From Bryum argenteum (Eukaryota; Streptophyta; Bryopsida; Bryales; Bryaceae), in the NCBI GenBank assembly GCA_037043015.1, contig CM073326.1, positions 9,122,345 through 9,186,344 of the forward strand: a stretch of 64,000 bases of DNA, in the 5' to 3' direction. The notes under the pieces are model-generated. The model was given only the letters and a program-made list of their open reading frames with translations, was not told the origin of the DNA and did no database searches. The translations under genes were made by a program, and so were the position numbers. Within the stretch, counting starts at the first letter, position 1. Each line of letters opens with the position of its first letter. This document shows positions 1 through 64,000 of this stretch, in pieces.

Positions 1-88
1 GGAGAAGCTTACTTGTTCCTTTATTGACACTCTTTATGTATCCTTCATTACACTAGATTGTTTACTTTGGGTGGTTGTATGTTCTCAG

Positions 89-2541
89 GATTCAAAGAGC
101 CGGTAGTATCTTCGACTTCCGTCTTTCCCACAGTTTCGTCGGCTGATTTGGCCTCTGCTGGCATGCCGACTCGCTCTGAAAGAGAATTTCTTCTTGTCCC
201 TCCTGCTTCAACCATGTATAGAGATAGCAGTGGCGTTGATACTGCGGACCGAGACCATTTGGGGGGTCAGTCATTTCCAGTGACTTCAGGAGTCTCTCCT
301 TCGACGAATTTAGTCGTATTTAATCCATCTGAACATCAGATACCAGCATCTGATGCTCCTTCAACGAATGTCGTTTTCGATCCATCTGAAGGTCCTGCAG
401 ATCCTCCAGCAGTACCCGAAGACTTCTCCAGAGTTCCAGTGCCGCAAAGTGGGAGAGGCGAAGGGTGGCCCTACGCTCCACAGGGATGGCCAAAACATGA
501 AGATAAGTGGGGTTGGAGAGTGGGAAAGCGAGCATCAGGGACCTTTTTTTGGATCGATCGTTACGTGTCGCCGCCAAGCAGCCTTATTAGGGGGCAAAGA
601 GCCATCGAATTCGCCAGTCGAAAGAGCCTTGTTGAGTATTGTAAGCAAACCTTCCCCCAAATGACCGACTCTTCTAACATCTTCAAAGCGTTCGACTGGA
701 AGATTCCTGCACCGAAGAATTTGGAAGTTCCTGACAACAAGCGGGTGGGGTCAGCCAAACGGGAAGCCACTGGCAAACGAGACAAACCAACAGATGGGGA
801 GGATAACTGGCTCATGTCAAAGAGACAGTGCCGTGCAGGGAATCCACATTGCACGCTCACGAAGGGGAAGAACAATGTCTCCGAATCTGCGGAGAGCTTG
901 ATCTGTCACATATGCTGCTTAGAGCCTGACTTCTGCCGGGAGTGTAAATGCATACTCTGCTGCAAGTCTTTTCCACCAAACATCGATGATGTTGTTGTGG
1001 TTCGATGCCTCAACCATCCTGTTCCTGGACAAAGCTTGTGCGGACACGCAGCCCACCTCGAGTGTGCATTAAACGCTCAGTTAGCCGGCGTGATCAAGAA
1101 GAACGGGCTTAATTTAGAATACATTTGCCGACGTTGTGACAGGAAGACGGATCTGAAAGGTACTGTAGTTCAAATGGTAGAAGCTGTAGGTCGAAACGCT
1201 TCACAATCCACCGTTGAGAATGTTCTCCAACTTGCGCTGCGAACCGTGCAAGACCCGGAAGACGAGCCTCAGAGTCCTGCAAGAACTTGGGCGGCTTCGA
1301 TTACTGATGCTCTTAAGAAGATTCAAGAGGGAGCACCCACTCTCGAGGTTTACAAAGACTTGACCATGGAGCTCAATGGGCTTCAAGCAGGTGATTCCAT
1401 CAAGAGCTGAAATTCACCATTTAGTTTGTCGATTGCTTATCCCAGACATTTGGAGAATAACATGAGCTAATGTTGTTTCAGGCCACGGGGTCCCACATGA
1501 AGGTCCCGACTGGTGAGTGAACGACTAACTGTGCATTTTCTTGGAACCTTGTTGCCATCGTAGAGGATCTGTAAACAAAGTTCCCCTTCAATGACGAGAA
1601 GTGCTATTGCTTTGGACCTTAGAATGGATAGTGCTCCTGAGTTTTGACTTTGGCGTGCGATTACCGGCACAGGAAGGTCTCGAGCGACGGAACGGGCAAG
1701 AGCACTGGAGGCTCCAATGCATCCTAATGAACTGAGTCCGGCACATTTCATGCCCGTGAGCACTCTTGATCCGCCCACCATCCCTTTCCAAAAGAGGCCT
1801 GTTACCAAACAATCGGAGGTTCCCAATCATATTTTAAACGATGTGCGCATGCTCCCGATTATGGATATGCTTAGTCGCTTGGAAGAGAGCCTGCACAAGC
1901 CCCCAACTTTAGAATTGAATGATCACGTCAAAGAATGCCAAGGTATGGTAGATAGGGTGAGGGCAGCAGCTTATCCGTTTAAGCCTCCTTACAGCTCCAG
2001 CGCAGAGAAGGTTTTGAAATCAGATGAATCCAAACCTGCGAGTCCTTCTCCAGTCGTGACGATATCATCCAGTACTTCTTCTGAAGCCACTAGAAGCCAA
2101 AGTGCATTCAGCTCGCAGGATGGAGCTGCAGAGGAGGAAGTAGAGCTGCCTAGTGTTGAGCCGGCAAGGGATCTGGCAGCAGGCTTGGGAGCTACGTACG
2201 AAGCTAAGTACGAAGGTCAGATCAGAGAGGCTCTAGAGAAGCTACAGAGGGCGCAAGCAGAAGAGTATGTTAGGGCAGAAGCAGCATTGCATGTCCAGAA
2301 GAACCTTCTTATTGACGAGTACTCTAAGCTGAATCAAAAATTAGCTGTTGAGCATCAGGTGTTCGCACCGAGAGCAACAGATCCTCCCACAAAATTTGTG
2401 GTGGCTCAGTTACAGAAAGCGCACGACGAACAGATCGTATTTGACTCTATGCTCGATATCTCGCTTGGCTTTGGTCGCGTCCCCAAGGAGCTCTTACTGA
2501 AGTACTTCAAGTGGGCACCTCCTGCCACTGATCAGGCTTAA
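89..2541 (+). CDS. OBERON-like PHD-finger protein, 3' part (5' exons lie outside the window)
   Basis: Two coding exons fit: 89-1390 (acceptor TTCTCAG at 82-88) and 1673-2541, joined in phase 1 across a 282-bp intron. The first exon holds a Cys/His-rich module at about 895-1175 (C-x2-C, then CRECKCILCC, then CGHAAHLECAL, then YICRRCDRKTDL). This matches the Oberon-type PHD finger of plant OBE1/OBE2/TITANIA nuclear proteins, which act in meristem establishment and chromatin-linked transcription. The second exon encodes a Ser-rich linker and a charged coiled coil (about 2190-2370), as in that family's C-terminal half. Bases 1-88 are intron, so the N-terminus is unseen. The small alternative exon 1482-1511 breaks the phase and was not used. 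The VEL/VIN3 family has a related PHD finger but lacks the CGHAAHLECAL spacing seen here. Confidence 0.8.
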
Positions 2542-3669
2542 GGAAAAGGTCTTTTACGAATCCTCATGTACATTTTTTACCTCAGAAAAAACTCATTAAT
2601 CAGGTGCCTGCCTCAAGTCCTAAAATGGACTATGGGGATTGAGGTAACCTTTGATGGTTGTTAGCGGAAAGCAAGCGAGACAACTTTGGTAATCCTGATG
2701 AGCTTATATATGACCTACTTGAGGGATTCCTCTGAAGTTCGAGCATGTTGGGCTTTCTTTAACTTGTGTTACAATGCAGACGTGATAAGTCTGTGTAAAT
2801 TCTGAGAGCAGTCATTGAACACGACAAATGGCCATTGCCGAAATTGGAGCTGAAATTGCAGTTGAGAATCTATGGTCCGAATTGTGGAGGAATGGTGTAC
2901 TGATTACGGTGAGGCTCAGGTTATAGAGCAGCATTTATTATGAGGTCTCCTATCCCACAAGTTACCGATGTGTCATATGATGTTGAGTGCAGTGCAGTGC
3001 AAGTTACCTTAATTCCTCATATTCCTTTTTGGCATAAGGCAATACAAGATGTACCTGGCATGGTGTCAAGTAGAGTGAGATTCATTGTGCTTCTTTGAAA
3101 TAAAGGTTAGTTTAAGGTCTTGAGGCAGGCATTTTGACAGAGAAAGATGATCTTCTGTACTCTCAGATTCATTAGATCCAGTCCAATCTCATTAACAGCT
3201 GCATTGACAAGCTTGTCCATCACATATAAAACAATCACAAGTACGTGTCCTCGTCCAAGCTGTCATGATGTTCCGAGTAAGACATCTATTGTATCACAAT
3301 AACAGGTACCTTCCATAAGAGAAGATAATCTATCAGCCATCCTGAAAAATATCGTAATTACATGTAAAGAAATCAATATTATCCACCAGGTCCTGCAATC
3401 AATTCCAAAGAAGTGATCCCTTTTCATATGACGAGACTCCATGACTGTATGGCGCAAAAAATAAATCCGATTTCAGTCGGACTGAATCTGAATCGTAGTT
3501 CAGATTCAAGTTGGTTTAGTGATTATTATTATGCCGAATGCCAACTCTGGAACATGATCAATCCCAAAACGTAATTATCCAATTTACACCCTTTCCAAGT
3601 CCTAATGTTTCTCCTTTGATTACCGTTAACACCATTTGGAAATTGATGTACCTTCTATCTACCTTCTAT
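2542..3669. other. Convergent intergenic interval
   Basis: This lies between the stop codons of the OBERON-like gene (+) and PEX19 (-), so it should hold both 3' UTRs. I see no coding potential, terminal repeats or RNA gene in it. Confidence 0.6.
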
Positions 3670-5861
3670 CTACATGATGCTGCAATTTCCTGGACCTCCA
3701 AGAGGGTCTGCTCCCGAAAAATCTGGTAGCCTGCCACATACAACTCAATCAATGTTACCGCCTTTGCATCATCCTCCCCGCTCAAGTAAGTATTCTCATA
3801 GATCACGAATCCCACAACATGCTCCTGCCGCCTTTAATCTGATTCATAGCGTCTCTATCACTACACTTAACTCCTACAGTTAGGTCGCTGATCATTCAGC
3901 TTCACTTGTTAACAGAGCAGGAAGCTTACACTGGCAAGCCGTCTTCTCCGAGCTCCAGTCCAGGTGCAAGCTCCCGGACGATATCTGGAGGTGGTTGCCC
4001 ACACTCTTGCATGCTCTGCATCAGATCCACTATTTTCTGAAAATCGTCTGGTGTCGTTTCATAAGCATGGCACAACTGCTTGATGAAGTCGTATTGTCTC
4101 ATGTAGCGCGCCCTGTCCTCGCTGCTGAGCTCCGCCTTATGCGTCTCCAGCCACTCCGGGTACCGCTCTCCTATCTCCTTCATCGGCTCGTACAACACTT
4201 CCTTCGACAGCAGTTGCCGCATCATCGTATCCATCAGCCCCTGCATATCCTGCACACCCACCCGGTATAAGATCATCACATACAGAGGATGGACCAGCAT
4301 TGAGGCATAAGAGAGCTCCCACTACTGTAAGCTGCTAGGGATTACCTGACTTCCGCCTAGAGCTTCGAACTGCTTCACGAAGCTTTCCATGTCGTCGGCC
4401 TCCGCGGGAGCTGCATCTATGTTCTCAACCGTATTCCGTGTCTGCTCGGCCAGTTTCTGCAGAGTTGCTGACAACGTCGTCTCCGGCTTCGACTGGGCAC
4501 TTCCACCACTGACATGTTTATCTTTTGATCCCTTACCACCTGCTTTCTTCTTCCCAGACGACAGCGATGGTAGCCCCGTGCCCAATCCTTGTCCTAGAGT
4601 AGCCTTTGTTACTGCACTCGACTGCGAGCCACTTCCTCCTGAAGACCTGAGATCATGCCCATTTTCAGAATCTCCACAACCACATCGTATGCCATACTAA
4701 TATGACAAATCGTATGACAAATGCCTTATGTCCTACTTCCTCCATATGTACTATCTAGACTCATTCAACTACTTCACAATCAGGGTAGAAAAAAAGTAGC
4801 AGAAAATGATCTTACTTTGAACTCACGCCACCACTCACGCCCCGGAAATCATCCAAAGCACCTGCAAACTCAAAAACGAGCTCCATTCATCAGAAAGATC
4901 ATACAATTACGCCACCGCTCGCCTCTCATCTCCACCATACCGAGTCTACAATATAAGAAAACTCTGACCAGAACCAATGAAGTGCAAACCTCACCGACAA
5001 GCATGAATTCGTCACTCAAACAAAGATACACTGATAAACATCCAATTTCCAGAATTTCAAACAGGAAACCTACACCCTGCATCTCTCTCTAAGGGCAAGG
5101 AATCAACTCAGCTCGCACAATTGTTCCCAGTGACTACGTATACTAGAATTCAGAATTATACTTTTCATACAGCATTCAAATGCTTAAGTCCTCTGCAGCC
5201 AGTAACATACAGCCATACAGCCATACAATAGATCTCCTAACCTCAAGGCTCATCAACAAGTTGCTTTCCACAACAGGCACTTAAGCTTCTACGCCATGAA
5301 TCTCGTCAACCCTAACGTAAAACCCTAATGACGAGACTCGAATTCGCACCAGAATCGCATTATGCATTCTGCTAACGCAACACGAAACTACGCCTGCTCA
5401 ACCCACCCACGGGAAGGACAATTCCGATTCTCGACAAGAGGAAGCAGACCGAATCTCGTAAAAGATCAAGATAAGCTTTCCTGTTTGAAAGCTCGAACAC
5501 AGCTTAATTTCATAATTCACGTTTCTTCCGTCTTCGTAGACAATCGCAGCCACTAATTGGATTATATATTGCCATGTAGAATTCGCTACAAAACCCTAAA
5601 ACCTCTTCAGGCTCTAATGAGTCTGCGGACTCGATAAGAGAAAGAGAATTGATAGAATCTTAACAGGGGAACGAACAAACGGAAGAGGAAAGTCCGTTCG
5701 TAAGCATGGCACTCCACTGCGAACTCAAATCTCCATGAAAATTGTTAGATTAGAGGCTCAAAAGAAGAGCGAGAAGCAGGGCAGAAACGCAAGGGGGCAT
5801 GAAGAGGGCAGAGTCACGTACTATCGAGTAAATCGTCGTCGAAATCCTCGTGGTCGGCCAT
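3670..5861 (-). CDS. PEX19: PEX19, farnesylated peroxisomal membrane-protein chaperone/import receptor
   Basis: Five exons fit with GT-AG ends and unbroken phase: 5822-5861, 4816-4861, 4346-4646, 3930-4249 and 3670-3730, giving 255 aa, the usual plant PEX19 length. PEX19 binds newly made peroxisomal membrane proteins in the cytosol and docks on PEX3. The N-terminus has the acidic PEX3-binding start (MADHEDFDDDLLDS, then ALDDF). A Gly/Ser/Lys linker follows, then the helical cargo-binding domain (ESFVKQFEALGG, then DMQGLMDTMMRQLLSKEVLY). The last exon encodes 20 residues ending in GNCSIM, a CaaX box (CSIM) for farnesylation. Reading through the donor at 3929 would stop after LPV and lose the CaaX, so the splice decides the C-terminus. 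The start ATG is at 5861. Intron 1 is about 960 bp. Confidence 0.95.
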
Positions 5862-7152
5862 CTCGAACGAGCGCAATTCCTCGACCGACTGCCTGCGGTG
5901 GAGTGTGCCGTGCCGAATGGTGAATTGTAGACGACGAATACAAGTGGACGAATATCGTCCGACTTTCGTCGTCGTCTAGAAAACGAAAGGCTTCGTTCGT
6001 TATTCAGCTGCTCTCTTCCTTACCGATTGTTGTATTTTGAACTAGTATATCCCTTGTCCTCCGGACACGCAAAAAAATAGTATTTGATTAATTCGTGAGT
6101 AAAATCTGATTTGTCCTGATGTATCAACTATTTATTTGGTCCTCTTTAAAAACTACCCCCTATCCTTGGTTCTCTCGTTGATGGTTCCTCCTAGTTTTTA
6201 AGATTTATAGCATGTCCTATGTTCTCTTCTTCTCGTTTTCCCATGCTTTTGAAGATTTATAGCATGTCATCCACTTCCTAGTTCCCTTATTTCCTTGTTC
6301 CTAGTTCCCCATCTTCTGTTTTGGTTCCCCATTCTTTATTGTTCTGCAACTGAACCATTCTGATCTTAACAAATACACCAATGTGTATGAGTACGAAATG
6401 TCAGATGTGGTGTGACAAAATGGCACATAGATAACGCTATTTTGAGGTTTCTAGCACTAAAATTATAATCAGTTCTCAATGAAATTGAGAATCTTTTGGA
6501 TGATCAGTTACTTTCGTGGCCTGTCATAACCAAATTGGAGGAAACGGAAAACTGTGGTAGTTGTCAAATGCAGTCTCTTGCCAAGAAGTTGCACCAGTTA
6601 GTTGCATGTCTGCAGAAGAATTGGAGCTTTACTGATAACTATCCTCCGAAATTCAATTTGTTCTCACCCCTACTTAGTAGAACCTCTTTCAACTTGAATC
6701 GGTTTTTCTCTCTGGAATCCACCTGTTCAAAATGAACCAACTGCACGTTCTCGCACTTGATTAGAATTTCTGATGCAAAGGTGGGAACGGTTTTCCTGTA
6801 AGTTGAAAAAAGCCCTAGCCTTTAAGGTCCTTTTGTTTATGAGCTCTTGGCATCACCAGGTCGGTCATTTGTGTGTAGCAAAACCATCGTGAACCAACAT
6901 TCTCTGTTGATTGCTGTTTTGTGGACGAATTGCGCAACGTGATGACAGTTTCTGGTGTCTGATGGTGATTTCTGGTGTATGTGATGATGCAATGAGACCT
7001 TGTTGTGAATGATCAGCTCCAATGTTGATGATGTTGTTGATGATGATGAAGCGGCTCTCTTTCCGTGGTCAGTGGATGACTGGTGATGGTTGTGAGGCAG
7101 GCAACAGGATTGTGGGTTGAGACAAAGGTATCGTTACAGTAAATTGGTGATC
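5862..7152. other. Divergent intergenic region between PEX19 and the QCR10-like gene
   Basis: The interval holds the PEX19 5' UTR and promoter (reading left), and the promoter and leader of the next gene (reading right). ORFs here are short and lack similarity to anything I know. An acceptor-like GGCAACAG at about 7109 suggests a leader intron for the downstream gene. Confidence 0.45.
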
Positions 7153-7335
7153 ATGGCGAAGGAGAACTTTCTGAGTTCGCTCATGAACATGCTTCCGAGG
7201 GCCTTGAAGCCGCAGAATCGAGACTGGGAGGCAATGGTGCTGTGGAGTGGCGCATCCGTGGTGGGCACATTCTGGCTCATTCAGCCGTGGGATTGGTTGA
7301 GTGAGCAGATCTTCGGCCCCGAGGAGAAAAAATGA
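7153..7335 (+). CDS. QCR10-like small subunit of mitochondrial cytochrome bc1 complex (complex III)
   Basis: A 60-aa protein begins at ATCATGGCG (7153); the frame is open farther upstream but without an earlier ATG. It has an amphipathic N-terminus (MAKENFLSSLMNMLPRALKP), one predicted membrane helix around residues 25-43 and a charged C-terminus ending GPEEKK. The pattern KP, Trp, then a Gly/Ala-rich helix leading to W-x-I-Q-P-W-D-W-L resembles plant QCR10 (about 57 aa), a single-span subunit at the edge of complex III in the inner membrane. Plant QCR10 likewise has W-x-x-Q-P-F-x-W-[IL] and an acidic/lysine tail. Other single-span mitochondrial proteins cannot be excluded at this length. No intron is needed within the CDS. 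Confidence 0.65.
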   Translation: MAKENFLSSLMNMLPRALKPQNRDWEAMVLWSGASVVGTFWLIQPWDWLSEQIFGPEEKK

Positions 7336-8958
7336 GCCCTGGAGGCTCCAAAAGTGGTTGTTGCTCTTCTTCGGCGACAGATGCATGTGTTAGATCTTTT
7401 GCATGGAAGGTTAGGTCATTGTCAGAATAGTTGGTTACAAGATGAACTGCAATGCAATGCAATTGCATGATTACCTAGCGGCACCAGTTATGATCCATCG
7501 AAATGGTTGATCCTAACATGCCCAAGAATGGTCCATTTGTGTTTTGTTACTGAGACGAGGAAGCTGAATTTGCAGCTATCAATGTATGCAGACACCGTTT
7601 TCCGGTGACATTCAAGGGTATGTCATATTTCCTCGAAGTATTTGCTGTGACTTTTGAGTAACCGGACGTTAGACTCTGGTTTTTGCAGTTGCTTAGTTTT
7701 CTTTTGTGGGAAGTTCTATGATGTATCAATCCCTTCTTCTAAGAGTTCCATGAATCTTAGACAATTATAGTGTCAATAATTCTAACAGTTTGCTTATTAT
7801 GTTTGGATTCTCTGATGTTTGAATGGAGTAACCTTAGGATGAGTGTTTGTTGATAGTAACGCTGACATAATGTAAAATGTACAGTTCTTTAAATGCGTGA
7901 GGTCTAACTTGAGTTGCTTTCTTGCAATGCTTTGGCAATTTAGTTTTTTGTTAAATGTGGCACATAACTTCACAAGTTTTTTCTCAATAATTTTTTACAA
8001 GATTATGACAAAGCCTCATAATATTTAGCTTCAAAAATATAAGTATGCATCATAAATTGCCATAAATTTATGAATCTGATATATGGGGATGAAAAAAATG
8101 AAACAAAAGTTCTCATCTAGACCTGATGTAGACGTGATGTAGACTATAGATGATGAATAACCTATTCAAATTTCTTATTTACAACTACTGCGTTTTTTGA
8201 CGAAACTTAATAATATTCATTATTCACCTTCAATCATATAGGACGTTTTGAAATTATCTTGTATACTTCCAAGAAGTCAATGAGAGGCTTTATTTGTTGA
8301 GATTATATGAAGAGATCATCCAAAGAAATTCATCATATGCAACATATCTAGGAAATCAATTTATAAGCTGTATCATCATATCTTGTTCAAAATTTTAGAT
8401 TAAATGGGTTCGATCTAGATATTGTAGTTTATGAAATGGAGTTACTTTTCAAACTAATCAGTGTTTGGTTCAATAAAAGTACAATAGTTCCTATAAAAAA
8501 GTAGTAGAAATAATGTTTAGAAATCTGTAATGATAAAAGAGTGCATATGCAAACTAAGTCTCAAATCAATCACAATCAATTATTATAACCATTTGATTTG
8601 CTCTAATTTTTACTAACGTAGCAGGTGAAAAGAGTGCTTATTCAAATTATGTCTTGGATGACATTAGACAAGATTATTTTTAATCATCACATTTCCACAA
8701 ATTTTGATTAATCTACTCTAAAACACAAGTAGAGGTTCAAGAAAAAATGAAAATGATTATAAGTGATTTTATTGCCGTTGGAGACATTTTAAACTAGCAC
8801 CCTTTCATTATTACAAAAAATTAATTTTAGAAAAACTTTGAGAAACTATTTCTACTAGTTTATAGATTGATGTTTATAGAGTTAGGTTAAATGTATGCTT
8901 GTAGATAACTGGTTGATAAAATGAAATTAAAAATTGTGTCTCTGACCTTTGACCATCT

Positions 8959-9068
8959 TAACGTTTTCAACCATAAAACCATATGGCTCATGTTCGTTAT
9001 CAAGTCACTCAAGTGTAACATTTAACGTTTTCAATCATAAAACCATATGGCTCATGTTCGTTATCAAG
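8959..9068 (+). repeat. Direct duplication of about 45 bp, two copies
   Basis: Copy 1 (about 8959-9004) and copy 2 (about 9023-9068) both read TAACGTTTTCAA then CATAAAACCATATGGCTC and TGTTCGTTATCAAG, with one substitution. They sit in AT-rich non-coding DNA that repeats GTAACATTGTAAG-like words. Confidence 0.75.
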
Positions 9069-10762
9069 CGTAACATTGTAAGGCCCGTTCTCAAGCGTAA
9101 GATCGTAAGACCTCTTCATTGTAAAACTCTAGGCTTGTTCACATGTTGCTCGTTTTAACTTAACAATTTTAAGCCTTAGATTGTCAGGTACGCCTTAGAC
9201 AAAAAGACATGTTTATAGTAAGATGCATGCATAATCTCAAGCCTGCGATCATATAACCTGTTGATTATAAGATGCATGCTTGTCATTGCATTCATACATC
9301 TTTATCGTAAGACAAATACCAAAATCAGTGGAACTTGTTGTTTTTTGTTGCGGATTGTATTTTATCATATATTACAGTGTAATATGGAATGATTGAAGTT
9401 GTGCATGAATCTTGTAAAATAATAAAAACAAAAACATATATTTACTCCTTAACAACTACATATGTTAGATTCTTCTTATTTTTGTACATAAATATCTAAA
9501 AACAAGATAAATAGTTTTTTTGAGAAAATATGAAATGTTTATGTTTGGAAGTTCATACAAATTTAAATAGGGTATCTTATCTCATGAAGGTCTAGTTTTT
9601 TATATTTAAATGAAATATTGGAAACGTAGATTTTTAATAAAAACAAATTACATAATGACTCCCCTCAGCTCCTATTTCACATGCAAACAAATGGTTGTTA
9701 AATAAAGAATCATGTGTGCACAATTGATTTTAAAATAGACAAATCTTGATTTGTACGCTTTAATTCTACTACAGTTCTTTATCTAAATCATATAATCTCT
9801 TTGGAAAAAACTTGTTGACTTTAAGGGGTACATCAATAAAGCAAGAGAAATTAGTAAGAAGACTAACTTAGTTCTGAGATTGTTTTATTGGCATGCTAAA
9901 GCTTTATTAGCAAGAGGGGCTTGAACTTCATTTGTTGTATCCTTAAGAGGTTGAGTGTCTATATTTAAAAATTTCTCTAAACACCTCATCATTATCTCTT
10001 CATGTAGTGGGTGCCTGGTGATATAATGAAATTTCAAAAAATATATAATAACAACACAAGTAACATTCAATTGTACAAAATTGTCCAAAATCTATTGGGA
10101 ATGTTATCAAAATGAATATATTATGACAATAACGTACATGAAAAAATTATATGACAATCTGCTAAACAAATAATAATACTGTAAAATATGATAGTTATTA
10201 TGATTGATTTATGATTTTACAATGAAAATTTTTACCTAGAAAACATAATTGCAATAGTGCTATATTTTTCATGATTAGCTTCTACTACAGTAAGGGTTTC
10301 ATCATAAAGTAAATTTTTTTATGAAAACACAAAATTATATACTCTAGTCTATGCAAATACAAATTTATTAGCAAGTCAATCTTCTACATCATGCTACAAT
10401 ATATCTTCCACCACCAACAAAATCCACTGGTTTAATGAGTATGAGTTTTGATTTATGTCCTAATTCCTTGTGTTTTGAGTTGAAGAAGGAGACGAGATTT
10501 AATGAAGAGGATGGTTTTATCAGAGGGTTCATAACAAGTTTTTAAAATAATGAAGACAACTCCAAACATAAATATCCTAAACCATGCTCATCTAAAGTAA
10601 GAGGCACAGTAATTGCTCAAATATAAATTTGGCAAGCTCATTAGCAAATAGTCAAGCGTAGAAGATGTGCAAAGGATGTAGGAAATTGGATCAATAGGAA
10701 TCATACTTTTAGTATTAATCTTGAATAACTTATGAATCAACAAAGGCTTCGGCACAAAGACA

Positions 10763-10852
10763 CATGCAATTACTTTGATATCTTCCAAGAAACTCTTATT
10801 CCACCAACATGCAATTTCTTTGATATCTTCCAACCAACTCTTATTCCACCAA
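10763..10852 (+). repeat. 45-bp tandem duplication
   Basis: Two adjacent 45-bp copies (10763-10807 and 10808-10852) share CATGCAATT, CTTTGATATCTTCCAA and AACTCTTATTCCACCAA, with four differences. They create a low-complexity ORF that I do not regard as a gene. Confidence 0.8.
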
Positions 10853-11639
10853 CATTAACAACACCGCCCCTTGGGCATGTAATACCACCCCTCTCCAATT
10901 TTACAACACCCCTCCTTCTAGGTGATATCACCTCTCTCCTCCTCATGAAACTCATAGAATGTAGTAAAGGAAATTTTTTAAGTTGTAATAAGAGTGTTAA
11001 GAGGCTCACGTTTGGAGAGAGTTATTATATCACTTTGTTATATAACCGAATAATATTTACATTCACTCAAAGATAAAGAGTTGATGAGAAACAAATAGTC
11101 GATACGGGTGGAGATCGAAGCATTGATGGAAATTTAAAAGTTATTATTATGGACATGCATCAGTGTATCATTATCTTAAACCTTGAGCTTGATCTTATAC
11201 TTCAAGAGCGTGGCTTTATATTTTAAAAGCGTGAAGAGCTCTCCACAAGCACGAAAAGAAGTGCTCCAATAAGTAGCACAAGATGCTCTTTTTTTACAAA
11301 TTTGGTGTCAAAGTGAAGTGTTTTGTAGCAACACGTCCAACATGGAAGCCCACACCAAATCTAGGGATCATGCCGTACGAGTTCAACATAAGCCAATCCT
11401 TAGAATTTATTATTGCACAAATCATGGCTTCAAGGGCTCGACTTCCTCTCCACTCACCCTCTTTTACTCTTTTAGGGGTGAATTGGGATTATCACCAATA
11501 GGATTCCAAGAGTTTAGGCGGGTGGTTTTAACATCCGTGAACAATTGAGCACATGATGTTCTATTGACTCTTCCAACATTACCGCAACAATGCTAATGGC
11601 GAGATGAAGCTGAGTTGCTTGTAGAACATATTCTGCAGC

Positions 11640-12010
11640 AAGTTTTAGACGAGTCATTCATGGAAACCCAATGGACTATCGACTTGCTAGGACTACTGAC
11701 TTTCCCACATACCTTCAGGCTCCAAATGATTCGGCAGGACTACCGACTTTCCCACATACCTTCGAACAATACTACTTCCACCTCTCGAGGGTGGACACTA
11801 TAACTACGCTGGTTCTACCTAGTCACAAGTGCCTTGAAGATACTTGACATAGTATCCCCCAAAGGGCTTTGAGGTACCACATAACAAGGTCCAAGGACCC
11901 CCCACAATGATTGGGTGGACTATAGTGGTGAGCACCGCGCCAACATGGGGATTAGAATCCACGACCTCTTCATTGGGGGCCCAAGCCCTAACCACCAAGC
12001 CAAGGCTTGA
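11640..12010 (-). mobile_element. tRNA-derived SINE, minus strand
   Basis: On the minus strand, starting near 12008, the sequence reads TTGGCTTGGTGGTTAGGGC (an A-box-like tRNA element, 12003-11986). About 30 bases on comes GGATTCTAATCC (a diverged B box, 11960-11949). The spacing matches the RNA polymerase III promoter of a tRNA-related SINE head. The body continues toward lower coordinates through CTTGTTATGTGGTACC to about 11800 and possibly 11640, where a 43-bp segment with CGACTTTCCCACATACCTTC is duplicated. The tail is not clearly defined. A and B boxes have drifted, so this looks like an old copy. Confidence 0.6.
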
Positions 12011-13514
12011 TTCTTACTCTCACTTTCAAATTTCAATATACTCATGGTATAGAGTAGAACAATCAATGATCGGTGCACTGTAGGTATTGAAGCTCTTGTA
12101 ATCTAGACAGAGGTACATAATAGCTTCATCATACAACAATACCATGTATTCAATGAGAACATTAAGTGTCACTTTTGGGCATCATTTTAAGAACACCTAT
12201 AGTTCTGACTTCAGGAAATCATATATCATTATAGAAGAGTCTAAAAATGATGATTCTATTGAAGATGCAAATGAAAACAAGGAGAACACAAAGTAAGCAC
12301 CAAGAAGATAGACACAAAAAGAGAGGAGGTACAAGGAGAGACGAAATGAATAATACTTCTCTCATAGGTCCAAACTTGGTGGTATCTTACACTAGTGACT
12401 CAACTAGCTACAAGACAAAGGAGGCCAAAATTCTTGTCAGATTCCACTTGCTTTTGTTGACTCCTTGCGCAGAAATTGCTTGCATTGGTGACATACCTCT
12501 AGATTTCTTGTGCTGAAAACTGCACCATTATTGACCACCTTACTATAAAAAACTTCTCACTCCTGAAAATTGCACCATTATTGGCCACCGTACTATGAAC
12601 CGCTTCTCACTCTCTCTAATATGTTCCACTCCCAAAAATTCATAACAAAATGAAGATAATTCAAAATCCAAATGCTCTAAATTCCTACAAATTTTGCACA
12701 TATCTCAAAATTGATTCCCTCAGCCACACCGCAATAAAGTCGTCAATAATAAAATAAAGTTGTCAATAATAAATTTGAGCCACCTCCCTTTCCTTCTTGT
12801 AGACCCATCATCAAAATATCACCTCATCGCCTCGCAAGTACCGTCCTCAGCACCAAGAACCAACATCTGACATCTGTATCACATAATATAACTTTCTATG
12901 GTACCTCCACCGCTGAGCACAGAACACGTCCCATGAAAAGCAAAAACACAACCCAACCTGATTGCTTTCGCAAAAAGCAACATTGACAACATTGCAAAAA
13001 GCAGAAATACATGATTCTTCACAATAAAACAATAACATTGATATGTGAAAACAAAAGAGCACCGATCCAAACTGGACGGAGCTCAAACAATATATACGCA
13101 ATATATTGCTGAAACATTACGACATATACACTAACTAAACAGATTCAAAGTTCAGATTCTACGGCCACCAAACAGATTCCATACGAATGAAATCCAGGGA
13201 GCAGCAAAAGACTTCTGTGGTCACTTCTGTAGTCTATACTACTGTACATGGGTGTCGAACGTACCACCCACCACCCATGGTCACTGTAAAAAAATGAGAA
13301 CCTTGGAGGGGGCAAACTGTTTGAACAGCTACAATTGTCTATGACTACAGTACAGTACACCTGTTTTCTGAGACAGAGGAATATCTAGACAGCAGAAATT
13401 GTGATGTACAAGTGAGTGTTTGAAGCCAACGCCCCCTGTGTATGTTCAGCTAACTATGTTTTACCCGCCCCCGTTGATCACATCCATGCACGTGTACATG
13501 GTGTCTATCACACA

Positions 13515-13535
13515 TTCGAAAGAAAGAAAGAAAGA
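13515..13535 (+). repeat. (GAAA)n microsatellite
   Basis: About five GAAA units in a row, followed by an A/G-rich stretch. Simple sequence only. Confidence 0.9.
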
Positions 13536-14320
13536 AAAAAGAGAAAAAGTTGGTCATCTTTCACAGTCCTTTGTTGTTGCCGTGTCGTCCATTCTTTGAG
13601 AGCTATATGACAATGCAGTACCTGCAGCGAAACACATGATCTGCTTCAGAAACAAAAGAAGAAATATTTACAACGGTGAACACGGCTTCCATTGTGCGTA
13701 GCAAAACTGAACAAAGGCGAGAGAAAATAAAGAAAGAGAACAAAGATGAGTGAAACTGAACATAGAATGAGGTCGAACAGAACCGAACAAAGACGAATGA
13801 AAATGAGCAGAACTGAACAACAGTGAGCCAAAGTTACCAAGATGAACAAAGATAAGCAAAACTAAACAAAGATTACCAAGATGGACACGACTGAACAACA
13901 ATTAGATAAATTTGAACATGAATCAGGGAAAATTTCTTCATGTTTGCTTTACAGTGAGACGAGCACAGCAAAAATGAGCACCTTGCAAGAAAATTCGAAA
14001 TTTTGGTGGAAGAATAGATACTGACCTTCACTTAGACATCTTGAGTTCGTAAGTCACCACCAGAAATTTCAGAACCCAATTACACCCGCTGCTTGAACCC
14101 CACTTTACTTGAATCGCCCTCCATAACTTAACTACTTCCCACAAGAAAAGAGGTTCTCGAACCTCTAGCGACACCGGAGCACGTAATAATATAGGCTCCA
14201 TCGTCATCCACATCCCTCCCATCATCTCATATTCCCGAATATATGTACCCACATGAACTCTAAACTGTGCATAGAACTAAGTGATTTCCCTCCCACTATC
14301 TGTGCAGAATGATTTCCCCG

Positions 14321-14335
14321 CCCCCCCCCCCCCCC
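14321..14335 (+). repeat. C15 homopolymer
   Basis: Fifteen C residues in a row, preceded by CCCCG. The exact length is prone to sequencing error. Confidence 0.9.
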
Positions 14336-14774
14336 GCTATCAATGAATGCACATCCCCAATTGAAACACTATGAAACATACTGCTCTACTTCTACTGCAC
14401 ATGAGATTCTCTATCTTTGTACAAGAACAGCTCCACCAGAAAATGGTGTCTGTGGCTGCTGAAAAACTACATCGGATGGCTTCACGAACATGCCACTCAA
14501 AATTCGTAGCATCCCCGCTGCCTATCCTTCCTATGCTATCCATGTCCTAGTCTACATCCTGGTAACATCCTTTAAAGAATGCATACCAATTTGAAAGCAC
14601 CATGCTTGCATCATTGATGATGATTCTCTAAAAGCTGTGAAGACAGGCAAACAAAAAAAAGAGCCTTGTCGTTCAGCCTCCAGTTAGGAAAAGCCTTCAT
14701 GATCGCCATCAGAAAAGAGCTAGAATGGTAAAAGTACAAGAGAAACGGAAGATGGTGAGATGTGAGGAAGCAGG

Positions 14775-16118
14775 CTAGCCATCCAGTTGCGAGAGGATGC
14801 GAGCAAAGTCGAATCGAAAGTTTCGAAACGAACTTCCAGGAGGATCTTTGCTACTAAGCTTGGGAGCGGAGGGAGGAAGAACAGGAGCAGACTGTGACTT
14901 GTGTAGAATGGTCTTGGGAGGAAAAACAGGCTCTGATTTGCTAAGAATGGTCTTGGGAGCGGAGAGAGGAATAGCAGATTCTGATTTGCTAAGAATGGCC
15001 TTGGGAGGAAAACCAGCAAGTTGTTGTTGGTTGCTAAGAATGGATTTGGGAGCGGAAGGAGGAAAAGCAGGAAGTGGAGCAAATTGGGCACGAGGCTCAT
15101 GAGGTTGAGGAGCAGAAATGAGAGCAGCTTTCCTCGCAGTACGAGGAGAAGTCTTCGGCGTTGGCTTGCCGTTACTGTTCGTTCGTTTCGGGGAGCTTTG
15201 GATCTTCTCTGAGTGCGGCACTGGTGCGGCCACAGCCGCAGGCACGGCCGGCATCACGGCCGTGACATAGTGACCCGATCCGCCTGAAGAACCCAAGGTA
15301 CCGTTCTTCACCTTCCAGACCGTCAACCCCGGTAGCGGCGACGACCGCTTTGCCTGCCGCTTCTTCGCAATCCATGTCTTGAGCGGAGCCGCAAACGGGA
15401 ACACCATGAAGTACTTCTGCCCCGTGGGACCACGATGGTGCACCACCGACTCCCCGTTCGTAACAGGAAGCTCGTCCACACGGTGCCATGCGATCTCGCT
15501 TACTTCTTTCTTCGTCTGCGGGGCAAAAAGCGTATCGTCTTTCACCCCGGGGATAATATACAGCCGCATCCGTTGCTGCCCAAGACAAAACTCCAAGTGA
15601 TCCTCCATTCTCAGCTTCGGGCCAATATCATACCCCGTTTCTTCGGTGACCTCCCGAGCCGCACAGACATGGTCATCCTCTCCCTTGTTCTTTTTCCCTC
15701 GGGGAAAACTCCAGCTCGCGCCCGCCTTCCACCCCTTCACGAGCAAGCAGCGCTCTAGGGTTTCGTCCAAGATAATGGCACCCATAACCGGCACCCTTGT
15801 CTTATATGTCGTAAAATCCTTATAGATGTCATCGATCTGTGTAAGATATGGCCGCAAAGCGCAGCAGCTCTGAAACATGAGGGAGGTAAACTCCCGAAGC
15901 GTGAGCGATTTCAACGCCATGTTTTGCTCCATGGCGTTGTCCTCGTAAAACCAGTGCGCTTGCTCCACGGAGAAGAGTATGCGCTCGAACGCTTGAAGCT
16001 CCTCCTCTGGGACGTTGAGCACGAAGCGGCTGCAAAGATCGTCCAAAAGCTCCTGAGACGGGAGTTGCGTCCGTTGTGGGGGATTACCCCCACTCCCTGT
16101 TCTCTGTATCGTCGCCAT
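14775..16118 (-). CDS. DCP2: DCP2, mRNA-decapping Nudix hydrolase
   Basis: A single uninterrupted frame encodes 447 aa from ATGGCGACG at 16118 (two upstream codons are open but start with GTG). DCP2 hydrolyses the m7G cap of mRNA in cytoplasmic P bodies, activated by DCP1 and VCS/EDC4. Residues about 20-90 match the N-terminal regulatory (Box A) domain. About 95-225 is the Nudix domain, with a complete Nudix box near 141-163 (G-x5-E-x7-REVTEETGY) and the Box B helix after it. From about 310 the protein is disordered, with several PPK-x-ILSKSES-like repeats (about 350-420), and it ends in an aromatic/basic tail (FRNFRFDFARIL). Most plant DCP2 genes I know have introns; this one has none in the CDS. 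It is head to head with CNX1, with 731 bp between the two start codons. Confidence 0.95.
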   Translation of the reverse strand: MATIQRTGSGGNPPQRTQLPSQELLDDLCSRFVLNVPEEELQAFERILFSVEQAHWFYEDNAMEQNMALKSLTLREFTSLMFQSCCALRPYLTQIDDIYKDFTTYKTRVPVMGAIILDETLERCLLVKGWKAGASWSFPRGKKNKGEDDHVCAAREVTEETGYDIGPKLRMEDHLEFCLGQQRMRLYIIPGVKDDTLFAPQTKKEVSEIAWHRVDELPVTNGESVVHHRGPTGQKYFMVFPFAAPLKTWIAKKRQAKRSSPLPGLTVWKVKNGTLGSSGGSGHYVTAVMPAVPAAVAAPVPHSEKIQSSPKRTNSNGKPTPKTSPRTARKAALISAPQPHEPRAQFAPLPAFPPSAPKSILSNQQQLAGFPPKAILSKSESAIPLSAPKTILSKSEPVFPPKTILHKSQSAPVLPPSAPKLSSKDPPGSSFRNFRFDFARILSQLDG

Positions 16119-16849
16119 ATCCGCCACCCAGTGTCAAAGAGAATTGCAGAACTGCATCAATCGATCGTCTCTCCCAAAACGAGGTGCGAGAGGGAAAACT
16201 GTGGAAGGCTGTAGAAGGAGAAAGGAAAACACCTGTTCCTGCCATGTGAGTGAGAGATATTCGCCGGTCGATTCGTTTCGGGATCTGGCTGGGTCAACTT
16301 GGGTGTTCCCTCTCTCTGCCCCCTGCCCTACGTTTCCTTCCTGCCCCACTTTTTGGGCGGCGATCAAAGTACAAAGTAAAAGTTGCTGGAAGGCGGGGGG
16401 AAGGGGGGGGTGGGGTTGGTATCACTTCCACTGTAGCTTGCCTCGTCGGTTTGGTTTGTTGTCCCAATCTCCTTCCTTCTCCCAAGACTTTCTCACTTCC
16501 TTGCCGACCTTCCTCCTCTTTTCGAGCTTCCTCTTCTTCTTCCTCTTCTCGATCGAATTTTGATCGCAAGGTCCGTTTCTTTTTCAATTGTCTGCGCCAT
16601 TGCCTCAGGAGCTTGTTCTTGTTCCGATTGGATGGGGCTGTTAGTTTCCTCTTCCACATGCTTTCGTTTCATGGTCACAATTGACAATTGAGTCCGTTTT
16701 TCTTTGATGACTGAGGTTCTTGTAATGTGGATCGGAATGGGATCAAATTTCGCAAGATTGGATTACTGAACTGCTCGCCGAACCCTGATTGGATTTCTCG
16801 TGAGCTAGAATCTTACTGCGTTCGTTTCCATGGGTTGCAGCAGCTATCA
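16119..16849. promoter_or_regulatory. Shared bidirectional promoter region of DCP2 and CNX1
   Basis: The 731 bp between divergent start codons must contain both promoters and leaders. It is strongly pyrimidine-rich on the plus strand (about 16440-16600, many CTTCCTC words), consistent with a CNX1 leader. No clear TATA box was seen. Confidence 0.5.
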
Positions 16850-19800
16850 ATGGCGATCGATGAAGACAGTCGGCCATCGATAGTGTCAGTGCAGCAAGCC
16901 ACGAACATCATTCTGTCAATTGCGAAACGCTTGTCTCCTGTGACACTTCCGTTACACGATGCATTGGGTGCCATTTTGGCCGAGGAAATCGTTGCTCCGG
17001 AGCCTCTTCCACCCTTCCCAGCCTCAATCAAAGTACTCGGATCCTGCTGCCCATTCTCTCGATCATTGAAATCTCCATTGAGTTGCACTTTTACAAGCCT
17101 GCTGAGATTCTTACAAGCTCTGTGGATTTTGCAGGACGGGTACGCGGTAGTGGCAGCCGATGGGCCAGGAGAGTATCCCGTCGTGGCCGCAGCGAGAGCA
17201 GGAGACGATTGCTCGGAACTGCACTTGAAACCTGGCACCGTGGTCTACATCACAACCGGAGGTGGACACTTATGCCCGCAATTCTCTCCTCGAGATGCAT
17301 CTGGGTTTAGGGTTTAGGGGTTTAAAGGTTCATGTGTTTTTGTGTGTAGGGCCTGTGCCGGAGGGTGCTGATGCAGTGGTGCAAGTTGAAGACACAGAGG
17401 CAATCGAAGAGAATGGTGTCAAGAAGATTAGAATAAAGAAAACAGTCTCGAAAGGCCATGACATTCGGCCTGTTGTAAGTTCGTCGCACCATTGCTTCGT
17501 ACAAGAGCCCGATTCGGAATCGAAATGCTGTTTGTACAAATATTGGAACTTTGACTCAAGATCCGTATGGTCAAATTCAACAAAACTTCGTACGTAGACT
17601 AATTAGACATAGTTAAACTAGATTCTACGATTGAAAAGTCCTCAGAATCAAGTTCAGAAAGGATCATTCAATGGGCCAGTTGACTTTAGGGGTTAACAAT
17701 GAGGTGATGCAGGGTTTCGACATCGCTCAGGGTGCTTCTATACTCAAGGAAAACGAAAGACTTGGAACAGGTGAAATTGGTTTGCTGGCCAGCATCGGTG
17801 TCTCTCACGTGAAGGTAAAACACTCTTACATTTCAGAATCCGATCTCTTCATTCTTTTAGTATCTATCGGTACCTTCGAAGTGTTGCTTAGAATCATTGT
17901 GCAGGTGTATCGCAGACCAAAGATTGCTGTAGCGTCAACTGGCGATGAGCTTGTTGATCCGAAGGAGGGGAGCCGTTTGGGGAACGGCAAGGTGAGAGAA
18001 TCAAAATGCAGAAAATAATATTCTTTGCACTACTTCAGTAATCAATCAAGTTCAGCAAGATCTGAGAAAGCAGCAACTAGGAGCAAGAGTATACGTAGGA
18101 GTATCTACGTCAAGAATGAACGAAGAGATTGGAGTAACAGACGACGAGTTATTAATCTTTCAAAAGCTTGGTCTTTGCCAGATTCGGGACTCGAATCGAG
18201 CGATGCTGCTAGCAGCATGCAAGGAACAGGATTGTGAAGTGATAGACATGGGGATTACCCCAGACATCGAAGCAGAAGTGAGCAACATGTTAGACAAGGC
18301 AATAGCTTCAAACGTCGACATATTCATTAGTTCTGGTGGGGTGTCCATGGGCGATAAGGATTTCGTGAAGCCATTGCTGGAGCAGCGTGGCAAGGTGTAT
18401 TTCAGCAAGGTAACAAATAATGTGTGATCATTGATGAATACATTGCTTATGGGAGTATAGTAAGTCCCAAGGTGCTCAAACTTTTGCTTTGTAGGTGTTG
18501 ATGAAACCAGGCAGACCGCTTACTTTCGCTACTCTGGAAGCTCGTACAAGAAGCGCCACTGAAACAAGACAACTTCTGGTGTTCGCACTGCCTGGTAATC
18601 CCGTGAGTAGCATCGTTACGTTCAAGCTTTTCGCTGTGCCTGCTATTCGCCATCTCTCGGGATGGGTCGACTGCCATCTTCGAAGGTATTTAGCTTCTAA
18701 CTCCAACACTTTATGTACTTGTCGTTGTGCATACTGGGTATTCATGGCCATATTCATCAAACTGAGACTTCGATCTTGTATTTGTAATCAATTTCTTGTG
18801 TTTTAAGTGACAAATGAAAAAGTTTATCCTCAGTCGAAGGATAAAAGACAGTGAGAAAGTTCTTAAAATGCATAAATTACTTTATGTTCGAGGCTGAAAT
18901 TACAAACAGAAAGTCACTTAATATTGCCAAATTTGCTAGTGTTCGATGACTTTGCTTTTTTTTGTGTTGCAGTATCCTAGCTAGAACATCGGGACCTTTA
19001 AGGTTGGACCCAGATAGACCTGAGTTTCATGCGGTAACAGTGAACTGGGAGTTCAATGACGGATCAGGCCATCCTGGGTGAGTTCTCTAGAGCCACTAGT
19101 CCTCCTTGATCTCATGACCTTCGTATCGCTAAGCTTGCGAAGAGTGGCTCTTTATATTCTTAAAGAATGATACGAACTTGTTTTTGTATCTCGAAGCTTT
19201 AAAGGATTGAATCGATGTTGCGTATCCTTTGCTCAGATTCGTAGCAAGAAGCAGTGGTCGTCAAGTTAGCAGCCGGCTTTCAAGCATGCGATCTGCAAAC
19301 GCCCTTCTTGAGCTACCTCAAGCTCATGGAATCGTGCCTGCAGGCACATTAGTACCTGCCCTTCTAATCGCTGATTTAGCAGGTGAAGATTCGCGACTCA
19401 TTCTTTGTGTGTCTATTTGTGCACCACAAGTTCCTTACAGATCTCCTCTTTGACGGTGTGGATCTATTTGCAGGCATGCCACCGGCTAAGGATACAGTCT
19501 CATCGAAAGATGTCCCAGTAGCAGAAATTCCACAACATCCGCATCGTCATTCACATGAAAAGAAGAGTGAATTATCCTCAGAACAGCAAGTTAGAGTGGC
19601 AATTCTGACAGTGAGTGACACTGTCGCAACTGGTGCTGGCCCCGATCGCAGGTGAATCATGTTCTGGAGCCCTATTATCTAAATCATAGCTACTTGCTAA
19701 CTTCCAAGGCGTGATTTCATTTGGTGGTACCTTTCTTGAAAGTTTAATTCAGCTTATATGTATATGGAAGCGACTACTTGCATTGAAATGCCATTAAACA

Positions 19801-20999
19801 ATTCGTTTTGTGATCAGCATTCTCTAACTTTAGTAAGTTCGATGAATCTATTTTGCGTTGCAGTGGGCCGAGGGCAGTGGAAGTTATAAACGGAGTCTCA
19901 GAACGTCTTGGAGGAGCATCAGTAGTGGCCACCGATGTGGTGCCCGACTCTGTGGAGGCCATTCAAGCAGTGTTAAAGCGGTGGAGTGATGTCGACCATG
20001 TCAACCTCATTATTACAACTGGTATGCCACTTCCACCTCTACCAAAATAAGCAACTATCAATACACTGGACTTTTCCTCATCCTAGCAGAGTACATCAAG
20101 TATTGAAACTTTGGAGTAACAAGGTCGTAATGAGGATCTTAGACTACTATGGACTATGAGTATTATATTTGTGAAGAATCATCAACCGAGATAGTATCCA
20201 GAAGTGTCAGGACTTTGCAGTTTCTTGCTCCTAGTTTTTGATCATGGGTGGATGGTATATTGGCAGGAGGGACTGGCTTCACGCCGCGAGATGTGACTCC
20301 AGAAGCGACACGGCCACTGATAGAAAGAGAAACGCCTGGTATCACCCAAGTGATGCTTCTAGAGAGTCTCAAGGTAATTGCGACCGTGCTTTCTGTTAAA
20401 GGAAGGAGATGACTCGTTTCCATATACACGAGCTTCATGAGTGAATTTTCCCCATTTTGCAGGTAACTCCTACCGCGATGCTATCACGAGCAGCAGCTGG
20501 AATTCGAGGCTCCACATTGGTAAGACACCTCCTCCTCATCAAGGCTAATCCATCCCTTGCTCCTCCACTTACATTTTGAGACAGAGAATAGTATAAAAGA
20601 ACATGCCATTTACACTCTTGAATTTGAATACCAATGAATTTGAATACTAGTTATTATTAGTGTAACATTCCTTGTAAAAATCAGCATTATGAGGTGCACT
20701 GAGCTAAGGTTGGGTGTTTCGTTTTTCAGATTATAAACATGCCAGGCAACCCGAATGCGGTGGCAGAGTGCATAACCGCATTGATGCCAGCATTACCGCA
20801 CGCGTTGAAGCAACTGCGAGGAGATAAGCGGGAGAAGCACCCGAAGCACGTTCCCCATGCCGAGGCCGCGGCCGCAGCCGCACCCGTGCAGCCATTCAAT
20901 GCGGATGTGTGGACGAAGAGCTTCATGGCTTCTTTGGGTGCTCAGCAGACGGAAGGTCCTTTAGTGGACAAGCCTTGCAACTGTTCCATTCAAGAATGA
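16850..20999 (+). CDS. CNX1: CNX1, molybdopterin adenylyltransferase / molybdenum insertase (MoeA-MogA fusion)
   Basis: Fourteen exons fit in unbroken phase: 16850-17032, 17135-17261, 17350-17474, 17713-17814, 17905-17991, 18182-18409, 18495-18685, 18973-19077, 19237-19382, 19474-19651, 19864-20021, 20267-20373, 20463-20519 and 20730-20999, giving 687 aa (Arabidopsis CNX1 is 670). CNX1 completes molybdenum cofactor synthesis in the cytosol: the G domain adenylates molybdopterin and the E domain inserts molybdate. The E (MoeA) domain is N-terminal ([53 protein letters not shown]). The G (MogA) domain is C-terminal ([35 protein letters not shown]). This E-G order is the plant arrangement; animal gephyrin is G-E. 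An Ala-rich linker precedes the end. Confidence 0.97.
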
Positions 21000-22150
21000 T
21001 GGATGGATCGAATCAGACCAGGCTTGAGGCAGTGCACTTCCTATCGGTTGTAATCTGGCTTCGTAGTTTCCACGTTCATTTGCTGAACGTGTTTTGTACA
21101 TGAGATAACGATCAAATTTTGGCTCTTGCAAATGTGGTGTTAAAGTTTCTTCACTCTGGCACAAATCTGAGTGATAGTATCAATATCTGTGTCATATTAC
21201 TGATTGGCACTATCATGCTTTTCAAGGTGCCATTGAGATGTAATCGATATCTTCCTCTCCATCTTTTATACACGCAAATCAAGTCCGGAATACTTTAACA
21301 TGTTCGTGCATACCTCATTGATGCTAGTGCATTGGTCCCAAAGCAAAATAAAATCAAAGTGGGAAAAATTCGTACGCCTACCCTAAAATCATTGGTTTCA
21401 TAGCATGCAAGCTAGCACAAGAAGACACTGACAAGAATTACCAACAAGAAAAAAAATAAAACAATGTATGACCATTGAGAGCCTTCACACATTCCAGGAA
21501 TCCAGCCATTGCTTTCCAATATTCTTCCTATTGCAATAAAATTCACTTAAGGCTAGAAAAAGATACTTTGTGAGTGCGTATTTCTGTCGCATACTACACA
21601 CTTTTTCATCAAGTAGGGACCGGCACCCGGTATAAGCCACTCTATGTGCAGCGCCATTTGCCGTGCCCTGTATAGAGCGACTCCGCCTTGTGATTCCACT
21701 CATTCATGCTACAACAGCAGCATCGCTGATGAGTTGGGTAAGAAAAGGCACCTGCGACATCCTCCCTCCGAAAGCATCAACAACAAGCTTCACACCACAA
21801 CATCAGCGCAAATGCGATGATAAAATGAGGTCGGGTAGTAATCTCGGTGACAGAGGTGGTACGCTTTGAGAAAGAGCAAAATCGGCATGATAGCTCGAAA
21901 GTCCGTGCTTCGATCGCAAGTCTAACCTGTAAGTCCTCTTGCTTAGAATCTTGAAGCATCTGGGCATCAAGCACCCACTGCCCATGACAATTTTTGATTC
22001 TGTTGCAATACAATACATTGTATTATAGCTCATTCGAATTTACTGGCCGATCAAGAGTTAGGGTTTATATGGATCGGTGAAGTTTCAATCAATTCGATGG
22101 AAGGTTTTTAGGTTCTTGAGATTCTTAATCACTTGTTGTTTGAAGCAGCT
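21000..22150. other. Intergenic interval, CNX1 to RPA1-like gene
   Basis: The left part is the CNX1 3' UTR and the right end is the leader of the next gene. No ORF with recognisable features and no repeat structure was seen. Confidence 0.5.
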
Positions 22151-23124
22151 ATGGCGGATATCAAAGTACCGCTCTGTTCAATCGTTGCGCTTGATCCTAC
22201 TTCGATCTGGTATGGACTCTTCCTCCTCCTTGCTGCTTTTGTAGTGCGGCCTCCGAAAAACCTGTAAGTGACAACAGTCTTGTTGTTTGGGCAGCTACAG
22301 AGTATGCAGCTCATGTGAACAAGTGTTACCATCCGAGATCAATGGCGATGCTCACCCGTGTGGTAGATGCAGATGGCGACCACGAAATCCAGCTTCACCC
22401 ACATCCAAGCACTTATACAAATTGCTAGTAATCTCAAATCCCTCAACCTCATCTTACTTCAACCCCAACAGAGTAATTATTCTATCTATCAAGTTGTATG
22501 CTCTCTCTCGGTGCATGATACGAGGTTTGCATGCATTTTTTTGTCATGCGTTCATAATACCGTTCACTAAAGGAATGTACGATGGGATTTGTTAACATAT
22601 TTGTGTACAGAGAATAGGAAGCATGTCACTTTGGGATTAAGTGAAGCCATTTGCTCATGCAGATGTCGATAGTAACGGACCAATGTGCCATGGTGGTGGT
22701 GGTGTTCGATCGAGCAGCTCGAATTCTGTTCGGTTGCCCTGCCGATGAGTTTCTCAACTTCCACGCACACCATACCTCTGCAGGTGACCCTCGATCGAGC
22801 GTCTTCAGATTCTATTACCAAGTCTGATGTCTATCGATCAATTTTGGGAAAATCTCTGTGTCAAATGACTCCTCTCATTTAGGCAGTTGGTTTTCTTACC
22901 TTACATTTTCATCGAAGAAAAATCGGGGTGGCAATTGTGATGATGCTGCAGTGGGTGGTGCAAGTAAAGTGCTGGAAGGGGAGATGTTGTCACTAGTGTT
23001 GCGACCTCCCAAGGGTGGGTATGGACAGCAATTACGAGCTGTTTCCATTGTGCCTCTCTCGAGCTCCTTTCAACCTGTCATGGCTATCTTGCCTCATCTC
23101 TACGCCTCTGGCCGTTTCAAATGA
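22151..23124 (+). CDS. Small OB-fold/zinc-finger protein resembling the RPA1 C-terminal domain
   Basis: Four exons fit in phase: 22151-22209, 22295-22427, 22663-22783 and 22952-23124, giving 161 aa. The product has a CX2C-X14-CX2C zinc ribbon at residues 24-45 (YRVCSSCEQVL, then HPCGRCRW). Next come KHLYKLLMSIVTDQ, a hydrophobic strand with FDRAARILFGCPADEFLNF, and LEGEMLSLVLRPP near the end. Zinc ribbon, then a beta barrel, then 'VFDxAAxxLFG' is the signature order of the replication protein A large-subunit C-terminal domain (Rep_fac-A_C), which binds single-stranded DNA. Here that domain stands alone, without the three other RPA1 OB folds. I do not know its role; a DNA repair or recombination accessory is a guess. 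Neighbours give no hint. Confidence 0.65.
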
Positions 23125-23365
23125 ACAATACTAGGTAAATTCTTTGATCAATCAAGACGTGATAAACAATCTCCCAATTGTAGGGCATAGGGTGATGTTT
23201 TATAGATTGGTACAAGGGAGGAGGTTGGATTACTATTTCTTTTCTATACAGAATCTTCTAATTTGTCGTCAAAATCTCAAGGCCTTACCATGCACTCCAC
23301 TTTCTTTAATATATCAATTGGATTCATTATTAAGGATATGCATAAATATCTCTTATTATCAAGTA

Positions 23366-23580
23366 CACTGAATAGGTAGATTAGTGTTAGATTTTTATAA
23401 GATTTGAAAATGCTGTAAGTTTTTACTTCTGGTGAAAAAATTACCAAGAGTATTGAATCCAATACCGTGGAAGGATCCCCATCTTGACAGATGTTGAGGG
23501 TAAAAATATTGATCAACAGTAAAAACTTATAACATGTTTATATAAATTAGTGTATCTAACACTTATCTACCTATTTAGTG
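23366..23580. mobile_element. MITE with long terminal inverted repeats, TA-flanked (copy 1)
   Basis: A 215-bp segment begins CACTGAATAGGTAGAT and ends with the near-complement ATCTACCTATTTAGTG. The inverted repeat continues into TAGTGTTAGAT and, after a short gap, TAAGTTTTTACT, so imperfect complementarity exceeds 60 bp per arm. TA lies on each side (23364-23365 and 23581-23582), the usual Tc1/mariner target. A sister copy lies at 38779-38994. It has no coding capacity. Confidence 0.75.
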
Positions 23581-23656
23581 TACTTCTCTTTGACTCACTT
23601 TCAATCTCCTGGTTAAGGTGGTGGTCATGTTGGCACAAAATTAGTAGCAAGTTTGG

Positions 23657-23768
23657 CGTTTCTATATTGTTGGCATAGAAGTAGGTGATTGTTCTTCATA
23701 GGTATGTATCACGTTTCTATATTGTTGGCATAGAAGTAGGTGATTGTTCTTCATAGGTATGTATCACG
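23657..23768 (+). repeat. 55-bp perfect tandem duplication
   Basis: CGTTTCTATATTGTTGGC at 23657 is repeated at 23712, and the full 55-bp unit (ending GGTATGTATCA) is identical in both copies. Identity implies a recent duplication. Confidence 0.9.
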
Positions 23769-24258
23769 TAGAACAACCAAGTTGTAGACTTGGCAAATAA
23801 GAGGTCATCTTTATAGTTCTCATGGTAGACTGTCTTGTATTCTCTCACTTGGCTTCGTATTAAAAACCTCAGTATAGAAAAATGAGAAATTACAAGTCCC
23901 ACTAATTTCCACATTCACAAAATCAAGTTTCTCGCAGTAATTAAATATACTCAACAATGCCCTGCCTAACTCTATGAACAATGTTGATGTGCACATTTCA
24001 AAACCTAAATCTAGAAGTATACACACTCAAGAGAATGCTATAATATAACCAAACCCACAGCCAAAATTGAAGAGACCAATGTGAAACAATATTATACAAA
24101 GAAGATGTTTACATCTTATCACATTCATGTTGACTCAATGTTGTGACTAACCTCTATCACATACAAACTTTTCTTCCAACTTATATATGAGGACTAATAC
24201 AAATACTTAACTCTTTCTACTTCCCAAAGTCATATTTCTAGTCTAAATTTTTGAACTT

Positions 24259-24260
<2 letters not shown>

Positions 24261-24296
<36 letters not shown>
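24261..24296 (+). repeat. Poly(T) tract of about 36
   Basis: Uninterrupted T run after TTCA. It could be the reverse complement of a retroposed poly(A) tail, but no element body or target duplication was recognised beside it. Confidence 0.85.
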
Positions 24297-24300
<4 letters not shown>

Positions 24301-24602
24301 GGGAAATTTTGAGTATCTTCATTTGAAAAATAAACAAATTTGAAATTCGCTAACATTTAAAGCAATGGAGAAGACTGTAGCCTAATGCCCTCACCCAAAC
24401 CCCATTTACAAACCATCTAATTATATCTGCACAAGAACTTTCATTCCAGATGAATTCCCCACTAAGCATATGTGGTAAACTTTCAGAATAATAAGAACTT
24501 TGAAGTTCAAAATGAAGTTAAATTTTCCAATATGGATCCAGTTTGTTCACACCTGTTCTATTTCTCTTCCTACCACTCTTACCCATCTAGGGCATTTTAA
24601 TC

Positions 24603-27600
24603 TCAGGATGCAACCTGCATAAACAGGAGTATCATTTGAACTCAAAAGATTTCAACACTGAATAAACAAAAATGACAAATAATAAGGACTTCATACACGT
24701 CAAATACAATACGCACAATACACTCGTAGGAAAGTGTCATTTTACAATCAACAAAAACATCCATACTCGCAGATGAATCAACAAAAGCATCCATACTCAC
24801 AGATGAAAGACTGCCTTTGTAAACATTGTCAAACCTTGGTAAGGAGAGGCAGGACATGCTCGCTCCATTCATCGTCCCAACGAGATGATGACCCGGATGC
24901 TAATGCACCACGCCTCAATGTTTCTAGAAGATTACAACCATCTGGGAAACCTTTGAACAGATCCTGTACAGAAGACCACTGTAAGCACACAAAGGCAACA
25001 GAATGATGCAATCCAAAACGAGAACAGGTTCGAAAAGTACCATTAATTGATCCGCCAACTCCGAAGATGACGAAAACAAGAGGCCGTTTTGGCGGTCCTT
25101 CACCAACTCCCCAATACTGCTCAGACAATCCACGCTTCATTAAGCATCATCATACAGCCTGAGAATCGATGACGAGGAGGAAAGCTGCTGCGTACCATGA
25201 GTATGAGACTGCGCAAACTGGTAAACCGCACCCGAACATGTCCACCACCTTCATTGGAAGGTCCAAGCCGGACGAGGATGTGTGCAGACAGACGCCCAGA
25301 TCGGCAGCACCTGCAACATGTCCATATCGAACCGCATGAGAAAATCTGTAGCTCTTGTGGAACATGAAATCTCGCAGATAAAAACAATGAAACTGCTCAA
25401 GAATGAAGAGGGTACTCTGAAGTTACCAAGTAAAAGAGGATACTCTTCAGCTGATAGCCACATAGTTCGAAACGCTACCCGTCGCAGCCGCAGCTTGCGT
25501 ATGTCTTCCTCGTATTTTGCGCGCATTGGACCTTTCCCTGGTCAAAGATTAGTGTAAAAGGATCAGCTACATATAATTACCATAACACAAGTATGATAAA
25601 TCCAAGATAAAAATCTAGGGAGTCCACACTCAAAAAAGGTTCGTAAGCAGTCATGATCCTGGAGCTCGCAGCGTTCTCAAAGGAATGGGGTAAATCTGTA
25701 GTGATAACTGTCCAATGGTGCATCTAATAATATACAAAATTGGTTGTTACCTTGAAAAAATACTGATAAATGCTTCAGTAGCACCACCTTCAAGAACATT
25801 CATAAGAATTTGATTCTATATGATCCAACTGAAGTATGATACTTCTGTGAACTTTACTACAGGAATGTGAAAGTAATGATATTATTGCTCACTCCGATCC
25901 GCTATGTCAACAGGAACTAATGTTGGAATTATACCAGTTACAACAATGAGGAGACGAGGGAAGGGGCTTGAAGTGGGGTATGTGTCCAAGGAAGAATCGA
26001 TCTCTCCCAAGAGAGCTGCTACACGACGATCATAAAACACTGCTGCCTCCAGCAGCGTCCCGAAGTCCTCATCTGCTGTCCTGCAAAGTCCCATCTGACG
26101 CACATTAGCAAAGTGGCAACAAAGAGAGTGAACGAGAGAAGGATGAGAACTCACCAGCTAGTGCTGCTCACAATGAGTGCAGGCCTGCCCTTTTCATACG
26201 AGTAGTGGTCACCACCCTGAATTTCTCCATGCATGTCACCGGCAACGGTCCGGACTGTAAACAACGAGCGTTCCACCTGCGGCGCAGTGTAGTCGAAACC
26301 GTTTTGTAGATCTACATGGTCCTCACTGCTCGAAGATGGTGATAACTCTGGTTGCTCTCTGAGCATCTTCCGCATTGATGGACCTACACCTTTATTATCA
26401 CACAATAAGAGAGCTAGTTCAGTTTCATGTAGCAACCACCTCAGCTTTTACACGCCATATTATCTCAAGCATTTGCGCGTAGAAGTTTAAGATCACGAAA
26501 GATTGACCAGGAGGTGAGATATACCAGGATCAGCTTCCTTGACATGATTCATTTGTGCCGGGGCTTCAACAAGTCCATCACCACAGCAATCACGAACACC
26601 AGGAGGTTGAGTAAGAGCTGCATGTAGCCTGCTAAACAACTGACCAAAACAAGCAGAATCACTTGTGAGATTGTAAAAAGTACCCGAAATTGCGTAATAA
26701 CAACAAACGGTCGCTCCGAAATGAGAAGACACTGAACTCACCTCATGCTTCTCTCTCAAATTTATAGGTCGAAAGAATTCAGGAGACCGGTCATACACAA
26801 CAGTGGCCCTGCATTAGACATCCTATTCCGATAAGATACTCGGAGAGTTTGAAAACACCAAAAGGCAAGTATCAACTACCTCATAGAACACCTGATGCAT
26901 ATGAATGGTGTGCACACACCTGATCCCCCAGTTCTGTTCTAATTCGTGCTGCATAGCCCTGGTCACACACAAGTACCCATCTGCCATTTTCCCATACCGT
27001 CGTTCATACCTGTGCATTTCCAACATGTTAGAACTGCAACAAACAAGCAACACTTTCACATCGCCAACAGGGCTGAAGGCAATGTACCAGGAGTGGATCC
27101 TCACAAAAGGATGGCTTGAGCCAAGAGACAGAGCTAGAAGAGTGAAGCCAAAATTGTGCCAATCTATAACAAACGCAGCCTGGCGTAGCCAACAGGCAAT
27201 CCTCACTACAGTCAACGTTGGAATCGATGGCGGATTCTGCACAACACAGACACATAACAAAATATCATCAAAACATCACTTCAAGCAACCACTTCAAATG
27301 GAGCAGTCATCATAAAGCACATACCTGTACTAGAAAAAAGTCGGGAGCAGGTATTCGAAAGCACAACACCCAGAGGAGTGTCATGAACTGTAGCATCAAC
27401 TTCAAGGGCAAAAGCAGCATGTACAATATCCTTGACAAGCCTTGTGGAAAAGGAGAAGTCTGCAATAGAAACTGAAACCTTTTAAATCGAACACATCAAC
27501 AAGTTACCGAATCGAAACATACAAGAGCAGGTGTTGGGAAATAACCATGAGATGGAGATGAATACGTGGATGGTGCAAAAGTCCAGCGTGAGGCTCCGTT

Positions 27601-28375
27601 CCTAAGAACAGTGCAGCAGGAGTTAATCCATGGCCCCTGTAAGGTTCTTTTTTTAAATCGTCGCCATGAGCTGAAAACGCGAATTCTTACCAGCAAATGC
27701 GACCACATCAACGTCCAGGCCAGCCTACCATGCAAAAAAGAACGAACATCAATACTCTTGCATCAATATTTGCCGAAACTGTCATTTGTTACTGCGACAA
27801 ACTAATTTGAGCTTAATTTCAAAACCTTGACAGAAAAAACTTTGTATCAGCATTTCAAACCTTTTAATTTTTGAATTGACGCTGCATTGACTTGACAGTT
27901 CGAAAAATCAATTTTCAGTTCTGATTACCGTAAGCTAGGTTCCGAATCAATTACAGCAGGGAAGGATGGACATCAACACTCTTGCATAGACGCTGTTATC
28001 TGTTATCTAATTTAAGATACTGCGACAACCTAATTTTGAGAACAGAGTAATTCCACAATTATTCAACACCTTGAACAGCATTTCAATGACGTTGCATTTC
28101 GAGAAAGCAGTTTTCAGCTGTGATTGCTGTCCGCGCTAGGTTTCATTTTAATTGCAGCAGCAGATCAAGCTCAATGCATGCACTGATTGTTTCGAGCTAT
28201 TGAGCAATACCTGGCGAGCAAGGGACAGAGCGTGATATTGCATGCGAGGGCTTCTGCCTAAATCGCCGAGCACTACCACAGCCGCTCTCCGCCGCCTCGT
28301 TCGCTTCCGTTTCGGCAACAACCATGAACGCAAGGAAACCCGGCCTTGATCGCGATCCGCATCTTCGTCCTCCAT
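24603..28375 (-). CDS. ALG1: ALG1, chitobiosyldiphosphodolichol beta-1,4-mannosyltransferase
   Basis: Fifteen exons fit in phase: 28211-28375, 27691-27724, 27546-27601, 27325-27459, 27088-27236, 26920-27009, 26742-26808, 26525-26639, 26155-26383, 25935-26080, 25427-25531, 25196-25310, 25041-25116, 24835-24963 and 24603-24614, giving about 540 aa. ALG1 adds the first mannose to dolichol-PP-GlcNAc2 on the cytosolic ER face in N-glycan assembly. Family signatures: [20 protein letters not shown], a hydrophobic segment with [76 protein letters not shown] (GT-B donor-site region), then [13 protein letters not shown] variable Ser-rich insert of about 100 residues (exons 8-9) makes it longer than the roughly 465-aa Arabidopsis protein. 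The last exon would encode only VAS-stop; read-through of its intron would end in V-stop. Confidence 0.95.
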
Positions 28376-30344
28376 GATCACCACGAAACCCTAAAAACAG
28401 CAATTGGCGATTGAATGCTTCACTGAAAACGCAAATTTGCAATCACTATGAGACAAGGAAGAGTAAGCGTGCGAGTATGGGCACCGACTAGAACCTTGCG
28501 AAAGCGGGGTTTCCCTTTGCACACTGTCCCCAGTCAGCAGAGCGCCCGCTACAAGAGAGGCAATTTAGCGGGCGCGGTGGGGCATGTCCATCGCTCTCAT
28601 CAACACAGGCGCTATCTGGAGGCTTCTGTCATGGTCCCTGGAGTACAGGGAATGTTCCTGTTTGTGTCAGGCAATTGCGCAATTCAACTTCCTATACGCA
28701 ATTGAAGGGGTCCACCTCACTTACATTTGATAGATATCTTATAATTTCTTTGTGGACTAATTCCTCAATGTAAACCTCAAATTTGTATACAGTGGTGCTT
28801 GGATTAGATAAAGTTCTCGGACAGACAAAAATGTTGATTTTATCTGAGCGTTGACCATAATGAAACAATGCCTCTTTGCATAATAAAGGGACAAGGACAG
28901 TGTTCTTAACTAGACGTTGATCTTAATGAGGTTGATCTTATCCATGTAATGGATTGAAAATGGGCCATGTATTAACATTTAGAATTTACCAAGAATGTAT
29001 TTGAAATTTAACCCCTAAGCGTCCCTAGTGTCAAAAAACGACATTTTGGAAAAAGGGCAGAACTTCGAGAAGCCATAACTTCTTCATTTGAACTCGGTTT
29101 GGACGAAATCACTCGAATTGGGTCACAAATCAAGTCTGGTTTGTGTGGTGAAAATTGCAGACTCAAACATTGGAGTATGAATTAATGGCATGCACTTTAG
29201 TGAAGGCGACTTTCGTTTATGGAATTTAACCTTTTCTGAAACTTCCAACCGTAAGATCTTGTACCTAAGACTACTTTTAAATACTGCTTCAAGAATTGAT
29301 TGTAGGATGTTTACCGTTTGAGAGATCGTAACATCCAAAGTTTGTCTCCCAAGTTATTTCGGGCATTGTGAAGAGCTTTTATGAAATATTTAGAGGTTGA
29401 CCTTGTAAAATTGGTAAACATTTTGACTTGGGTCACTTTGGCATTCCAGTAGTGATTTAGTAAAAGACATGTTTGAAGAAAGAAAATAATGAAAAGGTAA
29501 AAAACTGATGTTTTTGAACTTGAAACCTAAGATTTCTATATAAAGATTCAAAATTTGGAATTTGATTTTTAAATTTCACCACATACACTTTGTAATATAA
29601 TGAGAACCTAGTGAAAATCTTAAGCAAGAATATCACTTTTAACCCCTTCATCTAGGCTGCTCGAAATTGCAGAAACTCCTTTTGAGTTTTAACGACGGTT
29701 ATGGGCTAAATAAGAGATTCAAAACTAAAATATTTTTTGTTCTAGTCAAACCATATCAAAGTACTCCTATGTTCATGGCCAATTCACTACTATAATGCCA
29801 ATGATTAATTTAATTTGAACTTTCAACGTATCAACCTAAGCAAACCTACTTCTTACATAATTCCGGGTATTTTTGGTAAAACATTGATGTTTCTAAAAAT
29901 ACAATTGCTTTGGCATCCTCATATCATTTATTTATTAAAGATAATAATAGTAATAAAAAATAAAAAAATAAAATCTGACTATGCATATTCGGTATCTAAA
30001 AATACCTTCATTTACATAAATTCATGCAAAATTTTACTTACATGATATGAGTTGACTTTGCATAAACTCCACTAGAGCATAATTTTAGTAGTAGTACAAG
30101 TACATGAGCAAATTAATCAGAAAGGGGTTTGACTTAATATTAAAACAGACTTTGGTTCTAAAATTAAACAAGCTATTTCTTTTACTATTATTATATACTT
30201 AAAAGAACTCAAACAAGTTAGCTATAACAATTTAATTTCTTTAATTTGTGCAAGTCATATGTTGAAGGGAACCTTACTTGTTTATGCATGAACATTGTTG
30301 CTATAAAAGGTTAAGCGAGATTAACTTGGTAAAGGAGAAGAAGA
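28376..30344. other. Intergenic interval upstream of ALG1 and the F-box gene
   Basis: The left end is the ALG1 promoter and the rest is AT-rich. At 29008-29011 a TTAA is followed by CCCCTAAGCGTCCCTAGTGTC, the left terminus of the piggyBac-like MITE family seen at 59253. No matching right terminus follows, so it is probably a truncated copy. No gene seen. Confidence 0.55.
29012..29060 (+). mobile_element. Truncated left end of a TTAA-flanked piggyBac-like MITE
   Basis: CCCCTAAGCGTCCCTAGTGTC, then CGACATTTTGG, parallels CCCTTAAGCGCCCACAGTGTC, then CGACATTCTGG, at 59253. It is preceded by TTAA (29008-29011). The right boundary could not be placed. Confidence 0.5.
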
Positions 30345-31619
30345 ATGGATAGAAGAGTGCCTAGAAGAATGGACAGATGGCCAAGAAGTCTAAGAAGTCT
30401 ACGGCGTCTAGATCCTGAATTTGGAATCCGCGTGGATGATTTGTTTGTTTCACCTATCTTTGAATGTATACCCAAAGTTCATGGTGGAACTACTAACCCC
30501 TCTAGGGTGGATGATATGTTTCTTTCACCTATCATTGGATGTATACCGAGAGTTCGTGGTGAAACTTCTAACCTCAATGGGGGTGAATACTACGATGCAA
30601 TGGAAAATTGTGAACATGTGAAAGAGGGAATACATCATGAAAATCGAGAAATGCTCGATCGTAAGCTTTGGAAAAACCTTCCTCATGCTCTTCATCACCT
30701 TGTGTTTGCTCATTTGGAGATCGATGAAATTTGCCACTTGAAAAATTTAAACAAAACTTGGAACCATGCTATTATAGGATGTTCTTCTTTGTTTTCCCGA
30801 GAGTGTGATGAAGCTCATCCAATTATATTGTCACTCATCACAGAATGTCCAAATAATGAAATATGGTTGAGAACACTCGACATGAAACACAAGAAGTGGT
30901 ATACATACAAGTTTACAAGTGACAGTTTCTTAACAAAAGAAGCACCAACCATATTATATTCTTCGCAAGGAACCAATAAAAAAATAAATTTCTTGAATCC
31001 AACCTTATTATATTCTATCCAAGAAGTGAATAAATATATATATATTTTGAATCCACTAACAAGAGATTTGCAAGAGTTGGAATCGCCTCCTTTACGTAAA
31101 ACATCGAGAATTACCATTGAGAGGCTTGGAAATTGTGTTAAAATATATGTTCAAGCACACCCTATTCATTCTAACCTACTTTCTAGTGATGCTTCAAATG
31201 AAAATCTGAATGAGAGAACATCAATTCCACATATTTTTGATTCAATCGTGTACATATTAGAGAATAAACCCAAAGGTTCTTCCAATATTTCATCATCAAC
31301 AACAAAGTATCGGATAAGAGAATTACATTGTAAAAAATCTAACGATCTTCCCCTGACAACCTCAGAAATCAAAGTTCACGATTGCCTCCCGTTGGAGTCA
31401 TTTGAATTTGGGCCTGAAACCGGCAACACTTTGGAATTGCACTGTTGTGAAGGTTATTTGATAATAGTAGTAACAACAAAGACGCAAGAAGAAACTGCAC
31501 TAATTTACAATCTTGCAACAAGTGAATGGATCACCCTCAACCTTCCGCCTTTATTACCTACACAGAAGATCAAGACAAGTCTTGTGAGATGTTATTGGAC
31601 ATCTCGACGTGAATTGTGA
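30345..31619 (+). CDS. F-box protein, intronless
   Basis: One open frame of 424 aa starts at ATGGATAGA. Residues about 108-145 (WKNLPHALHHLVFAHLEID, then ICHLKNLNKTWNHAI) fit the F-box, which binds SKP1/ASK in SCF ubiquitin ligases. The rest, with YNLATSEWITLNLPP near the end and NPLTRDLQELESPP mid-protein, resembles the beta-propeller/kelch-like repeats of plant F-box proteins of the FBX/'F-box associated' type, which choose the substrate. The N-terminus is unusual: a basic Arg-rich start followed by two direct repeats of 25 residues (30-54 and 55-79, VDDLFVSPIFECIPKV and VDDMFLSPIIGCIPRV). It sits alone in AT-rich DNA, typical of fast-evolving F-box genes. The target is unknown. Confidence 0.75.
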   Translation: MDRRVPRRMDRWPRSLRSLRRLDPEFGIRVDDLFVSPIFECIPKVHGGTTNPSRVDDMFLSPIIGCIPRVRGETSNLNGGEYYDAMENCEHVKEGIHHENREMLDRKLWKNLPHALHHLVFAHLEIDEICHLKNLNKTWNHAIIGCSSLFSRECDEAHPIILSLITECPNNEIWLRTLDMKHKKWYTYKFTSDSFLTKEAPTILYSSQGTNKKINFLNPTLLYSIQEVNKYIYILNPLTRDLQELESPPLRKTSRITIERLGNCVKIYVQAHPIHSNLLSSDASNENLNERTSIPHIFDSIVYILENKPKGSSNISSSTTKYRIRELHCKKSNDLPLTTSEIKVHDCLPLESFEFGPETGNTLELHCCEGYLIIVVTTKTQEETALIYNLATSEWITLNLPPLLPTQKIKTSLVRCYWTSRREL

Positions 31620-31911
31620 GAAGATGTTTATTGGAGAAAAAACATTCACCGTAGTCAGGATTTGTTCGCATGAGAGCATTATTCTGAGTTTTTAAGGAAA
31701 GTTAGCGAATAAAGATGTACATAAGTTGAAATATATATTCGCTATCAATTGCTCGTCTTGTCCCTTAAGCCAGTCCGTTGAGAATGCTCTTAGTGTTTGA
31801 GGAAATTAAAACTTTTTAAGAAGTAGGTTCATCCTCCTAAACAGACACTCTGCGTTTGAGTTCCTGTCAAATATAAAGACCAGCAAAAGTCTACTTTCAC
31901 CTCTGATCGTG

Positions 31912-31943
31912 ACCGTCGATATTTGAAAGATCGACGGTGGGCC
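31912..31943 (+). promoter_or_regulatory. Inverted repeat and site II (TGGGCC) element upstream of NDUFA1
   Basis: ACCGTCGAT (31912-31920) and its exact complement ATCGACGGT (31930-31938) flank a 9-bp loop, and TGGGCC overlaps the end (31938-31943). TGGGC[CT] site II elements, bound by TCP factors, are common in plant promoters of nuclear oxidative-phosphorylation genes. The element lies 140 bp upstream of the start codon. Confidence 0.5.
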
Positions 31944-32082
31944 TTCACCGCGCACTTCCTTCTCTATTGATCCCGAATTCTGTCCTCTTGCTTCATCGCA
32001 TTGTCGCTAGGGTTTCAGGACTCCGCCATAGCCACGAGCTTCAACAGTATCCCCCTTTCGTTGCTAACGGTAGCTAGTCAAG

Positions 32083-32946
32083 ATGTCGTGGGAGGCTATG
32101 CTGCCCCTGGGCATCATCTCCGCCATGATGTTTGTCATGGGCACGTCGCAATTCGTGATCCACACCTCCATCTATGGCAAGGTCAGTCTATAGTTGCAGG
32201 GTGCGCTTGATTTTCGTTCGAAGGTTCGATAGATCCGTTATTGACGAGATTTCTTTTGTGCAGCCTAAGCACCCTAGACATGATGCTTGGGACCGGGCGA
32301 TGGACGAACGAGATGCGCGACTGAAAGAAGAGTATGCCAAATCTCAAGTAAGCGCTCATTCTCTGCATTCACGTTTTTTTTATTCCTCTTGCTACAATTC
32401 GACGATTTTGTTGTGGCCGTTGTCTACTCTGTTTCGAGGTTTCGGATCTAAGAAGGTGCTCGGAATTTTACAATTCACACTTCGTTCCCTATATACCGAC
32501 CACGGTGTGTTCTGTTACGCATTGCATTGTTACTCGTCGAATTGTTCAACGTAGTCACCGTCGTTCGACAGAGTACTCAATATTCTTGGTAGCAGGATTT
32601 GGATATCATCTGCAGAAGTTAGGGTTATAAGGGTATAATTGGAGGCAATGTACATACTTCAAATATTGGTTTTGCTAGAATCCCTATGTCCCTCTTATCG
32701 TAAGGAAGAGAGTTACTTTAGCTTCGGAGAAGTGATTACTATCGACGCTCAATAGAATCACGTTCGCAAGTACTTGGCACTTCGGAATCAATCGATCTAA
32801 AGAGTGAAAGTTAGAAATTTGATTGTAAGAAGTGGCTTCGTAATTAGCGATTACCTTTGTATGATGCTGAGGCTTGCATCCATGGAGATTCTAAATGCAA
32901 TGTAATTTATGTGGGGGTTGTCTCTGTTGTGTTTTTGCAGAAGTAG
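32083..32946 (+). CDS. NDUFA1/MWFE subunit of mitochondrial NADH dehydrogenase (complex I)
   Basis: Three exons fit in phase: 32083-32181, 32264-32347 and 32941-32946 (one Lys codon plus stop), giving 62 aa. The start MSWEAMLPLGIISAMMFVMG contains the single N-terminal membrane helix and the MWFE-like beginning. Then come QFVIHTSIYGKPKHPRHDAWDRAM and a charged tail, matching plant NDUFA1 (about 65 aa; WLEAMLPLGII, then GRPKHIGHDEWDVAM). It is an accessory subunit of the complex I membrane arm, needed for assembly. Intron 2 is about 593 bp and separates just one codon; reading into it instead would give a different tail, so the third exon is the less certain part. Confidence 0.9.
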
Positions 32947-34133
32947 CATCAATGCTGGAGAGGTATTGACAAGTGGATACTGCCCGTTGCATGCTTCACC
33001 ATTCGTTAGTTTGGTGAGCTTTCCACTGAGAGTGCATCACGGAGACTCTGTGGAATGCTGCACAAGTAGTTTGTTAGGTCCATGGATGTGGCGGTAGTCT
33101 GTCAGGCGCATGCTGATTGAAGGACATCGCCTTCATGTTCTTTTCCCTCCAGTCTCTAATATTCGCATTTGAGTATTTGTAAACATCACCTCGTTCCTTC
33201 CTTTTCTGATTGAAATAAAATTGCTCTCGGGATCACGATAGCTTACATCATGAGGAGTTTGTTTGCATATGCCCATTCTCCGAACCTCATCTCAATTTTC
33301 TCATTCTTATTCGTGAACCAGGAGAGGACCCTCTATGGTAATCTGTATAATATTGTATGAACATGGGTTAAACATGAAAACACATAACATTGGATTGATA
33401 GTTTCACATTGAATTTCTTACTGGATGTCACTTTAAGAGTTTTGATTTCATTCAACTTAAATAATTCCGTAGATGACCAGAGAGTGATAACTCAAGTAGA
33501 TAAAACATGTGATGATGATCCCAAATTGAATGTGTCATCCGTCAATGAATCTGAATAAACCACAATTCGCACTTTCATCATCACATCGAGACTCTGCACA
33601 TTTCAGGGCAGTAAGTTCCTCTGCTGAATGTCCTTACAACCATATAACCATATTCTTTCAAAAAATGTGGGTCTTTATAACTTTCAAGATGTGGTACTTC
33701 TAAGGTAAGGTGCAGTAAATCATGCTTATTTCAAAACATTAAGAAACGCAAAAATGATGGCAGATCTTCGCATTTGCAGGCATGAGTTGAAGCAAGGAAC
33801 ATGCACAAAGAAGCGAAGTACACAATGTAATGCAGAACGAAGCCACCAACATGTACACTGTATGAGAACTATCCATTGAGAATGACGTCAAACCATTGTA
33901 TACAGAACCAGCCTCAAGATTTCCTCAAAGATATCCATCACATACGTCAGAAATTTTTGCTCTTTCAGGATTTGATTAATTTCAATGTCGAAAACTCTCA
34001 CAATTTTACTATTGTACTGCTACATGATGTCTCAATGACATGATTTTGGACTGTGCCCTCCGCCTGCTGGTGGGAAAAACACTCAAGAAAAGCGCACTCA
34101 TCTATCTAGGCTCAATCAATTAAGGTAGAACAA
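32947..34133. other. Convergent intergenic interval, NDUFA1 and bystin 3' ends
   Basis: 3' UTR sequence from both sides (a polyadenylation-like AATAAA lies near 33215 on the plus strand). I see no gene or structured repeat. Confidence 0.5.
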
Positions 34134-36807
34134 TCAATCTTCGTCCATGCCAATCTGCACTTCTGGTAGATTCCACATATCTTCCTGCACCACGGCCTTC
34201 TCGACCTTCATGGGAGCTACCGACATGTGCTCCTCCTTTTGACCACGATTTCGGCTATTCAGCAACTCTCTATGAATCTCGGGGGTTACCTGCACATCAT
34301 TTACAGGAGCCAAAAAGGGGGTCATTGATCATTTCAAGGCAAAGAAATGCATATCAAAATCAAGCTTTCTGGGCAACGTACCAGATAATGCTTTTGTTTC
34401 CGCATCAACTGCTTCAGCTTCTCCTTGTCTTCCTCACTCAGCTCGTTCTTGTACCTGAAACCACGCGTAAAGATATTAAACATCAAAAGCATGAACTATG
34501 TCGAGTGGAAACACCACGCCTTAAACCGGGGTTTAAGGTACGTGAAAAAGATGAAAATATGTACCTTTGAACGAAGGTGAGAAGGGATTGATGCCAAATA
34601 ACTGGAAGGTCTCGTTCATCCTCAATGAAGTTAACAAAATGCGCCAAAACTGAATCAAGGACTCTGTATGGTAGAGCGTACTTCTTGTCCAACAAAAGCT
34701 TCAAGAAATAGCTGCATGATACCCGAGAAAGCGGTTTAGAATTTCGGTCTACGAATTTACACAACTAAAAACTCAATGGACTTGAGAGCACAAGAGTCCA
34801 TTACCTGTTAGTACCACAATATTCCATCTCTGCAATCTTCAGCAGCGCAACACTGTTCATACCCACGACAACATGTTAGCGAAAACCTGAAAGAGGGTCA
34901 AATCTGAACTGAACTGCCAAAATCACAAAACGCACTCAAACTTGCGAACTTCCTATATTCAATAACACTTGTATTGAATGAAACTCGTCATGTACTGACA
35001 AAAGTGAATAGTCCGGTGGTTACCTGGAATGCAAGACAGGAATAGAAACCTTTTGGAGCACACTTCCAATGATAACAGCCTCCCGTAAGTTGCAAGTTCG
35101 TGTCTACAAGGAGGACAACACCAATAATGTCAATCAGTGAAGGTTTTACTAGACTGGATTAAACAACTCGATGAATACTGCCGAAGTGTAACAAATAAGA
35201 GCAATTAGGAAGATGCAGCAGTTCTTGTACCTGGCATAGGGGTAGCAACAACCCTTTATAAAAAGCTGAGGGCTTATAGACAGCCTTCTTCACAGCCTGG
35301 TAAAGAGCAAAGTGGAGTCGTTTATGCTCCCGGATATCGTTCCGGATTCGTGGCAAGAGCACCAGACTGTAAAAGCGCTGGGCCATACGTGCATTCAAAT
35401 TCGAGGCGAAAACACGAGTGGCTTGGTACATGGCGTTCGGAGACCATCTCTCTGGCTCTGTGAGAAATAGCACATCCTCCCAATTGGAAAGCGAGGGTAT
35501 AATCTTGAACGCTTTCGGTAGCTTACCCGCCCTGTATCTGCTCAAAAGCTTGCCCACCCTGTACAACACACCATTTCAACTGTAAATAACTCCATTGCCC
35601 GAAGGAAACACTAGAAATCTAACCTCTCCGTTAAGCAGATATCTCATAGAAGCTAGTAACAGCTATGAGCAGATGGATAAAAGCATGTGGCTGAAAGACG
35701 TACCCTTGATAAACCTCAATAACTTTGCTATCTACCCCCGGGATTGTTCGACCTTCACCTGCATTCAAAACGCCACATGATCTTCCATTAGGAAGAGATA
35801 GTAAAGATCATTCTCTTTTTTAACTATATCGAGATAAATGACCATCTATCATAGCAGCAAGCTGCATTTCAGGTAGATGATATCGACGATCCACCTCTGA
35901 ATGCTTAGTTCGGAATACAAAGGTCATCCCAGTGATCAAAAGTGCAAGATTTCTCTGCTTAGGTGCGGTTCTCATGTTAGGAAGTTAGTATCTGCAAGAA
36001 AAGTAGCTTACCTTCTACTTCGGCAGTAGCCATGGCATCTCCACCCTTGTCGTTGATCCGTTCCATGATGATATCAGCTAATGTGCGTTGCGGAGCTGCA
36101 TCTGAAGCCATGAACATGGACATGACCCTCTCATCTTCCTCAGTGACCTCCTCGAACTCCTCCGCTGCCTCTTCCGCGTCTGAGAATCCTTCCTCGTCGT
36201 CACTATCGCTGTCCATTCTCTGATCCGGAACCGCCGCTGTGAAAGCTCTCCTTGTTGCCGCTACTCCAGTCTCCTCATCCCTAAAAATCAATGCAGAGCA
36301 CTCAAAACATGACTAAATGCGCAAACTTTTGAGGCTCGATAACCAGTATAGGGTTTAGGATTTAAGTGAGGAATCCATTCTGTAACACTCAGAAGCTGAT
36401 TACTTAGTATCAGAAATACTTAATGTCCAAGAGGGATCGTACCTTTCATTATCAATTTCCAGTTGCTGCCTTCGAGCTTCACCGAGAATCTTGTTACTCA
36501 TCACCGGAGTCACATACTGCAAAAGAGGAAATGATGGTCTTTCAATGCACGGCAGGAAAAAAAGCGGATTCGGAACCCTAAAATCACGAATGAGCGGCAA
36601 GAGAGTGGGGAGCTATTTAGCAATTGGGTTTACCTCGTCCTGCGGCTGCTGACGATCTTTCTTCCTGGGGTGCCTGCGTTTCGGCGGCAAAGCTTCGTGA
36701 TTCTGCTCCATTTGGTCACCCAGACTCATTTCGTGCTTTTCCGGTCCCGCATCCTTCCGCTTTTTCTTATGTTGCCCTGGACCTCGGGGCTTCGTTTGGG
36801 TCGCCAT
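34134..36807 (-). CDS. Bystin (ENP1 homologue), 40S ribosome biogenesis factor
   Basis: Ten exons fit in phase: 36634-36807, 36443-36516, 36012-36280, 35704-35731, 35231-35558, 35024-35103, 34805-34852, 34565-34711, 34382-34454 and 34134-34289, giving 458 aa. Bystin/Enp1 is a nucleolar factor of pre-40S particles needed for 18S rRNA maturation. The N-terminus is Lys/Arg-rich (nuclear/nucleolar). Then follow an acidic patch ([20 protein letters not shown]) and the conserved core: [94 protein letters not shown]. Family length is about 440. The 28-bp exon 4 is a microexon (DSKVIEVYQ). Telobox-like repeats lie just upstream. Confidence 0.97.
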
Positions 36808-37012
36808 CGCGACCAGAGCACCACAAAAAGTTCTTCCTTGCTAAACCCACAAAAGTTCAATCGCACAACTATGCTTAGATTGAACCTCTAGCTAGGAATG
36901 TAAGTAATCACCGAACGGATTACGGCGATGAATTGCGTGAGTACACTCCCATTCAGCGCGGATTGATTCGGTCCGACAACTTGACTACCGTGAGAGAGCC
37001 GCTGAAACTGAT

Positions 37013-37030
37013 AAACCCTAAACCCTAATG
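37013..37030 (+). promoter_or_regulatory. Telobox-like element upstream of bystin
   Basis: AAACCCTAAACCCTAATG, two AAACCCTA units in a row, lies about 205 bp upstream of the bystin start codon. Telobox motifs are frequent in plant promoters of ribosomal-protein and ribosome-biogenesis genes, which agrees with the gene's role. Confidence 0.6.
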
Positions 37031-37299
37031 TGGTCAGCGGTCCTGCTGATGTGTACTTGAATTGGCTGAGTTGGCCTCGCGGGTCTCTCCACTGCCATGC
37101 AAGGAAATTGGATCCATCCAAAATGAAACCATAAATTGCATAGGACTATCATTGCAATTAGTCATACTTTCATGAAATTGAGACCTATTACGCACAAGTA
37201 TGTACGTATTAACAAAATAAAGTAAAATTCAATCTAAAACTCAGTTTTGCTGACACAAGCTCGAATGAAGCTAAATATTTGCCCACCTACCCTTAGCAT

Positions 37300-38418
37300 T
37301 TATAACACCTGCAATGCCCTTAGGTATGCTCCTATACAAGTTTTGACACTTGTTGGGAGTAATTAAAGCCCAACAATCTTAGACACGCACACTCCCACAA
37401 TTTTAACATTCCTTTGAACAATCTCATATTGGTTCAGTCGATGTTTTAAAAGTTGCCCATAAGAGTTAGATTAGATTCAAGTTTAGAGGTTGTGCCGGTC
37501 ACTTCAAAACAACAAATTCTTGCAAATTTAGCCAACGGCATACACTCTTGGATCATTTGGGTCATTATCATGTTGAAAAATCAAACTGGCAGGATTCAAA
37601 CCATATACATGGAGCGTATGAATCAACTCTTGCTCTAAAATTTCTATAAACATGTACTTATCCATTCTTCCCTCAATCCTCCACATCATACTAGGGCTAC
37701 TTCAATTCATGTAACCCCACATCATCACTCCGCCACCTCCAAACTTGACGATTTGTTGTATCATTCCTATACTTCTACTCTGTTTGTCACGAAACCAACA
37801 CCAACAACACCAACTCCGACCATCGTAACAAAATCGGTTCATTTTGTTTCATTGGAGACTACTACACGATCCTACTTATCACTACTTCAATGGCAATGAG
37901 GTTTAGCAAATTCTAATTGTCGCTTACTTTGAAGAAGTTTAACTTCTGGTTTCTTTTGCTTCACTCTATATTTCAAACATGCTTTTCGTAACACTCTCCT
38001 CACATTACCATCGCTCATACCAACATGAAGCTCTTCCCTCTAGTAATTTTCAACTTTGTGTGCAGTTTCCTAAGCCACCTACAATGATTGCTTTGACACA
38101 AGCTCTACCATTAACTGCACGGTATATTTCTGGCCTGCCACCAAAACTTTGATTGTAATTATATAATCTACTTAAATGTTGCGTACAATATTTTGCAACA
38201 CAATTTGGAGATACATGTAACTCTCTAGCAACATTTCTAGTACTCTCACCCCTCCACAACTTCTCTAAAGTAACTTTTTCAACTTCCATTCTACTAACAA
38301 CACAGAGGGATCTCAATGAAATCACTTTGCTCAATTTGCATACATAATGTGTAGTGAATGGGAAGGCCTTATAAATGTGAAGGCCAAGAACATGCTTACC
38401 CAAAAAAATTAAACACAA
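37300..38418 (-). pseudogene. Decayed Tc1/mariner transposase
   Basis: The minus strand begins with an open stretch containing an N-terminal helix-turn-helix region (LEKLWRGESTRNVARELHV, SPNCVAKYC, then GGRPEIYRA), as in Tc1-type transposases. Downstream, in broken frames, are VKFGGGGVMMWGYMN and IFQHDNDP, which match the second catalytic Asp region of Tc1/mariner DDE enzymes. Several frame breaks and stops separate these blocks, so no active protein is expected. Terminal inverted repeats were not identified. It may have driven the TA-flanked MITEs in this window, but their ends cannot be compared. Confidence 0.7.
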
Positions 38419-38778
38419 AAAAGACCACTTGTACTGTACATTTCAGATTTGTAGCATTCATTGCATTATCCAAGTGTGAGCATAAGTGAGTTTCGGAGCT
38501 AATTTACTTTGATTTGGATCTTTCTCAAATTACCTTCTATTGCTGAACTTGTAATCTGGTAGTCACATCATTTACCTCCATGTATACTTGAGTCGTCAAC
38601 TAATCGCATATTAAATGCATTGTATCATAATATATGAATGATTAAAGATAATAAAACTATGTATTTCTACACTCAGTTTTGGTAGTCAGTCAGTGTACTG
38701 TCTGTTCGACCTACTCTACCCTTGATGGTATATCCATAGGACATAGCGGAAGTAGTATAGGAAGAAGAAAAACAACTA

Positions 38779-38994
38779 CACTAAATTTGATAATTAGTGT
38801 TAGATTATTATAAGATTTGAAAATGCTATAAGTTTTTACTTTTGTTTAAAAAAATTTACAAAGAGCATTGATTCTGATATTGTATAAGGACCCCATCTTG
38901 GCCAATATAGTGGGTAAAATTATTGAACAACAATAAAAACTTATAACATGTTTATGTAAATTAGTGTATTTAACACTAATTATCAAATTTAGTG
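38779..38994. mobile_element. MITE with long terminal inverted repeats, TA-flanked (copy 2)
   Basis: A 216-bp segment begins CACTAAATTTGATAATTAGTG and ends CACTAATTATCAAATTTAGTG, exactly complementary over 21 bases. TA lies on each side (38777-38778, 38995-38996). The interior (ATAAGATTTGAAAATGCT, AAGTTTTTACTT) matches copy 1 at 23366-23580. Terminal arms differ between the copies (AATAGGTAGAT versus AATTTGATAATT) but each is self-complementary. Confidence 0.8.
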
Positions 38995-39183
38995 TACTTC
39001 TCAAAATAAAAGCTCCGCTCCTTCTTGAGAGTCGCTTCACTTGGAGCTTTGGGATTGCAATGCGTGCACGAGCTGAAACTTCACATCATGTATTTGTCTC
39101 TCTCTCTTTAGCATTCCGGCTACTCCTCCACTTTTGCTTCCCTCAACTTTTGTTAGGTCTTTTGCTCTCCAGCTTCTGATTAA

Positions 39184-39443
39184 CCCCTAAAAGTCCTTGA
39201 TACAAAATTGTTTAAATTATCAAAAAGAGCCTTCTTCTACTTCAAGTGCAAAGAAACTCAATCTAAGCGTTGATTAGAAGATCCAACTGTAGGATCTTGA
39301 AATTAACTTGACCCTTTTCTCAAATGTCAAATTTGAACCGTTAATTTTTCTCCAATTTTGAGATTATAATGATCAAAGTTGGCTGAATTTTCTCCCTGCG
39401 GAAATTCCAAAAAGCGATTTCCGCTTTCTTGGACCTCTAGGGG
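39184..39443. mobile_element. piggyBac-like MITE, TTAA-flanked, 260 bp
   Basis: The element begins CCCCTAAAAGTCC and ends GGACCTCTAGGGG (complement CCCCTAGAGGTCC), with TTAA on both sides (39180-39183 and 39444-39447). A TTAA target duplication with short CCC-starting inverted repeats is the piggyBac hallmark. No transposase is encoded. Confidence 0.8.
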
Positions 39444-39754
39444 TTAACTGTGTTCATGACTTGGTTGGGTGTATGTGCTTCGATGCTTGTCGGCTCTGCA
39501 GTTGTCTTGTTGATTGTGTGCATCAGCATGTTACATATATGTGTTCTGTATCGCAAAACAACTCTATTGTTGAAACTCTGACGGATGACCTAATATCTAC
39601 TTATTTGAAGATTATATTCATAGAAGTTAGACTCTAGAAAGCATTTTGCAACTATTGTTATCACTTGTAGACCGTGAACTGTCCATATTTAATGAAATGT
39701 GTCATAATGTTGAAATTGTCAGCAATCAACGTTTCTCATTTATCGATTTGGCAC

Positions 39755-40040
39755 GACATCCCCAAGCTGGGACTTACAAGCGTCCCTGCCCTCCAAAACC
39801 TGCCCGGCCATATAAAAATTTGGGAGTAAATTTGCCCCCTATTTTTTAATTGTTGATGTCACCCATAATGCCATGGTGAGGTCTGCCAAGGGTAAAATGG
39901 GGTCTTAGATCCCATTTCCGAGCTCAAAATTTCAAAAAAAAAGTGGTTGAAGGCCTCAGAAATTCAAAAATGTTGTTTTTTGGCAAGACAAGGAGTATGG
40001 GCGGGCAGACACTAGGGTAAGTCCCAACTTGAGGGATGTC
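39755..40040. mobile_element. MITE-like element with roughly 40-bp inverted repeats
   Basis: The left arm GACATCCCCAAGCTGGGAC then TTAC is mirrored by the right arm, whose complement reads GACATCCCTCAAGTTGGGAC then TTAC; similarity continues through GTC and TGCCC. No clear target-site duplication was found, so the superfamily is unassigned. Confidence 0.6.
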
Positions 40041-40506
40041 TTGTCCACGCCCTCATTTATACCATCCTATGCATGCTACAAAATAAGGTTGCATTTAGTG
40101 ACCACTCAAAATATCACAATATTCATCCATCACGACACATTTGGCAACGGACAGATAGCGCGATATCAAATTTTGCAATATTGAAATATTGCGAAATTTC
40201 ATGACAAGAAAAAGATTCAAATTTTGACTTGAATAATGTCTAAAACTTGCTCTTAAACACATCCATTTTCATTTTCATTTCCATTTCCAATACCAATCTC
40301 ATATATTTCTATGAGGTTGCCAAATGCAACGTGATGTTCGGAATATTCTTATATTCAAAAATTGGGTTGCCAAACACAAACTAAACTATTACAAAGTTAG
40401 AAAGCAAGTTAGGCAAACAACTATTTGGTCCACAAGTTTGTGAAGGCTAAGGGTGAAACACTTCAAGTTGTCACCTAAACATCTAACTAGTATGGCCTGC
40501 CGCCTT

Positions 40507-40516
40507 GCCACATATG
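40507..40516 (+). repeat. Left copy of 10-bp target-site duplication of the large MULE
   Basis: GCCACATATG here is identical to 56319-56328 on the far side of the element. A 10-bp duplication fits Mutator-like elements (usually 8-11 bp). Each copy sits 13 bp outside the conserved GTGTGAG start of the inverted repeat. Confidence 0.8.
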
Positions 40517-40529
40517 GGGGAAACCACCG

Positions 40530-40563
40530 GTGTGAGCGTTGAGCGGTGAGCGGTGAGCGGTAA
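40530..40563 (+). repeat. Left terminal inverted repeat of the MULE, built of GAGCGGT heptads
   Basis: Starts GTGTGAGCGTTGAGCGG and contains GAGCGTT followed by three GAGCGGT units; a further GAGCGGT lies a few bases inward. It is identical in reverse complement to 56272-56305. Tandem heptads at a terminus could be transposase-binding sites. Confidence 0.9.
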
Positions 40564-41298
40564 AGTTTGAGCGGTAAGAAATAAAAATTTTAAAAGTTAA
40601 TGGCCCTATTACCATGGAATGAGTGGTTTTAAAATTTTGAAATGGTTATTTTTAGGCATAAAAGTACCCAAAACCGTGGACATAGGGTAGTGTATCCATT
40701 TCGATATATGGTAATGGGGTCCTACAATATTACATAATTAATCCACATTTGCAAATTTAAATAAAAGTCAATTAAATTATGGGCTCGCATCATCATGTGT
40801 AACCAATTCAATTCAAATCAAATCCAAAATATAAACCAAAAGTTGGGATGGCCCTTTCGGTAATCAATAAGTTTCATTTATCGATTTTAAGATTTAGAGA
40901 CTAATTAGGGCTGACGTCATCAATTTCCTATTTCACATGTTAGAATTATATGCAAATGCTACAGTTTATATAATCTGAAATTTATAACTACAGGTCGTAT
41001 TTCCGTGTCTCCTTGAAAGGTGAACAGAAAGACATTCATGATTTCACGTGGCATTGTAGTGGTCCAAGTTCGATTCTCCTCGGCCTCGTTTGAGCGTTGC
41101 ATTGCGTCCTAAAGCAGCTATCCTGAGCTATACAAATACTGGACTAGAACCTCTACCATCATTGGCAAGATTCAAAAAATCCAAACTGGAAATAAAGAAA
41201 CGTTTAGAAACTTTTAGTTCGCTTTGAGTTTAAAAGTTTTACATTTACATGAATTAAGAAATTGTAAAACGTTGATAAGTAATAGGTAAACGTCATAT

Positions 41299-41316
41299 AT
41301 ATATATATATATATAT
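41299..41316 (+). repeat. (TA)n microsatellite
   Basis: About ten TA/AT units in the left arm of the MULE. Simple sequence. Confidence 0.9.
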
Positions 41317-41416
41317 AAAATAGTATAACAAAACCACACGTATGACCAATGCCGTAGGCCAACTATAGATATATGACCGTACATGGTCCAAACCAAAACT
41401 AGGACAATAAAATCAC

Positions 41417-44400
41417 CTAGGAAGCTGATGGTGAACGACCGTTAAAGTGTTGATCACACTGATCAGCCTCATCGTCTATAAACGCAAGCACTCTCGAGCT
41501 AAAGCGTCGACGTCTACTAGTGTCTGATATCACGGGAGAAGGGGCAGCGACGAAATCCTGAGCTATCATCTCCGCATAAGATGGTAGAGCGAAACTTTGC
41601 GGAGGACTGCTGTAGAGACTTCCGTCGCCAATCAAGAGTCGATTTGAACCTGCGATTCTAAAGTACAGAAAAAGTCAGTACCAACAAATAATTAGCAACT
41701 GAAAGTGACAATAGAAGGAAGGAAAATAAGATATTATTACGCACAAAATGTTGGGCGTTGCTTCTTCGGAAGCGGCTCAGAACTATCACTGACGTAGTCA
41801 TAATCCGGAATCGAATCGCCGCTTTCTTCCTCAAAAGCGGTACCATCCACGTATGCCGATAAAAGACCGTCAAATATCTCTTCGTCAGCTTCAACTGCAA
41901 TTAGATGACGGTTTGATCGCGCGCACGCAATCACGGAAGCACCTACATACAAGCAACCAACATCAGAACTACAGTATTGAATAATATGAATGAGAGTTGG
42001 TAGTAGCAAGAACAAACCTGTACTAGGGCTCCAGTCAAAGACGATTCCACGCTCGTCAGTGAGAGAATCAATGAAACATTGGATGAAGGATGGATCCTTC
42101 TCACGCGAGCCACGCCACGGGGTACCATCTTCCTTCTTACGAATGGAGTCTTTGCTCGCGAAATTGAAAACATGGTCCTCCTCGTCGGGAAGAATAGGCA
42201 CACCTGCATACTCTTTCGCAACCTGCTTGATGGTGAATCTGGTAGCGAAAGACTTCCGAACAAAGACCTTGATGTGAAAGTTGCGAGTCTGCAAAATTCA
42301 ATCCATTAGAACGATTTAAAAAAATGTTTTAAATAAGTCAAATACTATTGATTTGAATGCAGAATGAAGGCCATACCGTTTTGACGTGAGGGTTTGTTGA
42401 GGCCATTGGCATGGGATTATATCCCCACCAATCTCGAACCATTCGGAAATCAAAAGCCTTTGATTCCGTATCCAGAGCTTTCTCGACTCGACGGTCCTTG
42501 GGGTGCATTACAAGTATCGCACCCTCGTCCGTCAAGTTGTAGAAACCAAAGAAGAAGACACTCTCGAAGTAGCTCTTCTCTCGCTTGTTCCATGAAGGGA
42601 TCTCGACGGGCGACACGTCGGGCACGGGTAAGTTCTCCGGAACGTCTGCGTAGATTAGATCAATGCCGGGATGCGGGTGTTTCGTGCCCATCTCCTTACA
42701 TGGGTACTTCCTGTCCTTGCTAATCTGTAAAAATCACAGAAAGTTAGACATGTTAAAAGCAAAGTGTTTCATTCAAAATTTCAGAAAGAAAATAATGTAC
42801 AAAAAATTATAAGAAGTATTACCTTTCTGATGTGGTTGATGATGTCCAGGACTTGCGTGTCCCACTCTTTAGTATCATGAGCTGCCTTCTGCACAGAGGA
42901 TCCAATATCCCCTTTCTCCAAGTACATAGGGAGATGAATTGTAATCTCTGAAGACAAACAATCTACAACGTGTTTCGGTTCGAGAAAAGGGAGGGTAGCA
43001 AACTTCTTCCCCAAGTTCAGATCAAAACCGCATGAAGGCGGTGGTGAGGAAGTATTTGTAACACCACCTGTCGAGACTTGAGTCGAATTTGCAGCAAGGC
43101 TTCGACGATGGCCAACAACTCCATGACCAACACCTACACCGGAGCCGCTGGGTGCAGAATTCTTGCGTTTCTTTCCTTTCGCTAGGGGTTGTGCAAGGGC
43201 TTCGACTTCATGTACTGCGGCTACTGGCGGAGGGGGGGATGCACCTGGCAAGATGGAGAAGTCGTTGTCGTCGTCCTCGACCATTGCTTCGGTAGCGACC
43301 GCCTTGTAAGGATCTTGAACTAGATGCTTCTCTTCCCGGTGGACAAAGTTGTCGTGACACTCGAGAAACCAACCTCCTGTTATCAGTTGTGCACTAGTAA
43401 AACGCTTCTGCTGGTGATCAGAAAACATTTTGTCTGGATCTTCCTCGACTACCACGTCTTTAAAGACGGAAGGAATGTTCGCAGCGGCAAGGCCTCCCTT
43501 GGGCACGAGCTCGTGCTTGATGTACCTACACGTTGAAGTAAACTTGTAAACGCTTGAGATCAAATGAATATAAACAATGCATGAGAAATAGGATTCGAAA
43601 TAGAAATGTACCTGAAAACCAATCGGTTTCCTGTCTCTACACCACCCGAAATTTTCTCTAGTTTAGAGCCTTTAAGGAACTTCGGGCTCGCATTGGACCC
43701 GAGGTAGTTCTCGAAGGCCTTATCCCAGAGAATAAGCCTCCATTTCTCGACGTAGTCAAGAGGCTTAAGAATGCTCTCATTCCAAGTAATGAGGAATTTT
43801 TTTTGTATTTCTTCAAGCTTTTCTTCCAAGTATTTGGCCAGCTGTAGTTGGATAACAAACGTTAGAATAGAAGTTTGGAATACCGTTGAAATAAATGTGG
43901 ATGCAATAATATGAGCACAGTGATGTGGTTACATGTGCCCATAAAGAGGCGCGATTAAGCCAGACACTTAGTGGTTTATTCTGGACCGGCACAGGGAAGT
44001 GGTTGGCCTCGCGAACCTCAAACGAGGAATTCCACCAACGAAGCCATTGTGTCTTGAAATCCTTGTGGCAATTTGTCGTTGCGATCGAATGCAAGCGGTC
44101 CAGTGTGAATTCCGGAATGAGGTTCTTGCTGTAGTGCGAGTAGATCTGCGAAGTCGATGGACAATGAGTAGGTGAGTAACGAAACTAAAATTTAATGTTC
44201 GGATTTCCAAAAAAAGTTAAATGGCATACCTCTTTGGCCCATTTGCCACCGAGGTCTTTGTTTGCAACGGCCAACATCCTATCAAATTCCTTCGAGCGGA
44301 TTTTCCATATTTCCAATTTCCGAGCATTATCCATGGCAGTCCAGACCCCCGATGCGGTGCGCTTGTCAATTGGAGTCTCGGAATTGTATTCTGCTTCTGC

Positions 44401-45629
44401 ATCATCTGATGCCTTCGCAATTCTCCTCTGCAACAAATACGGATGACAAGTATGAGCTAATAGTAATCGATTGAAATAAGTTAAGGAAAAGGTTTGGAAG
44501 ATTCAGAATTTTTACCGCGTATAGAAACTTCACAAACACGTCGACCGCGAGTGAGTACCATTTGTCTTTCTTCTTCTCCTTCACTCTTTCTGAAATCTTG
44601 TAATCCTCTTTGCTGATGAGGTCTTTGAAATTTGTGAGCTTTAGTTTGCCAAATTTCCGCATGCGCTGGAGCTGGGAGCAAAAGTTATCCTCGACATGCG
44701 CATTCTCTGTGGACCTGTTCACAACATTAAGTGAGACAAATATAATGTGTAGAGAGAGTGAATAAAAAGAGTATGAAAATTTAAGAAGCTTACCAGTTAA
44801 TATCAGCCATTGCATTTAGGAGAACATTCCTTTCTTGCCGACCGTCAAGAACAATGCACTCTACAGAAATGTACCATGGCCTTTCGTCAGGATGATACCG
44901 CTCGATGTGCCTATTCCATGCGGTCACGCGATGATTTCCTTCATAAATGTAGAAGTACTTATCGCTGAACTGATGGAGGTCTGGATCGGCCATCAAGAAC
45001 TCCTCAAACTCGTCATTAACAGCTTTCCAATGAGGATTTTCCAAAAAGCCGTCAGTCGGCTTAACAGGACACAACTCCGCCTTGGTGGAGTATAGTGAAA
45101 CGTATAGAACACGATCACCTTCCCGGTACCCCATGTTAAATTCTTTCATGAGTTTTTCAACATCAACGTCAATGATCGGACGCACCTTTGGATGAGTTTT
45201 TAATCGACACAAAGGTATGTTGAAGCGGGATTTGTTAACCGGTTTGTTCCGAAGCCGGTTGATGACATGAATATGCTCACCCTTGTGCAATTGTCGCATC
45301 TCCTCTCCAATCCACCCGGCGTCCTTGCCCTTCAGATGGTCCGGCATTTTGAGACCACTCACGTCATCTGATTCCGAGAGAGGAGACCCAACATCACCTT
45401 CAACAGTCGTAACTTCGTGTCGTGAGCGCTCTTGAGTGGGCAGTTGAGGTGAAAGAGGCTGAACGAGCAATGCCTCAAATGCTCCGGAGTCAATGTCACC
45501 CGTGGGAGTTTCCTGAATGTCATCACTTGGAGGTATCTTCTGAGTGTCGGGGGAAGGAATCGGTCCAGAGGGCGACGGCGGTTCACGAGCGGCCTCTTCA
45601 TTGAATTCAGGATCGCTTGGGCCTCCCAT
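41417..45629 (-). CDS. Transposon-borne ParB-like / DNA-methyltransferase-like protein, 1,146 aa
   Basis: Ten exons join with GT-AG ends and no phase break: 44794-45629, 44516-44714, 44230-44427, 43933-44145, 43612-43841, 42823-43525, 42377-42724, 42018-42288, 41741-41942 and 41417-41657. Residues about 140-290 resemble a ParB/sulfiredoxin-like domain: KVRPIIDVDVEKLMKEF, then FYIYEGNHRVTAW (E230-G-N-H-R234), then strand and helix, as in ParB G-x-R-R-nucleotide folds. Residues 813-1035 resemble a beta-class N4/N6 aminomethyltransferase: motif IV-like DLIYADVPEN (815-824; canonical form DPPY), W-N-K-R and FFFGFYNLTDEGAILVMHP, and then motif I-like VFDWSPSTG with ASVIACARSNRHLIAVEADE (992-1025). 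ParB-methylase fusions are known in bacteria and phages. A basic patch (KGKKRKN) may be a nuclear signal. The altered DPPY and glycine motifs leave catalysis in doubt. The gene model is strong; function is inferred. Confidence 0.65.
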
Positions 45630-45804
45630 CTATCAATTTCAAATAGCGAATTGAGACAGAAATAAAAAGTAAACTTCGAACGGGCAAAATAACATAATAG
45701 AAATTATCATAGATCAAAATGTGATTAGAATACAATACTCATATCAAGAGTCAACCAAGTTTGAACTAAGTAGACATAGACATGAATCTAGTTGATCTGC
45801 AGGC

Positions 45805-48800
45805 AAACACATTCGACGCCGCAAGTATCAAAATCTGTTTCGCTCTCAATGCTCCACTTCAGCTCCATGAATACAATCTGCACAAACATACAGGTAGTCA
45901 TTAGACACATTTCACAAGAAGAGGGGCAGCCCGTTGACTCCAATTCTCAGAGTGATCATCGAAGAATTTAGGTGAAGCCATCTCAATAAGCACGAAACGC
46001 CAAAGAACCACAGAAGTTTTGAGAGCTAATAAGCTTGTGCCAAGCGGAATTAATGGCCACTACCGAAGAATGCAGGGAAACAAATTCGGCGGCGTAAGTA
46101 AAAGGAAACCACCAATCAAAATGCAGAGGGGTCACGAGCTCCCCTAGCTCACCGACCATGACCTTCGACGAGGGCATCGTCAATACCAAAGATCAGAGAT
46201 CATGAACTGACAGTGCAATTTCGAAATGCACGGAAAACAAATTCGTCGGCGCAAGTAAAAACAAACTAGCAGACAAAATGCAGAGGGGTCTCTAGCTCCC
46301 CCTACCTCACCAACCATCACCTTCCGGAGGGACTCCTGAATACCCACTATCATGACCTGACAATGCAATTTCGGAATGCAGGGAAACATATTCGACGGCG
46401 CAAGTAAAACGAAACCAGCAATCAAAATGCAGGAGGGTCAGTAGCTACCCCAAGCTCACTGAACTTCACCTTCGAGGAGGGCCTTGTCAATACCAAAGAT
46501 CATAGATCATGAACTGAGAATGCAATTTCGGAATGGAGGGAAACAAATTCGACGGCGCAAGTAAAAGCAAACCAGCAGACAAAATGCAAATTGGTCACTA
46601 GCTCCCCTAGCTCACCAACCATGACCTTCTGGAGGGTCTCGTGAATACCCCCTATCATGACCTGACAATGCAATTTCAAAATGCACGCAAACACATTCGA
46701 CAGCGCAAGTTAAAGAGGACCAGCAACCAGCCGTCACTCGACATCACCAGCTACAGCCCTCGAGGAAGAGCTCTACAAAATCTAAGATCATGACCTGATT
46801 CCAAGTACAAAAAAAACACATTCGGCGCCGCAAGTTAAAGAGGACCAGCAACCAGCCATCACCAGCTACAGCCCTCGAGGAAGGGCTCTACAAAATCTAA
46901 GATCATGACATGATTCCAAGTACAAAAAAAAAACACATTCGGCGCCGCAAGTGACAGCACATTCGGGGAGCAGACTGATAACCTGAAACTCAAGCCGTAT
47001 CACACAGCTCACAGGGAAGGTGAGCCCACCCCTCCTTGGGACTCGACGTTAACTAGGATCTGAGTGCTGGACCACCCCCCACTTTCGGTGCCAAAAACGC
47101 AAACACATTCGACGGCGCAAGTTAAAGAGGACCAGCAACCAGCCATCACCAGCTACAGCCCTCGAGGAAGGGCTCTACAAAATCTAAGATCATGACCTGA
47201 TTCCAAGTACAAAAAAAACACATTCGGCGCCAGTAGTGACAAAGACATTCGGGGGAGCGGATCGATAACTCGAAACTCAAGCCGTATCACACAGCTCACA
47301 GGGAAGGTGAGCCCACCCCTCCTTGGGACTCGACGTTAACTAGGATCTGAGTGCTGGACCACCCCCCACTTTCGGTGCCAAAGACCCAAACACATTTGAC
47401 GGCGCAAGTTAAAGAGGACCTGCATCCAGCCATCACCAGCTACAGCCCTCGAGGAAGGGCTCTACAAAATCTAAGATCATGACCTGATTCCAAGTACAAA
47501 AAAAACACATTCGGCGCCGCAAGTGACAGCACATTCGGGGAGCAGACTGATAACCTGAAACTCAAGCCGTATCACACAGCTCACAGGGAAGGTGAGCCCA
47601 CCCCTCCCTGGGACTCGACGTTAACTAGGATCTGAGTGCAGGACCACCCCCCCAACTTTCGGTGCCAAAGACACAAACACATTCGACGGCGCAAGTACAA
47701 AATATGACAAGCAGCAATATGCACAGGGGTCACTAAAACTGGACGCTGGCCATCATATCTATAGGCAAACACATTCGTTGCCGCAAGTGAAAGAGAGCAA
47801 GTAAATAATCCACCACAAAAAATACCACGACAAAAAACATGATCTTGACAACACGTTCGGGGAGCAGACTAACACCCTGGTACTCAGCATGTATCACACA
47901 GTTCACAGGAATGGCCGATTGAGTGAGCCCACCCCTCCCTGGGACGCGACGCTAACTCAATATCATGACGTATTTCGGGATTCTGGCAAACACATTCGAC
48001 GGCGCAAGTAAACAAGATGACAAGGAACCGACATGCACATGAGTCACTGGAACTTGACTTCGCCAGCCAGTACCTCCAAGTAAGGGCTCTAGCAAATCCC
48101 AGATCCTAACCTGTTTCTGATCTCGTGCAAACACATTCGTGGCCGCAAGTAAAAGAGAGTAAAGAATAGATGTACTGGGGTCATTTGGACTCGATCACCA
48201 AAGCCATCAATTCCGAGTACGGACTCTGCAAACCCCACAATGAAGACACGTTCGGGAATGCAGACAAACACATTCGACGGAGCAACATAAAAGGGATCAA
48301 CAACATAGATGCTTAGGGGTCGGCCATTACATATGAGGAGGGATCGACCGAACCATAGATCATGACCTGTTTCGGTATGCATGAATCACATTCGACGGCG
48401 CAAGTACAAAAGAGGACAAGCAACAAGATGAACAGGTGTCACTAGGACTCGACCTCGCCGGCCATCAACTCCGAAGAAGCTCTACAAAGTCTAGGATCGT
48501 GATATGTTTTTAATCTGCAGGCAAACACATTCGTTGCCGCAAGTGAAAGAGAGCAAGAAAAAAATCCACGACAGAAAAAATTTAACAACAAAAAAATGAT
48601 CTTTATAGCACGATCGGGGAGCAGATTCACAGCAAGGTACTCAGCACGTATCACATAGTTCACAGGAATGGCCGATTGAGTGAGCCCACCCTTCCCTGGG
48701 AGCCGACGCTATCTACGATGTATGTTCAGGAGCTCCCCATTTTCAGAGCCAAGGACCAGCAACATTGATCCACAGGGGTCACAAGCTCCCCTCTTACTCA

Positions 48801-49400
48801 CTGGCCATCGCCTTCGAGGAAAGGCTCGACAAACCCCAATATCATGACCTATTTCGGAATCCAATCAAACACTTTCGACGGCGCAAGTAAACAGACTGAA
48901 ATTGCCAACACATTCCAGCAGCAGACTGAAAACATGGGACTCAGGGATTCAAAACAGAAACAACTGCCAGGGGTCACCAGCTCCCCTCTTCCTCACAGGC
49001 CATCACCTCCGAGAAGGGGCACATCAAAACCCCGAGTCAGGCCCTGTTTTGGAGTACTGGCAAACACATTCGACCACGCAAGTAATGCAGACCATAAAAA
49101 CATTCGTGCTTTCAATTCCCGGCATAAAATTGAAGTACACAGCACATTCGGGGAGCAAACTAACTATCTGGGACTTAGCCGATGTCAAACAAATCTCAAG
49201 AAATCGGAATGACTGAGCCCACCCCTTACTAGGAATCGACATTGACTGTGTCCGGAGTGCAGAAGCTCTCATGTGTGAAACTCAAAGATTAGGGGTCACC
49301 TGTTTCTGAGTGCAGGGACACACATTCAACGGCGCAAGTACAAGAAGTCCAGTAACATAAATGCACAAAGCTCACTGGACTTGACTCCAACGGCTATCGC
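45805..49400. repeat. Iteron-like array: about 22 copies of a CATTCGACGGCGCAAGT-type motif
   Basis: Near-copies of CATTCGACGGCGCAAGT, mostly preceded by AAACA and followed by AAA, occur all in one direction near 45.81, 46.08, 46.24, 46.39, 46.55, 46.70, 46.82, 46.94, 47.11, 47.22, 47.39, 47.51, 47.68, 47.78, 47.99, 48.14, 48.27, 48.39, 48.53, 48.87, 49.07 and 49.32 kb. Variants carry GGCGCCGCAAGT or GTTGCCGCAAGT. Spacing is about 90-340 bp. Higher-order units of about 288 bp (47.10, 47.39 and 47.68 kb) are almost identical. A second motif, GTGAGCCCACCCCTCC, recurs about six times. The array begins some 180 bp upstream of the ParB-like gene's start codon. The conserved core amid diverged spacers suggests a protein-binding site. 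Confidence 0.85.
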
Positions 49401-49786
49401 CTATCAACTGAGTCGTAGGACTGGGCCTCGACAATCACAGACAACCGCCGATTGCGTCCTCTGCGAAACTACGATACAAGCTTGTTTCGGAATGCAGGTA
49501 ATCTCATTCGAATTCAACATTCATCGGCTCGAAGGAGAGGCTGATTCACATCCCACATGACAGTGAGTTCCGGAGCAAACAAACACTTCCGACAGCGCAT
49601 CTACGAACTACACTCGGCACGCATTACTCAATTCACCAGACACACCGAATCAGTTCAGCGATCTCTAACTATAACAAGCCGCGGCATCAACTACGTTAAC
49701 TGGTCGTCAGTGCAAGACCGCCATTCCTTCGGAGCAAACAACCAGTAACATAATCGCTCAGATTCACTGGGCCTCGACCTCACAGA

Positions 49787-50400
49787 ATGAACTGGACTAG
49801 GGTTTCACTACAAGATACAATGACAAGGACAGTGCATCACCTCTGCTCCGTCGCCCTCCACCGCGCAATGGCCACAGCTCCTTCGGCGTCTCGTTTGGGT
49901 GGAGATTCGTCCACTTCAGTTCTGCAAAGATTTACCGCCAGCATGTTGTTGACCTCGAAACAAAGGCAGGACTTACTGCGTTGAGCACGACCTCCGACCT
50001 CTGCGTGCCTCCCTCCACGATGGTGAGCTCATCTGCTATTCTTCTCTCTATTTCTCTGATCGCAAGTTCCTCCTGCAAAAACCAATGCATCTGTTGAACA
50101 AGATAAACTGAATAGGGTTTCAGGTGCTCCTATGTCCCCTCTGGCAAGCGGCCCATCAGCCCGACCGGCATCCACTTCCAGCCGCACATCTGCCCGTCCC
50201 GGCAGCGGCGCCAGGCCGCCGGCATCACCACTGTAAACGTTACCGGTACCGGCCTGGCACCTGCACGGTCCATCACCGGCACTCGCACCACCACGATCGG
50301 TACCGGTACCAGCACAGGTCGGGCCATCTCCGACGGAGCACGGCACCGCCATCAGTGTCGGACCCGCCACCATCACATTGATTCGAAGTTACTTTTTTCC
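49787..50400. other. GC-rich segment with GGTACCGG repeats inside the MULE
   Basis: Composition rises sharply in GC, with words such as GGTACCGGTACC repeated around 50235-50320. Open frames exist on both strands (a 115-codon frame on minus at 50029-50376, an 85-codon frame on plus), but the low complexity of their products makes neither convincing. It may be the leader or promoter of the transposon genes, or captured host DNA. Confidence 0.35.
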
Positions 50401-50770
50401 TAAACTCATTCTTTGCTATGAAAATTATAAATATATAACTTCTTCCGTCATTTTACGCAGTTATTATACATTTGTTTCCTCTCCATCATGAATTATGAAG
50501 TATCATGAAAGGAAAGTTTTAATACATGCAATCGTGTATAACTTTTTTAACTATCACATGGCAAACATGTCATACTCGTTTATAATTTACCACGTACCCA
50601 TTACATTTACATCAATGACTCCTAGATTTGTATATGGATGTTCTCTATAATTCATATCACTGTCAAAACAATTTTTGCAGTACAAAATCACTATAAAATA
50701 TTTTACTAAGTCTTGCGTCCACATATATCTTGTAGCCCTTCTACGTATCCTTCAAAAAATACTATCAAAA

Positions 50771-51505
50771 CTACATCGAATTGAAGAATGAACTCTCGTT
50801 GATTGTATACTTAACCAATCCTAGGTCCTCCCAGTAAACCAGGAAGTAAGGTTTCTCAAGTACCTCCTCTAATTCTTCGGCACTTGTCTCAAATCCATCC
50901 GCTACATCATTCTCTGTCCTTTGATGAGAAGAGACCTCTGCACTGTCGACTGTAGTAGTGACTCTTTTCTCCTCAATAATTGCTGCTTCATCTCCTGATC
51001 CATCATCTTTCTCTTCCAATCCTTCCCGATGCTGAAGACAAAACATGCTCATATTAATTCATAAACATAATCGATAATATGTTGACTTCTACAAATATCC
51101 ACATATTTGTAACAACCACTAATTTCATACCTCATACTTAGAGTCAACACCACCATCGTCATCCCCGTACACAACAACATTATCGATGGCCGTCCTGAAC
51201 TGCCTTCTACCCACTTCCTCCCCATCTTCTTCAACTTCGTCCACTCCGACATACTCCGCGACACTGTCGAGGTTGAGGGTTCGCATCTTAATACTCCGTC
51301 TAAATGGCGGTAGCACATCATCGTCTATCAATATATCGTACCCGTCTGCCTCGCGATCATCGCCGCTAGAGCTTGTCCCATCCCGCTTCCGCAAAGCACT
51401 TCGCTTCAGTGCTTTAGAATTACTGAACTTCATACCACCCCTTCGCTTCTTCTTTTTCTGACCTATTTCTTTACCTCTCTCACTACCGCTAGTAGTTCCG
51501 TCCAT
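50771..51505 (-). CDS. Transposon accessory protein, 211 aa, unknown
   Basis: Two exons fit in phase: 51131-51505 and 50771-51030. The start ATG (MDGTTSGSERGKEIGQ) is at 51505; the upstream codons lack an ATG. The first half is basic (KKKKRRGGMK, then LKRSALRKRDG), compatible with nuclear entry and DNA contact. The middle is acidic (DEVEEDGEEV), and the C-terminal exon is Glu-rich before ending in PYFLVYWEDLGLVKYT. I recognise no family. Its place just upstream of the transposase and on the opposite strand recalls second proteins of autonomous Mutator elements (such as MURB), but no sequence likeness is visible. Confidence 0.5.
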
Positions 51506-51996
51506 GCACCTTGCTTGGAGATAACTTAACACACGATCGACCTTACGAGTCTAAGTTTTCACTTTGAATGAAGAGGTCGAACTACTGGATTCAACTCCAT
51601 TATATCGACTCTAAGTCTGCGGCTAATAAACCCTAATCATCCTTTGCTAACTCCATAACACGCCGCGGTTACCATGTCTGACATTCCAAAATAAGCTAAC
51701 TTTTGAACGCATCTATCATCCACCTGTACCTCTGACAATGACTGCCGCCGTCACTTTACCGTCCACACCTACTTCTCTTAATTAACCAGAGATCGGATAT
51801 TTTTAATCCTGAATATTTAATGTAACTATGTCAGTCCAGCAATTTTAAGTATTAAAAGTAATGTGCTTTCAAATCATCATGCTCAAGATTAACAGTATCG
51901 AGTATTTGTACGCTTTATTATGAGAAATTACGACTCATAGGTATTCAGTACGTATGCAAACAACCTACATCAATTTATCCTATTTGAACATTCGAA

Positions 51997-54900
51997 ATGC
52001 ACCTGAGACTCTCTTTCTCCACGCACTTGTTTATGTTGTCTTCCTCGCCGCCGTCTATCATGGCATCCTCCGCTCCCCTGCCTCACGCTCCAGACGTCAT
52101 CGCCATTAGGTCTGAAGACTTAGGTCCTCCCATTTGCATTCCTCCGGGGGTGGATGGAGTTGCAGAAGTCACTCCGTCTTGGCTAGCAATTCGTTTTGGG
52201 TTTGATGAGTCTTCTCTCTGGTTAGAGAAACATGTCTTGGATCCAAACACTACTCTTGTCCAGTACTCCGTCCTTGTCGAACCGATCGACCTAGAAAGTA
52301 ATTGTAGAATGTATAAGCTACAGCCCGGACAGTATCGACTCTACGGCTTAACAGAGTCTGTCATGAACGCCTCCACCGTCCTGCTCAATCCTCGTAGTTC
52401 TTCTACCATCTCCACAGTTGTTCCAGTACTTGCTTGTGTCAAGGTCGAACCCGGACTCGAAGTCCGAATTGATATTTCCGATTCATCGGACGATGAGAGA
52501 AAATCGTCCATCCAGTCCCGCCGACTATCATCAAGTCTGCCTCCACAATCGTCTGGTTCTTAACACAGTCTCAGAACCACCCCCGTTTCTTTTCCCGCCT
52601 CGAAAGTCGTAAAACCTAAAAACATTCTTTCCTCCCTCCGTAGACTAGGTAGCATGTCCCGAAACAAAACTATACTAAAAAAATCGATTTCCATTCCATT
52701 CGTACTCACAGCGTTTCTTTCCTGCCTCCCACTTTCAATGGTGATGTCCTATACATACTCCCTCCTGTTCTACCAACTACTACTGTTAAGGTAGCCAAAT
52801 CTATGGAGGGGATGGACAAAAGATACGACGGTCATGTGTGGACCAGGACAATGACTACTAACATCAGTAACAACCTCGGTCTGTCATTCCGCTACTCTAA
52901 CTGTGTAGGTCATCTTCAATGCCACAATAAGAACTGCGGCTTTTTGCTTCGACCTGACCGCAGAGCACAAGTGAATGAGGTGGAGTTCGAGGGCTTCACC
53001 AAGGACCCCTTCTCTGTCGGCCACGCGTCTCCTCCTTCTTCAACACTAGTCTGTAAGATCTGCAAAGAACCTCCCGTTTGTGTTGCTCTATGTCCTTCTA
53101 AAATATTTTACGTATTCGGAGAGGAGAGTCAAGAGCGGGCGTGTGTGCATATCGGTACCCACGAACATCCTGTCAAGGTCGGAGACTATAGGTGTGCACG
53201 TAAAATAATTGATGAGTTGATAGAGGAGCACGTAGAACGTAACCCACAAGCTACCACGTCCAAAATAGTCATGGAGGCAAGCAAAGACTTACTCGGAAAC
53301 TTACTTCTCCGAGAAGAAGGTGACCCTGTAACCTCCAAGCTCACCCTTCAGGAGTTAGAACCTATCTTCGATCAGTGTAAGGAGCTGAACTCTCCAAGCG
53401 TCAGGAATCGTATTACCACTTTTAAGCACTTGCGCAGATACGGTGTTCTTGATGGAATCACCAAGCTTCGAGGCCTCAGCAACTGGGCTTACATCCAACG
53501 TAACCAGTTCCCGGGCCAAGGAGATGAAAGTGACAAAGTGTTCATTTTCAAGATATCCGAGGTCGGCCCCGGAAGCGGTGTTGACCTTGTTCGCCGTATG
53601 CAGCCCCGAGGCGACCTGTCCCACGTGTGGATGATGTTCGACCACGTCAAGCGTGTTAAGAACTGGACTACCATGGCGTGCCACGTTTATGACTCAAAAA
53701 TCTGCCGCATTCTAACTATTGCATGCTGTGATTTCCAATCTGAAGACGGAGAAGCTCAAATCGTCTTCTGGAAAAACCTAAACCACGTTATGGGCAGGAA
53801 CGGAGTGGAAGCGCCGCAGTTTCAAGGGTTCATGGCCGATAGTGCGCAAGCCAACTGGAACGCTGTGCGGATCATTTACGGCTCCGGAGACTCTAAAGAG
53901 CCCATGGAAGGCCGCGTGCGGACTTGCTACTTCCACTGGACGCAATCCCTAGAGAAACACACCAAGCAATACATCGTGCACGAGCTACAAGATCAACATC
54001 GACACCTCTGTAAGCAATACAAAGATGCACGCACCATGGCTGAGGCGGAGACAAGATACTGGGCGATCCGAGCGTGGTGGGCATCGGCGCATGCCACCTC
54101 TGAACTTGGATTAGGTCACCTTGAACATTGGCTTGCATTCTGGCACTTCCGATATAGGCAATGGGGTGGCTTCATGGAATTGGTGAGTCCACAGCCACCG
54201 TAGCAATCATGTACATGTGCATTTAGGTATAGTAAATCCGTAAAAAAAATTTACTTTTTACTAGATAATATTATATTTTTTTGAACTTTTACACTACCAA
54301 ATTTGTTTTTGAAAAATATTTTATAAGATCAAACTTGCGGCGCCGCAAGTTTAAATCGCTCTTGATAACGTGATGAACTTATTCTGTTAATAAGTGAACT
54401 GTCTTTGCACCTGGCAGGAAAATAAATATTCAACAGCGGAGCTGGCCGAGATGCCATCATGTAACCTTGCGGAATCTATCCATAACAAATGGTTGCAAGC
54501 GTCCGGCAACAAGGGTGGGGACTTGTACGTTGCAGCTGTAGATGATTATGTTCGTGCTTTCCTCCAAGTAGTAGGTTACCACGACTTCAACGGAGGTGGC
54601 AAGGGTGGTAGTGGACCAACATCTGAAGAACTGTTACTTCGTGTTGCCCATAAAGCTCAACGAACCGGCGATCCATCAGGCCTCACAAAGGCAGTTTCTG
54701 ACTATCCAGGAGCTGAAAAGATTTATACCCGCGACGCCCACCTTGAGGAGGCCGAGGTGTTCGGATCCAAGAAACGTAAGGCTAATGTTCCAATTGGAGC
54801 TGATGATGAAACGCACAGACCTGACACCGTGAGCTACTCACGTCCTCGAATTGGGAGAAGGGTTACCCGAGCTTGTACTGAAAATTTGAGTACTATCCAT

Positions 54901-55853
54901 GAAGAGGATGAAGTTGAGGAGCTACCGACAATGCCATCCACTTTTGCTGGACCTAGTATTGAACGTGTGACTGCTGTTCAGGAGACTAAAGTAGACGAGA
55001 GGTTGTGGCACATTGCCCGTTTGAGGGAGAATTCTGCCAAGGCTTGTTGGGGTATCATGCGAAAGAGTAAAAAAAGATGTGACTCACGAATTATTCAGAA
55101 GGGGAAGGCGACCGCAGCTCCAACTTACACCGGAGTATGGCAACGCCCTCAAGAGGGGCCAAGAAAAATTGATCAGTTCTTTTTTTGTGCGGATGATATT
55201 GACAGGTGTGTGAAGGGTCATCGTCGCAAGTGGATTGAGCCATTCTCTCTAAGTCAGGACAGACCCCCTATTCCTTCAATATGGCCTGTTAAGAGACTAA
55301 CCTTACACGTGATGAGATGGAGGCGTTAGAGAATGCGGGCTTTCGACTACCACAAAAAGAACAGCTTCCTACGAACCGCACTTTCAATAATGTCGCCCCA
55401 CCAAGAGACTTGTCCCATATTCCAGTCCCGGAGAAGCCTGACGTGTTCCCTAGGTCAAGAAGATCGAAGAACATGAAACGCATTCCAGCTATGACTTCAA
55501 AGCACATGAAGAATATTGAGTCTGCCACCTCAATGCAGGCCAAAATTCTGAAGGTGACCATGATCCCGCAGCCTGGTTTTGGGTGTATCGTAGACTTGGA
55601 GTCGGATTCGGATGCAGTTTATAGACTTTCAATTAGTAAATTCCCGGATTGCTCATGCCCAGTGTTCAAGAAAACAATTTCTGCGTTAGGACGGAGAGAT
55701 CCATATCGACCGTGCAAGCACCTATACTTCATCACGGTATTGGTTTGCAAATTTGATCCGGATGCTGACCTCTTCATCCACGCGGCCACTCTTAGTTTCA
55801 ACGAGGTGAAGAAGATTCTGGAGAGAGGAATCCTAGACCATGCTACAGATTAG
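51997..55853 (+). CDS. MULE transposase with Cys/His zinc module, DDE core and SWIM finger
   Basis: Coding blocks: 51997-52563 (188 codons, with RFGFDESSLWLEK), about 52712-54182, 54418 to about 55300 and about 55300-55853. The exon end at 54182 (TTG then GTGAGT) and the start at 54418 (GCAG then GAA) join in phase. The second block opens with LPPTFNGDVLYILPPVLP and GMDKRYDGHVWTRT, then a C-x3-H-x2-C-x4-C module like WRKY-GCM/FLYWCH fingers. The DDE core follows: MMFDHV (first Asp, about 53641), FMADSAQANW (second, about 53837), CYFHWTQ, then helices with HLEHW. The last block has a SWIM finger: C-S-C (55650-55658) and C-K-H (55712-55720). The first junction is unresolved, and the third and fourth blocks overlap in different frames near 55317-55329, so a small unseen intron or one frameshift is present. 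Confidence 0.75.
54331..54352. promoter_or_regulatory. Perfect 22-bp palindrome in a transposase intron, sharing the iteron core
   Basis: Centre CTTGCGGCGCCGCAAG with AAA and TTT at the outer ends (one A and one T of each lie beyond the quoted 16 bases). Its right half, GGCGCCGCAAGTT, equals the core of several iterons (for example near 46.82 kb). It lies in the intron 54183-54417. Confidence 0.7.
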
Positions 55854-56271
55854 TTTGGATTAAATCTCCGCATCTACATATGCTATATGTTAGTCTTATG
55901 AGTGGGTGCTCCACATTGTATGTGATATTGTTTCACAACTTATTAAAAATAATTATATCAGTACCTACATGTACAACAAACCTTGCCAATTTGTCTAACT
56001 TGGAGTACTATTCACTTAGAAATATTACCTTGGGAACGTCTTGTAATTTTCAAATTGTGATTTACTGTCGAGTTTTGTAGCTCAAGTCCAACCAAATTCA
56101 GAGAATGTAAGCCTTATTTCCACGGGTTTGGGTCAATAAATCGACGGTAATAAGTCAAGAATATTCGAATATTCCTGAGAATATTCGAAAATGATTCCGT
56201 AATACCAAAAATTTATCTATTTTTAGATTTTTTTGCTAAAAATACAAACTCGGTCCTAAAAATTTGAAAAC

Positions 56272-56305
56272 TTACCGCTCACCGCTCACCGCTCAACGCT
56301 CACAC
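56272..56305 (-). repeat. Right terminal inverted repeat of the MULE
   Basis: Exact reverse complement of 40530-40563. The inner flank then diverges (AAGTTTTC versus AAAGTTTG). Confidence 0.9.
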
Positions 56306-56318
56306 GGTAGCAACGTCC

Positions 56319-56328
56319 GCCACATATG
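56319..56328 (+). repeat. Right copy of 10-bp target-site duplication
   Basis: GCCACATATG, matching 40507-40516. Confidence 0.8.
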
Positions 56329-58620
56329 TATTGTGAAATTTGTAATCTAGCAAGTTACTATAAAAATAGTAAAATAATCAAAGAGTTTCTATAATTAGGT
56401 TCTTTTGTAATTTTTGGTGATTGGTAATTTTTGGGGGCCACTAATACTTTAAATTTAAATATCTCAAGACCCGTCAACCCATTTTGCAATATGATTGTTT
56501 TCCACAACTCATACAAGAAAACCTCCTTCCAACAACATCTCATGGGGCCCTATCTAACCACCAGTCGTTCATATTATGATGCCACAAAACAAAACCATAA
56601 CAGTAGTAGCTGCCTTAAATAATAGATAACACCATATGTTGAATTTGATCATATGGATGACAACACAAAATTTTGAAGAACACTATCTTCTTTGATCCAC
56701 ATTATGTTTTTGACAAAACTTGTCGGGTTAATCTCCAAACGAAGTTGTTTATTTTGTGATAAAAGTCTCATTCCGATCTAAGATGTTATAAATTTATGGC
56801 ATGAAATCTTGTGACAGTTTCCTTAATTATTGCTTTTTGAAAAGGTGAGATACCTTCTACTATTCCAATCTCTTATTTTGAATCAAGATTTCTTTTCATG
56901 TTCTTTTTTTACACAAATGTGATGTTAAATTGATTTCCAACAACTTTCTAGTTGGAGGTTTTTGATCCAATACTTTGGTATTAGGTTTGGAATGATGTTT
57001 CTACACGATGAAAAAAGTGGAAAAATGGATCATTTTTTAGAAGTTTTATATCCTTCATCTGTCCTTGGAGTTCAACTATGTTTCTCAAAATTGATCCAAA
57101 TTAGAGTCTAGTTCAAGTGGTCGAAATCTAGAGCCAATTAAAGTTGTTATGAGGGTAAAGCATAGATTTGATTACAAGGGATCAAGTTTTAATAGTAAAC
57201 TTTTCCCTTTGTAAACATTTTGGCAGTTTTCACCATTGCAAGGCTAATATTTGACCCAAGAAACTTTATGCTCATTATATTTTGGTCTAAGGTTGTTGTT
57301 GTAAGATAAATGCGAACAACTTCTCAATTTGTGAGTTTTTGATATTGCGATAGTTTTGTTGATAGTATCTCAAGTCAAATTGAGAATAATAACGTCTTGC
57401 AGTCTGTTAAGAGTACTAACATGTTATGATCTTGCAATCTATGCGGCATCATGGCTCAACTTTTGGTCCACATGGTTTACTACAAGTCTATCACAAGGTT
57501 GTGCAATAGCGATCTAAAGAGCTTGCCTTCATTTTCATCATCATTAATCCGTGAGGGCTAGAGGCAAGCCCTAGAGGGCTTTTTTCCAACAAAATCTGCT
57601 TTGTCGCTCTCATTGTACTCAACTTCTCACTTTTATTTTGATGTCAAACTCATCACCTTCTTATGATGCATTCAAAAACTGAGATTTCACAATTCATAGT
57701 ACAATTTGTATGAATAGTTTTTCTGTTTTGAAAGGATTGTAGTAGGATGTTGCAAGCTCATCATTGATTGTTTCATTCATGATGCCCAAGCTTAAAAAGT
57801 GCACAATTCCTGATACCCAACTCCAAAAGATGTTGTGATCCAATTTTAGGCTACCCGTTTCAGACTCCATGGGCGCTTAAATGTTCGAAATCCAACATAT
57901 TCCACCAAATATTCCTCTTGAAACTCTTCATCTTCTACAGGTTCCACAACACTACATCTTCCTTTTGAAATTTCTTCATCTACTTCTCTCAAAACCGCAC
58001 GAGGGACTCTTCCGAGGCAAGTACGAAGAAGAAGACGAACGATGACTCCACCATGCACGCCACCGACACCGGATGCTTCTTCGGAGTAACCTTCTTCCAT
58101 GATCCGATGTTTCTCCAAACAATCAGCACCGATTAAGGCCCGCCTGCCACCACACGAAGAGCCCATAAATTGCGCCACATCAGGAATTCCATGTGTCTGC
58201 ATGCCATATCGCCACCACAAACTTCACACGAACTTGCCGATCTGTCTGTCTACACGCGCTTTTACGAAACTTACCAACTCCGCAGTAGAGGAATTTGTCA
58301 AATTAACTAAGGATTTGATCTTTGAAGGATTTTAAGGCAAAGCAAAGCAGGCAAAAGTACTTGCATTTCTTTTGGAATATAATATTGGGTGGGGGATAAA
58401 GAAACAAGTGACTGCACACAACATGTGCTCGTGTGCCATGGACCTGGTTGTTTCCCTCCCCGGATGTTCTTGGACATAGCATCGTTTCTTGGAGAAGAAG
58501 GGAGAGAAATTGCACATGCTTTTGAGATATGAGCTTTTCATACTTTTTTGTGTCATTTTTAGCTTGGTATTTTGTTAATATTTTCTTTAGAGAAGTTGGT
58601 GGACACATTGGTGAAGTTTC

Positions 58621-58745
58621 TAGAGCAAAGTAGGTGGACATTTTGTTAAGATTACAATTAGAGCAAAGTAGGTGGACATTTTGTCAAGATTACAACTAGA
58701 GCAAAGTAGGTGGACATTTTGTTGAGATAACTAGAGTAAAGATAG
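58621..58745 (+). repeat. 38-bp tandem repeat, about 3.3 copies
   Basis: TAGAGCAAAGTAGGTGGAC begins copies at 58621, 58659 and 58697, with a partial copy at 58732. A weaker relative (GAAGTTGGTGGACA) precedes it at about 58591. Confidence 0.9.
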
Positions 58746-59252
58746 GAAGGTCTTTTTGAAAATTCTAGGCTGAAGTAGGTGAGATGTAAATTCTATAGGT
58801 TTCTTGCAAAAAAAACAGAGAGAGGATTTATTGTGTTTTTTTTTTAAAATAAGTAATTTGTTTACCGGTATTGAATGGTGGATGTATAGTATTTTGACTA
58901 AGTTATACATGTCAAGACACTAATTATAGTTGGAATAAAGTACGATGCAATTTATTGTTGTAGCCTTTCAATGGTTGTTAGAGTAATTTAACTAAGGGAA
59001 ATTTGTTTACTTGATGGATTTTATCCTTCTTTATATTCTTTCAGCTAAAAATGTAAACACCTAGAGCTTTATAGGTTGGAACTAGCATAGCATGTACCAT
59101 GTGGAGGGTTGGAGCAGTGCCACTAGCTCTCTAATTTCCTCTTTGAGATCGTAATACTCCAAGTTGAATTTTTTATTGCACTTCAAGGAAAAAAATTCTA
59201 ATGCCGATTGTGCTTGCAGTAAGCATGCGTACAGTTATGAGACACAAATTAA

Positions 59253-59679
59253 CCCTTAAGCGCCCACAGTGTCGTTTTTCGACATTCTGGATGCGAGGCT
59301 CCGTCTTTGGTGCACAGCCTTGCTTTCATCCCATTGATTTTTCATCCGCCATTTTTTTTGCCCAACTCCTCGGCGGATTTACTCTACTCCCTCCTTGGGT
59401 ACGTAGTAAAAACCTTGATCCTCAATTTGTGAGAGTGGGCGAAAGAGATTTTTCATGAAAGTTTTGGTGGTGTGAACTTCACCCCTTTTTTGCATGGATC
59501 TTGAAATCCATAGCTACAAATGGCATGCAACTTGGCAGTGATACTAATTGCCATGATCCAAAGAAGATCCTATGGTTGGATTTTCCATTCTCATCTTTTA
59601 TTTGTTTTTACTCAATTTTGAAAAACTCAGCGTTATTACCAACTTTTAGGAGCTTTACCCCCCCTTGGCCGTTTAGGGG
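59253..59679. mobile_element. piggyBac-like MITE, TTAA-flanked, 427 bp
   Basis: Begins CCCTTAAGCGCCC and ends GGCCGTTTAGGGG (complement CCCCTAAACGGCC), with TTAA on both sides (59249-59252 and 59680-59683). The subterminal AGTGTCGTTTTTCGACA forms a small hairpin (TGTCG, TTTTT, CGACA). It is related to the 29012 fragment and shares end architecture with 39184-39443. Non-coding. Confidence 0.8.
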
Positions 59680-61500
59680 TTAACATTTACCATGCGGAGG
59701 CTTAGGGCATTTTACCGGCTTTGTTGATCCCTCTTTACGACTATAAGTTCTTCCAATTGCAAGTTTTACTATTACACTTCCTTGAGAAATTTCTTATGGT
59801 ACTTGTCCTTGTAATGTGCACAACGAGAGACACAAGTTGATGTTAGAAAAACAAAAACAAGAAGTCAACAATGCAACAACTAGAGTTGTAGAAGGTGGAT
59901 GGAGGACGTGCTAGAAATTTGTTTTACAACAAAGTATGATTTATGGTTTATGAATTAATTAAACCCTAATGCTCCAAAGGGCCATAACTTGGCTGTTTTT
60001 GAGCTCTCAGTTACGAAATGTAGATAGAATGAAGTTGAAACCACTTGCAAATCGTAGAGTTTTTCCATACCTTTCCGAAAAATCATCTCATGCTTTAAAA
60101 TTTCCCATACTTTAGGAGATAATCATAGTCAAAGGCTAAAAACACTATTTGAAACCTGCCCAAATCTACCCAAACTGCAGAGTGGGCTCACTATCCTTAA
60201 AATCTGCCCAAAATCAATTAGAACATAGTGACTTCAAAAATTCACCAAAAACTAAGATTTTCAATTTTTGTACTTTGTAAGGTAGTCTCTAAGGCATGAT
60301 CTTACCGCGTGGATTTTCAATTCAATACTTATTCTCATTCAGTTTTTATCGTCAAAGATTAGCCTTTGTATTCAAATCTCTGCATACCTTCTATAGGTTT
60401 CATAGGTCCCACTTAGCAATAAGGGTTTGAAGAGCCCCAATTCAGATTTACTCTTAAAATTAGTTTTTTTTTTGGCTCACAAAACACTTGAAACCCAGTT
60501 TGCAACTAAACCCTAAACCACTTTTCATTGTAAACAATTGCGGCTCCCTTTCTTGAGAATCAACAAAGAATACCATGTTGGGCGTGCAATGGAAGGTCCA
60601 GAAAAAGGCTACTGTACAAAGAAACTTCTCTTATCCAATCCCCTTTAGAGTGATTTATCATCCATGAATCCAAAAATTGCAGACAGTACGTGTTCCAACC
60701 ACATTGGGCGGATGACTTTTATCCAGAATGTGCCCATGATTTGACCAGTTTTGCTTTTTTGAAAGGTACCTTAATGCGTCTTGTAAGGGGGTTCATGGAC
60801 ATATTCATAGCTACTTTGGAACCTGAAGCAACGGACCCCCTTCTCCAGTATAAAAACCCCTTTTTTTAATAAAGTATACTAGTAATAAAGTATATTTCAT
60901 TGTGTCTGAGCTTATCATTTAACCTCTTTATGTGGAGACGAATAAATACATAACGTGTGAGGCAAGTAACAAACAATTTCAACAAAATAATCAATATTAT
61001 TATTACCATAACTTTATTTTATGAGTGGTTTTCTCCAATAAAGAAACAACATGTTTAGAGAATAATCTATAATTTTATGTTATATCAAAATGTTGGATCT
61101 TGTAGACGAGCACTTAATAGACATTTAGGTAATGTCTGTAGATAGATAGAAACTCTCGTCCCTCTTTGAGGAGCCAGCGTGAATGAAGTGTCACTTCGTA
61201 ATGTTGATATCCCCAGGTAATGTCTGTATGTATGACGTGATATGCTTCCCCAACACAATCAAAGGAGCGTAGCCCATAGGTGTATGTGAATTATATAATT
61301 GAATCATATCAAGTCCTTTGTTGTTAGAGGAAAGTCTCGCTCGATCCTTACTCTATCTATGTTAATGAAACCAAGAGGTTTGATTATGTTCTCAACGGCC
61401 GTTTGGAGGTCTTATTGCTGTGGATATAGGATTTTGAACTTTAGAGAAGATGTGCAATCCAAAAACAAGAGTTTTGCATAAGTAGTAGGACCAGCAGACT

Positions 61501-61642
61501 AGGTCTTGGAAAAAGATGCCATAGAGTATCAAACTATTCCTACTCACGCGATGCAAATGAACCCCAAAATATGGAGTGAGGGTCTTAGGGCGAGGTCTTG
61601 GAAAGAGATGTCATATACCACCAAAATATTCCTACTCACATG
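61501..61642 (+). repeat. Imperfect duplication, period about 92 bp
   Basis: AGGTCTTGGAAAAAGATG, then ACTATTCCTACTCAC, at 61501 recurs as AGGTCTTGGAAAGAGATG, then ATATTCCTACTCACA, at 61593. Confidence 0.7.
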
Positions 61643-63841
61643 ACAAATTTCATGATTTTTTTTCCGCTACCTTTTTGACAAACACTAAAGCGTCAAGAAA
61701 AAACATCTCAAGAACATGCCAAAACAACACCTTCTTCCGTTTACCATTTCCTGTTCATGGATGTGCTCATTTTCAGCCAAGTGTGCAACCCCCTTTGCAA
61801 GCCCACCGACCATTTCCCACCTTCTGTCACATTTCCACAAACACTGTCAAATGTGCAATATGTAATTGGATACTACCTCATTACTCATCACATTGGTCCA
61901 TTTCTTCGATAACAAGTCAAGTTTTACAAGTTGAGTATCATTCTTGGGGGATATTTAGACTTTTGTTGGTTCCTGCCATGACACCTTGCATAAAATTGTG
62001 ATGCCTAGAGCATATCTTTCTTCAAGTAAGAATGGTTGCTACTGTAGTTTTAACTGGCTTGTATGGAGATCTTTTTAAGGTTATGACATAGCAACGGTGA
62101 GAATGTTAAGATCTTTTCTTTCCATTTTCTTCTTTGTTGTTTTGAAAATGTGTTAAAATGGAGTTAACGAAGGTAGGATATATTTTAAGTTTTTGTAAAA
62201 GTTTGTGATATATGACTTTTTTTGTATCTTTCACTAAACGTGTAAAGTTTTTCAAATGTGCAAAAATCTAGTTAGTTTTCTATAAGAATTGTGGAAGGGT
62301 ATAGATAAGCCTATGTTTGCATGTCATGAACTTGTTTCAAATGAATAGTAGTACAAAAAACCGGTCTTTGGGCTTAACTTGGTCGGCCGAGACGCCTGGT
62401 TTCTTGATGCAATAGAATCACAACTTCCAATAGTGAAAGTTGTTCGATTCACACCAACTTCATGCAAGATTCCAAACAACCCACCATGCACTATCGAACT
62501 CGGGGCTTTTAGGGCGTAACATGTGTTAGTGCTACAAGTGTAAAACAATCATAGTATACAAACCAGCATGAAAGATTCACATGTCCTACAAAAATGAATA
62601 GAGTCTGGTAAGCTTACCCCCACATATCACATCCCCAGAAAACGTTGTGATATGTTGCTTTTGGTAGCCGAGATTGCGAAGAATGATTCCCCGGCATCGG
62701 AATCTCCGTCATGCATGCCCACACACTGCGAATATCGAGCATGCCTCATCATCAGCAACAGCGCTTGCTGCGAAGGGGACCCCCGATCGAAAGGACTGGC
62801 TAAACTAGCAACTCGGCTTCCCACCGGCATTTGTATGTGGCAGCAAACAACGGATTATCCTCTGGAACAATTCCACTTGGAAGCACGACATCTCTTACCA
62901 GAGGCCGGTTTGGATGAAGAATCTGCTGGGTCGAGGAAATGAGGAGGTAATTGTACCATATCTTTGTTCCCCCGCCGCCTGAGAAAGCAAAAGAGCTCTC
63001 TTATCCCTCGATAGCATATTTTTCAATTTAAACGTCACGATCAAAATCGATGTTTGTACATCGTTTTGCAATGAAGAAGCAACAGGCCTGCATGGATCAC
63101 TTTTGATAAGAAAATTTCTGAATTTGGATATTCACTCACTGAGAATTTTCCAATGCTGAAAAAGTTGACCCACAAGTAGATGATTACATTTTCTCCCTTC
63201 CTCTAACTCCTTATAATGACTACAAATATTTCTGAAAATAACCCTAGCAGGAGGGAACAATGATAATAGGACCATGAGTTTTTGTAATACCAGCAACTAG
63301 TAGTAGATAACAGAAAACAAAAACTAGATATTGATATTGATAAGCTGCTTGTGCAATCTGTTTACACGCACAATAAAAAGTAACTGTGAACATGAGAGTG
63401 GGCATACCTTTTACATAAGTAGATAGGTACACTCAAACCTTTTGCCATTAATTATGCCGTGTTCGGAAAACTCTGCAACACAATGAATTGTACGTGATAA
63501 ATTTACCTTCTCGGGTTTGAGTTGTCACAATTTGACTTGAGAATAATAATCATGATAATGGAGTGTCATAGTGAAGAGGATTTAGTGTAGTCATTACAAC
63601 GACAGGCAAAAGATGGATATCTGAATCGGTGAGGAGACCGTACAAAGAGCGTTCCTGTTCAATGGTAATCTTGAGTAGAGAACATGGTTGAATATTGGAG
63701 GCAAGTTACGGACGAGTCCCATTGCAACAGGTAAGAAACGGATGACTCAGGGTCAGCGTCAATGTAATGGAATCTTCGCCAAAAACAGAACCTCGCAACT
63801 CCCAGTGTGCATCAACAGTGAGTAGTTGGGTGCTTACTTAC

Positions 63842-63962
63842 CCCGCGGGGTGCTTTCAGCTTTCCCGTTTGAACTGGTCGTAGCGCAATGGAGGTGAGCT
63901 GGTAGAACGGGGCCACAAACATCCAGCCGAAGCTGAACTGACATGAATCCGTTCAATTGCAT
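63842..63962 (-). CDS. Possible first coding exon of a minus-strand gene at the right edge
   Basis: An ATG at 63962 opens a frame (MQLNGFMSVQLRLDVCG, then PAHLHCATTSSNGKAESTPRG) ending at a strong donor, GTAAGTAAGC, at 63841. The peptide is Ser/Thr/Ala-rich with few acidic residues, which would suit an organellar targeting peptide. Later exons could not be fixed; the open, GC-richer stretch near 62640-62930 is a candidate. No family recognised. Confidence 0.35.
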
Positions 63963-64000
63963 GGCTCCGTCACCCCGCGTCCTCGCTTGCCTGGTCGCCT

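Follow-up and report, generated by a model that had tools for sequence, protein, structure and literature searches.

A single large transposon of 15,802 bp lies between exact 10-bp duplications, at positions 40517-56318 of a stretch of 64,000 nucleotides (the window) from contig CM073326.1 of Bryum argenteum. It carries a transposase, a second gene on the opposite strand, a third gene and an array of short boxes. The reading that we favour, tentatively and with somewhat less than even confidence, is that of a large MULE-like cut-and-paste plant transposon bearing an epigenetic accessory module of its own. The ParB/methylase-like product of the second, or left, gene would recognise the boxes and keep the copies of the element expressed against silencing, probably as a reader.

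Ends and transposase

The target-site duplication GCCACATATG is present as an exact sequence match at 40507-40516 and 56319-56328, and these are its only two copies in the window. Terminal inverted repeats occur in many MULEs and are missing from some. In this element the left end (40517-40568, plus strand) and the right end (56267-56318, minus strand) contain arms that are identical over 34 bp (40530-40563 and 56272-56305), with the outermost 13 bp poorly matched except for the initial GG; the left arm is composed of 7-bp units. Among 300 randomly drawn pairs of 100-bp stretches, matches reached 11 bp at most. Both the inverted repeats and the flanking duplication had been claimed in a preliminary description of this DNA, and both proved exact. 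The length of the duplication falls within the 8-11 bp given for MULEs in a passage of PMC6446971. A nested second transposon was considered and rejected, as there was no further convincing end pair among 23 inverted pairs. Searches of the window for tRNA genes (bacterial settings) and Rfam families gave no matches.

The transposase is encoded on the plus strand. Its exon at 52803-54182 is followed by an intron of 235 nt (54183-54417, GT...CAG in the splice model), a second exon at 54418-55328 and a C-terminal part in another frame at 55293-55853; an open frame upstream, at 52060-52563, is either a 5' exon of the transposase or a separate gene. The one change of frame, near 55.29 kb, is spanned in the splice search solely by an intron of 56 nt with low scores (3.4 and 1.1), and may be a small intron or an indel. 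Core residues were picked by eye: D280, D346, CYFH at 375-378, W443/447/454 and, as candidate third catalytic residue, E479 in the second exon (NLAESIHN). The DDE core of MULEs has CxxH and W between the second D and E (PMC5225508), features also common to hAT. The C-terminal part contains a SWIM-like pattern, CxC...CxH, and the SWIM profile matched under its cut-off (E 0.23); a SWIM-type C-terminal zinc finger is described for many MULE clades (PMC6446971, in part). No Pfam MULE or other transposase family matched two pieces of the core at E up to 10, and none matched three pieces of the transposase exons at E up to 1. Of the MULE-type transposase proposed earlier, candidate hallmarks are present and the match to the Pfam MULE profile is not. 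The element likely belongs to the MULEs, with the profile test failed. The structure of the transposase exon predicted without relatives was unusable (pLDDT 32.4), and the search for relatives of this exon gave three pattern matches in viral contigs and seven in genome contigs, none of them confirmed. PF10551 was found in neither of two phage records, which has no bearing on the element.

The left gene and its methylase-like domain

The left gene, at 41417-45629 on the minus strand, is predicted to have 10 exons and to encode 1,142 amino acids. Exons 1-5 are at 45629-44794, 44714-44516, 44427-44230, 44145-43933 and 43841-43612, and exons 6-10 at 43525-42823, 42724-42377, 42288-42018, 41942-41745 and 41649-41417. 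The nine introns, of 75-98 nt, are all GT-AG, and the 1,142 codons contain no internal stop. On the real sequence an automatic splice search recovered 1,127 codons; on 40 shuffled copies it reached no more than 476. The ten-exon gene of the preliminary description stands. MULEs often take up host sequence; nevertheless, capture of a host gene by a Pack-MULE is highly improbable as the origin of this gene, which is complete with start, nine introns and stop, whereas captured pieces are usually fragments, and whose domain pair matches transposon accessory proteins. We know of no plant gene with the pair of ParB and methylase domains. A search for relatives of the left protein in viral contigs found none, and comparison by sequence with solved structures gave best E values of 0.55 and 0.74 for two regions. 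Pfam matches to NNH2 (E 0.0085) and Smr (E 0.19 and 0.047) were under their cut-offs and were taken as chance.

By homology, the C-terminal part of the predicted protein is a DNA amino-methylase domain, encoded in exons 7-9 (41840-42724, minus strand). It was matched by the PADLOC model MTase_II (E 6.8e-7, 28-242 of 249 residues) and by a PHROGs methylase family (E 1.3e-4). When it was compared by hhalign with six phage methylases the probability was 93.9; as controls, 30 shuffles and three further regions of the left protein gave 1.1 at most. The Pfam family PF01555 (N4/N6 methylase) matched under its cut-off, and an NCBIfam DNA methyltransferase model (E 0.036) far under its own.

It is unlikely, in our estimate, that the protein actively marks its own element by binding to it and depositing N4-methylcytosine or N6-methyladenine. 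The order of the motifs is that of N6/N4 methylases, and the authors of PMC12477816 make the same proposal for algal proteins in the section on them. Against this, the pattern [DNS]PP[YFWH] is absent from the whole left protein; the motif IV region reads DVPE (residue 820) and the motif I region DWSPSTG (residue 994). In all six aligned phage methylases motif IV retains its D, second P and Y, and motif I its GSG; at these places the left protein reads E instead of Y and STG instead of GSG. The activity of rotifer N4CMT was abolished by the change of SPPY to APPA, as a passage of PMC8885841 reports. Because the catalytic motif is DVPE and the SAM loop is eroded, the left protein is probably inactive as a methylase, and the working enzyme implied by the earlier idea of a functional second gene is not supported, its catalytic motif being lost. 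Since these residues are eroded while the frame of 1,142 codons is open, the protein would probably act as a DNA-binding reader or blocker, not by methylating.

The N-terminal region may have a ParB fold, as a weak similarity suggests. A ParB/sulfiredoxin-like region in exon 1 (44794-45260, minus strand) was matched by phrog_1033 at a GxHR motif, weakly (E 1.3e-3), with EGNHR at residues 230-234. The preliminary description had called the gene ParB/methylase-like; the second half of the name is well founded and the first weakly so. Pfam ParB gave no match in the left protein, and the NCBIfam scan gave nothing ParB-like. The hhalign probability for the region was low (2.6), though the best among 45 comparisons. 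The exon's structure predicted without relatives was unusable (pLDDT 41.3), a fold search with it returned 427 matches with E no higher than 10, none of them at E of 0.001 or less, and in tblastn against phages nine records were matched, none with a ParB-like name.

The box array and the palindrome

Upstream of the left gene lies an array of 23 boxes with the consensus CAAACACATTCGACGGCGCAAGTAAA (45804-49605, found with a pattern allowing up to 8 mismatches), in agreement with the repeat array claimed earlier. All 23 are in one orientation, on the plus strand; the first is 175 bp upstream of the ATG of the left gene, and the array is more than 5 kb from both ends of the element. The boxes are conserved, with identities of 86 and 78% in their first two 10-bp blocks versus 25-35% around them in an ungapped comparison, which overstates the contrast between box and spacer. 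Part of the array arose recently by tandem duplication (unit of 287 bp, 93% matches), and some of the identity therefore reflects shared ancestry. The 23 boxes contain 60 CpG, a count that did not exceed 42 in any of 2,000 random draws. The box pattern was not found in viral contigs.

A perfect palindrome of 22 bp, AAACTTGCGGCGCCGCAAGTTT, is located within the transposase intron (54331-54352) and consists of two facing copies of the right half of the box. It had not been mentioned in the preliminary description. TA runs aside, it is the sole perfect palindrome of at least 18 bp in the window, and the 9-mer GCCGCAAGT is confined to the box array and the palindrome. Scored with the full matrix of 25 box positions, the palindrome reaches 11.4, versus at least 21.0 for the array copies, and an unrelated minus-strand site at 16458 scores 11.1, near the value of the palindrome.

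From this arrangement the left protein may bind the boxes. According to the reading that we favour, its targets would be the array that precedes its own gene and, within the intron of the transposase gene, the palindromic half-site; by recognising them it would keep the copies of the element expressed against host silencing. The boxes could instead serve the transposase or plain transcription control, with the ParB/methylase protein doing otherwise, for example nicking DNA for excision or re-replication. The closeness of the first box to the start of the left gene suits this, as does a ParB-methylase fusion of Bacillus cereus described as a nicking enzyme (PMC5512222, in part). We regard it as rather unlikely, in view of the distance of the array from both ends, its single orientation, and the palindrome within the transposase intron in which the half-site recurs, an arrangement suited to a dimeric regulator. 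A ParB-like motif together with clustered direct repeats also recalls plasmid partition, in which a ParB-like protein and parS-like boxes would segregate an excised circular form. The chance of this is very slight: no ParA-like or ATPase match was seen among the gene products of the element that were scanned, the genes are spliced and the target site is duplicated, and phage polyvalent proteins, which have no ParA, carry ParB domains that a passage of PMC5512222 interprets as nucleases or NTPases.

A more elaborate version of accessory self-recognition is possible, if doubtful. Here a second, independently evolved MULE-like system would combine an ex-methylase turned sequence-specific reader, a box array that keeps its CpG and a palindromic operator within the intron of the transposase gene, shielding copies from silencing and tuning the element's own transposase. 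In favour of the main reading, the observed to expected ratio of CpG is 0.90 in the element, compared with 0.68-0.75 in 50 equally long windows on its left side; in 3-kb windows, values inside and outside the element overlap. A young insertion would account just as well for the raised value as a whole. The spacers of the array are CpG-poor (0.57), like the flanks, and this does not look like lasting protection from 5mC there.

Relation to known transposons, and a third gene

By its architecture the predicted ParB/methylase-like protein belongs to the ParB-methylase accessory class of algal transposons. In the section of PMC12477816 on Sola1-1_Ec32 of Ectocarpus, a protein of about 1,100 amino acids with ParB-like and N4/N6-methylase domains is encoded antisense to the transposase gene, and is proposed to bind its own transposon and deposit N4-methylcytosine or N6-methyladenine. 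Compared by description only, the two share a large DNA transposon, a methylase-like and (as a candidate in the Bryum argenteum protein) a ParB-like domain, similar size and the opposite-strand layout. They differ in transposase (Sola1 versus MULE-like) and in host (a brown alga versus a plant); the eroded catalytic motif is a feature of the Bryum argenteum protein, and that section makes no mention of a box array or palindrome.

A second parallel is found in the VANDAL MULEs of Arabidopsis, in which VANC binds its own tandem repeats, located upstream of genes and in introns, and undoes silencing (passages of PMC5735166 and PMC10398659). Common to these and the present element are the MULE type, several genes, an accessory protein and short tandem-repeat motifs in noncoding or intronic DNA. 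The ParB/methylase-like protein would work like VANC, though unrelated to it: the domains of VANC are DUF1985/DUF287, in contrast to ParB-like and methylase-like regions, and no Pfam match of the former type was obtained with the spliced left protein at E up to 1. Binding and demethylation are demonstrated for VANC, whereas for the Bryum argenteum protein the corresponding actions are surmised. Arabidopsis VANDALs are termed non-TIR MULEs in part of one review, and a VANDAL clade is listed with 46-174 bp in a passage of PMC6446971. According to the same source, MUDR-type MULEs with antisense PMD share the antisense second gene and duplications of 8-11 bp and have a SWIM finger, to which the SWIM-like pattern here may correspond, but their second gene is of another family than the left gene. 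Bacterial ParB-methylases such as Bce_0392 also unite the two kinds of domain in a single polypeptide; this prokaryotic protein is described as methylating adenine and nicking DNA through its ParB domain, and the part of PMC5512222 concerned does not state a location in a cut-and-paste transposon.

Among the papers listed in searches of an open-access library, none dealt with ParB in land-plant or moss transposons, and the main text of a Chlamydomonas paper (PMC8226300) has no occurrence of ParB or methyltransferase. Because similar partner genes are known from algal transposons, the element is a variant and not a wholly new kind. The earlier suggestion that the combination was undescribed must be narrowed accordingly: algal ParB-methylases and VANDAL repeat targets are known, and in neither case are the three parts found together in one plant element. 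If our reading is right, ParB-methylase accessory proteins of algae extend to a plant MULE-like element that itself contains a candidate for the sequence they target; none is given in the section on Sola1-1_Ec32 in PMC12477816. The proposal that these proteins target the transposon encoding them, in parallel to VANC, would then become directly testable. Were the protein a dead-methylase reader, caution would be needed in taking such genes as evidence for 4mC/6mA in plants.

A predicted third gene, also absent from the preliminary description, is located at 50771-51505 on the minus strand. The Pfam scan of its product gave no match. In the hand model it has exons at 51505-51131 and 51031-50771 separated by a single intron of 99 nt, and encodes 211 amino acids with a basic N-terminal stretch; the automatic search gave 219 codons and two introns.

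Ends, class and genes of the element

The 15,802-bp element at 40517–56318 is taken to be a real transposon. It is flanked by an exact 10-bp target-site duplication, GCCACATATG (40507–40516 and 56319–56328), found in the 64-kb window only in these two copies, one per end. Near each end lies an identical 34-bp inverted repeat (40530–40563 and 56272–56305), built of a 7-bp unit; matches reached 11 bp at most in 300 random pairs of 100-bp stretches. Extent, duplication and repeats agree exactly with the preliminary description. The outermost 13 bp (40517–40529 and 56306–56318) match poorly save for the initial GG, yet the repeats inside them are perfect and the duplication adjoins them exactly.

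Passages of PMC5225508 describe MULE transposases as having DDE, CxxH and W residues, with CxxH and W common to hAT, and part of PMC6446971 gives MULE target-site duplications as 8–11 bp. The duplication here lies within that range, and D280, D346, CYFH (375–378), several W and E479, spread over the first two transposase exons, fit the description. No transposase or MULE profile matched the transposase pieces in a Pfam search, so membership of the MULEs is likely, not proven. A plus-strand open frame at 52060–52563 may be its first exon. The reading frame shifts at 55290–55330 (near 55.29 kb), which either an indel or a weak intron of 56 nt would account for, and a full transposase may or may not arise from this copy.

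A third predicted gene (51505–50771, minus strand) has two exons and a clean 99-nt intron, and the automatic splice search gave a slightly different model from the hand-made one. Close to its start the 211-aa product bears a basic stretch, KKKKRR, and it is acidic further along; two stop-to-stop frames scanned against Pfam gave no match. The G+C-rich stretch at 49841–50380, with repeated GGTACCGGTACC-like letters and no gene model, is perhaps a captured fragment.

The left gene and its predicted product

The left gene runs on the minus strand from 45629 to 41417, with ten exons, nine GT–AG introns of 75–98 nt and 1,142 codons, in a predicted model made by splice search and hand correction. The automatic search alone found 1,127 codons in this region and at most 476 (mean 229) in 40 Markov-shuffled copies, which bears out the ten-exon gene proposed earlier as a predicted model. 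G+C is 0.49 in exons and 0.31 in introns.

The C-terminal region of the product, the left protein, matched the PADLOC type II methyltransferase model (E 6.8e-7, residues 28–242 of the 249 supplied), PHROGs methyltransferase families (E 1.3e-4 and 5e-4) and, below the Pfam cut-off, N6_N4_Mtase (E 0.0066). With hits allowed up to E 10, a tblastn search of phages with the methylase-like region returned 107 records; among the 15 listed (best E 2e-3), the match lay on an annotated methylase or methyltransferase in 10, on a hypothetical protein in three and on unannotated sequence in two. In hhalign, the match to a profile of six of these phage methylases had a probability of 93.9 (E 1.5e-7) and covered only the part from motif X to motif I; three further parts of the left protein, along with 30 shuffles, gave at most 1.1. 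The six had been chosen with the same query, and the PADLOC and PHROGs matches are weighted more.

A phrog_1033 match (E 1.3e-3) is centred on EGNHR. No Pfam ParB family matched the left protein, and hhalign with a phage ParB profile of nine rows, one of them garbled, gave a probability of only 2.6, the controls (four other parts and 40 shuffles) reaching at most 1.1. The phrog_1033 match and the company of the methylase domain make a ParB-like region probable. Of the earlier ParB/methylase-like designation, the methylase homology holds and the ParB-like part is weak.

The pattern [DNS]PP[YFWH] is absent from the whole left protein; IYADVPE stands at the expected motif IV position, and 174 residues further on is DWSPSTG, its counterpart in the six phage proteins being D, two residues, M/I and GSG. 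The motif IV D, second P and Y and the motif I G-S-G are invariant in all six. In a eukaryotic N4 methylase, as a passage of PMC8885841 relates, changing SPPY to APPA abolished activity. Judged by these residues, the left protein is probably not an active methylase, its methylase domain being probably dead. The open 1,142-codon frame with eroded catalytic residues suggests a protein retained though its chemistry was lost; early decay of this one copy, the single copy examined, may instead account for the erosion.

The box array, the intron palindrome and known systems

The internal repeat array ascribed to the element was recovered as CAAACACATTCGACGGCGCAAGTAAA boxes, 23 in number and every one on the plus strand, at 45804–49605; with up to 8 mismatches allowed, none was found on the minus strand or elsewhere in the 64-kb window. 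Mean identity in ungapped 10-bp blocks is 86, 78 and 62% in box blocks one, two and three and 25–35% in the surroundings, a contrast exaggerated by the ungapped comparison because spacer lengths vary. One part of the array, 46814–47696, is a recent duplication (287-bp unit, 93% matches). The boxes hold 60 CpG (maximum 42 in 2,000 random draws of 23 array windows each), and their CpG observed/expected ratio is 1.90, against 0.57 for the array spacers. Changes affect 10 of 138 cells at consensus CpG positions and 32 of 299 at other core positions. All these figures somewhat favour conservation, since the copies were picked by consensus similarity. The spacers being CpG-poor, the array overall looks unlike DNA long protected from 5mC. 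The boxes, if kept at all, are kept through selection on the boxes themselves. A second, ACATTCGGGGAGCAGACT-like box type at 46957–47895 shares its left half with the main box; one pattern finds four plus-strand copies, one with ACGTTCG, and matches once outside the element (3718, minus).

A perfect 22-bp palindrome, AAACTTGCGGCGCCGCAAGTTT (54331–54352), lies inside the 235-nt transposase intron. TA runs apart, no other perfect palindrome in the 64 kb reaches 18 bp, and 20 simulated windows held none of at least 20 bp. Its arm carries the right half of the box, the 9-mer GCCGCAAGT, which has eight plus-strand copies (seven in the array, one in the palindrome) and one minus-strand copy, in the palindrome; a matrix scan for the right half picked up one more site, a weaker one near 1239 (minus strand). 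Scored with all 25 positions of the box matrix, the palindrome reaches 11.4, close to the 11.1 of an unrelated site at 16458 on the minus strand, and array copies range from 21.0 to 43.2, so that the half-site and the symmetry are all that tie it to the box.

The find is thereby a MULE-like plant element with an accessory module of a known kind, a ParB-methylase module whose ParB-like part is probable. In architecture, the left protein is of the same kind as the ParB-methyltransferase accessory protein of Ectocarpus Sola1-1_Ec32 described in section 5 of PMC12477816. The module here has a candidate target array within the same element and a probably dead methylase domain. According to passages of PMC5735166 and PMC10398659, Arabidopsis VANDAL MULEs encode VANC; it removes silencing and binds short motifs that lie in tandem repeats, both upstream and within introns. 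This MULE-like element is similar in its at least three genes, accessory protein, repeated motifs upstream and intron half-site; the left protein has no kinship to VANC. By analogy, we infer as the mechanism of the module that the accessory protein, repeated motifs and half-site would serve a VANC-like action.

Surroundings

Genes next to the element encode PHD_Oberon with DUF7081, DUF7615, DCP2 with NUDIX, and MoeA_N; among them is an F-box-like frame slightly below cut-off. Oberon-type proteins are a plant marker, as the Pfam description (plant homeodomain finger) partly indicates. The element has a CpG observed/expected ratio of 0.90, versus 0.68–0.75 to the left (50 windows of element length) and 0.58 to the right. 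In 3-kb windows the two overlap, values rising to 0.89 outside the element and falling to 0.74 within it; youth and protection would both yield the raised value. Outside the element lie a dispersed repeat pair (23360–23588 and 38773–39002, about 85% alike, 15.4 kb apart) and, at 23657–23766, a 55-bp unit duplicated perfectly in tandem.
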